Origin: a virus
Length of the DNA stretch: 37,914 nt
Strand: one strand, 5' to 3'
IMG/VR virus record: IMGVR_UViG_3300042526_000152
Coordinates: 1-37,914 of that record
Shown: positions 1 through 37,914 of the stretch, one piece after another
Layout: every line of letters begins with the position of its first letter
Numbering within the stretch: the first letter of the stretch is position 1
Position numbers and translations under genes: made by a program
The notes under the pieces: model-generated
The model's input: only the letters and a program-made list of their open reading frames with translations
What the model was told of the DNA's origin: nothing
Databases searched by the model: none

Positions 1-211
1 TAATTAGATCTCTAGTAGGATATTCTACATAATCTCCATCGTTATCTACATTTAATACATTACCTGCTTTTATTAAAGCTTTTTTTACGTGTAGTTTAGC
101 AAATTCTCTTAATGCTACAATATCTCTATATCTACAAGAACAACCTTCTGATTTAGAATGATCGTGATTGTTATATTCTTTTAAGAACTCTTCAGCTGTT
201 GGTATTTCCAT
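1..211 (-). CDS. small conserved phage protein, PTAEE/EFAKLHV family, partial (C-terminus off window)
   Basis: Reading frame on the minus strand that starts at an ATG and stays open for 70 codons to the window edge, so the C-terminus is missing. It begins MEIPTAEEFLKEYNN and carries EFAKLHVKKALIKAG near residue 37. The same two blocks, in the same order, occur in the next gene (MNVPTAEELYKD and EFAKLHVQAALKAAS), so the two are tandem paralogs. A Cys pair (GCSC) lies at about residues 23-26 between the blocks and is absent from the paralog. I recall proteins with this pair of motifs as common in Bacteroidota phages, but know no function. The start lies one base from the neighbour's stop, suggesting co-transcription. 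Confidence 0.75.
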   Translation of the reverse strand, partial: MEIPTAEEFLKEYNNHDHSKSEGCSCRYRDIVALREFAKLHVKKALIKAGNVLNVDNDGDYVEYPTRDLI

Positions 212-212
212 A

Positions 213-458
213 TTATTTTATATTTTCTATTGAATAAGCATTTAAAATTGATTTTTTATTTACATGGCTAAGAGTATAAAATTCTTTATCTCTAGTAACT
301 GTTGCCTTTTTACTTGCAGCTTTTAAAGCAGCTTGAACATGTAATTTAGCAAATTCAATCATTAATTCAACTAAATGTTTAACATCATCAGAAAATAAAT
401 CTAAATTAGGATTAATTTTTGTATCTTTATATAACTCTTCAGCTGTTGGTACATTCAT
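213..458 (-). CDS. small conserved phage protein, PTAEE/EFAKLHV family
   Basis: An 81-residue protein, function unknown. The N-terminus reads MNVPTAEELYKD, the middle MIEFAKLHVQAALKAASKK (predicted amphipathic helix), and the C-terminus ends in NAYSIENIK, a tail I associate with this phage family. It is a tandem paralog of the partial gene immediately downstream. The length and an intact stop show that this copy is complete. The upstream gene ends only a few bases before this start, so both probably lie on one leftward transcript. Soluble, no membrane segment. Confidence 0.75.
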   Translation of the reverse strand: MNVPTAEELYKDTKINPNLDLFSDDVKHLVELMIEFAKLHVQAALKAASKKATVTRDKEFYTLSHVNKKSILNAYSIENIK

Positions 459-462
459 ATTA

Positions 463-663
463 TTATTTAATTATTTCGATTTTAGTTATAATAGTTTGTC
501 TGATTGGATAATAAGCAACGACTACAGACCCTACATCTGATTTGTTATAGAACTCATATAGTCCAGCTGAGCTGTAATTCATGCCACTGCAATCAATAAT
601 TGTTTGATAAGTGGAGTCTGAGTCGTTATAGTATCCAAGTACTGTTATGTGATATCTTTTCAT
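463..663 (-). CDS. small hypothetical protein
   Basis: A 66-residue protein of unknown function, beginning MKRYHITVLGYYNDSD and ending ITKIEIIK. It has alternating hydrophobic and polar residues at both ends, which suggests a small beta-rich fold, with one Cys near residue 25. It ends four bases before the next leftward gene and starts just downstream of the tRNA-like element, so if that element is processed this gene would be near the new 5' end. The leader is A/T-rich with no Shine-Dalgarno sequence. Confidence 0.65.
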   Translation of the reverse strand: MKRYHITVLGYYNDSDSTYQTIIDCSGMNYSSAGLYEFYNKSDVGSVVVAYYPIRQTIITKIEIIK

Positions 664-682
664 ATTATTTGTTTTTAGTTAG

Positions 683-778
683 TAGTCAGGACAGGATTCG
701 AACCTGCATGTTACTGTGTATCTACGTGATAATTTGTAACTTACTTCTTTAGCGTCTAACCAATTCCGCCACCTGACT
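683..778 (-). tRNA. tRNA-like gene, class II (Leu-like), anticodon unresolved
   Basis: The minus strand gives a 7-bp acceptor stem (AGTCAGG with CCTGACT) and a D arm of leucine type (GCG stem, loop GAATTGGTTAGA, CGC). It also gives a T arm with the canonical TTCGAAT loop closed by GCAGG/CCTGT. The 44 bases between the D and T arms exceed a normal class II anticodon plus variable region, and I could not place a 5-bp anticodon stem with a 7-base loop and U33. What pairs instead is GTTAC with GTAAC enclosing TATC/GATA. No CCA is encoded. It is either a diverged tRNA, one carrying a small insertion, or a tRNA mimic. Only the outer arms are certain. Confidence 0.7.
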
Positions 779-783
779 GTTTT

Positions 784-888
784 TTATTTTTTTCTAATTT
801 TTTCCAATTCAATGGCTATTGACCAAATCGCAAGGGTTATCATTATTGCACAAAATGGGTAAATATAATCTATTACTATTTCTTTCAT
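784..888 (-). CDS. 34-residue single-pass membrane peptide
   Basis: A short frame starting MKEIVIDYIYPFC, followed by a hydrophobic stretch (AIMITLAIWSIAI) and a basic tail (ELEKIRKK). This is the layout of a one-helix membrane peptide with a positively charged cytoplasmic end. The ATG lies five bases after the stop of the preceding leftward gene and the stop lies five bases before the tRNA-like element, so it fills its interval exactly. Function unknown. It is too short to be sure from composition alone, but its fit between neighbours and clean TM-plus-basic pattern support it. Confidence 0.5.
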   Translation of the reverse strand: MKEIVIDYIYPFCAIMITLAIWSIAIELEKIRKK

Positions 889-893
889 ATCTT

Positions 894-1082
894 TTAATTT
901 GTTATTATATATACTTTATTATTACTAATAAAATAAAAGAAACTTTTATAGCTAGGTATATCACCTACTATTTTAAGCATTTCCTTTGCTTCTAGGGTAT
1001 TATCTTGTATTAACTGATGTATATTAGTACCTTGTAAAGTACTATTACTATACCACGTCATAGGCTCGTATTTACTAGTCAT
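894..1082 (-). CDS. small hypothetical protein
   Basis: A 62-residue protein of unknown function, N-terminus MTSKYEPMTWYSN, C-terminus FFYFISNNKVYIITN. The C-terminal third is strongly beta-like and hydrophobic without being a clear membrane helix. A strong terminator hairpin lies directly upstream, so this gene probably needs its own promoter or read-through. It is followed at five bases by a 34-residue membrane peptide, suggesting a two-gene unit leading into the tRNA-like element. Confidence 0.65.
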   Translation of the reverse strand: MTSKYEPMTWYSNSTLQGTNIHQLIQDNTLEAKEMLKIVGDIPSYKSFFYFISNNKVYIITN

Positions 1083-1104
1083 ATTAATTGCTATTAAATT
1101 TAAA

Positions 1105-1147
1105 AATAGTATAGGAGAGAAATTCCCAGAACTCTCCTAATACTATT
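1105..1147 (-). terminator. intrinsic terminator after the 204-residue gene
   Basis: Near-perfect inverted repeat: AATAGTAT followed by AGGAGAG on one side and CTCTCCT with AATACTATT on the other, around a ~12-base loop. On the minus strand the stem is followed by a run of five T and more A/T, as in a Rho-independent terminator. It sits just downstream of the 204-residue gene's stop, so it should end that transcript and separate it from the small genes to the left. Confidence 0.85.
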
Positions 1148-1193
1148 GATACTACTACTTGTTAATAGGTGTAATAGACCCTTTAATCTTTAG

Positions 1194-1808
1194 TTATGCT
1201 AAAGCATCAACTTCAGCTTGTAACTTACTAATTACTTTAGCACTTTTAACCGCTGTAGTTGGTGCAGCAGCTTTAGTTTCAATTCTCATATCAACATCGC
1301 CAAATGCATTAGCATTAGCAGATTCTTTATGATTAGTATAATCATTTACAAAGAACCCTGTTGAATATTGTACAGGTTGAACAATTGCACCTTGACTATC
1401 TTTAATTATGTGCTTATCTATTAACTGCTCTTTAGTTACAATACCATTATTAAGAGCATACTTTTGCTCATCAGTTAATACATCTACAAGCTTATTACTA
1501 TATTTCTTACAAATTCTTGCATTAGGCTTACTAGTAAGCATTGCTTCTACTTGTTCTTTAGTTACATTATTTGGAACTAATACCCATGCCATACGAGTAC
1601 TTTTGTAGTCAGTTCCTTCAATATTGAATGCTTCAACATCAAATAAACTATCAGACATACTGTTTTCTACTTTCTTACCTGGGTAAGTACTAGTTATTAC
1701 TTGTCTAATTTGAGCTTGTTTAAACTCTGGCCCTTTTAAAGAGTCTACAATACCATCTACAGTGATTGCGTTAAATTGTTTGGTGATTCCGTTTACAGTT
1801 GTTTTCAT
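1194..1808 (-). CDS. hypothetical protein, 204 residues, largest gene of the leftward block
   Basis: A soluble protein of unknown function, beginning MKTTVNGITKQFNAITVDG. The N-terminal two thirds mix alpha and beta (a YPGKK turn near residue 44, a VPNNVTKEQVEAML helix near 100). An Ala/Lys-rich C-terminal helix (AAAPTTAVKSAKVISKLQ) ends in EVDALA. No catalytic motif or membrane segment stands out. It is by far the longest gene in the leftward block and the only one bounded by its own strong terminator, which suggests it is made at a higher or separately controlled level. Coding is certain; function is not. Confidence 0.85.
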   Translation of the reverse strand: MKTTVNGITKQFNAITVDGIVDSLKGPEFKQAQIRQVITSTYPGKKVENSMSDSLFDVEAFNIEGTDYKSTRMAWVLVPNNVTKEQVEAMLTSKPNARICKKYSNKLVDVLTDEQKYALNNGIVTKEQLIDKHIIKDSQGAIVQPVQYSTGFFVNDYTNHKESANANAFGDVDMRIETKAAAPTTAVKSAKVISKLQAEVDALA

Positions 1809-1827
1809 TTTAATTTAGTTTTTGTAA

Positions 1828-2172
1828 TTAATAATTAGTTTGATAATTGGGTTCTTGTATAGCATTTTTAACTGCTTGTTTAAATTTTTGTTGAAATGAA
1901 GGAAATTTTATAAACATAAAACAATCGGCTAACTCATTTCTATATTTTAGTTCAGTTTTAAAGGCTGTTAACCATTCACTACTACTATAGTTATTTATTT
2001 TATCCTTTTGTTTTATTTGTAATTGCTTAATACAACTTCTAATATGATTAGTGTCCATATTCTTAAGATATGAATCACCCCATTTCCAATGGCTTGAATT
2101 ATTAAATTTTCTAATAATACCTTTTTCAGCACTACTATTATTTAATTTAATAAGTCTTTCTCTAGGACTCAT
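1828..2172 (-). CDS. hypothetical protein with W-x-M-D-x-x-H motif
   Basis: Chosen start gives 114 residues beginning MSPRERLIKLNNSS. Its ATG overlaps the last codons of the upstream gene by 11 bases, the same coupling distance seen elsewhere in this block. A longer start 42 bases upstream adds MKTMKNTQQITATS but would overlap the neighbour by over 50 bases. The centre reads HWKWGDSYLKNMDTNHIRS, then a Lys/Gln-rich helix, then two Phe-rich helices (FMFIKFPSFQQKFKQAV). The NMD-x-NH pattern recurs in the 76-residue gene further upstream. Function unknown; possibly nucleic-acid related given its basic charge. Confidence 0.7.
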   Translation of the reverse strand: MSPRERLIKLNNSSAEKGIIRKFNNSSHWKWGDSYLKNMDTNHIRSCIKQLQIKQKDKINNYSSSEWLTAFKTELKYRNELADCFMFIKFPSFQQKFKQAVKNAIQEPNYQTNY

Positions 2173-2431
2173 CGAAGTCGCTGTTATCTGTTGAGTATTT
2201 TTCATTGTTTTCAATTTGTTTTATATCAACTGTTTGATGTTGATTGGTTAATGATTGAACGTCTTGTTCTGATTTAGTTTTCCAAATAGATAACCTATTA
2301 ACACAGACACCAATAGGTAGGTATAATATACCTCCTATTGATTGCCCATATTTTTTTAAATCAGACCAAACTGAAGCTTTAACAGTTAGTTTTGTGTCTA
2401 TATTTAAAGGTTCTTTCACGTTATTCTTCAA
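2162..2431 (-). CDS. small hypothetical protein
   Basis: An 89-residue protein of unknown function: N-terminus MKNNVKEPLNIDTKLTVKA, a Gly-containing hydrophobic stretch (SIGGILYLPIGVCVNRLSIW) around residues 31-50, and a hydrophilic acidic C-terminus ending DNSDFDES. The hydrophobic stretch is interrupted by Pro and Asn, so a membrane helix is doubtful. It overlaps both neighbours by about 11 bases, consistent with translational coupling in a three-gene leftward string. Confidence 0.6.
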   Translation of the reverse strand: MKNNVKEPLNIDTKLTVKASVWSDLKKYGQSIGGILYLPIGVCVNRLSIWKTKSEQDVQSLTNQHQTVDIKQIENNEKYSTDNSDFDES

Positions 2432-2612
2432 CTAAATCGTTAATAATGTCGTATTGTTCTTCAACAATATTTTGTAAATCTTCTAATTCATATTCTAAAG
2501 CTTGTTTTCTTTCAATATACTCTTCTTCAGTAATACCAATCATTTGATTGTAATCAGAATCTAATAGATCAATTTGATTTTGTAAGTCTTGGGCTAATTG
2601 TTGTGCTGCCAT
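2421..2612 (-). CDS. small coiled-coil protein
   Basis: A 63-residue, strongly acidic, Glu/Gln/Leu-rich protein. Heptad-like spacing (LAQDLQNQIDLLDSDYNQM, then a second helix rich in Glu and Leu) predicts a two-helix coiled coil. No enzymatic motif. The start codon follows an A-rich leader with no Shine-Dalgarno. It is the first gene after a terminator hairpin, so it may head a transcription unit with the two genes to its left. It is likely a scaffold or adaptor in the sense of protein-protein contact only; function unknown. Confidence 0.7.
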   Translation of the reverse strand: MAAQQLAQDLQNQIDLLDSDYNQMIGITEEEYIERKQALEYELEDLQNIVEEQYDIINDLVEE

Positions 2613-2659
2613 TTGTTTTTAGTTATTAGTTGTTAATAATTGATTATTTAAATTATAAT

Positions 2660-2687
2660 AAACTCCCAACTGTTAAGTCAGGAGTTT
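2660..2687 (-). terminator. intrinsic terminator
   Basis: Seven-base inverted repeat AAACTCC/GGAGTTT around a 14-base loop, followed on the minus strand by an A/T-rich stretch. It lies six bases past the stop of the 142-residue gene and before the coiled-coil gene, the right place to end the leftward transcript. The U-tract is imperfect, so efficiency may be modest. Confidence 0.6.
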
Positions 2688-2692
2688 AAGTT

Positions 2693-3121
2693 TTACAAAG
2701 AAAAGCAAGAAGCGCTAATCCATCTTTCTTGACGATCAAATGTACCTTTTTTATTAGGAACTTGATATTCAACAAAAACTTCTTCATCTTTATACTGATT
2801 AGTATCTAATACCATAACTTCAGTAATAGGGCCATAAACAGTATTATTTTCTTCAATTGATTTAGGAGTCCAATAACCATAAACATTAAAAGGTCTAACT
2901 TTGTGAATTTCACCTGCTTTAACAATTATTTGTTTTTGAAAACCATTCATTGCAGACATAATTTTACCTAACAGTGCTGAATCATTAGACATACTTCTAC
3001 CAATAATTTGTTCTATAACAGTATCAGCATTAGCTGAATCTTCTTTAAACATAGAACGTAATTGTGAGGCAATAGCATCAACTTCAATTGTAACTTGGAT
3101 TTGGGTGTTAAACTTTTTCAT
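2693..3121 (-). CDS. hypothetical protein, 142 residues
   Basis: A soluble protein of unknown function. The N-terminal half is helical (MKKFNTQIQVTIEVDAIAS, then a helix ending at about 65). The C-terminal half is beta-rich, with VRPFNVYGYWTPKSIEENN near 76-94 and EEVFVEYQVPNKKGTFDRQ near 112-131. The start is preceded by a 24-base leader identical to that of the 70-residue gene at 5327-5539. It overlaps the preceding gene by 14 bases and is followed by a terminator, so it is the last gene of its unit. Confidence 0.8.
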   Translation of the reverse strand: MKKFNTQIQVTIEVDAIASQLRSMFKEDSANADTVIEQIIGRSMSNDSALLGKIMSAMNGFQKQIIVKAGEIHKVRPFNVYGYWTPKSIEENNTVYGPITEVMVLDTNQYKDEEVFVEYQVPNKKGTFDRQERWISASCFSL

Positions 3122-3383
3122 AGGAATTTGTATTTGTTTGTTTATATAATTGTTTAATTTTCTTTAATTCTTTCCTTTCAGCATCTGTTAGTTTTTCTCT
3201 AACAATTACTCTTCTAACAGGAGGCCTTAAATCTTTGGCTACCATTTCAAAGTCATTAGAGCAATCTACAGCATCTGATTGTAGATATTTATCACGTTCT
3301 TCTCTGATAAGTTTTTTAGGCATATCACTATTTCTAGAAGCTAAATCATTAACTTTAGAAAGATTCTTGTTTTTTAAGTTCAT
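3108..3383 (-). CDS. small basic hypothetical protein
   Basis: A 91-residue, highly charged protein with many Lys and Arg (MNLKNKNLSKVNDLASRNSD, RPPVRRVIVREKLTDAERKE). A C-terminal helix (LKKIKQLYKQ) follows a DAERKE turn. No membrane segment. The basic charge and RPPVRRVIVRE stretch are compatible with nucleic-acid binding, but no known domain is visible. Start and stop both overlap neighbours (ATGA with the 22-residue frame upstream, 14 bases with the next gene), so it is translated from a multigene leftward message. Confidence 0.7.
   Translation of the reverse strand: MNLKNKNLSKVNDLASRNSDMPKKLIREERDKYLQSDAVDCSNDFEMVAKDLRPPVRRVIVREKLTDAERKELKKIKQLYKQTNTNSYEKV
3119..3142 (-). repeat. repeated translation leader, copy 1
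   Basis: On the minus strand the bases up to and including the ATG read AACAAACAAATACAAATTCC, then TATG. The same 24 bases occur before the gene at 5327-5539, and the last 13 also precede the gene at 4315-4524. Such identity in a leader is unlikely by drift alone and suggests a shared ribosome-entry or regulatory sequence. Confidence 0.75.
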
Positions 3384-3448
3384 TTTACTTGTTTTTTAGG
3401 GGTTAATAACCATTCTAAGTATTCTTCTTCACTTATATTATCTACCAT
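3380..3448 (-). CDS. 22-residue linking mini-gene
   Basis: A tiny frame, MVDNISEEEYLEWLLTPKKQ ending in VK. Its ATG overlaps the last 11 bases of the upstream gene, and its TGA overlaps the next gene's ATG as ATGA. Both junctions are the couplings used by accepted genes in this block, and without it there would be a 55-base gap in an otherwise continuous overlap chain. The peptide is an acidic amphipathic helix with a basic tail. Function unknown; it may mainly carry ribosomes to the next gene. Confidence 0.45.
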   Translation of the reverse strand: MVDNISEEEYLEWLLTPKKQVK

Positions 3449-3662
3449 CTTCTATTATATTATAAGTTTTATAAGCTATTCTTTTGTTCTTATAAGTAAT
3501 TTTATACGTATAAGATTTAACTTTGTAAGTTGTAATTGATTCACAATAAGCTACATTATACTCTTTTTCTGATATTAATTGATTGCTTTCAATAATAAAA
3601 TAATCTTTAGTATATTGCAATATGCAAATAATAATTAGTAAACTGATTAGTGCTATAGCCAT
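3438..3662 (-). CDS. small membrane-anchored protein
   Basis: A 74-residue protein with an N-terminal hydrophobic helix (IALISLLIIICILQY, residues 3-17), then a Tyr/Lys-rich region with beta pattern (YKVKSYTYKITYKNKRIAYK). The helix has no signal peptidase site that I can see, so it is probably a membrane anchor. It overlaps the upstream 67-residue membrane gene by 10 bases, suggesting the two membrane proteins are made together. Function unknown. Confidence 0.65.
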   Translation of the reverse strand: MAIALISLLIIICILQYTKDYFIIESNQLISEKEYNVAYCESITTYKVKSYTYKITYKNKRIAYKTYNIIEDGR

Positions 3663-3856
3663 TGTATAAATTGATTTAGTGATTGAATAATTGATCTTGT
3701 GCTTAATAATATTACTATGATACTTAGAAAAATACTGATTTTATTTATTACAATTATATCATAATCATAAAATGGATCACATTTTTTAATATTATTAATA
3801 AGTTCAGGTAATTCATAACATACCCAAATTAGAATAAGTATATCTATAAGTATCAT
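3653..3856 (-). CDS. small two-helix membrane protein
   Basis: A 67-residue protein with two hydrophobic segments: MILIDILILIWVCYELPELI at the N-terminus and ISIFLSIIVILLSTRSII near residues 41-58, linked by a short loop containing KKCDPFYDYD. This hairpin topology is common to small phage membrane proteins, but the location far from the lysis cassette argues against a holin. It overlaps the genes on both sides (4 and 10 bases). Function unknown. Confidence 0.65.
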   Translation of the reverse strand: MILIDILILIWVCYELPELINNIKKCDPFYDYDIIVINKISIFLSIIVILLSTRSIIQSLNQFIQWL

Positions 3857-4038
3857 TGTTCTTCTTTAGCTTTATAGATTATTACTGGAGTCTTAACATT
3901 AGGTAATGGATATTTAATCCACAAGACTTTTAATTGAGCTACAAGAGCTTTATTCTCTAATGTAATAGTATCTCTATAACTAGCTGTACTATCACAATTA
4001 TTGGTGAATAACGAGGTAATTAATAATAATTTAATCAT
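3853..4038 (-). CDS. small protein with N-terminal signal-like segment
   Basis: A 61-residue protein with a hydrophobic N-terminus (MIKLLLITSLFTNNCDSTAS) that resembles a short export signal. A Cys at residue 15 raises the possibility of a lipoprotein, but residues before it (FTNN) do not match a lipobox. The rest is soluble with a proline-containing stretch (YPLPNVKTPVIIYKAKEEQ). It is the first gene downstream of the three-way-junction RNA element and overlaps the next membrane gene as ATGA. Function unknown. Confidence 0.6.
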   Translation of the reverse strand: MIKLLLITSLFTNNCDSTASYRDTITLENKALVAQLKVLWIKYPLPNVKTPVIIYKAKEEQ

Positions 4039-4075
4039 TTGTTTATTTTTTAGTGAATAATTAGTTTAAAAATAT

Positions 4076-4132
4076 AAGCATCATCTCAACTCCGCTAGTT
4101 GTTAAGGGACTCAATACCCAAAGATGATGCTT
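4076..4132. ncRNA. three-way-junction RNA element / possible terminator
   Basis: An 11-bp outer stem (AAGCATCATCT with AGATGATGCTT) encloses two small hairpins. On the plus strand these are CAACT-CCGCT-AGTTG and GGG-ACTCAATA-CCC, separated by TTAA; on the minus strand the mirror structure also folds. It lies seven bases past the stop of the 59-residue membrane gene on the minus strand and is followed there by TATATTTTT, so a terminator role is possible. The plus strand has a better T-run (TTTTT) but no plus-strand gene. An internal double hairpin is more than a terminator needs. Confidence 0.55.
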
Positions 4133-4138
4133 TTTAAT

Positions 4139-4318
4139 TTAAGGTATTACTATTAAATCTAGTTTAATTGCAATAGCTCTAAATAACATTGTCATTTCTA
4201 ATAATAATCCTAATAATAGAAGTACAAAAGAATGTGTGTCTTCATCGTAATATGCATAGAAAGCAGCATATGTTGTTGCTACTATTAAAGCTATTAGTAT
4301 CAATATTACTACTATCAT
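4139..4318 (-). CDS. small membrane protein
   Basis: A 59-residue frame beginning MIVVILILIALIVATTYAA, a strong N-terminal membrane helix, followed by YYDEDTHS and a second hydrophobic segment (FVLLLLGLLLEMTMLF). Its ATG overlaps the TGA of the upstream gene as ATGA, a typical coupled junction, which decides the start. The stop lies just before the structured RNA element. Likely a two-helix membrane protein partnered with the 69-residue membrane protein made just before it. Function unknown. Confidence 0.6.
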   Translation of the reverse strand: MIVVILILIALIVATTYAAFYAYYDEDTHSFVLLLLGLLLEMTMLFRAIAIKLDLIVIP

Positions 4319-4524
4319 AAGATATTTCTTAAGTGTTTTTCATAGTATTCATGTAAAGAAGCTATAACTAACCACCAATGTACTACGATAAAATATGTTA
4401 CAAACCAATTTGGATTACTTATTATACTTGAGTAGTCAGTAAAGAATAAGCCAAATGCTGATAGTGCTAGATAATAAGCAACAGTCAGTATAAGATAGAG
4501 AAAAATGTAAATTATTACTTTCAT
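4315..4524 (-). CDS. small two-helix membrane protein
   Basis: A 69-residue protein with hydrophobic segments at residues ~3-28 (VIIYIFLYLILTVAYYLALS) and ~40-56 (WFVTYFIVVHWWLVIASL), then a charged C-terminus (HEYYEKHLRNIL). The leader shares the last 13 bases of the repeated AAATTCCT-ATG leader. It overlaps the following small membrane gene, and the pair may form one membrane complex. Function unknown. Confidence 0.65.
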   Translation of the reverse strand: MKVIIYIFLYLILTVAYYLALSAFGLFFTDYSSIISNPNWFVTYFIVVHWWLVIASLHEYYEKHLRNIL

Positions 4525-4559
4525 AGGAATTTGTTTTTAATTGTTTTTGTTTATAATTG

Positions 4560-4790
4560 TTAGTAAGTATCTATTTCAGTAGCATCGCATTCATCATATT
4601 CATCAGAATGGTAATTATTATTAAATTCATTGGCCATATCACCATTGAGTTTAAATTCAGTTCTCTTTTTATGTTTGTTACTATTGTTCACAATCATTTT
4701 AAGAGTATTACGAAGGTGATTAATATCCATATTATCTACAGATATTAATACACCATTACGTTGTTTCCAGTAAACTATTTTATTGCTCAT
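4560..4790 (-). CDS. hypothetical protein with W-x-x-R-N-G/NMDINHL motif
   Basis: A 76-residue soluble protein: YWKQRNGVLISVDNMDINHL at residues ~7-26 followed by a helix (RNTLKMIVNNSNKHKK), then an acidic tail (HSDEYDECDATEIDTY). I recall a W...G..I...DM...HL.N pattern in many small proteins of Bacteroidota phages. The 114-residue gene downstream has a related NMDTNHIRSCIKQ. No function is known to me. It starts within the end of the upstream 63-residue gene (11-base overlap). Confidence 0.7.
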   Translation of the reverse strand: MSNKIVYWKQRNGVLISVDNMDINHLRNTLKMIVNNSNKHKKRTEFKLNGDMANEFNNNYHSDEYDECDATEIDTY

Positions 4791-4971
4791 TTGATTGATC
4801 TTCTAAAATAAGTTTTTGTGTAACTAAATCTTCTTCCATTTGTTCATTAGTATATTTAGGGTATCGAGACAATAATTCTTTAGTGGCTCCTTCAATAGTA
4901 GTATGCCAATTTGTTTTAGCATGTACTAACCCTGTAAAAGATTCTTCTGTTTGGTATCTATAAATATTCAT
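4780..4971 (-). CDS. small hypothetical protein
   Basis: A 63-residue protein, N-terminus MNIYRYQTEESFTGLVHAKT, with a central Trp and His (NWHTT) and an acidic C-terminal helix (EQMEEDLVTQKLILEDQ). Small mixed alpha/beta fold, soluble, function unknown. It is the first gene after a 355-base gene-free interval and overlaps the next gene by 11 bases. Its message may therefore carry that interval as a long leader. Confidence 0.65.
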   Translation of the reverse strand: MNIYRYQTEESFTGLVHAKTNWHTTIEGATKELLSRYPKYTNEQMEEDLVTQKLILEDQSNEQ

Positions 4972-5326
4972 TTTGTTTTGCAGATTATTATAACTTGCCA
5001 GTTGCTTTTTAAATTGTTAGTAAATAAATGTTTTTATCATTCTCGTTAGATTTCTTACAGCCTCTACACCCTTTCGAAGGTAGCTAAGTGGATTTAATGT
5101 ATTATTCCAAGGTTCACTCTAATGATTTGTCTGGTTTAATGTAAGTCTTACATTCAATTTGCCTATAACCAGATAAAATAGGGCTTTTTGTAATTTTGTG
5201 TTTTCATAATAGTCGAGAGCCTACCTCATTGGGTTAAGGGATTTACATCTTAAAAGGCAATAATAAGAACACCACTAGTTAAAAAATATGGAAGCTTATA
5301 AAGGTTTACCAACCTGTGATACATTA
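4972..5326. other. gene-free interval with inverted repeats, candidate structured RNA
   Basis: I find no convincing gene here; the longest minus-strand frame with an ATG is 24 codons (5250-5324), not supported by context. The interval does hold pairing potential. TCTGGTT and AACCAGA enclose a near-perfect palindrome ATGTAAG-T-CTTACAT, about 35 bases apart. CCTT-TCG-AAGG forms a hairpin near 5072. GGTAG near 5080 can pair with CTACC near 5219. A noncoding RNA, or a long leader for the downstream genes, is the best reading; the strand is not settled but surrounding transcription is leftward. Confidence 0.4.
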
Positions 5327-5539
5327 CTAGAATATGCTAGGAATAGCAATCCATTGTAAAGTATTTCCTTTATGTTGTTTATCAACAATAACATATTGTA
5401 TTGTATCACCTCTTAATAACTTGTTAAAGTTTTTAGTAGTAATAAAATACGTTTCGTGTTTGTTGTTAAAACAGAAACATACAGAAGCTTTGTTAATATT
5501 AAGCAATCTGATTTGGCTGAAAGATAATGTGTTAAGCAT
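5327..5539 (-). CDS. small hypothetical protein
   Basis: A 70-residue protein, N-terminus MLNTLSFSQIRLLNINKASV, with two Cys (VCFCF) and a beta-rich remainder (THE ETYFITTKNF region, then QYVIVDKQHKGNTLQWIAIP). Soluble, function unknown. It is preceded by the 24-base repeated leader shared with the 142-residue gene at 2693-3121, which suggests that the two proteins are made under the same control. An open frame on the opposite strand is a shadow. Confidence 0.65.
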   Translation of the reverse strand: MLNTLSFSQIRLLNINKASVCFCFNNKHETYFITTKNFNKLLRGDTIQYVIVDKQHKGNTLQWIAIPSIF

Positions 5540-5560
5540 AGGAATTTGTATTTGTTTGTT
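5537..5560 (-). repeat. repeated translation leader, copy 2
   Basis: Identical over 24 bases to the leader at 3119-3142, ending in the ATG of this gene. The ACAAACAAAT part also recurs before the 65-residue gene at 5617-5814. No Shine-Dalgarno is present; the block may act in ribosome recruitment or as a target for a regulator. Confidence 0.75.
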
Positions 5561-5616
5561 AATAATTAGTTTGATAAATAGTGCTTTACAGTTATTACAG
5601 CACTAACTGACTACTT

Positions 5617-5814
5617 TTATTGTAGATTTAGTTCATTTTCAACATATCTTAATACGTTACAAACTCTTATATGGGTTATACCAAAATAGAGTTTAGCATT
5701 AGGATTGCATTGTTTTAAGAACTTATGAAAGCTTCCTAATGTTTTAAATCCATAAGGTGTAGCAACAGAAGATATCCTAACTGAACAGTTTTGTATTCTA
5801 GTTTTATTAGACAT
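5617..5814 (-). CDS. small basic hypothetical protein
   Basis: A 65-residue basic protein: MSNKTRIQNCSVRISSVATP, then GFKTLGSFHKFLKQCNPNAK (helix) and a C-terminal helix (IRVCNVLRYVENELNLQ). Three Cys are spread along it without CxxC spacing, so zinc binding is not evident. The charge would suit nucleic-acid binding, but there is no recognised domain. A weak hairpin (GTGCT/AGCAC) lies 14 bases beyond its stop and may be a minor terminator. Confidence 0.65.
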   Translation of the reverse strand: MSNKTRIQNCSVRISSVATPYGFKTLGSFHKFLKQCNPNAKLYFGITHIRVCNVLRYVENELNLQ

Positions 5815-5890
5815 AATATTTGTTTGTTAATAATTAATAATAAGCTATTTAATTAGATGAGGCTAAGATCAGATAGATAGATAGATATAA

Positions 5891-5930
5891 AAAATTTTAG
5901 TAATGTCCGCTAGGACACTACTAAAAATTT
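5891..5930 (-). terminator. strong intrinsic terminator overlapping a stop codon
   Basis: A 14-pair stem: on the minus strand TTTTAGTAGTGTCC, loop TAGC, then GGACATTACTAAAA, with one mismatch or wobble, followed by TTTTTTAT. The stop codon of the 92-residue gene is the TAG in the loop, so the last codons of the gene form one arm. This isolates that gene as a single-gene leftward transcript. Confidence 0.85.
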
Positions 5931-6188
5931 ATACTCTTCCTTTTTGATTATGCAGAAGCATATCTCGACCTTGCCCTCAAGGTCAGATTGGTCTGCACCT
6001 GATTTTAAAAGTATTTTAAAATCTTCAAATTCGTAATGAAACTTACCTGGTTTGCTTCCAGGCGAAGCCTCAGGAAGCTCATCAGGATTTATCATACACA
6101 ATAGTGTATATTCTGCATTACTAAATTTAACTCCCTGCTTTTCAGCTAGGGCTTTTACTTCGTTTAAAGCTACAATTTTCTTCTTCAT
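5910..6188 (-). CDS. hypothetical protein, first gene of the leftward strand
   Basis: A 92-residue soluble protein of unknown function: MKKKIVALNEVKALAEKQGV, then a central acidic/Pro region (NPDELPEASPGSKPGKF) and a C-terminus with Cys (VEICFCIIKKEEYKFLVVS). It starts at the edge of the divergent control region and ends inside its own terminator, so it is a monocistronic unit and probably the first leftward gene to be made. An early regulatory or host-takeover role would fit that position, but this is inference from placement only. Confidence 0.75.
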   Translation of the reverse strand: MKKKIVALNEVKALAEKQGVKFSNAEYTLLCMINPDELPEASPGSKPGKFHYEFEDFKILLKSGADQSDLEGKVEICFCIIKKEEYKFLVVS

Positions 6189-6347
6189 ATTAATTAATTT
6201 ATTAATTATTTAAGCAGGGGCACCTTGCCGCGCAATATTTAGGGTGGGTTGTTTTTAAAGAGGAGGTAACCGTTCACATACCCTCACTAAATTTTTCTAA
6301 AAAATTTTAAAAATTTTATTTTTTTATATGATTTAACATTATTTGGC
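6189..6347. other. divergent intergenic control region
   Basis: No gene. It contains a short GC-rich patch (GCAGGGGCACCTTGCCGCGC, about 6213-6232) that stands out in this AT-rich genome and could form a GGCA/TGCC hairpin in the leftward leader. An AGGAGGT is at 6261-6267 without a following gene, and ACCCTCACTAAA at 6280-6291 is a 12-base match to the phage T3 RNA polymerase promoter core. A run of alternating A and T blocks (6290-6330) probably bends or melts easily. Leftward promoter elements should lie here, but I could not place them with confidence. Confidence 0.5.
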
Positions 6348-6375
6348 TTGACAAGTATAATTTAATTGTTATATT
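6348..6375 (+). promoter_or_regulatory. sigma70-like promoter for the rightward block
   Basis: Perfect -35 hexamer TTGACA, 16-base spacer and -10 TATATT (one mismatch to TATAAT), pointing right, with the expected start near 6382. Bacteroidota normally prefer TTTG and TAnnTTTG; a TTTG lies just upstream (6342-6345), so either polymerase type could be served. It is positioned to transcribe the hairpin-rich leader and the first structural-side genes. Confidence 0.55.
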
Positions 6376-6382
6376 GTATATC

Positions 6383-6745
6383 GTAACACAGCCAGTAAGA
6401 TGACAGCTTACGAGTTAGTATCGGGGAATACTCTTAAAGAGTAGGAACCTAGAAGTTGGATAGTAAGAGTAGACAATTGATAATCAATTAGTTGAAATGA
6501 GGTTTCTCCAATAGTTACACAATAGTTAATTTAAAGTAAGGTGTGTTACTCAAGGGTAAAAAATAACAAGATCTTGGATTTATTCAAGGCTCCCTAATGG
6601 TCATGATTGAGTAAGTAGGCTAAAAACGGACACCTGAAATAAAATTTTAACTAGAATATAGCGAAGTGATTTAGTTCACTAGGGGATTCTATTCTCTAAT
6701 ATGAACAAAAGCTATATTAAATAGAAAGAATTAAACAATTTAGGG
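6383..6745 (+). ncRNA. hairpin-rich leader or noncoding RNA
   Basis: About 360 bases between the predicted promoter and the first rightward gene, with no open frame of note and many short hairpins. These are GTAAG-ATGACAG-CTTAC; AGTAT-CGGGGA-ATACT; TACTC-TTAAA-GAGTA; AATTGA-TAA-TCAATT; CTTG-GATTTATT-CAAG; and AGTGA-TTTAGT-TCACT. The last lies inside an 8-bp pair of AATATAGC (near 6655) with GCTATATT (near 6710). The density and GC content are higher than in other spacers here. It may be an independent RNA or a regulatory 5' leader. It matched no RNA family that I could identify by eye. Confidence 0.45.
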
Positions 6746-7129
6746 ATGATAGAGATAAAGATTGATAATTCTAAATCTAAGGTTATAGAGCAATACTATA
6801 CTTTAGTTAACCCTTTACTAGGGAAAAATAAACTAGGCCCAGTACAATTGAAGGTACTCGCAAAGATGGCTCTAGTATACAATAATTACATACATCTTGG
6901 AGAAGACGTAGCTAATATGCTACTGTTTAGGAAGGAAGCAAGTGCTCAAATTAGGGATGCTGTATCTAAGGATCTAGGTACAAGCTTTAATTCTGGTGCT
7001 TACTCTCATATCTTATTTGGTTTAAGGGGAAGAGGTTTTATTACTAAGACTAAGATTCTTTACCTTCCTCCTATTAAGGATAAGAAGATTGAGATTAATA
7101 TTAGACTTACTATTGTAGAAGATGAGTAA
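6746..7129 (+). CDS. conserved pre-terminase protein, possible winged-helix DNA-binding protein
   Basis: A 127-residue protein. The central region LGPVQLKVLAKMALVYNNYI (about 34-53), followed by helices around QIRDAVSKDLGTSF and a final HILFGLRGRGFITK strand-turn, reads like a winged helix-turn-helix. The last part would be the recognition helix and wing. Such a protein upstream of TerL could be a small terminase subunit or a late regulator; neither is proven. It is the first gene after the hairpin-rich leader and overlaps the next gene by 8 bases. No Shine-Dalgarno. Confidence 0.7.
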   Translation: MIEIKIDNSKSKVIEQYYTLVNPLLGKNKLGPVQLKVLAKMALVYNNYIHLGEDVANMLLFRKEASAQIRDAVSKDLGTSFNSGAYSHILFGLRGRGFITKTKILYLPPIKDKKIEINIRLTIVEDE

Positions 7130-7379
7130 TAGCAAGTTTATAGATCCAATACTTAGAGAGGTAGCTAAGGAACAAGATTTACCTCTTTATGTAATACAAG
7201 AGGTATATGAATCTCCTTTTAAGTTTATGAGGGAAGATACTAAGATAGTCGGTAATTGGAAGACTTATCTTATTCAAGGGTTAGGTAAGTTTAGACCTGT
7301 TGTACCCATACTAAGAAAGATTAAGAACGGAGAAGAAATTAATAACTTTGTTAAAAAGAGTAAAGATGAAACAAAATAA
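7122..7379 (+). CDS. possible HU/IHF-like DNA-binding protein
   Basis: An 85-residue protein. The helical N-terminus (FIDPILREVAKEQDLPLYVI, then a second helix to about residue 38) is followed by TYLIQGLGKFRP and a basic arm (VVPILRKIKNGEE). This order resembles HU/IHF proteins, where two helices precede a G-x-G-x-F strand and a DNA-clasping arm. HU-like proteins are reported in crAss-like phages and may shape packaged or replicating DNA. The match is by pattern only. It is coupled to the genes on either side by overlaps of 8 and 14 bases. Confidence 0.6.
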   Translation: MSNSKFIDPILREVAKEQDLPLYVIQEVYESPFKFMREDTKIVGNWKTYLIQGLGKFRPVVPILRKIKNGEEINNFVKKSKDETK

Positions 7380-7809
7380 ATCTAAGAGTGTTGAGGTTAT
7401 AGAACTTGATGGTAGAACAGAAATATCTGTTTACCCTAGATTCTTAAAAGGAGAGAAGCCTACTAAGTATACTCCAAGTATAATAATCCTAGAAGGAGAT
7501 AGAATGACTATTAAATTAGATTTAGATCTAAATATAAAGATAGATGAGGAAGATGATACTTTAGGTATTAACCTCTCAAGTGAAAAGAATTTCTCTTTAA
7601 ATGGTATCTGGCATACTAAGAAACAATACATAGCTTCCTTATCAAGTAAGGTAGATAAGTTTGTAGATGATGATGATGAGGATAAGTTTGAGTTTGAGTA
7701 TATAGTTACAATAGCAGGTATTAGTGACAATTGGGGTATTAGAACTAAAGATGAGAAAGCTCAAGAAGAGTTACTAGATATTTTAACTAAATGGTTTTAC
7801 AATGAGTAG
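7366..7809 (+). CDS. conserved hypothetical acidic protein
   Basis: A 147-residue protein from the ATG chosen here, which overlaps the previous gene by 14 bases; an in-frame TTG 18 bases earlier is less likely. It is beta-rich in the first half (VEVIELDGRTEISVYPRFLK, then IKLDLDLNIKIDEEDD). A very acidic patch (KFVDDDDEDKFEFEY, about 104-118) precedes a C-terminal helix (AQEELLDILTKWFYNE). No catalytic motif. Function unknown; the acidic patch could mimic DNA or bind metal, which is speculation. Its stop overlaps the next gene's start. Confidence 0.75.
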   Translation: MKQNKSKSVEVIELDGRTEISVYPRFLKGEKPTKYTPSIIILEGDRMTIKLDLDLNIKIDEEDDTLGINLSSEKNFSLNGIWHTKKQYIASLSSKVDKFVDDDDEDKFEFEYIVTIAGISDNWGIRTKDEKAQEELLDILTKWFYNE

Positions 7810-8122
7810 TACTTATACTGAGATTGTTAATGGTTGGAGGAATGTTGTCTTCCCTAATAAGAAGGTAGAATATATTGCTAAAGCAAGAGCTTTAATATGT
7901 GCTGAGTGTCCTTTAAATGTATTAGGGATATGTAGCCCATTAAAGAAAGGCAAGGTTGTTAGAGACTTTGTATATAAGAGTAAGGTAAGAAAAGAGGGAG
8001 AGGAATATGCTGGATGTGGCTGTCCCCTTGAAGCTAAGACTAGAAGCTTAGAAAGTAAGTGTCCTCTAGGTAAGTTCCTAGAAGCTACTCCAGAAGAAAT
8101 TGAAGAAAGTAAAAACAAATAA
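7802..8122 (+). CDS. Cys-rich putative zinc-binding protein
   Basis: A 106-residue protein with two Cys clusters: CAECPLNVLGIC at about residues 33-44 and GCGCP at 72-76 with a further KCP at 87-89. Spacing (CxxC, then C; CxC, then C) suits one or two zinc sites. The region between the clusters is basic (LKKGKVVRDFVYKSKVRKEG), which could contact nucleic acid. I recall similar Cys-patterned proteins near terminase genes of Bacteroidota phages, but no function. It overlaps the preceding gene by 8 bases. Confidence 0.75.
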   Translation: MSSTYTEIVNGWRNVVFPNKKVEYIAKARALICAECPLNVLGICSPLKKGKVVRDFVYKSKVRKEGEEYAGCGCPLEAKTRSLESKCPLGKFLEATPEEIEESKNK

Positions 8123-8131
8123 ATAAATTAT

Positions 8132-8473
8132 ATGACTAACGAGCAAGGGTTAAACGGGATTAAATTATTCAACAGACAATTAATTGTAGAAGTACCTCAA
8201 ACAACAGTAAGCGGTATTATCTTATCAGGAGGATCAGTAACAGTAGATAACAAACCTTTAAAGGTTGTAGCTGTTGCAGATGATGTAACTAAGTTTAAAG
8301 TAGGTGACTATGTATTAGGAGCTGGAGCTATTATGCCTCTAACAGTAACTGATATGGATGGTAAGATTAATGAGTATATCTTAATCTATGAGTCTAGTGT
8401 TTATGTAGTAGTAGATAAGGAAGTAGTTAAAGATGCTTACTTTGGTACAATTAATAAGGGTCATAACGATTAA
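8132..8473 (+). CDS. GroES-like co-chaperonin
   Basis: A 113-residue protein whose layout follows GroES: RQLIVEVPQTTVSGIILSGG (about 15-34) matches the GroES opening strands and mobile-loop region. KVVAVADDVTKFKVGDYVLG then matches the VLAVG...VKVGD-x-V core, and INEYILIYESSVYVVV matches the closing strand (EEVLIMxESDILAIV). Phage co-chaperonins such as T4 gp31 and RB49 CocO replace host GroES so that the major capsid protein folds in GroEL. Its place just upstream of the head genes fits that role. The segment after VLGAG is altered, so a dome-less variant is possible. The stop shares a base with the next start (TAATG). Confidence 0.65.
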   Translation: MTNEQGLNGIKLFNRQLIVEVPQTTVSGIILSGGSVTVDNKPLKVVAVADDVTKFKVGDYVLGAGAIMPLTVTDMDGKINEYILIYESSVYVVVDKEVVKDAYFGTINKGHND

Positions 8474-8994
8474 TGAAGGTATTCCAACAAAAGGATAATA
8501 ATGTAATTGTTTCTCCAGAGATACTAACTATACCAGAGTTTAGTGCTATTTGGAAAGCTGATAAAACTAAAGATAAAGTAGAGGCCTATAAAGCCTTTAC
8601 TTTTATCTACCATTTTGTAGATTATAATTCTCCTTACTCTAGTTACCCTAGGGATAAGAAAGAAGCTACTATCAAGCTAGATATGTTAGGTGATGCTAAG
8701 TTTAAAGTATCCCAACCTATCTCAGATGCTTTAACTAAGTATAAAGAGTTACAAGAAACTCCTCTACAAAGGTTGTTACAAGCTGCTAGAAATAAGATAG
8801 ATGATATTGCAAGCTACTTAGAAAATACTAGCGTAGACGATGAGTCTATCAAGTTAATTCTAGAAGTATATAAGAATATATCAACTGCTGTTGGTAACTT
8901 TGATAAGTTACAACAAGCTGTAGAAAAAGAGACTGAGAAACAAACTTCTAGGAATAGGGGTGATATTAATGTTAATAGTAAGTATAATGAGTAA
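8473..8994 (+). CDS. conserved hypothetical protein
   Basis: A 173-residue, largely helical protein. It opens MKVFQQKDNNVIVSPEILTI, has an aromatic stretch (AFTFIYHFVDYNSPYSSYP, about 41-59) that I recall from pre-terminase proteins of related phages, and ends in a charged coiled-coil-like region (DKLQQAVEKETEKQTSRNRG). No enzyme motif or membrane segment. It follows the co-chaperonin with a shared stop/start base and overlaps the next gene by 8 bases, so all belong to one message. Function unknown. Confidence 0.8.
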   Translation: MKVFQQKDNNVIVSPEILTIPEFSAIWKADKTKDKVEAYKAFTFIYHFVDYNSPYSSYPRDKKEATIKLDMLGDAKFKVSQPISDALTKYKELQETPLQRLLQAARNKIDDIASYLENTSVDDESIKLILEVYKNISTAVGNFDKLQQAVEKETEKQTSRNRGDINVNSKYNE

Positions 8995-9403
8995 TAAATA
9001 CTACACACCAAGTTTAGAAGAGTTTCATGTAGGATTTGAGTTCGAGTATCTATCTGGAGTAGATTCAGAAGGAGAAGATTGGTCAACAAGAGTATTTGAT
9101 CAAGTTTATGAAAATTATGATTTTCCTATATTAGATGCAGGTGAGAAGCTAGATTCTTCATTTAGAGTTAAATATCTAGACCAATCTGATATAGAAAGTT
9201 TAGGTTGGAAAGATGGTGAAACTTATGGATTATCTGGATATGTCTTAAACTATGCTACAGATGATAGTTATCAAATATATTACGATGAATCTAATCAATT
9301 CACACAGATTTATAATTGGGATGCTAAGATAATATTTGAAGGTGCTATTAAAAACAAATCTGAATTAAAGAAATTAATGGATCAATTAGATATAGAATGT
9401 TAA
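8987..9403 (+). CDS. conserved hypothetical protein preceding TerL
   Basis: A 138-residue protein from the ATG giving MSNKYYTPSLEEFHVGFEFE, an N-terminus I recall as widespread in Bacteroidota phages; the frame extends 27 bases further upstream but that would overlap the previous gene more. The rest is acidic with aromatic residues (YGLSGYVLNYATDDSYQIYY) and ends in a short helix (KSELKKLMDQLDIEC). No known function. It overlaps TerL by 7 bases, so it is translated with the packaging motor, but homologs occur in other contexts. Confidence 0.8.
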   Translation: MSNKYYTPSLEEFHVGFEFEYLSGVDSEGEDWSTRVFDQVYENYDFPILDAGEKLDSSFRVKYLDQSDIESLGWKDGETYGLSGYVLNYATDDSYQIYYDESNQFTQIYNWDAKIIFEGAIKNKSELKKLMDQLDIEC

Positions 9404-11352
9404 TAGGAACTAAACAATTTCTAGAGTCTAGAGAACATTTTGAAAAGACAGGTAGCTATACTAAAGCTTTAGTAGGGACTTACCAATATGATGAGTTTTG
9501 GGATGAACAAGTAAGACGTTGTATGGACGGGTATTCTGTAGGTAATCTATGGATACCTGGTACATACTATTTTTATTTAAACTTCTTCCCTATCCTAGGT
9601 AAAGATAATATTACTGGTAGAAAGAAAAAGATATTTCCTAGATTTACTGATGTGGATTTAGAATATTTTTTAATACTAGACAGAGCTAGAAAAGAGAAGA
9701 AAGGAGTTATTATGACTAAGCCTCGTAGAACTGGATTCTCTTATAAGAATGCTGGTGTAGTAGTACATGAATATAACTTCTATAGAGATGCTAAGTGTGT
9801 TATTGGGGCTTATGAAAAGAAGTTATCTGAGAACACAATGAATATGTCTTTAGAAGGATTAAACTTTCTAAATAAGAATACTGTATGGGCTAAGCCCCGT
9901 AATCCTGATACAAGGGAGCATGTTATGGCTAGACATCAGAAAGTAGTAGAAGGAGTTCCTCAATGGGTAGGATATAACTCAGAAATTAAAAGATTAACCT
10001 TCCAAGATAATGCCTTTGCTTCAATTGGTCTAACAGCCAATATATTTTTATTTGAAGAAGCAGGTCTATTTGCTAATATTAAAGAGTCTTACAATATCTC
10101 TGAACCTACATGGAAAGATGGGGATTCAATGGTAGGACTTCCAATTCTATTTGGTACTGCTGGAGATATGGACAAGGGTTCATTGCAGTTTGCTGAGATG
10201 TTCTATAATCCTGAGAAGTTTAACTTACTATCATTTGATAATATTTGGGATAAGGAGAAAGTAGGTTCTCAATGTGGATGGTTTTTACCAGCTTCAAGAC
10301 AACGCTTTGGAGATTACCCAGATCCAGATAATGATAATAAATTAACTCCTCTAGTAGATGCTGATGGTAACTCTAATGAGAAGCTAGCTCTACTTTCTAT
10401 TATGAAGTTTAGAGAAACTAAGAAGGGTGATATGAAAGCATTTAGAGATGCTATTACCCAGTACCCATTAAACACAATGGAAGCTTTCTTAGTAAAAGGT
10501 AATAATATCTTTCCTACTGAGTTAGCACAAGATAGAAAAGCTGAACTAGAAGGAAGTAAACTTATCACAGATAGTTACTGGAATGCGGACTTAAGGCAAA
10601 CACAAACGGGTATAGAGTTTAAATTATCTGATAGGTTACCTATAGTTAAGTTTCCACTACAAGCTGATGATGATAAAGAGGGTTGTGTACAAATCTTTGA
10701 GCAACCTTATGCAGATAACCCTACCCATGGTACTTATATAGCTGGTATTGACCCTTATGATGATGATCAATCAACTACAGACTCATTAGGTTGTATATTT
10801 ATTATGCATGCATTAACAGGTAGGATAGTAGCTGAATATACAGGCAGACCTCAGACAGCTAAAGAGTTTTATGAGATATGTAGAAAATTAATATCTTACT
10901 ATAATGCAATTTGTAATTATGAAAATAATAAAAAGGGATTATTTGCTTACTTTGAGCAAAAAAATTGTTTACACTTATTATGTAACACTCCCAAGATTCT
11001 TAGAGATCAGCAGATTATATCTGTAATACGAGAATCAGGTAATACCTCTAAAGGTACTAATGCTTCTAAAGAGGTTAATAAGTATGCTAGGATGCTAATT
11101 AGAGAGTATATGTTAGACCAAGCTTATAATCAAGAAGTAGGCTTAACAAATACTCATACTATACCAAGTGTCCCATTATTAAGTGAGATTATCTATTGGA
11201 ATGAAGATGGTAACTTTGATAGGGTAAGTGCTTTAGGTATGCTACTTATTCTTAGACAAGATAGAATAAAAATAGTAATAGAAGAAGACGAAGAAGAAAA
11301 AGATAGCTTTAACGAATTTTTTGATAGATACTACCGAGGAAAAGCTATATAA
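9397..11352 (+). CDS. terL: terminase large subunit
   Basis: A 651-residue packaging motor, the ATPase and nuclease that translocates and cuts DNA at the portal. A variant Walker A is at residues ~107-117 (KPRRTGFSYK, lacking the classical GKT). Walker B with the catalytic Glu is IFLFEEAG at ~216-223, and a GTAGD coupling-type motif is at ~253. The nuclease domain starts at IAGIDPYDDD (~448-457), with further acidic residues at FEQKN (~518) and DRVSALGM (~608). Domain order and length fit crAss-like TerL. An acidic tail (EEDEEEKD) precedes the end. It overlaps the previous gene and is followed by a 65-base spacer with a recurrent intergenic element before the portal. Confidence 0.95.
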   Translation: MLIGTKQFLESREHFEKTGSYTKALVGTYQYDEFWDEQVRRCMDGYSVGNLWIPGTYYFYLNFFPILGKDNITGRKKKIFPRFTDVDLEYFLILDRARKEKKGVIMTKPRRTGFSYKNAGVVVHEYNFYRDAKCVIGAYEKKLSENTMNMSLEGLNFLNKNTVWAKPRNPDTREHVMARHQKVVEGVPQWVGYNSEIKRLTFQDNAFASIGLTANIFLFEEAGLFANIKESYNISEPTWKDGDSMVGLPILFGTAGDMDKGSLQFAEMFYNPEKFNLLSFDNIWDKEKVGSQCGWFLPASRQRFGDYPDPDNDNKLTPLVDADGNSNEKLALLSIMKFRETKKGDMKAFRDAITQYPLNTMEAFLVKGNNIFPTELAQDRKAELEGSKLITDSYWNADLRQTQTGIEFKLSDRLPIVKFPLQADDDKEGCVQIFEQPYADNPTHGTYIAGIDPYDDDQSTTDSLGCIFIMHALTGRIVAEYTGRPQTAKEFYEICRKLISYYNAICNYENNKKGLFAYFEQKNCLHLLCNTPKILRDQQIISVIRESGNTSKGTNASKEVNKYARMLIREYMLDQAYNQEVGLTNTHTIPSVPLLSEIIYWNEDGNFDRVSALGMLLILRQDRIKIVIEEDEEEKDSFNEFFDRYYRGKAI

Positions 11353-11417
11353 TCACAGAATTTATTTTTAGCTAATTATAGATTTATACGTTACTTACTA
11401 TATAATAGTACATACAC
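11340..11417 (+). promoter_or_regulatory. recurrent intergenic element, copy 1 (before portal)
   Basis: The spacer begins AAGCTATATAATCACAGAAT and contains TTATTTTTAG, an arrangement repeated before the scaffold gene (AAGCTATAGAATT then TTATTTTTAG). A second A/T block (TACTATATAATAG) lies about 20 bases before the portal ATG, where a -10 element or A/T-rich translation enhancer would be. A promoter, RNA-processing site or weak terminator/promoter pair are all possible. Confidence 0.4.
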
Positions 11418-13949
11418 ATGCAAAAATTTAACCAAAACATAACATTTCCTAATCAAAAAGTATCTGATACTGCTAAGAATGACGCTTGGGGTAAAGATAA
11501 TGTAGATGCTGCAGAGAGTCTTATATTGAATCAGAATCAATTTACAAGAAACTCTAGGTATTCTAAATTGGTTAACTATGATTTATATGCAGGTAAGCTA
11601 CATCCTAGTGATATGGAGCTTATTATGAATCCATTAGGATTAAAAGATATACATTTTCCATCAAAACCTCTAAATCACCCACTTATTAACCCTTATATTA
11701 AGGCTTTAATAGGTGAGGAAATTAAACGTAGGTTTGATTATCACTTAAAAGTGAATAATGAGGACGCAATTAGTGAAAAAGAAGTAGCTAAACGCGATTT
11801 AATGCAACAAACTATAGAGCAAATTCTATTAGAGGGTATAGAACAACCTCCAGAAGGAGATCAAGAAGCGCAAGCTAGGTTTGAGCAAGAAATTGAGAAA
11901 AGACTTAGACAAAAAAAGGATTATTTAAACTATGAGTGGCAAGATGTTAGAGAATTATCTGGAAATAGGTTACTAAAACACTACACTCAGAAAAATAAAC
12001 TGTCTGAAATATTTACTAAGGGTTTTGAAGACTCTTTAATATGTGCTGAAGAGATATATAGAGTAGATATTATTAACAATGAGCCTATAGTACACAAATG
12101 TAACCCACTAAACACATATTTTTTATTACCTCCTGACTCTAATAAGGTTGAGGATTGTGATATTATTATAGAAGAGGATTATGTTCCTATTAGTAAGATT
12201 ATTGATGACTATTATGACTACCTTAAACCATCAGAAATTGATTGGTTAGGAGAAAAGACTATGTACAAAGCTAAAGGTACTTATGGTGGGCCAGTAGGTT
12301 ACGAATTACAAGACCCTACGTTTGCTGTACCATTTGGATTAACTGGAAGTGTTAACATTAATCAGATTAATACAAGTGCTAATAGTTATTTGTCTTTCGA
12401 TTCACAAAATAATGTTAGAAGAGTTAAAGTAGTTTGGAGAAGTCTTAGAAAAGTCGGAGTATTAACTTACTTAGATGAACAAGGGCAAGCTCAAGAAACT
12501 ATGGTTAGCGAATTCTACAAAGCTAATAAGGATTTAGGAGAAACAGTTAAATGGCTTTGGATTGGAGAATGGTGGGAAGGTACTAAGATAGCTAATGAGA
12601 TCTATGTAAAGATTCAACCAAGACCTATTCAATTTAGAAGTTTAAATAATATCTCAACATGTGCTAGTGGTTATATAGGAACTATCTATAAAACAAATAG
12701 TAGCCAACCTGTAAGCTTAGTAGACTTAATGAAGTCTAGTCAATACATGTATAATGTAATCTATCATAGAACCCAATTAGCTTTTGCTAAAAACATTGGT
12801 AAGGTAGCTAATTTAGATTTAGCTAAGATACCTGCTGGATGGGAACCTGATAAATGGTTATATTATATGCGAGAAATGAATCTTGCTGTAACTGATAGTT
12901 TTAGAGAAGCTAATAAAGGAGCTGCTACTGGTAAACTTGCTGGTAACATGAATAGTAATCAAGCTGTATTAGATATGGATATGGGTAACTATATTCAACA
13001 GCATATACAGATGCTTGAATACATTAAAGGAGAGCTAGATTTAATCACAGGTATTACTGCAGAAAGAAGAGGCCAGAGAACTACAAGTGATCAAGGCTTA
13101 GGAGTAACACAAGAAAATAAATTAGCTAGTTCTAATATTACTGAGTGGTATTTTAAAATCCATGACAATACAAAAGTAAGAGTTTTAAGTGTTTTATTAG
13201 AAACAGCTAAGTACTGTTTAAGAAATGATAATAAAACTATTCAATATGTAGAAGATGATTATACTACACAAATCTTTAAAGTAGATGGTGAGTTAATTAA
13301 TGAGTGTGAATATGACTTATTCATTAGAGATGCTATGGAAGATCAAAGAGCTATTGATATGTTAAGACAAGCTACAGAGATTGGTTTACAAACTGGTCAA
13401 GTAAGTCTTATCCAATTAATGGATATCTATTCTAATCAATCTCTAGCTTCTATTAGAAGAAAAATAGAGAAGTCTATAGCTCAAACTAAAGATGAAGCTA
13501 GTCAACAACAACAAGCTGAATACGAAGCTAATCAAAAACAAGTACAAGCTACATTACAAGCTAAGCAAGAAGAGATGCAAGCTAAGATGGATTTAGAGTA
13601 CGCTAAGCTAGACCAAGAAGCTTTAGATAATCAACTAGACCGCGAGGTTAAAATACAAGTTGAAACTATGAAGGCTTACAGTTTAGATGAAGGTCCTAAC
13701 CCATTAGATATAGCAGCTGTTGGAGAACAAGCTTTAAAACAGCAAGAAATGTATTCTAAAGAGTCTATTAAAAGACATGAGGTAGCAGCTAAAGAAAGAA
13801 TTGAACAATCTAAACTATCTTTAGAAAGAGAGAAACTCAAAACTGAAAAAGAGATGAAGCAGAAAGAGATAGAAAGAGATTATGATAATATGATTAATGA
13901 TGAGAAGATTGCTCGTATAAATTTAAAAGGTAGAACTAAAGCCAAATAA
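11418..13949 (+). CDS. portal protein
   Basis: An 843-residue protein directly after TerL, in the canonical position of the portal, the dodecameric ring through which DNA enters and leaves the capsid. It opens MQKFNQNITFPNQKVSDTAK and has the length of crAss-like portals. It contains an early head-fold region with NPLGLKDIHFPSKPLNHPL, a central GITAERRGQRTTSDQGLGVT (about 547-566) typical of these portals, and a long Gln/Lys/Glu helical barrel at the C-terminus (about 690-840). Basic C-terminal residues (NLKGRTKAK) may contact DNA. Its stop is two bases before the small metalloprotease-like gene. Confidence 0.9.
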   Translation: MQKFNQNITFPNQKVSDTAKNDAWGKDNVDAAESLILNQNQFTRNSRYSKLVNYDLYAGKLHPSDMELIMNPLGLKDIHFPSKPLNHPLINPYIKALIGEEIKRRFDYHLKVNNEDAISEKEVAKRDLMQQTIEQILLEGIEQPPEGDQEAQARFEQEIEKRLRQKKDYLNYEWQDVRELSGNRLLKHYTQKNKLSEIFTKGFEDSLICAEEIYRVDIINNEPIVHKCNPLNTYFLLPPDSNKVEDCDIIIEEDYVPISKIIDDYYDYLKPSEIDWLGEKTMYKAKGTYGGPVGYELQDPTFAVPFGLTGSVNINQINTSANSYLSFDSQNNVRRVKVVWRSLRKVGVLTYLDEQGQAQETMVSEFYKANKDLGETVKWLWIGEWWEGTKIANEIYVKIQPRPIQFRSLNNISTCASGYIGTIYKTNSSQPVSLVDLMKSSQYMYNVIYHRTQLAFAKNIGKVANLDLAKIPAGWEPDKWLYYMREMNLAVTDSFREANKGAATGKLAGNMNSNQAVLDMDMGNYIQQHIQMLEYIKGELDLITGITAERRGQRTTSDQGLGVTQENKLASSNITEWYFKIHDNTKVRVLSVLLETAKYCLRNDNKTIQYVEDDYTTQIFKVDGELINECEYDLFIRDAMEDQRAIDMLRQATEIGLQTGQVSLIQLMDIYSNQSLASIRRKIEKSIAQTKDEASQQQQAEYEANQKQVQATLQAKQEEMQAKMDLEYAKLDQEALDNQLDREVKIQVETMKAYSLDEGPNPLDIAAVGEQALKQQEMYSKESIKRHEVAAKERIEQSKLSLEREKLKTEKEMKQKEIERDYDNMINDEKIARINLKGRTKAK

Positions 13950-13951
13950 AA

Positions 13952-14239
13952 ATGATTACTCAATATACAATATTTGGACAAGTTATACAAATCCTACCTA
14001 AAAAGAAACTTTATAAAAAAGGATCTATAGGATTATGGAAACCTAATCAAAATGTTATATATTATCAGAAGGCTATACCAGAATATAAAATGAGTCCCGA
14101 CAATATTGATCAAACCATATGTCACGAAATAATACATTCTTGGTTAGATAAAATAGGTTACGAAAACTTATCAGAAGATGAGAAACTTGTAGATTTACTA
14201 GGGTCTTGTTTAAATGAATTTATAATAAGTAAAAAGTAA
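13952..14239 (+). CDS. small HExxH metalloprotease-like protein
   Basis: A 95-residue protein with the zinc-metalloprotease signature HEIIH at residues 58-62 in the context TICHEIIHSWLDKIGYENLS, followed by acidic residues (75-81) that could give the third ligand. The N-terminus (ITQYTIFGQVIQILP) is a beta meander and the C-terminus is one helix, as in minimal SprT/ImmA-like folds. It lies between portal and scaffold, the usual place of a prohead protease, so scaffold or capsid processing is possible; this is inference. It may equally be a structural pseudo-enzyme. Immediate downstream spacer holds a second copy of the recurrent intergenic element. Confidence 0.8.
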   Translation: MITQYTIFGQVIQILPKKKLYKKGSIGLWKPNQNVIYYQKAIPEYKMSPDNIDQTICHEIIHSWLDKIGYENLSEDEKLVDLLGSCLNEFIISKK

Positions 14240-14243
14240 TACT

Positions 14244-14310
14244 TAAGCTATAGAATTACTAAACTTATTTTTAGTAATAATAAAAAATTAACAATAAACT
14301 AATATATTAA
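14244..14310 (+). promoter_or_regulatory. recurrent intergenic element, copy 2 (before scaffold)
   Basis: Contains TAAGCTATAGAATT (14 bases identical to the spacer before the gene at 18784), then TTATTTTTAG, AATAAACT and AATATATTAA just before the ATG. The order of blocks is the same in the other copy. This suggests a shared promoter or processing signal rather than chance A/T richness. Confidence 0.45.
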
Positions 14311-14315
14311 CTACA

Positions 14316-15461
14316 ATGAGTGAAGAAAAAAACGATTTATTTGAAGGGTTAGGGTCCTTTCTTGTTAATCAAGATGCTGTTAGTGTAGATTCTTTAGAGA
14401 AAGAAACTAGCAAAAAACCTGAAGAAGAAGAAGTAGAAGAAGACAAAGATAAACCTGCTGATAATGGTGCAATATCTTTAGATGAATTAGAAAAAGAATT
14501 ATCAGAAACTAACATTGAAGATGAAGATGATTCTTCTAACTTAGAAGAAGATGCTAGTAATCCTGAGAAATCTAAAGATGGATCTAATATCTACAGAACA
14601 TTATCAGAGCTTTTAAAAGAAGAAGGTATTGTTGAAGATACGTTTGAAGATAAAGAAGCCTTGTTTAACTACTTTAAATCAGTAGCTGATAACAATGTTA
14701 AAGAATGGGTAGATAGTCTTCCTAAAGAGATTTCTGATCTAATTACTAACTACGAAGAAGGTGTTCCTTTTGATGAGTTGCTACAAATTAAGTCAGATCA
14801 AATTAGATTAAACTCTATTACTGATGAATCACTAGAAGATAACATCGATCTTCAGAAAAACTTAGTAAGAAACTTTTACAGAGAAAAAGGATTTACTGAG
14901 TCTAAGATTGAAAAGATGGTTAGTAAGTCTGAAGATCTTGATGAACTTGAAGATGAGGCTAAAGAAGCTTTAGCTGAATTAAAAGAATCTGAAAATAAAA
15001 GATTAGAAAGTATTCAAGTAGAAACAAAAAGAAGAGCGTTAGAAAATCAAAAAGCTTATGTTGAAAGTGTTAATAAATTAAATAGCACTATTAATGAAGT
15101 TAAAGAAATCATACCTGGTGTAAAGATTGATGAAAAAACTAAGAAAGAGTTATTCAACATGATTACTAAACCAGCAGAAACTAGAGATGGAGTATCTTAC
15201 TCAGAGATAATGTTATTAAGAGAAAAGAATCCACTAGATTTTGAATTAAAATTAAATTACTACGCAAAGATGGGGCTATTTGATGAGAATCCTAAGTTTG
15301 ATGTAATAATGAAGAAGAGTGAAACTAAAGTCTTAAATAAATTAGAAAGGCAATTAGAAGAAGATTTAAAGAATAGAATCAATAAATCTAACTCTAGTTC
15401 TAGATCATCTGAAGAAAACACAGATATCTTTGATGCATTAAAGACTGTATATAAAAAATAA
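14316..15461 (+). CDS. scaffold-like acidic head protein
   Basis: A 381-residue, very acidic and helical protein between portal and major capsid protein, the standard place of the internal scaffold. The first 95 residues are disordered and Glu/Asp/Ser-rich (EEEEVEEDKDKPADN). The middle has heptad-like helices (KSEDLDELEDEAKEALAELK at about 209-228), and the C-terminus is a Lys/Asn/Ser tail that could bind the capsid shell (LKNRINKSNSSSR). No enzyme motif. If the neighbouring HExxH protein is a protease, this is its obvious substrate. Capsid-interior role is inferred from order and composition. Confidence 0.75.
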   Translation: MSEEKNDLFEGLGSFLVNQDAVSVDSLEKETSKKPEEEEVEEDKDKPADNGAISLDELEKELSETNIEDEDDSSNLEEDASNPEKSKDGSNIYRTLSELLKEEGIVEDTFEDKEALFNYFKSVADNNVKEWVDSLPKEISDLITNYEEGVPFDELLQIKSDQIRLNSITDESLEDNIDLQKNLVRNFYREKGFTESKIEKMVSKSEDLDELEDEAKEALAELKESENKRLESIQVETKRRALENQKAYVESVNKLNSTINEVKEIIPGVKIDEKTKKELFNMITKPAETRDGVSYSEIMLLREKNPLDFELKLNYYAKMGLFDENPKFDVIMKKSETKVLNKLERQLEEDLKNRINKSNSSSRSSEENTDIFDALKTVYKK

Positions 15462-15491
15462 ATTAACCTTAACAATATAAAATAAAATTTA

Positions 15492-16985
15492 ATGAGTCAA
15501 ATTATTAGTCCTTTACAAAAATTTTCTCCTAAAGATTGGAGTGGTCTTACCACTAAAAATCATATTGGAGCTATGTATGGTGAACAACCACTTATGGTGT
15601 CTGAATTAATCTCTAATATTTACGATGTAAACCTTGGTTTAGATTTCGATAGATTTATGGAACAATTTGATACTATGGAAATTGAGCGTGATGCTCCTTT
15701 TGAGTGGATGTTAAATTCACAATCACCATTTAAAAACATCCCGTTACTTCAGTATTACACTAATGTAGCTTTGGATGCTTCTAGTAACACTGCTACACCA
15801 GGTGTAGGTAACACAAGTTTCTACTTGGAATTTCCTGATAGAATTTTCGAATTCTCTGATGTGATTGCTCCAGCTAGCTACGCTAAAGAAACTTATCAAA
15901 TGCGTGTAATGTCTGATCCTAGACCTAATGGTGCTAACTGGTGCTATGAAGTATCTTTAGTATCAGGTGATTCTAACTTGTATGTACCAATTGCTGAATT
16001 AGCTAATGGTGTACGTTTTGTTAAAATGTATGCTCTTGCTGGTCAAACCTTATCACAAAGAGGTTCTAGTTCATTAACATTTAGTTCTCCATTCAGGATG
16101 CAAAACAGATGTTCATTCATGCGTTCAGAGTACATGGTACCTGGAGATATGATTGATCAAAAAGAAAATGCTCCACTTGGATTCTTCTTTGTTGATGCAC
16201 AAGGTAAACGTCATACTACTTGGTTAGGTAAATTAGATTACGACTTCATGGTATCATGGAAACGTATGAAATCAATGGCTCAATTGTATGGTAAATCTTT
16301 GAAGAACTCTCAAGGAGCTTACAATATGAAAGATGAGTCAGGTTACGAAATTAAAGCAGGTTATGGTTTGCTAGATCAAATTTCTCCATCTAATATTCAC
16401 TACTACACTACATTTGATATAGATGTATTAAGTGAAATCTTAATGAGCTTATCTGTTGGTAAATTACCAGAAGATCAAAGACGTTTTGTATTAGGTACAG
16501 GTGAGTATGGTATGCGTCAATTCCATAAGACTCTTGAAACTAAAGCAGTAACATTTGCTCCATCTAGAGAAGAAATTCGTATTGGTGGAACTTTAAATAA
16601 CATGAGTTATGGAGGTCAATTCAAGAAATATTCATTTATCAATGGTATTGAAATTGAATTAATGCACATTCCATTCTTAGATGATCCAAGTTTGTGTTCT
16701 ATTCAACACCCTGATGGTGGTATCTTAAGTTCATATGAATATATGATTTTAGATTTCGGTACTTCTCAAGGTAAACCTAATATCCAAAAAGTAACTGTAA
16801 AAGGTTCTCAAGACATTTACAAGTACATCCCAGGATTACGTGACCCGTTCTCTCCGAACAATGGTGGTACTAAACCAGGTATGACTGTAAGTAAAGTTGA
16901 TGGATACGAAGTGGTACGTGCTTGTACCCTAGGTATGAAAGTACATAATCCAATGAGATTAGCTCGTTTCATTCCTAATTTATAA
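15492..16985 (+). CDS. major capsid protein (HK97-fold, crAss-like)
   Basis: A 497-residue protein forming the shell. Its length, N-terminus (MSQIISPLQKFSPKDWSGLT), DFDRFMEQFDTMEIERDAPF segment (about 52-71) and place after the scaffold fit crAss-like major capsid proteins. Codon use shifts towards highly expressed choices (more CGT, GGT, CCA). A strong terminator follows, so its message ends sharply, as expected for the most abundant product. The A-helix and spine are not marked by short motifs, so the HK97 fold is known-family inference. Confidence 0.9.
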   Translation: MSQIISPLQKFSPKDWSGLTTKNHIGAMYGEQPLMVSELISNIYDVNLGLDFDRFMEQFDTMEIERDAPFEWMLNSQSPFKNIPLLQYYTNVALDASSNTATPGVGNTSFYLEFPDRIFEFSDVIAPASYAKETYQMRVMSDPRPNGANWCYEVSLVSGDSNLYVPIAELANGVRFVKMYALAGQTLSQRGSSSLTFSSPFRMQNRCSFMRSEYMVPGDMIDQKENAPLGFFFVDAQGKRHTTWLGKLDYDFMVSWKRMKSMAQLYGKSLKNSQGAYNMKDESGYEIKAGYGLLDQISPSNIHYYTTFDIDVLSEILMSLSVGKLPEDQRRFVLGTGEYGMRQFHKTLETKAVTFAPSREEIRIGGTLNNMSYGGQFKKYSFINGIEIELMHIPFLDDPSLCSIQHPDGGILSSYEYMILDFGTSQGKPNIQKVTVKGSQDIYKYIPGLRDPFSPNNGGTKPGMTVSKVDGYEVVRACTLGMKVHNPMRLARFIPNL

Positions 16986-16993
16986 TCAAATTA

Positions 16994-17032
16994 AAACCTA
17001 GGGAGTCCTAAAAAGCTCTCTAGGTTTATTTT
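16994..17032 (+). terminator. intrinsic terminator after the capsid gene
   Basis: Twelve-pair stem AAACCTAGGGAG with CTCTCTAGGTTT (one G-U), ten-base loop, followed by ATTTT. Located nine bases after the major capsid stop. It would make a strong capsid transcript and reduce read-through to the connector genes. Confidence 0.85.
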
Positions 17033-17064
17033 AAATATTAAACAAATAAATATATATACAAACT

Positions 17065-17916
17065 ATGGGGATAGTAGAAAAAGAACCTCTCACAATTGAG
17101 AGTATTTTAAAGAATAAAAAAATTATAGTAAAACCAATTTTTAGAAACAATGGTAATTTTCCCAAAGGTCACGATGGGGAGTTTATGTTTACAGACACTG
17201 TATGGTCAACTGATTTAAGACCAGAACCAGGTACTAACAGATACAAAGCAATCCTTACTGAAGAAGAAAGACTTGTATTTGAAAAGACTTTAAACCTAGA
17301 ACCAGGCAGTATGAGTTTCTATAAAAAAACAGGGTTTTGGCCCAAGTTTAGAGCTAAACTAACGAAAGAAGGTAAAACTTTAAATCTTAGCGAGCCGTTA
17401 GATTACTTAGAATATTTAGTACTATTAGCTGACCGTAGAATAGCTCCTAATTGGAATGCTAAATATGATAGTGGTGAGTATAAGTTTGCTTTAGTAGATG
17501 ATGAAGAAATTATTAAAGATAATAATAATAAGAGTGATTTAAATAAGAAAGCTTACAAGTACTTAGGTAAAATTGAAGACTCTGTTGAAGATATGACAAT
17601 GGTAATTAGATTAGTTTCTAATCAAATTGTTAAATCAAAAGATTTAGGATTCTTACAATCTGAGATACAAAAAATTCTTGATAATAACATTAAAGGGTTT
17701 GTTGAAGTAATGGAAGATAAGTCTTTTGGGACTAAAGCATTTATTAACAAAGCTCTAGATGCTAAAGCATTAGATAGAACAGTTAAAGGCGGATATGCTT
17801 TAAAAGGTGGAGATGAGATTGGTAGAACACTTAGTGAAACTGTAGAGTTTTTAGAGTCTAACAAAAACCAAGATATCTTCTTAAAGCTGAAAGCTCAGAT
17901 AGATAATAAAAAGTAA
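17065..17916 (+). CDS. structural protein downstream of capsid gene
   Basis: A 283-residue protein of a kind found directly after the capsid gene in crAss-like genomes. The N-terminal half is beta/loop (IKKIIVKPIFRNNGNFPKGH region near 16-40, TGFWPKFRAKLTKEGKTLNL near 92-111). The C-terminal half is helical, with a run of charged helices ending FLKLKAQIDNKK. No enzyme motif. It probably belongs to the head, either as a minor capsid or neck component. Order supports this; sequence alone does not give the precise role. Confidence 0.7.
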   Translation: MGIVEKEPLTIESILKNKKIIVKPIFRNNGNFPKGHDGEFMFTDTVWSTDLRPEPGTNRYKAILTEEERLVFEKTLNLEPGSMSFYKKTGFWPKFRAKLTKEGKTLNLSEPLDYLEYLVLLADRRIAPNWNAKYDSGEYKFALVDDEEIIKDNNNKSDLNKKAYKYLGKIEDSVEDMTMVIRLVSNQIVKSKDLGFLQSEIQKILDNNIKGFVEVMEDKSFGTKAFINKALDAKALDRTVKGGYALKGGDEIGRTLSETVEFLESNKNQDIFLKLKAQIDNKK

Positions 17917-17930
17917 ATTAGTATTAATAC

Positions 17931-17962
17931 ACTTAGGAGTGAAACATAAAATGACCCTAAGT
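17931..17962 (+). other. inverted repeat in spacer, possible weak terminator
   Basis: ACTTAGG and CCTAAGT are exact reverse complements separated by 18 bases, and TAATATAT follows. The stem is 7 bp with a long loop and no clean U-run, so terminator activity is uncertain; it could instead be an operator or RNA-processing site ahead of the connector gene. Confidence 0.35.
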
Positions 17963-17984
17963 TAATATATAATTATAAAGTAAC

Positions 17985-18704
17985 ATGACAAAACAAGAGT
18001 TCTTGAACAACTTTTACTTGCAGATGGATAAAGTAGCCTCTTTGGCTCTACCTGGTTATGAACCAGCTGAAATCGCTGCAATGGCTACAGAGGCTCAAGA
18101 GCTCTTGGTTGTTACTTATTATACAGGTAATAACTCAAGTAGATCTTCATTTGAAGAAACTGAGAAGAGGATTGAAGATTTAGGAGAACTTGTAGCAACA
18201 GGTATTTTAACTCCAGCAACTTACAACCCTTTACTAAATATGCCTAATGGTGTATTTGTAACTTTACCTAATACACTAATAACAAGTGGTCCTACTGATT
18301 ATTCAGATGTAGCTTGGTTTACAATTTATGAAGAAGTTTTAACTACTGATAAATGTAATCCTAGAAAATACGTAGTTGAAATAAATCATAGTGAGTACAA
18401 TATAGCTAGATCAGATCCTTATAACAAACCTAGTAAAAGTAAAGTTTGGAGAATGCGTACTGAAGGTAGAAAGCATGAATTAATAACTAATGGCGCTTAT
18501 ACTATAACTAGTTACATATTTAGATACATTAAAAAACCAACACCTATTGACTTAACAACTAACTTAACTGCAAGTGTAAGTCAATTATCTGACCATGTTC
18601 ATAGAGAGCTTGTTAGAAAAACAGTAGAAATAGCTAGTAAGGATATAGAAGCTTATAATAGAATGCAAGCTGAACAAGCTACAAATAATACTTATAGAGA
18701 ATAA
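17985..18704 (+). CDS. head-tail connector (ring/adaptor) protein
   Basis: A 239-residue protein. The helical N-terminus (TKQEFLNNFYLQMDKVASLA) and loop-rich middle are followed by beta segments (AWFTIYEEVLTTD; SYIFRYIKKPTPIDLTTN at about 183-200). The C-terminal helix HVHRELVRKTVEIASKDIEA matches the adaptor pattern in which a final helix packs on the portal. The position after the capsid gene is where crAss-like phages encode neck ring proteins. Which ring it forms cannot be decided here. Its stop lies within the third copy of the recurrent intergenic element. Confidence 0.65.
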   Translation: MTKQEFLNNFYLQMDKVASLALPGYEPAEIAAMATEAQELLVVTYYTGNNSSRSSFEETEKRIEDLGELVATGILTPATYNPLLNMPNGVFVTLPNTLITSGPTDYSDVAWFTIYEEVLTTDKCNPRKYVVEINHSEYNIARSDPYNKPSKSKVWRMRTEGRKHELITNGAYTITSYIFRYIKKPTPIDLTTNLTASVSQLSDHVHRELVRKTVEIASKDIEAYNRMQAEQATNNTYRE

Positions 18705-18768
18705 GCTATAGAATTGCTATATTTATTTTAAAAAAAACTTGGAAATAAACTATTTATTAATATATTAA
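18702..18768 (+). promoter_or_regulatory. recurrent intergenic element, copy 3
   Basis: Shares TAAGCTATAGAATT, AATAAACT and AATATATTAA, in that order, with the spacer before the scaffold gene, though spacing differs by a few bases and the middle T-run reads TTTATTTTAAAA. The first block overlaps the stop of the connector gene. Two A/T blocks 15-40 bases before the ATG suggest a promoter. Confidence 0.45.
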
Positions 18769-18783
18769 AACAAAACAAAAGAA

Positions 18784-19119
18784 ATGGCTTTAAACAAAAT
18801 AACAGGAGCTAACAGAAATTCAGTTAGAACATCCTTAGATAATGCACAACCAGCTGTAGGAGGCGATGTTAATCCTATAGTTGATGTAGTAAACACATTA
18901 GATGCTAGAGTATCTAGTTACCCCTTGGTAGTAGCTGGAGCTATTGTAGCTACAAATGTTTCACAAACAGTAGACTTTGGTACTGTATTAGTAGGTGATA
19001 AAGTAGCTATGATTCCTGCAACTGCTGGAAATGCTGATTTTATTACAATTGCTACTGCAGGTAATTTAGGTCAAGCTGCTGTAGTAGGTAATCTATACAT
19101 CGTATTAAGAAGCGTATAA
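18784..19119 (+). CDS. small beta-rich capsid-associated protein
   Basis: A 111-residue Ala/Val/Gly/Thr-rich protein. A short basic N-terminus (LNKITGANRNSVRTSLDN) and a linker precede a regular beta-barrel-like pattern (LVVAGAIVATNVSQTVDFGT; GDKVAMIPATAGNADFITIA). The composition and size resemble capsid decoration proteins or the head-binding domain of a fiber. It has its own upstream A/T-rich element and directly precedes the 442-residue structural gene, which has similar composition. Function assigned only by resemblance and place. Confidence 0.6.
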   Translation: MALNKITGANRNSVRTSLDNAQPAVGGDVNPIVDVVNTLDARVSSYPLVVAGAIVATNVSQTVDFGTVLVGDKVAMIPATAGNADFITIATAGNLGQAAVVGNLYIVLRSV

Positions 19120-19157
19120 TCAATCAATTTATTTATAAACATTAAACAAATTAAACA

Positions 19158-20486
19158 ATGTCATTACAAAATGTAAGTAATCATAAACAATTACTAATTG
19201 CTAAAAATATAGAACGCTCTGCTAATTTAGCAGGCGCTGTAGCTACCCCAGAAAATTTGGCGGATGGTGAAGTAGTAGTAACAGATTTAGCTGGTAGAAT
19301 TTTAACAACTACAACTGCTGCTCTAGGAACAGTTCAATCAGTAGTTATTGTTCAAGGTCAAGGTGCTACAAAACCTTTGATTAAATCTAACCCTATACCT
19401 AAAGCTACTTTTTCAGCAAAAACTCAACAATATGTACCTGCTACTCAAGAAGTATCTTACATAGGTTTTGTAGGAGCTACAACTGGTACAGGAACTATTG
19501 AATTACCTGGTACAGGAACTTCAGTTATTTTACGTAACACCTTTAAAACAAACTTCTATCAATTTAGTGATAAATTAATGGAGTCTATCGTTGGTTACAA
19601 AGTAACTGCTTCTACTACTACTAGTATTTTAGTAGATTATTTAGCTAAATACGCAATACAAGATGTGCAGAAATATGTAAATATTCCTTTTTCTGTAGAG
19701 CGCGTAAATTCAGTTGCTTCTGGTACAACTGTTTTAGGAGCATCTTGCGTAACTACTAAAGGTTCTGCTGTAGTTGCTTGTACAAATTTAGGTACTTTAG
19801 CTGTAGGTAATTATGTAAGATTTGGTACAAATACTGATACTGATGCTCCTATTTATAAAGTAACCGCTTTAAATGCAGGTGTAAGTTTTACAATTGATAC
19901 AGCTTTCCAAGGAGCTTCTGCAACATTTACTGCTGCAACTTCTAGAATTGTAACTCCTGTAACTACTTCAGGAACTCCTGGAACTGGTTGGGGTATTCGT
20001 TTTACAGGTAGAGCTCAAAAAGTATTTGGACCTAACACATTTAGATATGAAGTATCTAAGTTTGTAACTACAGCTCAAAACTTCGGTGCTACAACTGTAA
20101 CCAATGCTTATGTAGTTCCAACTGAAGGTTCTGGTGTTTACGAACAAATTGCTGAAGAAGAATTCTTCTTCCAATTAGGTGAAGGTATGCATGATAATGC
20201 TCTTATCCAGATTCCTCCAGTAACAATGCGTTCTAACGTAGAATTAACTGGAACTTATTCAATACTTGATATTGAATTTGCTAACCAATCTGGTACAATG
20301 AGTTTTATTAACAACCCTATGGCTAGAAAACAAGTTAGAATTGCTGCTAATATCCTAGGAGGTATTGCTACAGATGCTCAAGCAAACGTAGTAACTTCAG
20401 GTGTTACTGGTTCAGAAGCTACAGGTATTCGCGAAGTATTAAATGCTTTCGTTACAGGTGGTGTAACTAACTCATTCGCAGTATAA
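19158..20486 (+). CDS. abundant structural protein, possible auxiliary capsid protein
   Basis: A 442-residue Thr/Ala/Val/Gly-rich protein, strongly beta, with no enzyme motif. The sequence TSILVDYLAKYAIQDVQKYV near 156 forms the main helix; later segments (VSFTIDTAFQGASATFTAAT) suggest an Ig-like or insertion domain. FFFQLGEGMHDNALIQIP (about 335-352) precedes the C-terminal domain. Codon use resembles that of the capsid gene, and a strong GAAA-loop terminator follows, both signs of high expression. The gene's position fits the auxiliary capsid protein described in crAss-like virions; a major tail component is the alternative. Confidence 0.6.
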   Translation: MSLQNVSNHKQLLIAKNIERSANLAGAVATPENLADGEVVVTDLAGRILTTTTAALGTVQSVVIVQGQGATKPLIKSNPIPKATFSAKTQQYVPATQEVSYIGFVGATTGTGTIELPGTGTSVILRNTFKTNFYQFSDKLMESIVGYKVTASTTTSILVDYLAKYAIQDVQKYVNIPFSVERVNSVASGTTVLGASCVTTKGSAVVACTNLGTLAVGNYVRFGTNTDTDAPIYKVTALNAGVSFTIDTAFQGASATFTAATSRIVTPVTTSGTPGTGWGIRFTGRAQKVFGPNTFRYEVSKFVTTAQNFGATTVTNAYVVPTEGSGVYEQIAEEEFFFQLGEGMHDNALIQIPPVTMRSNVELTGTYSILDIEFANQSGTMSFINNPMARKQVRIAANILGGIATDAQANVVTSGVTGSEATGIREVLNAFVTGGVTNSFAV

Positions 20487-20512
20487 TAATTAATAACTTT
20501 ACTTAATAACTT

Positions 20513-20548
20513 AAAAGGCTATAGCTAGAAATAGCTGTAGCCTTTTTT
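20513..20548 (+). terminator. strong intrinsic terminator with GAAA loop
   Basis: AAGGCTATAGCTA and TAGCTGTAGCCTT pair (one wobble) around a GAAA tetraloop, then TTTTTT. It ends the head-gene transcript just before the fiber module. Confidence 0.92.
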
Positions 20549-20559
20549 AATTCTACAAA

Positions 20560-21129
20560 ATGGCTTTACAACTTAATGCACAAATACAAGAGTATACTAA
20601 TCAAGAATGGCTAACTTTTAAAGAGCTTACTGGATTATATTCTTTAGCTAATTTAACAGGTTGGGAAACACCTAATCCTGCTGTAGGTTCAGCTACAACA
20701 GCTACTTTAGAAATGCAAGATATTAATGGTACTACTTTAGGTACTGTTGATTTATTTACTTACTTTCCAACTAGCTCTACTACATTTGAATTAAATGTAT
20801 TAGCTACTGAATTTAGCTCTACAACAACAAAATTTGCTGATGGAGTTTATCAATTTATATATAGAGTACAAACACCAAGTGGTAACTATGAAAAGCGTAT
20901 TTGGGTACTATTTAAATGTGCTGCTGAATGTGCTATGGATAAGTTCTTATTAAGACTTATACAAGACTTTTGTGATACTTGTGAGGAAACTGGTGCTGAG
21001 AAGCAATATATGCAAGCTAGAATGCTATTAGACGCTGCTGAAGCTGCTGCTCAATGTGGAGATATTATTAGAGCTACTGCTTTAATAGATATGTTCAATA
21101 GATTGAAAATTGAAACTTGCTGCGATTAA
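20560..21129 (+). CDS. conserved structural protein with Cys-rich helical C-terminus
   Basis: A 189-residue protein with two parts. The beta domain (about 1-118, e.g. TTLEMQDINGTTLGTVDL-type strands, VYQFIYRVQTPSGNYEKRIW) resembles an Ig-like sandwich. The helical domain (120-189) holds seven or so Cys: CAAEC, DFCDTC, QCGD and a terminal CCD. Such Cys pairs could bind metal or form cross-links in the virion. It opens the fiber module after a strong terminator. In related genomes similar proteins lie beside fiber genes, so an adaptor or fiber-anchoring role is possible, not shown. Confidence 0.65.
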   Translation: MALQLNAQIQEYTNQEWLTFKELTGLYSLANLTGWETPNPAVGSATTATLEMQDINGTTLGTVDLFTYFPTSSTTFELNVLATEFSSTTTKFADGVYQFIYRVQTPSGNYEKRIWVLFKCAAECAMDKFLLRLIQDFCDTCEETGAEKQYMQARMLLDAAEAAAQCGDIIRATALIDMFNRLKIETCCD

Positions 21130-21137
21130 TTATTTAA

Positions 21138-21719
21138 ATGGAAGAAAAATACTATCTATATAGACATATTAGATTAGATAAAAATGAGCCTTTTTATATA
21201 GGAATTGGTACTAAATATAAGATATATCACACTTTTAAAAGAGAATATTCTAGAGCGTTTCAAAGACGTGGAAGAAATGTTTTTTGGAAAAGAGTAGTAG
21301 CTAAGGCAAATTACAAAGTAGAAATTTTATTTGAATCAAATGATTATAATTTTTTAAAAACAAAAGAAATAGAATTTATTAAATTATATGGTAGAAGAAA
21401 TACTAATACAGGAAGTTTAGTAAATCTTTCAGATGGTGGAGAGGGTAACGTAGGTATGATACCTTCAAAATTAGCCAGGCAAAAAAGTAGTGCAAGATTA
21501 AAAGAATATAATAAAATAAAATGGGCTAATAATAAAGAAAAAATACTACCTGGTAATTCTGTAGAAGTCTTAGATTTATACACAGGAATATTTTATAGTA
21601 CAATTATAGAAGCTGCTAATTCACAATCTAAATATAAAACTTTAACTATGAGAACCTATATTATAGAAAATAAAAAACAAAATACTAATTTTTTAAAATT
21701 AAATAAATATGAGCTGTAA
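21138..21719 (+). CDS. GIY-YIG homing endonuclease (free-standing)
   Basis: A 193-residue protein. The catalytic domain has YLYRH at residues 6-10 and FYIGIG at 19-24 (the GIY and YIG strands in the variant common in phages). Basic residues follow (KREYSRAFQRRGRNVFWKRV), then the metal-binding Glu region KEIEFIKLYGR (76-86, E77) and LVNLSDGGEGNVG. The C-terminal part (VEVLDLYTGIFYSTIIEAAN) resembles a NUMOD-type DNA-binding module. It cuts DNA at a specific site to spread its own gene. It sits alone between two structural genes, overlaps the start of the next gene by 11 bases, and has more AT-rich, AAA/ATA-heavy codons than its neighbours, signs of later insertion. Confidence 0.85.
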   Translation: MEEKYYLYRHIRLDKNEPFYIGIGTKYKIYHTFKREYSRAFQRRGRNVFWKRVVAKANYKVEILFESNDYNFLKTKEIEFIKLYGRRNTNTGSLVNLSDGGEGNVGMIPSKLARQKSSARLKEYNKIKWANNKEKILPGNSVEVLDLYTGIFYSTIIEAANSQSKYKTLTMRTYIIENKKQNTNFLKLNKYEL

Positions 21720-22815
21720 TGGATGCGATGAAATTATACAAGTTGGAAATTCAGGAACCAATGGTTGGTCACCTATTCTAGCTTTATATGAAGGTGAATG
21801 TGATGGAGATGCTGTAACAGTACATCAGCTAATTAGCTGGGATGGTGGATCAGGTACTCGTCCTTCTTATTTAGGAGATATTATGACTGACCAATGGCTT
21901 ATTGATAATCCTATTTATTTAGGAAGCGATGGGTTTGTAACTGATATATGTGAAGCTACTCCACTTAATGGTGGAGCTGGTAGTGCAGGAGCAGCGGGTG
22001 CAACAGGTCCAGAAGGCCCAGAAGGTCCAGCTGGTTGTGCTCCTTTTGGAGATTTAAATTTTGAGTTTACTAATAATGGTGAGCCATTAACACCTGCTGT
22101 AGATGTTGCAGTAACTGTTGATGATACTGATCCTTGTGATGTTATATATGATATCTCTATTGATGCTAGTGATTTATTTACTAATCCCGATTTAATTACT
22201 GCTCTTTTAGATACAACTACTTTTGAAGATTATATTAATAATCTTGTAGCTACATCAATGGGAGGAGTAAATGGTATAAATGATGAATTAATGATTGCTA
22301 AAACAGGTACACCTGATGTATTTTTTAGTGATGCACTTGATTCATCTGTTCCACTTTCTGATATAGACTTTATATCTGGTACAGAAAACTTTTTTAAATG
22401 GAATATTTTAGGTAATAGAATGACTCTTGACTTTTTGTTAAATATTGGAGCAAATAGTAATAGTAAGCAAGATTATTTATTACAATTAAAAATTCCTGCA
22501 GGTAAAACTGTATATAGTGTAAGCGGTGTTGTTTACCCAGAATCAAATGCTGTTGCTGTTACTACAGCAGATAATAGAATGGTAGGAACTGATGAAATGT
22601 TCTGTAATAACGAATCCCTACAAGGAACTGCTGTAATAACTACATATGCAGCTCCTAAAGGTACTAATTATTTGCTTCTAGGTGTAACTCCAAATGTACA
22701 ATTAGGGTTATTGAGAACTAGTGATAGTTTAGCTGGATTTAATATTTCAGATGCACCCACAGGAGGATATGCTTGCAGAATACAAGGTCAATTAACATTT
22801 ACAATAAATACATAG
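21709..22815 (+). CDS. fiber protein with collagen-like repeat
   Basis: A 368-residue protein. The Cys-containing N-terminus (MSCNGCDEIIQVGNSGTNG) precedes a beta domain, then about seven G-x-y triplets (GSAGAAGATGPEGPEGPAG, ~90-108) that would form a collagen-like triple-helical stalk. An acidic region follows, then a C-terminal beta-rich domain (about 200-368). Collagen-like stretches are typical of trimeric phage fibers. The start lies inside the end of the endonuclease gene, so it may depend on translation from that gene. Head fiber or tail fiber cannot be distinguished. Confidence 0.75.
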   Translation: MSCNGCDEIIQVGNSGTNGWSPILALYEGECDGDAVTVHQLISWDGGSGTRPSYLGDIMTDQWLIDNPIYLGSDGFVTDICEATPLNGGAGSAGAAGATGPEGPEGPAGCAPFGDLNFEFTNNGEPLTPAVDVAVTVDDTDPCDVIYDISIDASDLFTNPDLITALLDTTTFEDYINNLVATSMGGVNGINDELMIAKTGTPDVFFSDALDSSVPLSDIDFISGTENFFKWNILGNRMTLDFLLNIGANSNSKQDYLLQLKIPAGKTVYSVSGVVYPESNAVAVTTADNRMVGTDEMFCNNESLQGTAVITTYAAPKGTNYLLLGVTPNVQLGLLRTSDSLAGFNISDAPTGGYACRIQGQLTFTINT

Positions 22816-22817
22816 AT

Positions 22818-23744
22818 ATGAGAATTATAAATATAAATTTTTCAGGAGGTACTGAAACATTAGTAGTACAAAATTATAAATGTTTAATACAAGGTAGTGG
22901 TACATTAGCTTCTAATTATACAATTAATTTTTCAGGTACTCCAGCTACAGGTAAAAACTTTTTAATTTTCTTTAAAGGTAATGTAAACAGAGCTTCTTAT
23001 AATTTTAATATATTAGGTACTAATTTAACTGAAACTCAATTAGGCAGAGAATCTACAATAGAAGCTGTATTTAATGGTACTAGTTGGGAGTTAAATGTAT
23101 ATATTAATACAGTTAGCGATGACTGGGTAGAAGGATCAATTGCTGGTACTTGGCAAAATATACCTTACGATAATGGGGATGTTATTAATGCTCCTTCAGC
23201 TTCAGGTACTTACACAAATACTGCTGGTACTGAAGGTACTAATTATTTAGGTCAATGGAGAGCTTACAAAGGTACTGCTACTGATTACTCAGCTGCAACA
23301 CCTTCTAATAGAAGGTTAAAATATAGAAGAAATTTAGATGGTACTGTACAAATTATGGGGCATTTAAGAAAACAATTTGCTGTACCTTCAGCTACTACTA
23401 GTGTTAAATTAGATGACGCTGATTATGCTAACCAAATTGTATCTCCTACACAAGCTGTAATTATGAGCACAGAAGTATTGTGGTACTACGAATTTGCTTC
23501 TTCAATACCTGAGTTAGGAACTAATTTAATACAAGTTTTACCTTGTGATTTATATGTAGAAGATACTACTGATGATAATAATGATTTGTTTAGTACTAAT
23601 GTTAAAATATGGGTAGGCCAAGGTACATTAATGGTTTTTAATACATTTATGAGTTTATATTCAGCTGGTACTATTACAGGATTAACAGCTAGCAGAAATT
23701 ACACATTATCAGCCTTTATTAACACATCTTATATAGATTTATAA
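22818..23744 (+). CDS. fiber or receptor-binding-type protein
   Basis: A 308-residue protein from the ATG two bases after the previous stop (MRIININFSGGTETLVVQNY); a start 45 bases upstream in the same frame would overlap the collagen-like gene and is less likely. Repeated Thr/Ser/Gly/Asn beta strands (YTINFSGTPATGKNFLIFF; EAVFNGTSWELNVYI) and a later domain with QIMGHLRKQFAVPSATTSVK (about 190-209) suggest a trimeric fiber ending in a beta-sandwich tip. No enzyme motif. Follows and precedes other fiber genes with one- or two-base gaps. Confidence 0.7.
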   Translation: MRIININFSGGTETLVVQNYKCLIQGSGTLASNYTINFSGTPATGKNFLIFFKGNVNRASYNFNILGTNLTETQLGRESTIEAVFNGTSWELNVYINTVSDDWVEGSIAGTWQNIPYDNGDVINAPSASGTYTNTAGTEGTNYLGQWRAYKGTATDYSAATPSNRRLKYRRNLDGTVQIMGHLRKQFAVPSATTSVKLDDADYANQIVSPTQAVIMSTEVLWYYEFASSIPELGTNLIQVLPCDLYVEDTTDDNNDLFSTNVKIWVGQGTLMVFNTFMSLYSAGTITGLTASRNYTLSAFINTSYIDL

Positions 23745-23745
23745 C

Positions 23746-25800
23746 ATGCAAAGAATTAACTTCACAGAAACAACTTTAACTACATTAACAAGGAATGCAA
23801 GATGCTCCTTTGCTAATGCTGTATACAAACTTACTATGAAGGCTCAACAAGGCCTTAAATGTGATGATTTGTTCAAGAAGTCTGTGCTTATGAATGAAGT
23901 TAATAAGCTTCTTTGTAAGTATAAACTAGATGAGTGTATATCATTTCACCCTTATCAAGAAGCTGGAATTAGTACTTGGGCTTTTGGTGTAGGAGATATT
24001 TCACCCTATATATGGGAGATTTATCTAACTATCAATGATGTTGTAACTTTAATAGGTGAAGGTACAGATCTAGCTGAGATAGCTATTGATATAAATGCTA
24101 ATACTGAAACAACTGGAGTATCAGCAGAATTATCTGAAGATGGTGATTACATGACTGTTTATAGTCCTCCTGGGTGCTTTGTTAAAGGAGATTTAATTAA
24201 AACATCAGATAGACCTGGAGCTCTACCTCAATCACTAATAACTTTTCTAGCAGGTAAATGCCCTCAAGTAGAAACTTGTGTAGATTATACAGAAGAAGAA
24301 TTAAACTGTATTGCTCCACAAGATTTACAATTAATATTTGAGTTTACTCATAGATATAAAGAAACTTTAGCTAAGTCTACTAAAAGAGTTACAAGTCCTT
24401 CTACTAGTTCATCAAGTTCTAGTGCAAGTGATTGTTGTAATTGGGGAAGTATTGGAGGAAGTATAGGTAATCAATCTGACTTAGTAGCTTACTTAAATAC
24501 TATTGAGAAAAACTTAATAAGTGTTTATGATGAAACTACTGAGATAACTGGAGATTTAAAAAGTTTAAAATTCTTAGGAGCTGGAGTTACTGCTACAAAC
24601 TCTGGGGGTAATGTAAGTGTTACTATACCAGGTGGTGGAGGTGGAGGCGGATTTGAATGTGCTGATTTAGAAGGTTGTAATATTAGTTTATTAACTAATG
24701 ATGCTGGTTATTTAACAGATATATCCGCAACTAATGGTTTAACTGAAGATCCTGCTAATAACTTTAAATTAGGAGGAACTTTAATAGAAGATACTACTAT
24801 TAGTCAAGGCGGCTATTTAATGCGTTTTGAAGGTAGTGCTGCTGCTAAATTAGACTATTTAGTAACTATAGATAAAATAGGTGGGACAGGTAGTGGTTTA
24901 TTTGTTAATTCTGATAAATTAGGTGTTTTAATAGACAGTGTTGGAACTGGATTAAATATAACAAGCGATAGTTCTCCTTTAGCAGGTAATGGTACTCTTG
25001 GTAGTACTTTAACCTGTACTAATAATCTTTCTAATTCACAAGTAAGTATATTAAATTTATATAAATCTATAAATACAACAAGTGCTGTTAATAGTGGAGT
25101 ATTTATTAGTATGTTTCCAGGTGCAGATAGCGGCTCAAGTAGTATACAATCAAGTGATATAAGTTGTTTAGTTGTAAATGCTACTCAACCAAATGTTCAA
25201 AGTAAACTTGTACTTAAACCTCAAGGAACAAGTACTGGGTTATACGGCTCTGCTTTAGAAACTTATGGAAGCGGTAAATTACAATTACCTGCTTATGGTA
25301 AAAAACCTTCTAATTTTCCAGGTACTCCGAACTATCTTTTAGGTGTAGATGGTAATGGAGATGTTATTGAAATAACGTCTAATACTTTTACTTTTAAACA
25401 AGTTATATCTTCATCTGATATAAAAAATGGAACGGCAGTTAATCTTATAACTGCTCCTGGTGCAGGTAAAGCAATATGTATTACTGAAGCGTCTATTCAA
25501 CTTACGGGAACAACAGCATATGCTGGGGCTACTGGTGTATTTGCTATTTATAATTCTACATCAGGTACTTTATTAAAAAGTATGTTTAATTCAGGCACTA
25601 ACACTTTTTTTCAAACTAATACAGGCTCAACAACAGAGCTTTATAAACTTATAGATACTAGTACAAATGCTGGAAATTTAAGTAAAAATATGGTTGTTAA
25701 TGAAGGTGTAGATGCAAAAGTGTTTTGGACAATAGGCCCAATGTCATCAGGAAATGTTGGTGTTACAGTTTATGGATCATACAGAATAATAGATTTATAA
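23746..25800 (+). CDS. large tail-fiber protein with Ser and Gly linkers
   Basis: A 684-residue protein in modules. An N-terminal helical/Cys-containing anchor domain (about 1-200, e.g. FANAVYKLTMKAQQGLKCDD) is followed by a Ser-rich linker (SPSTSSSSSSASDCC, 217-231), a segment ending in a Gly run (PGGGGGGG, ~295-302), and a fiber shaft and tip. The shaft carries repeats like NDAGYLTDISATNGL and DNTTISQ-type turns. NDAGYLT is a motif I recognise from many phage fibers. The anchor likely docks on the virion and the tip on a host polysaccharide. A C-terminal beta domain (about 555-684) resembles receptor-binding tips. Confidence 0.75.
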   Translation: MQRINFTETTLTTLTRNARCSFANAVYKLTMKAQQGLKCDDLFKKSVLMNEVNKLLCKYKLDECISFHPYQEAGISTWAFGVGDISPYIWEIYLTINDVVTLIGEGTDLAEIAIDINANTETTGVSAELSEDGDYMTVYSPPGCFVKGDLIKTSDRPGALPQSLITFLAGKCPQVETCVDYTEEELNCIAPQDLQLIFEFTHRYKETLAKSTKRVTSPSTSSSSSSASDCCNWGSIGGSIGNQSDLVAYLNTIEKNLISVYDETTEITGDLKSLKFLGAGVTATNSGGNVSVTIPGGGGGGGFECADLEGCNISLLTNDAGYLTDISATNGLTEDPANNFKLGGTLIEDTTISQGGYLMRFEGSAAAKLDYLVTIDKIGGTGSGLFVNSDKLGVLIDSVGTGLNITSDSSPLAGNGTLGSTLTCTNNLSNSQVSILNLYKSINTTSAVNSGVFISMFPGADSGSSSIQSSDISCLVVNATQPNVQSKLVLKPQGTSTGLYGSALETYGSGKLQLPAYGKKPSNFPGTPNYLLGVDGNGDVIEITSNTFTFKQVISSSDIKNGTAVNLITAPGAGKAICITEASIQLTGTTAYAGATGVFAIYNSTSGTLLKSMFNSGTNTFFQTNTGSTTELYKLIDTSTNAGNLSKNMVVNEGVDAKVFWTIGPMSSGNVGVTVYGSYRIIDL

Positions 25801-25801
25801 T

Positions 25802-26113
25802 ATGACTAATGATACATTATTAAACATAAAAAAGTTATTAGATTATCCTCAAGCTTGTGGTAATCAAACAATATTATTAGGTACTGGATATGTATCTGTA
25901 CTAACTCCGCCAGAAAATGCTAATTATGCAATTATGACGATAGATAGTGGAGAAGGTAGAGTATGGTGGACTGGCGCTACCCCTACTGCAACTAATGGGT
26001 TATCTTTACAAGCATTTGATCTCACAGGTAGACAGAATCTACTTAACTTTAGAGCTATTGGTACAATAGGTACACCTTTATTAAATATTCAATATTTTTA
26101 CTTACAAGCATGA
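25802..26113 (+). CDS. small beta-rich fiber-module protein
   Basis: A 103-residue protein with helical start (TNDTLLNIKKLLDYPQACGN) and a jelly-roll-like pattern afterwards (TILLGTGYVSVLTPPENANY; IMTIDSGEGRVWWTG near 44-58; FRAIGTIGTPLLNIQYFYLQ). It has no signal or membrane segment. It is flanked by a one-base gap before and an ATGA overlap after, in a string of fiber genes, so it may cap or link fibers, or act in their assembly. Function not known. Confidence 0.65.
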   Translation: MTNDTLLNIKKLLDYPQACGNQTILLGTGYVSVLTPPENANYAIMTIDSGEGRVWWTGATPTATNGLSLQAFDLTGRQNLLNFRAIGTIGTPLLNIQYFYLQA

Positions 26114-27834
26114 CATTCTTTAATAAAAAATCTACATTTGTACCTTATATTAGAGGTAGAGAGATTACAGTAGTAAATAATTATAGCGCTCTACCTGATC
26201 CTACAACTGTAGGAGATAAGTTTTATTGGTGTGAAAATAGTCAAGGAACTGCTTGGTTACCTGGATCATTAGGAGGTACTTACTATCCTAGAGGATTGTA
26301 TTATTCCAACGGTACTACTTGGGAGTATATGGAAACTCCTATTCAAGCTACTCAAGCTGAAGTTGATGCTGGTATTATTGATGATAGATTTGTTAGTCCT
26401 AATACTTTATATAATGCTGATCAATGGAATAGTGTTAAGGTAAAACTTTATACTAATGGAGCTTTTAATGATGACCAAAATAAATTAAATCTTGTAGAAG
26501 GTTCTAATATGACCATCACAGATGATGGCGCAGGAAATATTACATTTGATGCTACAGGTGGTGGGGGTAGTAGCAGCATACCTCACGCAACTGCGTCAGG
26601 AACTGATACTTATACAGCTACAATAACAGGTGTCACAAGCTATGCAGATGGCGATGCTTATTTAATTAGGTTTCCAAATGGTAATACTACAGGTGCTACA
26701 TTAAATATAAGTGGAGTTGGTGCAGTTGGATTATATAGAAACAATGATGGTCCTGTTATAGGTGGTGATATTTGGAATGGAGCAGAGATGCTATGTATTT
26801 ATAATTCTACAACAGCAAAATTCCAATTAATAGGAACATCTCCAAATGCAATGTATGCTTATATTACAAATGCAGATTCTGTTACAATTACAAAAGGTCA
26901 AGTTGTATATGCTTTTGGAGGACAAGGAGATAGAATGACAGTTAAGTTAGCAAACAATACTGGAGATGCTACATCTGCTCAAACAGTTGGTGTGGTTCTA
27001 TCTACATCTATTGCAGCTAATCAAAAAGGAGTAATCATTACTCAAGGTTTATTAGATGGTCTTAGTATTCTTCCAACTGCTACATTTTCTGATGGAGATC
27101 CTCTTTTCCTTGGAGCAACAAATGGAAGCATTACAAATGTTAAACCTCATGCTCCTAATCATCTTGTATATCTAGGTAATATAACTACAGCAAGTAATGG
27201 AGCAGCTGGTAGATGGTATGTAAGAGTCCAAAATGGCTATGAGTTAGATGAATTGCATAATGTTCAGGCACAAAGTCCCACCAATAAAGATACGTTATAT
27301 TATGATAACACAGTAAGTCCACCACAATGGAAAACTGCATCAATAGCGACAATAAGTGGTTTAAAAGCACCCATAGTTTCAGTAGGTAATGGAACTGCGG
27401 TAACTGGAACAACTGGAATAACACTTTGTAAAACATTGTCAATACCAATTAACTCATTTACCACAGGAGATGCTCCACAATTATATGTTCAAACAACAAA
27501 AAATTTAGCAAATGGTACTCAATTTATAAGAGTTTATTGGAATACTTCTGCTTCTTTAACGGGTGCAATTTTGTTAGCAAGTACTGGAGCTGCTGTTGCT
27601 TCAACTTTATCCCAAGCACTTATAAGGCATTTGGGAATTGAGGTTGCAGGTGGTGGAGGCAATGGAACTCAAATACTTCAACCTATATCGGGTATAAATA
27701 ATCCGTATGTGCCAACTACTATCCCAACAGTACCCGTTGCTATTAATTGGACTGTTGCCGGATTTATAATAGTTTCTATACAAAATGGAAGTGCCTCAGA
27801 CACATCAAATTGTAATTTAATATCTTTAAAATAA
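26110..27834 (+). CDS. tail-fiber protein
   Basis: A 574-residue protein with the usual phage-fiber parts. A short virion-binding start (MTFFNKKSTFVPYIRGREIT) leads to a YYSNGTTWEYME-type module (about 64-79, common in fibers). TQAEVDAGIIDDRFVSPNTL (80-99) is a motif typical of phage tail fibers. A glycine-rich hinge (DATGGGGSSS) precedes long beta repeats with AFGGQGDRMTVKLANNTGDA and TQGLLDGL stretches resembling fiber knitting domains. The C-terminal ~130 residues form a separate beta domain. Base composition changes towards CA-rich near 26570-27440, suggesting that the middle was acquired by recombination. Confidence 0.78.
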   Translation: MTFFNKKSTFVPYIRGREITVVNNYSALPDPTTVGDKFYWCENSQGTAWLPGSLGGTYYPRGLYYSNGTTWEYMETPIQATQAEVDAGIIDDRFVSPNTLYNADQWNSVKVKLYTNGAFNDDQNKLNLVEGSNMTITDDGAGNITFDATGGGGSSSIPHATASGTDTYTATITGVTSYADGDAYLIRFPNGNTTGATLNISGVGAVGLYRNNDGPVIGGDIWNGAEMLCIYNSTTAKFQLIGTSPNAMYAYITNADSVTITKGQVVYAFGGQGDRMTVKLANNTGDATSAQTVGVVLSTSIAANQKGVIITQGLLDGLSILPTATFSDGDPLFLGATNGSITNVKPHAPNHLVYLGNITTASNGAAGRWYVRVQNGYELDELHNVQAQSPTNKDTLYYDNTVSPPQWKTASIATISGLKAPIVSVGNGTAVTGTTGITLCKTLSIPINSFTTGDAPQLYVQTTKNLANGTQFIRVYWNTSASLTGAILLASTGAAVASTLSQALIRHLGIEVAGGGGNGTQILQPISGINNPYVPTTIPTVPVAINWTVAGFIIVSIQNGSASDTSNCNLISLK

Positions 27835-27835
27835 A

Positions 27836-28006
27836 ATGGAAATATACGGACTACAAGTAACAAGTAATTACTTTGAACAGTTAGATTCATTGTCGTGCCA
27901 TATCGAACTTGCAAATAACATTAGATTTGTTTATTTAGTTGACACTGAATATTCAACAATAGAAGAATTACAAACCGCCATTGAGGCATTAGTATTTGAA
28001 GGTTAA
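27836..28006 (+). CDS. small hypothetical protein
   Basis: A 56-residue frame starting one base after the fiber gene's stop: MEIYGLQVTSNYFEQLDSLS, then CHIELANNIRFVYLVDTEYS and a final acidic helix (EELQTAIEALVFEG). The tight junction and the composition (regular helix with acidic end) support a real gene. It is soluble, unlike the membrane genes that follow, so it likely belongs to the fiber module, perhaps as a fiber assembly factor or tip partner. Function unknown. Confidence 0.55.
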   Translation: MEIYGLQVTSNYFEQLDSLSCHIELANNIRFVYLVDTEYSTIEELQTAIEALVFEG

Positions 28007-28015
28007 GTATATTAT

Positions 28016-28198
28016 ATGACTAATCAAGAGATAGCAGCACTTAAACCATTTCTACTAGTATTAACTATCTTATTAGTGTATTTAAGTTTTATGGTATATC
28101 AATACAGGGAAATTGTAAAGAGTGTAGTAAAACTTTTTAAAGGCGGTGTAATAGCAGTATTAGTTATGTTTGGTATTATGGAGAGTAATGAAGAATAA
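28016..28198 (+). CDS. small membrane protein (holin-type candidate)
   Basis: A 60-residue protein with two hydrophobic helices: PFLLVLTILLVYLSFMVYQY (about 11-30) and GGVIAVLVMFGIM (43-55), with basic residues (REIVKSVVKLFK) between and an acidic end (ESNEE). This is a typical small phage membrane protein. It opens a run of six or seven membrane genes around the endolysin, so it could be a holin or antiholin; which of them makes the lethal pore cannot be told from sequence. Confidence 0.65.
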   Translation: MTNQEIAALKPFLLVLTILLVYLSFMVYQYREIVKSVVKLFKGGVIAVLVMFGIMESNEE

Positions 28199-28225
28199 AT
28201 AATTATTTAATAAAATATATAAATT

Positions 28226-28408
28226 ATGAAAGAGAATAAAACATCAAATGGAGGAGTATTAAGAATAGCATTATCTAGCTTTGTTTTAGGTTACTTAGTA
28301 GAGTATAATAAGACTAATGGTTTTGAATGGCCTTTCTTATTTGCTTATGCTATTGTATTAGCTACAGGTGTAGCTAGTTATATGTTCTTGAGAAAAGGAT
28401 ATAAGTAG
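28226..28408 (+). CDS. small membrane protein (holin-type candidate)
   Basis: A 60-residue protein with two membrane segments: VLRIALSSFVLGYLVEYNK at about 11-29 and WPFLFAYAIVLATGVASYMF at 35-54, a polar start (MKENKTSNGG) and a basic end (LRKGYK). The N-out/C-in or reverse layout matches class II holins. The A/T-rich leader has no Shine-Dalgarno. It directly precedes a GTG-started membrane gene. Confidence 0.65.
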   Translation: MKENKTSNGGVLRIALSSFVLGYLVEYNKTNGFEWPFLFAYAIVLATGVASYMFLRKGYK

Positions 28409-28410
28409 TT

Positions 28411-28626
28411 GTGAATGATATATTAATACTAATAATAGCTTCTATTTTAGCTGTAACATTAGGGTTTTGGGCAGCTAGTAAACAATTAGAAAAATCTTTA
28501 TATGAAACTTTTAAACAAATTGGAATTAAAGCACTTAGTATTATTGGGATTATCAATATATTTACTATTGGGAGTGAGCAGCTGTTTGAGGACGAAGATA
28601 GCTCAGATGAGCAGGAAACAAATTAG
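28411..28626 (+). CDS. small membrane protein, GTG start
   Basis: A 71-residue protein. The start codon is GTG, two bases after the previous stop; the nearest ATG is out of frame and stops after two codons. A single strong membrane helix (ILILIIASILAVTLGFWAAS, 4-23) is followed by an amphipathic region and an acidic C-terminus (FEDEDSSDEQETN). One-helix proteins with a charged tail occur as phage antiholins. Its 3' half overlaps another frame (from 28502) that encodes a lipoprotein-like signal; at most one of the two may be important there. Confidence 0.6.
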   Translation: MNDILILIIASILAVTLGFWAASKQLEKSLYETFKQIGIKALSIIGIINIFTIGSEQLFEDEDSSDEQETN

Positions 28627-28708
28627 AAACACTATAAAATGTAAAAATGGAAGCACTGGTAATAATAACATTGAGTTGGATACTTTACATAATAATATCA
28701 GCTATTAA
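28502..28708 (+). CDS. possible embedded lipoprotein (overlapping frame)
   Basis: A 68-residue frame that starts inside the previous gene and ends inside the next. It begins MKLLNKLELKHLVLLGLSIY and continues LLLGVSSC, which is a basic N-region, hydrophobic core and lipobox (V-S-S-C, Cys 28), then a short basic periplasmic part (LRTKIAQMSRKQIRNTIKCK). Embedded small lipoproteins near lysis genes are known as Rz1-type outer-membrane spanins. Against it: the same DNA codes for the 71-residue gene, the end overlaps the next gene by 62 bases, and a separate spanin candidate exists nearby. Kept as a low-confidence gene. Confidence 0.3.
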   Translation: MKLLNKLELKHLVLLGLSIYLLLGVSSCLRTKIAQMSRKQIRNTIKCKNGSTGNNNIELDTLHNNISY

Positions 28709-29147
28709 AGGAATATTAGATGCTTACATATGGCACTATTGGTTAGAAAGCTGGTTTAAAAAGATTATGAAGTATCCTAATGCTTTAAAAGATATGCAAA
28801 TAGAAGGTAAGTACATACACATGATAGGTTCTATTATTGTAGCTTCACCTCTATTGTTAATACTTGTAACATCATTATTTGGTATAAGACCAGTAGCTGT
28901 GTTATTCTTAGGTATTAGCTTATCTTCAATTAACCCATTGTTTCATCTAGGGTATATGTTTAAGACTAGAAATAAATTAAGTCCTAAGGTTTACACTGAA
29001 GGCTTTAAAGACACTAGTGTAATTTCAGATGGTAACACAGACAAATTTAAAAAACTAACAAACAAACTATTTAATACTTATAAAAAAAGAGTTATCTTTG
29101 CAATAATTAGTATTGTATTCTTAATATTAACTATTATATTTAAATAA
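28647..29147 (+). CDS. multi-pass membrane protein
   Basis: A 166-residue protein with about four hydrophobic segments: residues ~3-24 (ALVIITLSWILYIIISAIKG), ~60-80 (IGSIIVASPLLLILVTSLFG), ~85-103 (VAVLFLGISLSSINPLFHLG) and ~148-165 (VIFAIISIVFLILTIIF). The loop after the third is charged (KTRNKLSPKVYTEG). The size is larger than a typical holin. Its location between holin candidates and the endolysin links it to lysis or to superinfection control, but no family is recognised. Confidence 0.65.
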   Translation: MEALVIITLSWILYIIISAIKGILDAYIWHYWLESWFKKIMKYPNALKDMQIEGKYIHMIGSIIVASPLLLILVTSLFGIRPVAVLFLGISLSSINPLFHLGYMFKTRNKLSPKVYTEGFKDTSVISDGNTDKFKKLTNKLFNTYKKRVIFAIISIVFLILTIIFK

Positions 29148-29150
29148 AAA

Positions 29151-29480
29151 ATGATCCATCACTATCAAGAAGAATTAAACACATTTATAGAAAGAGCAGC
29201 AGAGTTTTTTGGTTTAACATCAGTTGGAATTTACGGGCAATTTATAGTAATGCTTGGAACAATAAGTTTTCTAAAATTCGGAGAATCAAACACATTGTTT
29301 ATTATACCAGATTATGATTGGTTAACAGTAGCTGGTGTTGTATTAGGAATTACAGCTAAATTCTTTACAACTTGTGTAGGAGCAATAGCAACTATAAAGT
29401 TTGTAACTGGAGTTTGGAAAAATATTAAAAACAAACTTAATAAGAGAAAAGATGCTAACAACACCACAGATAATAAGTAA
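29151..29480 (+). CDS. holin candidate preceding the endolysin
   Basis: A 109-residue protein: amphipathic N-terminus (HHYQEELNTFIERAAEFFG), membrane segments at about 26-42 (IYGQFIVMLGTISFLKF) and 60-85 (VAGVVLGITAKFFTTCVGAI), and a Lys-rich tail (KNIKNKLNKRKDANNTT). A hydrophilic, positively charged C-terminus and position directly before the endolysin (29-base overlap) are classical holin features. This is the best holin candidate in the cluster, on position alone. Confidence 0.6.
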   Translation: MIHHYQEELNTFIERAAEFFGLTSVGIYGQFIVMLGTISFLKFGESNTLFIIPDYDWLTVAGVVLGITAKFFTTCVGAIATIKFVTGVWKNIKNKLNKRKDANNTTDNK

Positions 29481-29919
29481 ATATGGTAAGCCAACACAGA
29501 ATGGCTCTCCTTATTTAGTGTCTATAAAATTACCCTATCCTATGAGATTAGCCTGGGATAAAAATACTAAAGTAACTACTATGAGATGTCATAAACTAGT
29601 AGCTGATAAATTCTTAGCTGTGTTTAATGATATTTTAAAAGCTTATGGTTATGCTAAAATAGTAGAACTGGGAATTGATTTATTTGGAGGATGCTTTAAT
29701 TTTAGAGCTATGAGAGGAGGATCTGATTATTCAACTCACTCTTGGGGAATCTCGATTGATCTAGACCCAGAAAGAAATCTTCTACATGAAACTAAAGCTA
29801 CTGCTAGATTTGCTAGACCTGAGTATAAACCAATGCTAGAAGCTTTTTATAAAAATGGATTTATAGGATTAGGGCCTGAAAAAAATTATGATTGGATGCA
29901 CTTTCAAATAAAAGAATAA
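29452..29919 (+). CDS. endolysin, M15-family peptidase
   Basis: A 155-residue protein with the zinc site of M15 peptidases (D-Ala-D-Ala carboxypeptidase/L-Ala-D-Glu endopeptidase type). H96 and D103 lie in STHSWGISIDLDP (94-106; H-x6-D), with the third ligand H150 and catalytic Asp in YDWMHFQ (146-152). FRAMRGGSDYS (84-94) gives the substrate-side arm. It cleaves peptide links of peptidoglycan in the periplasm. No signal peptide, so release would need a holin. It overlaps the holin candidate by 29 bases and is followed by another small membrane gene with no gap. Confidence 0.85.
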   Translation: MLTTPQIISKYGKPTQNGSPYLVSIKLPYPMRLAWDKNTKVTTMRCHKLVADKFLAVFNDILKAYGYAKIVELGIDLFGGCFNFRAMRGGSDYSTHSWGISIDLDPERNLLHETKATARFARPEYKPMLEAFYKNGFIGLGPEKNYDWMHFQIKE

Positions 29920-30150
29920 ATGAGATATAAAAACTTAAACACTTACGAGAAATTTAAACTCCTTGGATTAATAATTAAAGCTGTTTTTGGTTCAATAGGA
30001 GGAGCTGTAATATTAGAACAGAATCATCCTTACTTAGCTTTGCTTATATTAGCAATAGGAGCAGGGGCCAATGAATGGGTATCCTTTTTAAAAGACAGAG
30101 AAATGAATAACATAACTAATAAACCAGAACATGAAACTACCTTCATATAA
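29920..30150 (+). CDS. small membrane protein, lysis cassette
   Basis: A 76-residue protein with two hydrophobic segments: LGLIIKAVFGSIGGAVILEQ (about 15-34) and LALLILAIGAGANEW (39-53), a basic N-terminus (RYKNLNTYEKFK) and a polar C-terminus. It starts immediately after the endolysin stop and overlaps the spanin-like gene by 20 bases, so endolysin, this protein and the spanin are co-translated. Holin, antiholin or pinholin are all possible. Confidence 0.65.
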   Translation: MRYKNLNTYEKFKLLGLIIKAVFGSIGGAVILEQNHPYLALLILAIGAGANEWVSFLKDREMNNITNKPEHETTFI

Positions 30151-30688
30151 ACGAGTTATAATTGTAATCTATATATTACTAACACTTGTAGCTTTAGGTG
30201 CTTGTAATGGATCTAAAAGAGCTACTAGAAAGTTTGAGAAAGCTGTTAACAAGTTTGGACAGAAAGAAGCTGCTAATTATGTAATATCTAACTATCCTGA
30301 ATACTTTAAAACTATAACTAAAGCAGATACTGTTTTTAGTGTAGACACTATTTACATTGCTGAGAAAGATGGAGTTATTATAGATCCTATTATTATGCAT
30401 GACACTATCTATATTAAAACTAAAGACTTTAGTGCTAATATAAATAAAACTACTGGTAAGGGTACATACAAGATTCCTGCTGATACTATTATAAAGCATG
30501 ACACAATACCCTTTATAGTTAAAGTTCCTTGCCCTGATGCTGATGTATTAGCTTTAAAATCTAGTAAAGAAGCTGAATTAGAAGTATCTAAAGCTAAACA
30601 AACTACTAACTTTTATAAGTTACTAAGTTTTATACTAGGGCTAGTAATAGGATTTATTGGTTATATCCATTACAAAAAGGATAAATAA
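30131..30688 (+). CDS. probable unimolecular spanin (u-spanin)
   Basis: A 185-residue protein that joins outer to inner membrane. The N-terminal lipoprotein signal is basic then hydrophobic (VIIVIYILLTLVALGAC), lipobox L-G-A-C with Cys 25. The periplasmic middle is beta-rich, with repeated DT-IYI patterns (DTVFSVDTIYIAEKDG, HDTIYIKTKDF). A C-terminal inner-membrane helix, FYKLLSFILGLVIGFIGYI at about 161-179, has a Lys-rich cytoplasmic end. This is the layout of unimolecular spanins such as T1 gp11, which fuse the two membranes in the last step of lysis of Gram-negative hosts. Its place after the endolysin agrees. Confidence 0.75.
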   Translation: MKLPSYKRVIIVIYILLTLVALGACNGSKRATRKFEKAVNKFGQKEAANYVISNYPEYFKTITKADTVFSVDTIYIAEKDGVIIDPIIMHDTIYIKTKDFSANINKTTGKGTYKIPADTIIKHDTIPFIVKVPCPDADVLALKSSKEAELEVSKAKQTTNFYKLLSFILGLVIGFIGYIHYKKDK

Positions 30689-30765
30689 TTATTTAAGTTA
30701 TAACAATTAGATGTATTCAAATAACACTAATATACTATATATTGAATACTTATAACCATATTAAA

Positions 30766-30924
30766 ATGAAAGAAGAAGTAAAACAATCATTAGAGTTAAT
30801 TATAAGAGGTTTAGAATCTCTAAGATTAACTAGAGAAGAAAGAGCTATTTTTGATAATGCCTTTAAAATTTTAACACAAGAATTAACCACTTCAGTAGAA
30901 GTTACAGAAGAAAAATCAGCTTAA
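30766..30924 (+). CDS. small helical hypothetical protein
   Basis: A 52-residue protein starting at the ATG (MKEEVKQSLELIIRGLESLR); a TTG 24 bases earlier would give a longer form. It is one or two helices with alternating Leu/Ile and charged residues (LTREERAIFDNAFKILTQEL), compatible with a coiled coil. The upstream spacer is A/T-rich (TAATATACTATATATTG) and may carry a promoter. A strong terminator follows, so it may be transcribed alone. Function unknown. Confidence 0.6.
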   Translation: MKEEVKQSLELIIRGLESLRLTREERAIFDNAFKILTQELTTSVEVTEEKSA

Positions 30925-30955
30925 TCGTATTAAGTTTATTATTAATCAACCTACT

Positions 30956-30986
30956 AGGCTCTTACTAAGGTAGGAGCCTTTTTTTA
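30956..30986 (+). terminator. intrinsic terminator before the tail block
   Basis: Stem AGGCTCTTAC with GTAGGAGCCT (one G-U), loop TAAG, followed by TTTTTTTATTTT. Separates the lysis-side genes from the tail genes, which start ten bases later. Confidence 0.9.
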
Positions 30987-30995
30987 TTTTATACA

Positions 30996-31700
30996 ATGGC
31001 TACAACAACATCATTAAATCATATAACATATCTGATTCTTAATCAGCTTAGAGGCAGATCTGTGGTAACAGATACTATTACTACAGACCAAGTAGAGCAG
31101 ATTATAGTTAATTTAAGATCGCAACTTATTAAACAAGATGCTAATAAGGGCTATTCAGCTGATCCTTACATCATACAAGACCTAGGTTGTGTAGAATTAG
31201 AAGAAGTAGATGCTGGAGAATCTTGTATTATTGAGGCAGGTTGTACATTATTAAGAAGTGTTAAGCCTATTCCTAGCACTATTGAGCTTCATAACTCACA
31301 ATTATTTACTAGAGTAGGCCCTATTAATAAGGGGTTACCTGGTTATGATTATGTACATTACGAAAGAATTCCTTATGTGCTTAATAACAAGTACTCTAGA
31401 GATAGAGTTAAATACTATATGCAGAATACAGATGGTTATTTGTATCTTGTAGTTCCTACTAATATATTACAAGTACTTAGATTTATTAATGTACAAGGAG
31501 TATTTGAAGACCCTAGAGATGCTTATAACTTTGAAGACTGTAGTGGAACACCTTGTTATACAGATGATTCACCATTCCCAGTTAAAAATTGGATGGTTAA
31601 TACAATAGTTAAAATGACTGTAGAGCTATTCTTAAAGGAAGAATCACAAGCACCTTCAGATAATACTAATAACAGTAAGAATGACTACAGCCAAAGCTAA
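30996..31700 (+). CDS. tail/connector structural protein
   Basis: A 234-residue protein: MATTTSLNHITYLILNQLRG, then a helix with SVVTDTITTDQVEQIIVNLR, a loop region with YDYVHYERIPYVLNNKYSRD (about 120-139) and a second half ending in VKNWMVNTIVKMTVELFLKE (196-215), a final helix as in head-tail connector proteins. It is the first of three adjacent genes that lead into the large tail protein, the order reported for the crAss-like tail block. Ring or hub protein of the tail is the likely role; the exact position cannot be assigned. Confidence 0.65.
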   Translation: MATTTSLNHITYLILNQLRGRSVVTDTITTDQVEQIIVNLRSQLIKQDANKGYSADPYIIQDLGCVELEEVDAGESCIIEAGCTLLRSVKPIPSTIELHNSQLFTRVGPINKGLPGYDYVHYERIPYVLNNKYSRDRVKYYMQNTDGYLYLVVPTNILQVLRFINVQGVFEDPRDAYNFEDCSGTPCYTDDSPFPVKNWMVNTIVKMTVELFLKEESQAPSDNTNNSKNDYSQS

Positions 31701-32280
31701 TTTAAGTAACACAGATTTAGGTATTAAAGAAAGGGGTAAAAGTAAGTATCCTAATGATTATGCTATCGGTGACTACTATAAATATTATAAAGATAACATA
31801 AGTACTAAGGAACTACCTTTAGGAACTCCTGTTAGTAACTTATCTTATAATATCTCAGCTAAAAAGTATAGAGCTGTATTACTAGCTATCTTTAGAAAGG
31901 CTAGAGAGAAAATGATTTTAAACAATTTAGAATATGTCTTACCTTGTAAGATGGGTAAAATAACTATTTGTAAGTTTAAAAAGAAGATTAAATTAGATGA
32001 AGAAGGTAATCTAATAGCAAGATTAGCTGTTGATTACAGAGCTACAAGAGAATTATGGGCTACTGATGAGCAATCAAAACTAGCTAAAAAAGTTGTATTT
32101 CATTTAAACAATCATACAGAAGGTTACACTTTTAAGATTGCTTGGATTAAAAATAACTGTACAATGTACAAAAAGAAATTTTATAAACTAATACCTATTA
32201 GAGAATTTAAAAGAGAGCTTCCTAAATTAATGGGTCAAAACCCTAATTTAGATTTTTATACTTTTAAAAATTCTGATTAA
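31681..32280 (+). CDS. tail-block structural protein, possibly IHF-like
   Basis: A 199-residue basic protein overlapping the previous gene by 20 bases. KYRAVLLAIFRKAREKMILN followed by LEYVLPCKMGKITICKFKKK (residues ~61-101) resembles the helix-then-strand of HU/IHF-like proteins. Related phages are reported to carry IHF-like genes in this tail block. The second half is beta-rich with aromatic strands (AVDYRATRELWAT; EGYTFKIAWIKNN) and ends in a helix (IREFKRELPKLM). It may bind DNA at the neck or serve as a structural ring; I cannot choose between them. Confidence 0.6.
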   Translation: MTTAKANLSNTDLGIKERGKSKYPNDYAIGDYYKYYKDNISTKELPLGTPVSNLSYNISAKKYRAVLLAIFRKAREKMILNNLEYVLPCKMGKITICKFKKKIKLDEEGNLIARLAVDYRATRELWATDEQSKLAKKVVFHLNNHTEGYTFKIAWIKNNCTMYKKKFYKLIPIREFKRELPKLMGQNPNLDFYTFKNSD

Positions 32281-32293
32281 TAATATATACTAA

Positions 32294-33145
32294 ATGGCTT
32301 TAAACGGTAAACTCGTCTCTGTTAAAGAGGTTGTTAATAATGTACTTAGAGATAATCAATACAAAACTCAAGACTTTGAGGTTGGTAGTATGATTGAATG
32401 GTCTGCTGAAGCTTGCGACTTAATAGGTGTTCCTTATAATCTTATTAATGACTATGCTATAATTTCTATAGAAGACCATAAAGGGTTTATACCTTGTAAT
32501 TTACACACACAATTACAAGCTATGGTCCTAACAACTGCTGGTGTAGTCTTACCTATGCGTGAGAGTACTTCAACTACTAGCCCTTATAGTGTTAATAATG
32601 TAAATGATTATCCTTTAGTTAATCCAGTAGACCCAGTAGGATTTGATGTAAATGGTAATCCTATTATGACCTTTAATAATTATGATAGTGCTATCTCAGC
32701 TGGATTAATAAATAACTTACCTTACTCTTTAAGAGATATTACATATAGTACAAGAGGTAATTATATCTTCACATCTTTTAAAGATGGTGCAAGTGTAATT
32801 ATGTTTTATAAAGCTTTCCCTGTAGATGAAGAAGGTTACCCACTTATACCTGATGATACTAGTTACAAAATAGCTGTTCAATCTTACATTAGAATGAAGT
32901 TAGACTTCCTTTTATGGAGAAAGAATGTTATAGCTAGAGATGTATTTGAGTATGCTGAAAGAGAGTGGATGTGGTATGTAGGTCAAGCTAAAACTAAAGC
33001 CTTAACTCCTACTTATGATATGATGGAGTCATGGAAGAATAACTGGTTAACTTTAATGCCTAAGATTAATGAACAAGCTAGAAACTTTGAAGGTATTGGA
33101 CAGTCTCAATATATTAACTTTGGTATGAAAAACTATAGATTCTAA
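32294..33145 (+). CDS. tail tubular protein (P22 gp4-like family)
   Basis: A 283-residue protein. MALNGKLVSVKEVVNNVLRD opens a helical domain (with MIEWSAEACDLIGVP near 36). A beta segment around FIPCNLHTQLQAMVLTTAGV (61-80) and a long insertion rich in Asn/Pro/Val follow, then the C-terminal helical bundle IAVQSYIRMKLDFLLWRKNV (about 196-215) and AEREWMWYVGQAKTKALTPT. The helical-bundle-plus-insertion layout matches tail tubular/connector proteins of podoviruses that extend the portal channel. Its position just before the large stabilisation protein agrees with crAss-like order. It ends in a stop/start overlap (TAATG). Confidence 0.75.
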   Translation: MALNGKLVSVKEVVNNVLRDNQYKTQDFEVGSMIEWSAEACDLIGVPYNLINDYAIISIEDHKGFIPCNLHTQLQAMVLTTAGVVLPMRESTSTTSPYSVNNVNDYPLVNPVDPVGFDVNGNPIMTFNNYDSAISAGLINNLPYSLRDITYSTRGNYIFTSFKDGASVIMFYKAFPVDEEGYPLIPDDTSYKIAVQSYIRMKLDFLLWRKNVIARDVFEYAEREWMWYVGQAKTKALTPTYDMMESWKNNWLTLMPKINEQARNFEGIGQSQYINFGMKNYRF

Positions 33146-36100
33146 TGGCAGCAGAAAATCAAAGAGGTTCTCAAAACATGCAATCAACTAATGCTAGTAT
33201 TAATACTTTTAGTAAAGGTATTAATCAAGATCTAGCTAAAACTGTATATAAGGAAGGTAACTATTTAGATGCTCTAAATATTACCTTACTTACTGATAGT
33301 GGTTTAAGTACAGCTGTAATACAAAATAAGAAAGGCAATAAACTTCAAATTCAATTTCCTACAACTATACCAGCTGCTACTTATGAAGCTAATGGAGAGT
33401 ATCCTCAAGTTGTACCTGCTCAAGAAAATTTAAAAGCTCTTGAAGGTATAGCAGTAACTGAGGGGAACGGTACACAAGTTTTATTCTTTTTTACAAAGAG
33501 TAATGCTGTTGGAAATCTTAGTGATAATGGCTATGGCCAAATATGGAGATGTAATTTCTTAGGTACTACTGATGATATATCAGGAGCTATTAATGGTTAT
33601 GAACTAACTGTTAATGGTCATATGATGTATAATAGAAATCTTAACTTTAAATTTGTAGAAAGAATTAAAGCTATTTGCAAATATGAGAATCAAAACTTTT
33701 CTAGAATTTATTGGACTGATGGAGGACTTAATCCAGTAAGAAGCATTAACACTGTAGGCCCACTAACAACTGTAATACAAACACCTGTTAGAAGTTTAAA
33801 TATAGTATCTGATGCTAATTTAAATAGTCCTGTTGTTAAAAGATTAATTAAAGGTGGATTACCTGAAGGTAGATATCAATTATCTTATAGATTACTAAGT
33901 AAAAATGGAGATTTAACTAACTTTAGTACTTGTAGCAATCTTATAGATGTAATTGAAGGTTATGAGTTTAACTCAGAATTTGATTACCCTATATCAGATA
34001 CTATTGGTGTTACTACTGATGTTATGGCTACCACAGATACTATGGAAGTTATGGACTCTCAAAAAGGTATAGAGTTTTATATACCTAATATTGATAAGGA
34101 TTATCAAATGATTCAGTATGCTTTAATATATTATAATCAGCCTGACTTACCTGAAATATTTATATATCCTTATAAAGAAATATCATTATATACTAATCAG
34201 AATGAAAGTTTTACTGATTTATATAGTGATACTTCAATTCTTACAACAGAAGAGTTTAATATAATGTATGCTCCTTTTGAAAAGGCTAGAACTATTGAAG
34301 TTAAAGATAACATATTATTCGCAGCTAACACTACAAATGATATGTTTAAAGTTAATGTAGATTACAGAGCTTATAGATACAATGCTGCAGGTCAAGCTAC
34401 TACATATGAATTAGATGGAAATGTTAATAGCTTTACTACTAGCTATCCTAATAACGATTTATTAGATGTTATAAATCCTTATAATGATGAGAGTGGTAAA
34501 GTTTTTGGGTTAATTCCTAATGGGAATACAACCAATTGGTTTAATAACCAACAATATAAGTTTCAACAAAATGGTGTAACTCTAGGTGGACAAGGTCCAA
34601 ATATTAAATATACTTTTGGTACAACTAGTATGGTTATGGATCATCAAGCTCAGCTAGTTTCTAATAAACCTCCTTTTATTAAAACAAAAGTAGATAATAG
34701 TAATGTTCTTATAGGTGTACCTAATCATGTTACTAATAACAATGGAAGTTTTAGCTCGCTAAAATCTCCTTATAAAGCTAGTTGTCAAGTATCTTGGCAA
34801 CGCGGAGAAGTATATAGATTTGGTATTACTTTCTATAATAAAAAAGGACAAGCTTCTTATGTTAATTGGGTAGGAGATATTAAGATGCCTGACTTTAATG
34901 AAGTAGCTAGTAATCCTATGTCTTTGTTATCAAGTTATGATGATGGTACTGGCGCATTAACAATGTATTCTACTTATATAGATTTTGATGTTAATATACC
35001 TCAAGATCTGGCTGAAGAAATTAGTGGGTTTAAAATAGTATATGTTGAAAGACAAGAAAATGATAAGACTAGATTTGGTACAGGTATTACTGGCGGATTA
35101 AATGAATTTTTAAGATATAATATTACTGATTTACCAAAAGAACAAATTATTAATATTATTGTAACAGTATTTTGTTATATAGTAGATCAATTTCTTGATG
35201 ATATTGATGGCACTGATGATCTTTTTGGTATTAAAAACAATATTAAAAAACAGGTAGTAACTAATTTAGCTCTAACTTTATATAGAAAGTTATATACTTT
35301 AGATATTCCAATAAATAAATTTACAAATATTAATGATCTTTCTGATTTTGTAGAAACAGTTCTTGATGGTGCTGTTAATACTACTGGAGGTACTTTTTCT
35401 AGTAACTCTTTAATAAAAGTACTTTTTCCTAAAACAATAGATAAAATTAAAGAAACTGTTAAAGATAAGTTTAGGAAAACATTAGCTAAAAAAGTAGCAG
35501 GTATACATGAAAATGTATTAAGTCTTGGGCAAAGAGGTTTTTCTGAGAGTGTTATTAGTTCGCCACAAAAAAAAGGTAACGTAGGATATGTAATATCGCC
35601 TACTGTAGATTTTAATAAATATACTTTTAAACAAGGTGATTATTTAAAACCTATTAATATGTTTGAACAAAATGGTAAAATTATAAATGAAATACACAGA
35701 GATACAAGTGTAGGACTTTATAATATACTAGATGCATCAGCATATTTAAAAAAATGGTACAGAGGTTTAAATATAAATTGGAACAGAGTTGCTGATTCTG
35801 ATTTAAGAAGGATTTATATTAAAACTGAAAAAGTATTACAACCTGGTGAATTATTAGGTACTGGAATTGATTCTTTATTTACAGGAAGTGCAGGTGATAA
35901 TGGTTCTGCAGTAGGTTTTGTACTTTCAAATAGTTATATATCTTCTGTACCACAATCTAATCCTAGAGGACAAATAGTACAAACTGATAATATAGTTGCA
36001 GGTATTAATGATTATTTAATGGATGCTTCTGGAAAATATAATGCAGCACCTCCGCCTAATGGGCCCCAGCTTATAGGAGTATTTCCTAATATATCTTCAA

Positions 36101-37914
36101 AAGTACTAAAAGAATTATTAAGGCCTCATATGACTTTAGGTATTGGCGATAAAAAACATTTTATTGTTACAGATTCTACATTTGGAGGTATTAATGATAA
36201 TGTTGAAGCAGTACCTGTTTCAACAACAATGTTTCCAGATACTAATTACCAGATTAATTTTGAAATTTATGGTGATAATGAATCTTATTTACCTAAATTA
36301 TTTTCAGATGAAAATAAAGAAACTATTAGAAAAATAGATTATAGTGGTGATTATACAGTAAGTTATAATAGAGAAATTAGTATTAATCAATATGGTGGGG
36401 TAGGATATACTAGCAGAGCTAATAATGAGTATATACCTGCTAGTGAATTTTATTCATTTACAACAAGAGTTGGTGATAGGACTTATAATATCAAAGCTAA
36501 TTTAGGTGATACTTACTTAGGAGTTTATGATGCTGTAGATTATGCTTATTATTTTAACCAAGTAAGACCTGCTGGATATCAAGATCCTATTAGAACTAAA
36601 AAAGGAATGTATCATATATTTCCTTGTGAAGCTAGTTTTAACTTTACTTTAAGAGAGGGTGAGCATCCTATTATTAGTTTATCTTTAGATGATTTAAATG
36701 AATACTCTGATTTAAAAACAGATGCTGAACCAGTAACTAAAAAAAGTAATGTATTTAAAATAGCTAAAACTGCCGCTAAAGTTGTAAGATATTGGTCAAT
36801 ATATGCAACTGGGGGTCTTAGTTTATTAGCAACAAAAGCATCTTCTTATAATGTTAATAAAAGGATGATCAATGATGGTCCTGATACTGCTAATCTAGTA
36901 TTAAGAACAAGTAGATTCTTATTATCTGAATTTAAATACAATGATGTATTCCATCAAAAATATAATATTCAAAAGTATTTTCCACCTAGTATGTTTTTTG
37001 CTAATGAGGTAGATCAATATACTAATAGAATATGGCACTCTAAACCTAAGATAGATGGTGAAGTAATTGATAGCTGGAGAGATTTTCAATTTGTAGATTA
37101 TCTAGATGTTGAAGGTACACAAGGCCCTATTGTAGAATTAGTTGTTAATAAGAATAAAATATTCTTTTACCAAACTAATGGAGTAGGTGTTGCTAGTAGT
37201 AATGAAAGAGGTGCTGTTCAAGGAGCTGATGGTAGTATAGTTTTAAGTAATAATAAAGTATTGCTTAGATATGACTACATTACTAAAGAAACTGGTACAA
37301 TACATCAGTATAGTATTATTAATACTAATAGTGCAATATATCATTATGATGATAGTATTAAAAAGATATTTAAAGTAGGAGAAGGATTAGAATGTATATC
37401 TGATAACTTAGGTTTGTTTAGTAAATTACAAAGTGTTAACAATAACATTAATAAATTATTTAATGGTGTTCACGGTGTATATGATACAGAATATCAAACA
37501 ATATATTATACATTCTTAGATAAGGTTAATCCTGAGAATAGCTTTACATTAGGTTACAATGAGAAGATGCAAGCATTTGAAAGCTTCTATAGTTTTAAAC
37601 CTAAAATATACTTTAAATTAAATACTAGAGTGTTTAGTAGTTTAGGAGATAATAAATGTTACTGGCATAACAAAGGTAATTATGGACAGTTCTATGATAC
37701 TTATTTTCCAAGTAAATTAAAGTTCTTAACTAATGAAAACCCATTACAAACTAAGGTTTGGGATAATCAACAATATCAAACTGAAGTATATGATACTAAT
37801 GGTGTATTGCAAAATTTAATTACTATTGATTCAATACAACATAGAACTGAAAATCAAGCTACTAATCTTATTACATTAATCCCACAAGATAATATTAATA
37901 AGGTAGAGAGAGAG
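33145..37914 (+). CDS. large tail stabilisation/muzzle-type protein, partial (C-terminus off window)
   Basis: I read this frame through to the window edge: 1590 codons from the ATG, no stop, so the gene is incomplete at its 3' end. The N-terminus after a short polar leader reads SINTFSKGINQDLAKTVYKE, then GNYLDALNITLLTDSG and VIQNKKGN. This is the hallmark opening of the family that includes the P22 gp10-like tail stabilisation proteins of crAss-like phages. Large beta-propeller-like stretches follow. A possible membrane-like or core helix (WSIYATGGLSLLATK) is near residue 1219, then a further beta domain. It caps the tail channel and holds DNA until ejection. The start shares a base with the upstream stop. 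Confidence 0.85.
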   Translation, partial: MAAENQRGSQNMQSTNASINTFSKGINQDLAKTVYKEGNYLDALNITLLTDSGLSTAVIQNKKGNKLQIQFPTTIPAATYEANGEYPQVVPAQENLKALEGIAVTEGNGTQVLFFFTKSNAVGNLSDNGYGQIWRCNFLGTTDDISGAINGYELTVNGHMMYNRNLNFKFVERIKAICKYENQNFSRIYWTDGGLNPVRSINTVGPLTTVIQTPVRSLNIVSDANLNSPVVKRLIKGGLPEGRYQLSYRLLSKNGDLTNFSTCSNLIDVIEGYEFNSEFDYPISDTIGVTTDVMATTDTMEVMDSQKGIEFYIPNIDKDYQMIQYALIYYNQPDLPEIFIYPYKEISLYTNQNESFTDLYSDTSILTTEEFNIMYAPFEKARTIEVKDNILFAANTTNDMFKVNVDYRAYRYNAAGQATTYELDGNVNSFTTSYPNNDLLDVINPYNDESGKVFGLIPNGNTTNWFNNQQYKFQQNGVTLGGQGPNIKYTFGTTSMVMDHQAQLVSNKPPFIKTKVDNSNVLIGVPNHVTNNNGSFSSLKSPYKASCQVSWQRGEVYRFGITFYNKKGQASYVNWVGDIKMPDFNEVASNPMSLLSSYDDGTGALTMYSTYIDFDVNIPQDLAEEISGFKIVYVERQENDKTRFGTGITGGLNEFLRYNITDLPKEQIINIIVTVFCYIVDQFLDDIDGTDDLFGIKNNIKKQVVTNLALTLYRKLYTLDIPINKFTNINDLSDFVETVLDGAVNTTGGTFSSNSLIKVLFPKTIDKIKETVKDKFRKTLAKKVAGIHENVLSLGQRGFSESVISSPQKKGNVGYVISPTVDFNKYTFKQGDYLKPINMFEQNGKIINEIHRDTSVGLYNILDASAYLKKWYRGLNINWNRVADSDLRRIYIKTEKVLQPGELLGTGIDSLFTGSAGDNGSAVGFVLSNSYISSVPQSNPRGQIVQTDNIVAGINDYLMDASGKYNAAPPPNGPQLIGVFPNISSKVLKELLRPHMTLGIGDKKHFIVTDSTFGGINDNVEAVPVSTTMFPDTNYQINFEIYGDNESYLPKLFSDENKETIRKIDYSGDYTVSYNREISINQYGGVGYTSRANNEYIPASEFYSFTTRVGDRTYNIKANLGDTYLGVYDAVDYAYYFNQVRPAGYQDPIRTKKGMYHIFPCEASFNFTLREGEHPIISLSLDDLNEYSDLKTDAEPVTKKSNVFKIAKTAAKVVRYWSIYATGGLSLLATKASSYNVNKRMINDGPDTANLVLRTSRFLLSEFKYNDVFHQKYNIQKYFPPSMFFANEVDQYTNRIWHSKPKIDGEVIDSWRDFQFVDYLDVEGTQGPIVELVVNKNKIFFYQTNGVGVASSNERGAVQGADGSIVLSNNKVLLRYDYITKETGTIHQYSIINTNSAIYHYDDSIKKIFKVGEGLECISDNLGLFSKLQSVNNNINKLFNGVHGVYDTEYQTIYYTFLDKVNPENSFTLGYNEKMQAFESFYSFKPKIYFKLNTRVFSSLGDNKCYWHNKGNYGQFYDTYFPSKLKFLTNENPLQTKVWDNQQYQTEVYDTNGVLQNLITIDSIQHRTENQATNLITLIPQDNINKVERE

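Follow-up and report, generated by a model that had tools for sequence, protein, structure and literature searches.

A conserved structured RNA, likely a stand-alone noncoding RNA gene, in crAss-like phages

We identified a structured RNA of about 315 nt in the window (the whole 37,914-nt stretch of viral DNA analysed here), a fragment of a crAss-like phage with the markers terminase (phrog_6681), portal and major head protein. Comparison with relatives shows computationally that the secondary structure is conserved and selected at the RNA level. Positions 6381-6696 likely form a stand-alone gene for a structured noncoding RNA in crAss-like phages and represent an undescribed RNA family. Judging by gene order, the RNA is not tied to one downstream gene, and the arrangement in several relatives means that it cannot serve there as a leader for the gene that follows.

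The RNA lies between two gene blocks, one on the minus strand ending near 6.2 kb and a late block on the plus strand starting at 6746. The stretch had been described as geneless, and we found no ORF of at least 50 aa on the plus strand in 6214-6745. The roughly 370 bases between the gene blocks are free of plus-strand ORFs, and the same gap holds a promoter-like site. The main features are:

6348-6376, plus strand: TTGACA-16-TATATT(G), a promoter-like site immediately before the RNA
6381-6696, plus strand: structured RNA (about 316 nt), with inferred ends set by the outer helix and the conserved 3' tail
6746-7129, plus strand: gene that opens the late block, coding for 127 aa and without a PHROG match
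9397-11352: TerL, downstream of the 6746-7129 gene

The late block also encodes a co-chaperonin GroES-like protein (phrog_3188, 8132-8473).

The first-pass annotation had proposed a noncoding RNA or leader from the window sequence alone, and its observations are partly confirmed. TTGACA (6348-6353) and TATATT (6370-6375) are present with the claimed 16-nt spacing, although promoter-like sites as such do not exceed chance (5 observed against 3.4 expected). The pair AATATAGC (6655-6662)/GCTATATT (6711-6718) exists, with AGTGA/TCACT inside it. The claimed excess of hairpins over chance did not hold against dinucleotide-preserving shuffles. Folding energy of the window alone is unremarkable (MFE z = -1.03, with 16 of 100 shuffles equally good). 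The interval has 9 short hairpins (5.6 +/- 2.8 shuffled; 15% of shuffles have as many) and 8 7-base inverted repeats (4.8 +/- 2.9 shuffled; 17% have as many). Nor are the hairpins picked at that stage the conserved ones: AATATAGC/GCTATATT and AGTGA/TCACT occur only in near-identical sister phages and are absent from relatives of about 71% identity (L011, L013 and L018). On single-sequence evidence alone, the claim of a structured RNA would thus fail. The RNA in the interval is real on comparative evidence, despite these failed grounds.

Querying annotated phages by BLASTN with the locus and with the RNAs of three relatives gave zero matches, and homologs were therefore reached through TerL scans and conserved-motif patterns. 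The TerL-guided scan recovered loci in which the interval can still be recognised, at about 71% identity, and a further locus that is 67% identical over part of the interval, from a phage whose TerL is 47% identical. Among these first relatives the words GTTGGATAGTA and GAGGTTTCTCC hardly vary. DNA patterns built from them and from the co-varied versions GTCGGGT..TCCCCGATA and GTTGGGT..TCCCCAATA gave 27, 61 and at least 80 matches in viral stretches, a total of at least about 170. A covariance model (R1) that covers helices P1, P2 and P3 matches 144 loci (71 + 73, in two sets). By its E-values, which are rough owing to a short calibration, the model places an unannotated copy of the RNA exactly in the divergent intergenic region of the published human-gut genome cr118_1 (66539-66859, E 2e-8); a marginal match in cr116_1 (E = 0.7) was rejected because it falls within annotated genes, and those in cr6_1 and cr1_1 (E 0.13 and 0.64) were not accepted.

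The family has a 5' domain and a 3' part. The 5' domain comprises an outer helix (P0) that encloses hairpins PA and P1, a conserved UAGAA, and P2 with the variable P3 inside it. The 3' part comprises an A-rich joint, a second domain closed by P4, a conserved GGCUAAAAAC-type segment and the AGGGGNNNNNTRTRYCY tail. In the window these parts are:

6383-6387, plus strand: P0 5' strand (GTAAC), outer helix of the 5' domain, pairing with 6514-6518
6395-6411, plus strand: hairpin PA (GTAAG/CTTAC), re-paired in relatives as CTCCC/GGGAG, CTCTGT/ACAGAG, CATT/AATG and CACA/TGTG
6429-6443, plus strand: local hairpin TACTCTT/AAGAGTA, in the place of the family helix P1
6450-6467, plus strand: TAGAAGTTGGATAGTAAG, the most conserved segment, in which 6455-6460 is the P2 5' strand (GTTGGA)
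6475-6489, plus strand: variable hairpin P3 (AATTGA/TCAATT)
6499-6512, plus strand: conserved GAGGTTTCTCCAAT, in which 6507-6512 is the P2 3' strand
6514-6518, plus strand: P0 3' strand (GTTAC), with the double change AU/UG/CG in the closest relatives
6523-6529, plus strand: P4 5' strand (TAGTTAA), outer helix of the 3' domain, pairing with 6647-6653
6540-6544, plus strand: P5 5' strand (GGTGT), pairing with ACACC at 6630-6634
6546-6614, plus strand: P6, TTACTCA (6546-6552)/TGAGTAA (6608-6614)
6553-6556 and 6592-6595, plus strand: AGGG/CCCT, enclosed by P6
6573-6588, plus strand: hairpin CTTG/CAAG, also enclosed by P6
6618-6629, plus strand: conserved unpaired GGCTAAAAACGG
6647-6653, plus strand: P4 3' strand (TTAACTA)
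6681-6696, plus strand: AGGGG-N5-TATTCTC, a conserved tail whose family form is close to AGGGGNNNNNTRTRYCY and which is probably the RNA's 3' region

P1 forms poorly in the window's subfamily and shows strong covariation elsewhere in the family. The 3' tail is strongly conserved, carries no terminator-like hairpin and is absent from the L089-L109 group. Two sister phages (L001:349-789 and L002:316-756) have an HNH/endonuclease-VII-like ORF in place of P3 with both P2 strands intact, as if homing had targeted a tolerant loop of the RNA gene.

The helices are kept by compensatory changes among relatives. In the 71-member alignment (A2), 92% of pair cells are paired, compared with 33-54% when the partners are slid, and 317 cells show double changes, compared with 100 in shuffles; alignments fitted to the model are biased towards its structure. 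The 19 seed sequences are 88% paired (28-45% slid), and a further 57 distinct members are 91% paired. P2 counts in the 71-member and 57-member sets are partly imposed by the search patterns. A recount that avoids this bias, using the window and 18 members found without the P2-based pattern, gave 92% paired (31-49% slid). In this recount P2 is 100% paired in the 19 members, with exchanges CG/UA/UG/AU and AU/GC/UA/GU. Among the window and its closest relatives (six sequences), 97.4% of pair cells are paired (31-45% slid), with double changes in both domains.

Global MAFFT and RNAalifold runs over all members were unsuccessful for the 3' half, and subfamily alignments and permutation tests were used instead. 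For P0, the initial test gave no separation owing to the A-rich flanks; the redone test in 65 relatives gave an own-pair score of 5.13, compared with 3.41 +/- 0.14 permuted (maximum of 1000: 3.91), with 37 distinct 5-mers. P4 is supported family-wide (5.95, compared with 5.07 +/- 0.12 permuted; maximum 5.48 of 2000), while a neighbouring control segment scores 5.04 (5.09 permuted). Five of the seven P4 pairs are altered on both sides in the window's closest relatives. Support for the other 3'-domain helices comes from the window's subfamily: two P5 pairs are altered on both sides in the closest relatives, with no significant support family-wide, and P6 and its inner hairpin show double changes among the closest relatives. 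The comparative structure lies about 3 kcal/mol above the window's MFE. Imperfect pairs outside P2 are G-U (82) more often than A-C (24), an excess that points to selection on RNA read from this strand.

The proposal of a noncoding RNA behind a sigma70-like promoter is supported by the strong covariation, by a 5' helix that begins about 7 nt past the -10-like box and by the lack of an Rfam match. Across the family, 25 of 68 relatives have a Bacteroidota-type -7 box (TAnnTTTG) at most 75 nt upstream of the model start, compared with 6.4% of shuffles, mostly 29-39 nt upstream. The next gene is usually co-directional with the RNA. It is convergent in at least seven relatives (L089, L092, L095, L103, L108, L109 and L163), and in five others (L044, L085, L023, L087 and L110) another promoter-like site separates the RNA from the next gene. 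No terminator-like hairpin was found. The locus had also been described as the single point where the gene blocks diverge; this is true of the window and of cr118_1 and does not extend to some other relatives.

The crAss-type terminase phrog_6681 is encoded on 13 of 13, 27 of 47 and 10 of 20 RNA-bearing contigs in three sets. Contigs without it are mostly fragments or belong to another phage group, and most contigs above about 60 kb have it. The RNA lies 2-12 kb from TerL in 24 of the 27 crAss-like contigs compared, sometimes pointing away, and farther from TerL in three contigs of 141-165 kb. The model has no match in crAss001, a p-crAssphage-type genome (LMMB), phi14:2, DAC15, Fpv20 and others, so either some Crassvirales can do without the RNA or it has changed there too much for the model to recognise. 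The contigs behind L150 and L189 (G033 and G061) each carry two copies of the RNA about 7-8 kb apart. In these two phages the TerL frame is broken by an in-frame TGA, which suggests TGA recoding.

In a second phage group, whose contigs measure about 50-60 kb and lack the crAss terminase, the RNA immediately precedes TerS (phrog_51), TerL (phrog_38) and portal (phrog_156), with copies at L242:1289-1388, L161:956-1058 and, on the minus strand, L284 9839-9938. We also identified chromosomal copies in 8 of 399 genomes of one family (Flavobacteriaceae per the contig records), on contigs of up to 1.6 Mb. In a phylum-wide set the RNA occurs in 1 of 395 genomes, and that one is the query genome. The chromosomal loci (L215, L216, L217, L218, L219, L220, L221, L223, L224 and L226; some genomes have two copies) neighbour tyrosine integrases, a tRNA-Asn gene or resolvases, or belong to a repeated cassette of the RNA, a 64-aa ORF and an HTH_17 protein. 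Excisionase-like HTH genes also occur beside chromosomal copies. These copies look like small integrative elements of Bacteroidota.

Several explanations compete with a stand-alone structured RNA, which we consider probable. Chance hairpins in A/T-rich spacer DNA would agree with the window's own folding energy and number of hairpins, which match shuffles, but covariation and homology refute this reading, and its probability is close to nil. The first-pass annotation had also raised an origin. A folded single-stranded DNA element, such as a replication origin or recombination site, would fit the RNA locus at a strand switch in some phages and the integrase genes that adjoin chromosomal copies. 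It is very improbable, however, given the predominance of G-U over A-C, the promoter box upstream, the varying strand relative to neighbours, and a cumulative GC skew that turns near 3.5-4.5 kb in the window rather than at the RNA locus. More serious is a cis-acting leader (antitermination or riboswitch-like) of the late operon that would control read-through or translation of the structural genes. In the window and its closest relatives the late block follows the RNA directly and shares its strand, with no promoter between them, so that the RNA there could belong to the late message too; the prevailing co-directionality of the next gene also favours a leader. A cis-leader would always lie 5' of, and co-directional with, its regulated gene, and several relatives depart from this arrangement. 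The convergent next genes and the intervening promoter-like sites disfavour an antitermination-type leader as the general function, as do the lack of a terminator-like hairpin and a first downstream gene that varies between groups. Overall, we regard a leader as unlikely.

An alternative with a similarly low probability is a packaging RNA or packaging-recognition element that works with the terminase, carried by the small integrative elements for packaging by helper phages. Consistent with this are the proximity to the terminase in most crAss-like contigs, the position directly before TerS-TerL-portal in an unrelated phage group, and the chromosomal copies beside integrases and excisionase-like HTH genes. 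However, packaging genes come first in many late blocks anyway, the phages of 141-165 kb have a long distance between the RNA and TerL, two different terminase families are involved, and some chromosomal cassettes lack any recognisable phage gene. A more elaborate version, for which we see little likelihood, is a pRNA-like component common to unrelated Bacteroidota phages, with the small chromosomal units of an integrase or excisionase-like gene plus the RNA being satellites that exploit crAss-like helpers; the satellite status of these elements is likewise conjectural. For the stand-alone RNA, host RNA polymerase would transcribe it from the promoter-like site, and the transcript would fold into a discrete RNA. 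The mode of action we favour is in trans, where its most likely target would be a phage or host protein that it binds during the late/packaging phase. The timing is suggested by position, as the RNA usually lies at the start of the late/terminase block, and a specifically late-phase role remains tentative.

CrAss-like phages are among the most abundant human-gut viruses, and we found no description of a conserved structured RNA for them. The open-licence literature searched, supplementary candidate-RNA lists aside, returned no account of an RNA in crAss-like phages; an earlier listing under a code name in supplementary tables is possible. An RNA family of this size, about 315 nt, with covariation among phages of differing terminase type and further copies in integrative elements of their hosts, would represent substantial unstudied phage biology. 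The published gut genome cr118_1 is one in which the RNA can be sought, and public metatranscriptomes could show its abundance. The links to the terminase block and to mobile elements make concrete functional tests possible.

The RNA had not been assigned to a known family from the sequence, and our searches agree. Rfam 15 (including GOLLD, ROOL, tmRNA, RNase P and group I intron) gave nothing at the gathering threshold in the window, and in 26 loci with relatives it gave only tRNAs, the best sub-threshold matches being at chance level. An ARAGORN scan of the window for tRNA and tmRNA returned 0 genes. Assignments to tmRNA, RNase P, a group I intron or an attC-like site were weighed and dropped.

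Known phage RNAs offer partial parallels. HK022 put-type antitermination leaders are structured RNAs at the start of a phage transcription unit, but they are short and cis-acting, whereas the crAss-like phage RNA has about 315 nt and, in several relatives, no co-directional gene after it. The phi29 pRNA (about 174 nt) is part of the phi29 ATPase motor, is tied to DNA packaging and has little sequence but strong structural conservation. The crAss-like phage RNA also lies near packaging genes; pRNA is shorter and has no sequence or model match to it, and a packaging role for our RNA is putative. GOLLD is a large structured noncoding RNA of phages and prophages without assigned function, whose expression goes up during phage lysis (PMC12286853). 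ROOL likewise occurs in phages and prophages as a structured RNA; it has no known protein partner and assembles into an octameric cage (PMC12286853). Both have other structures and are often near tRNA islands; GOLLD is often over 800 nt, and the crAss-like phage RNA is shorter than these two and matches neither model. What it shares with RNAs of the GOLLD and ROOL kind, as known from its sequence, is a long conserved structure, covariation and a place in phage genomes.
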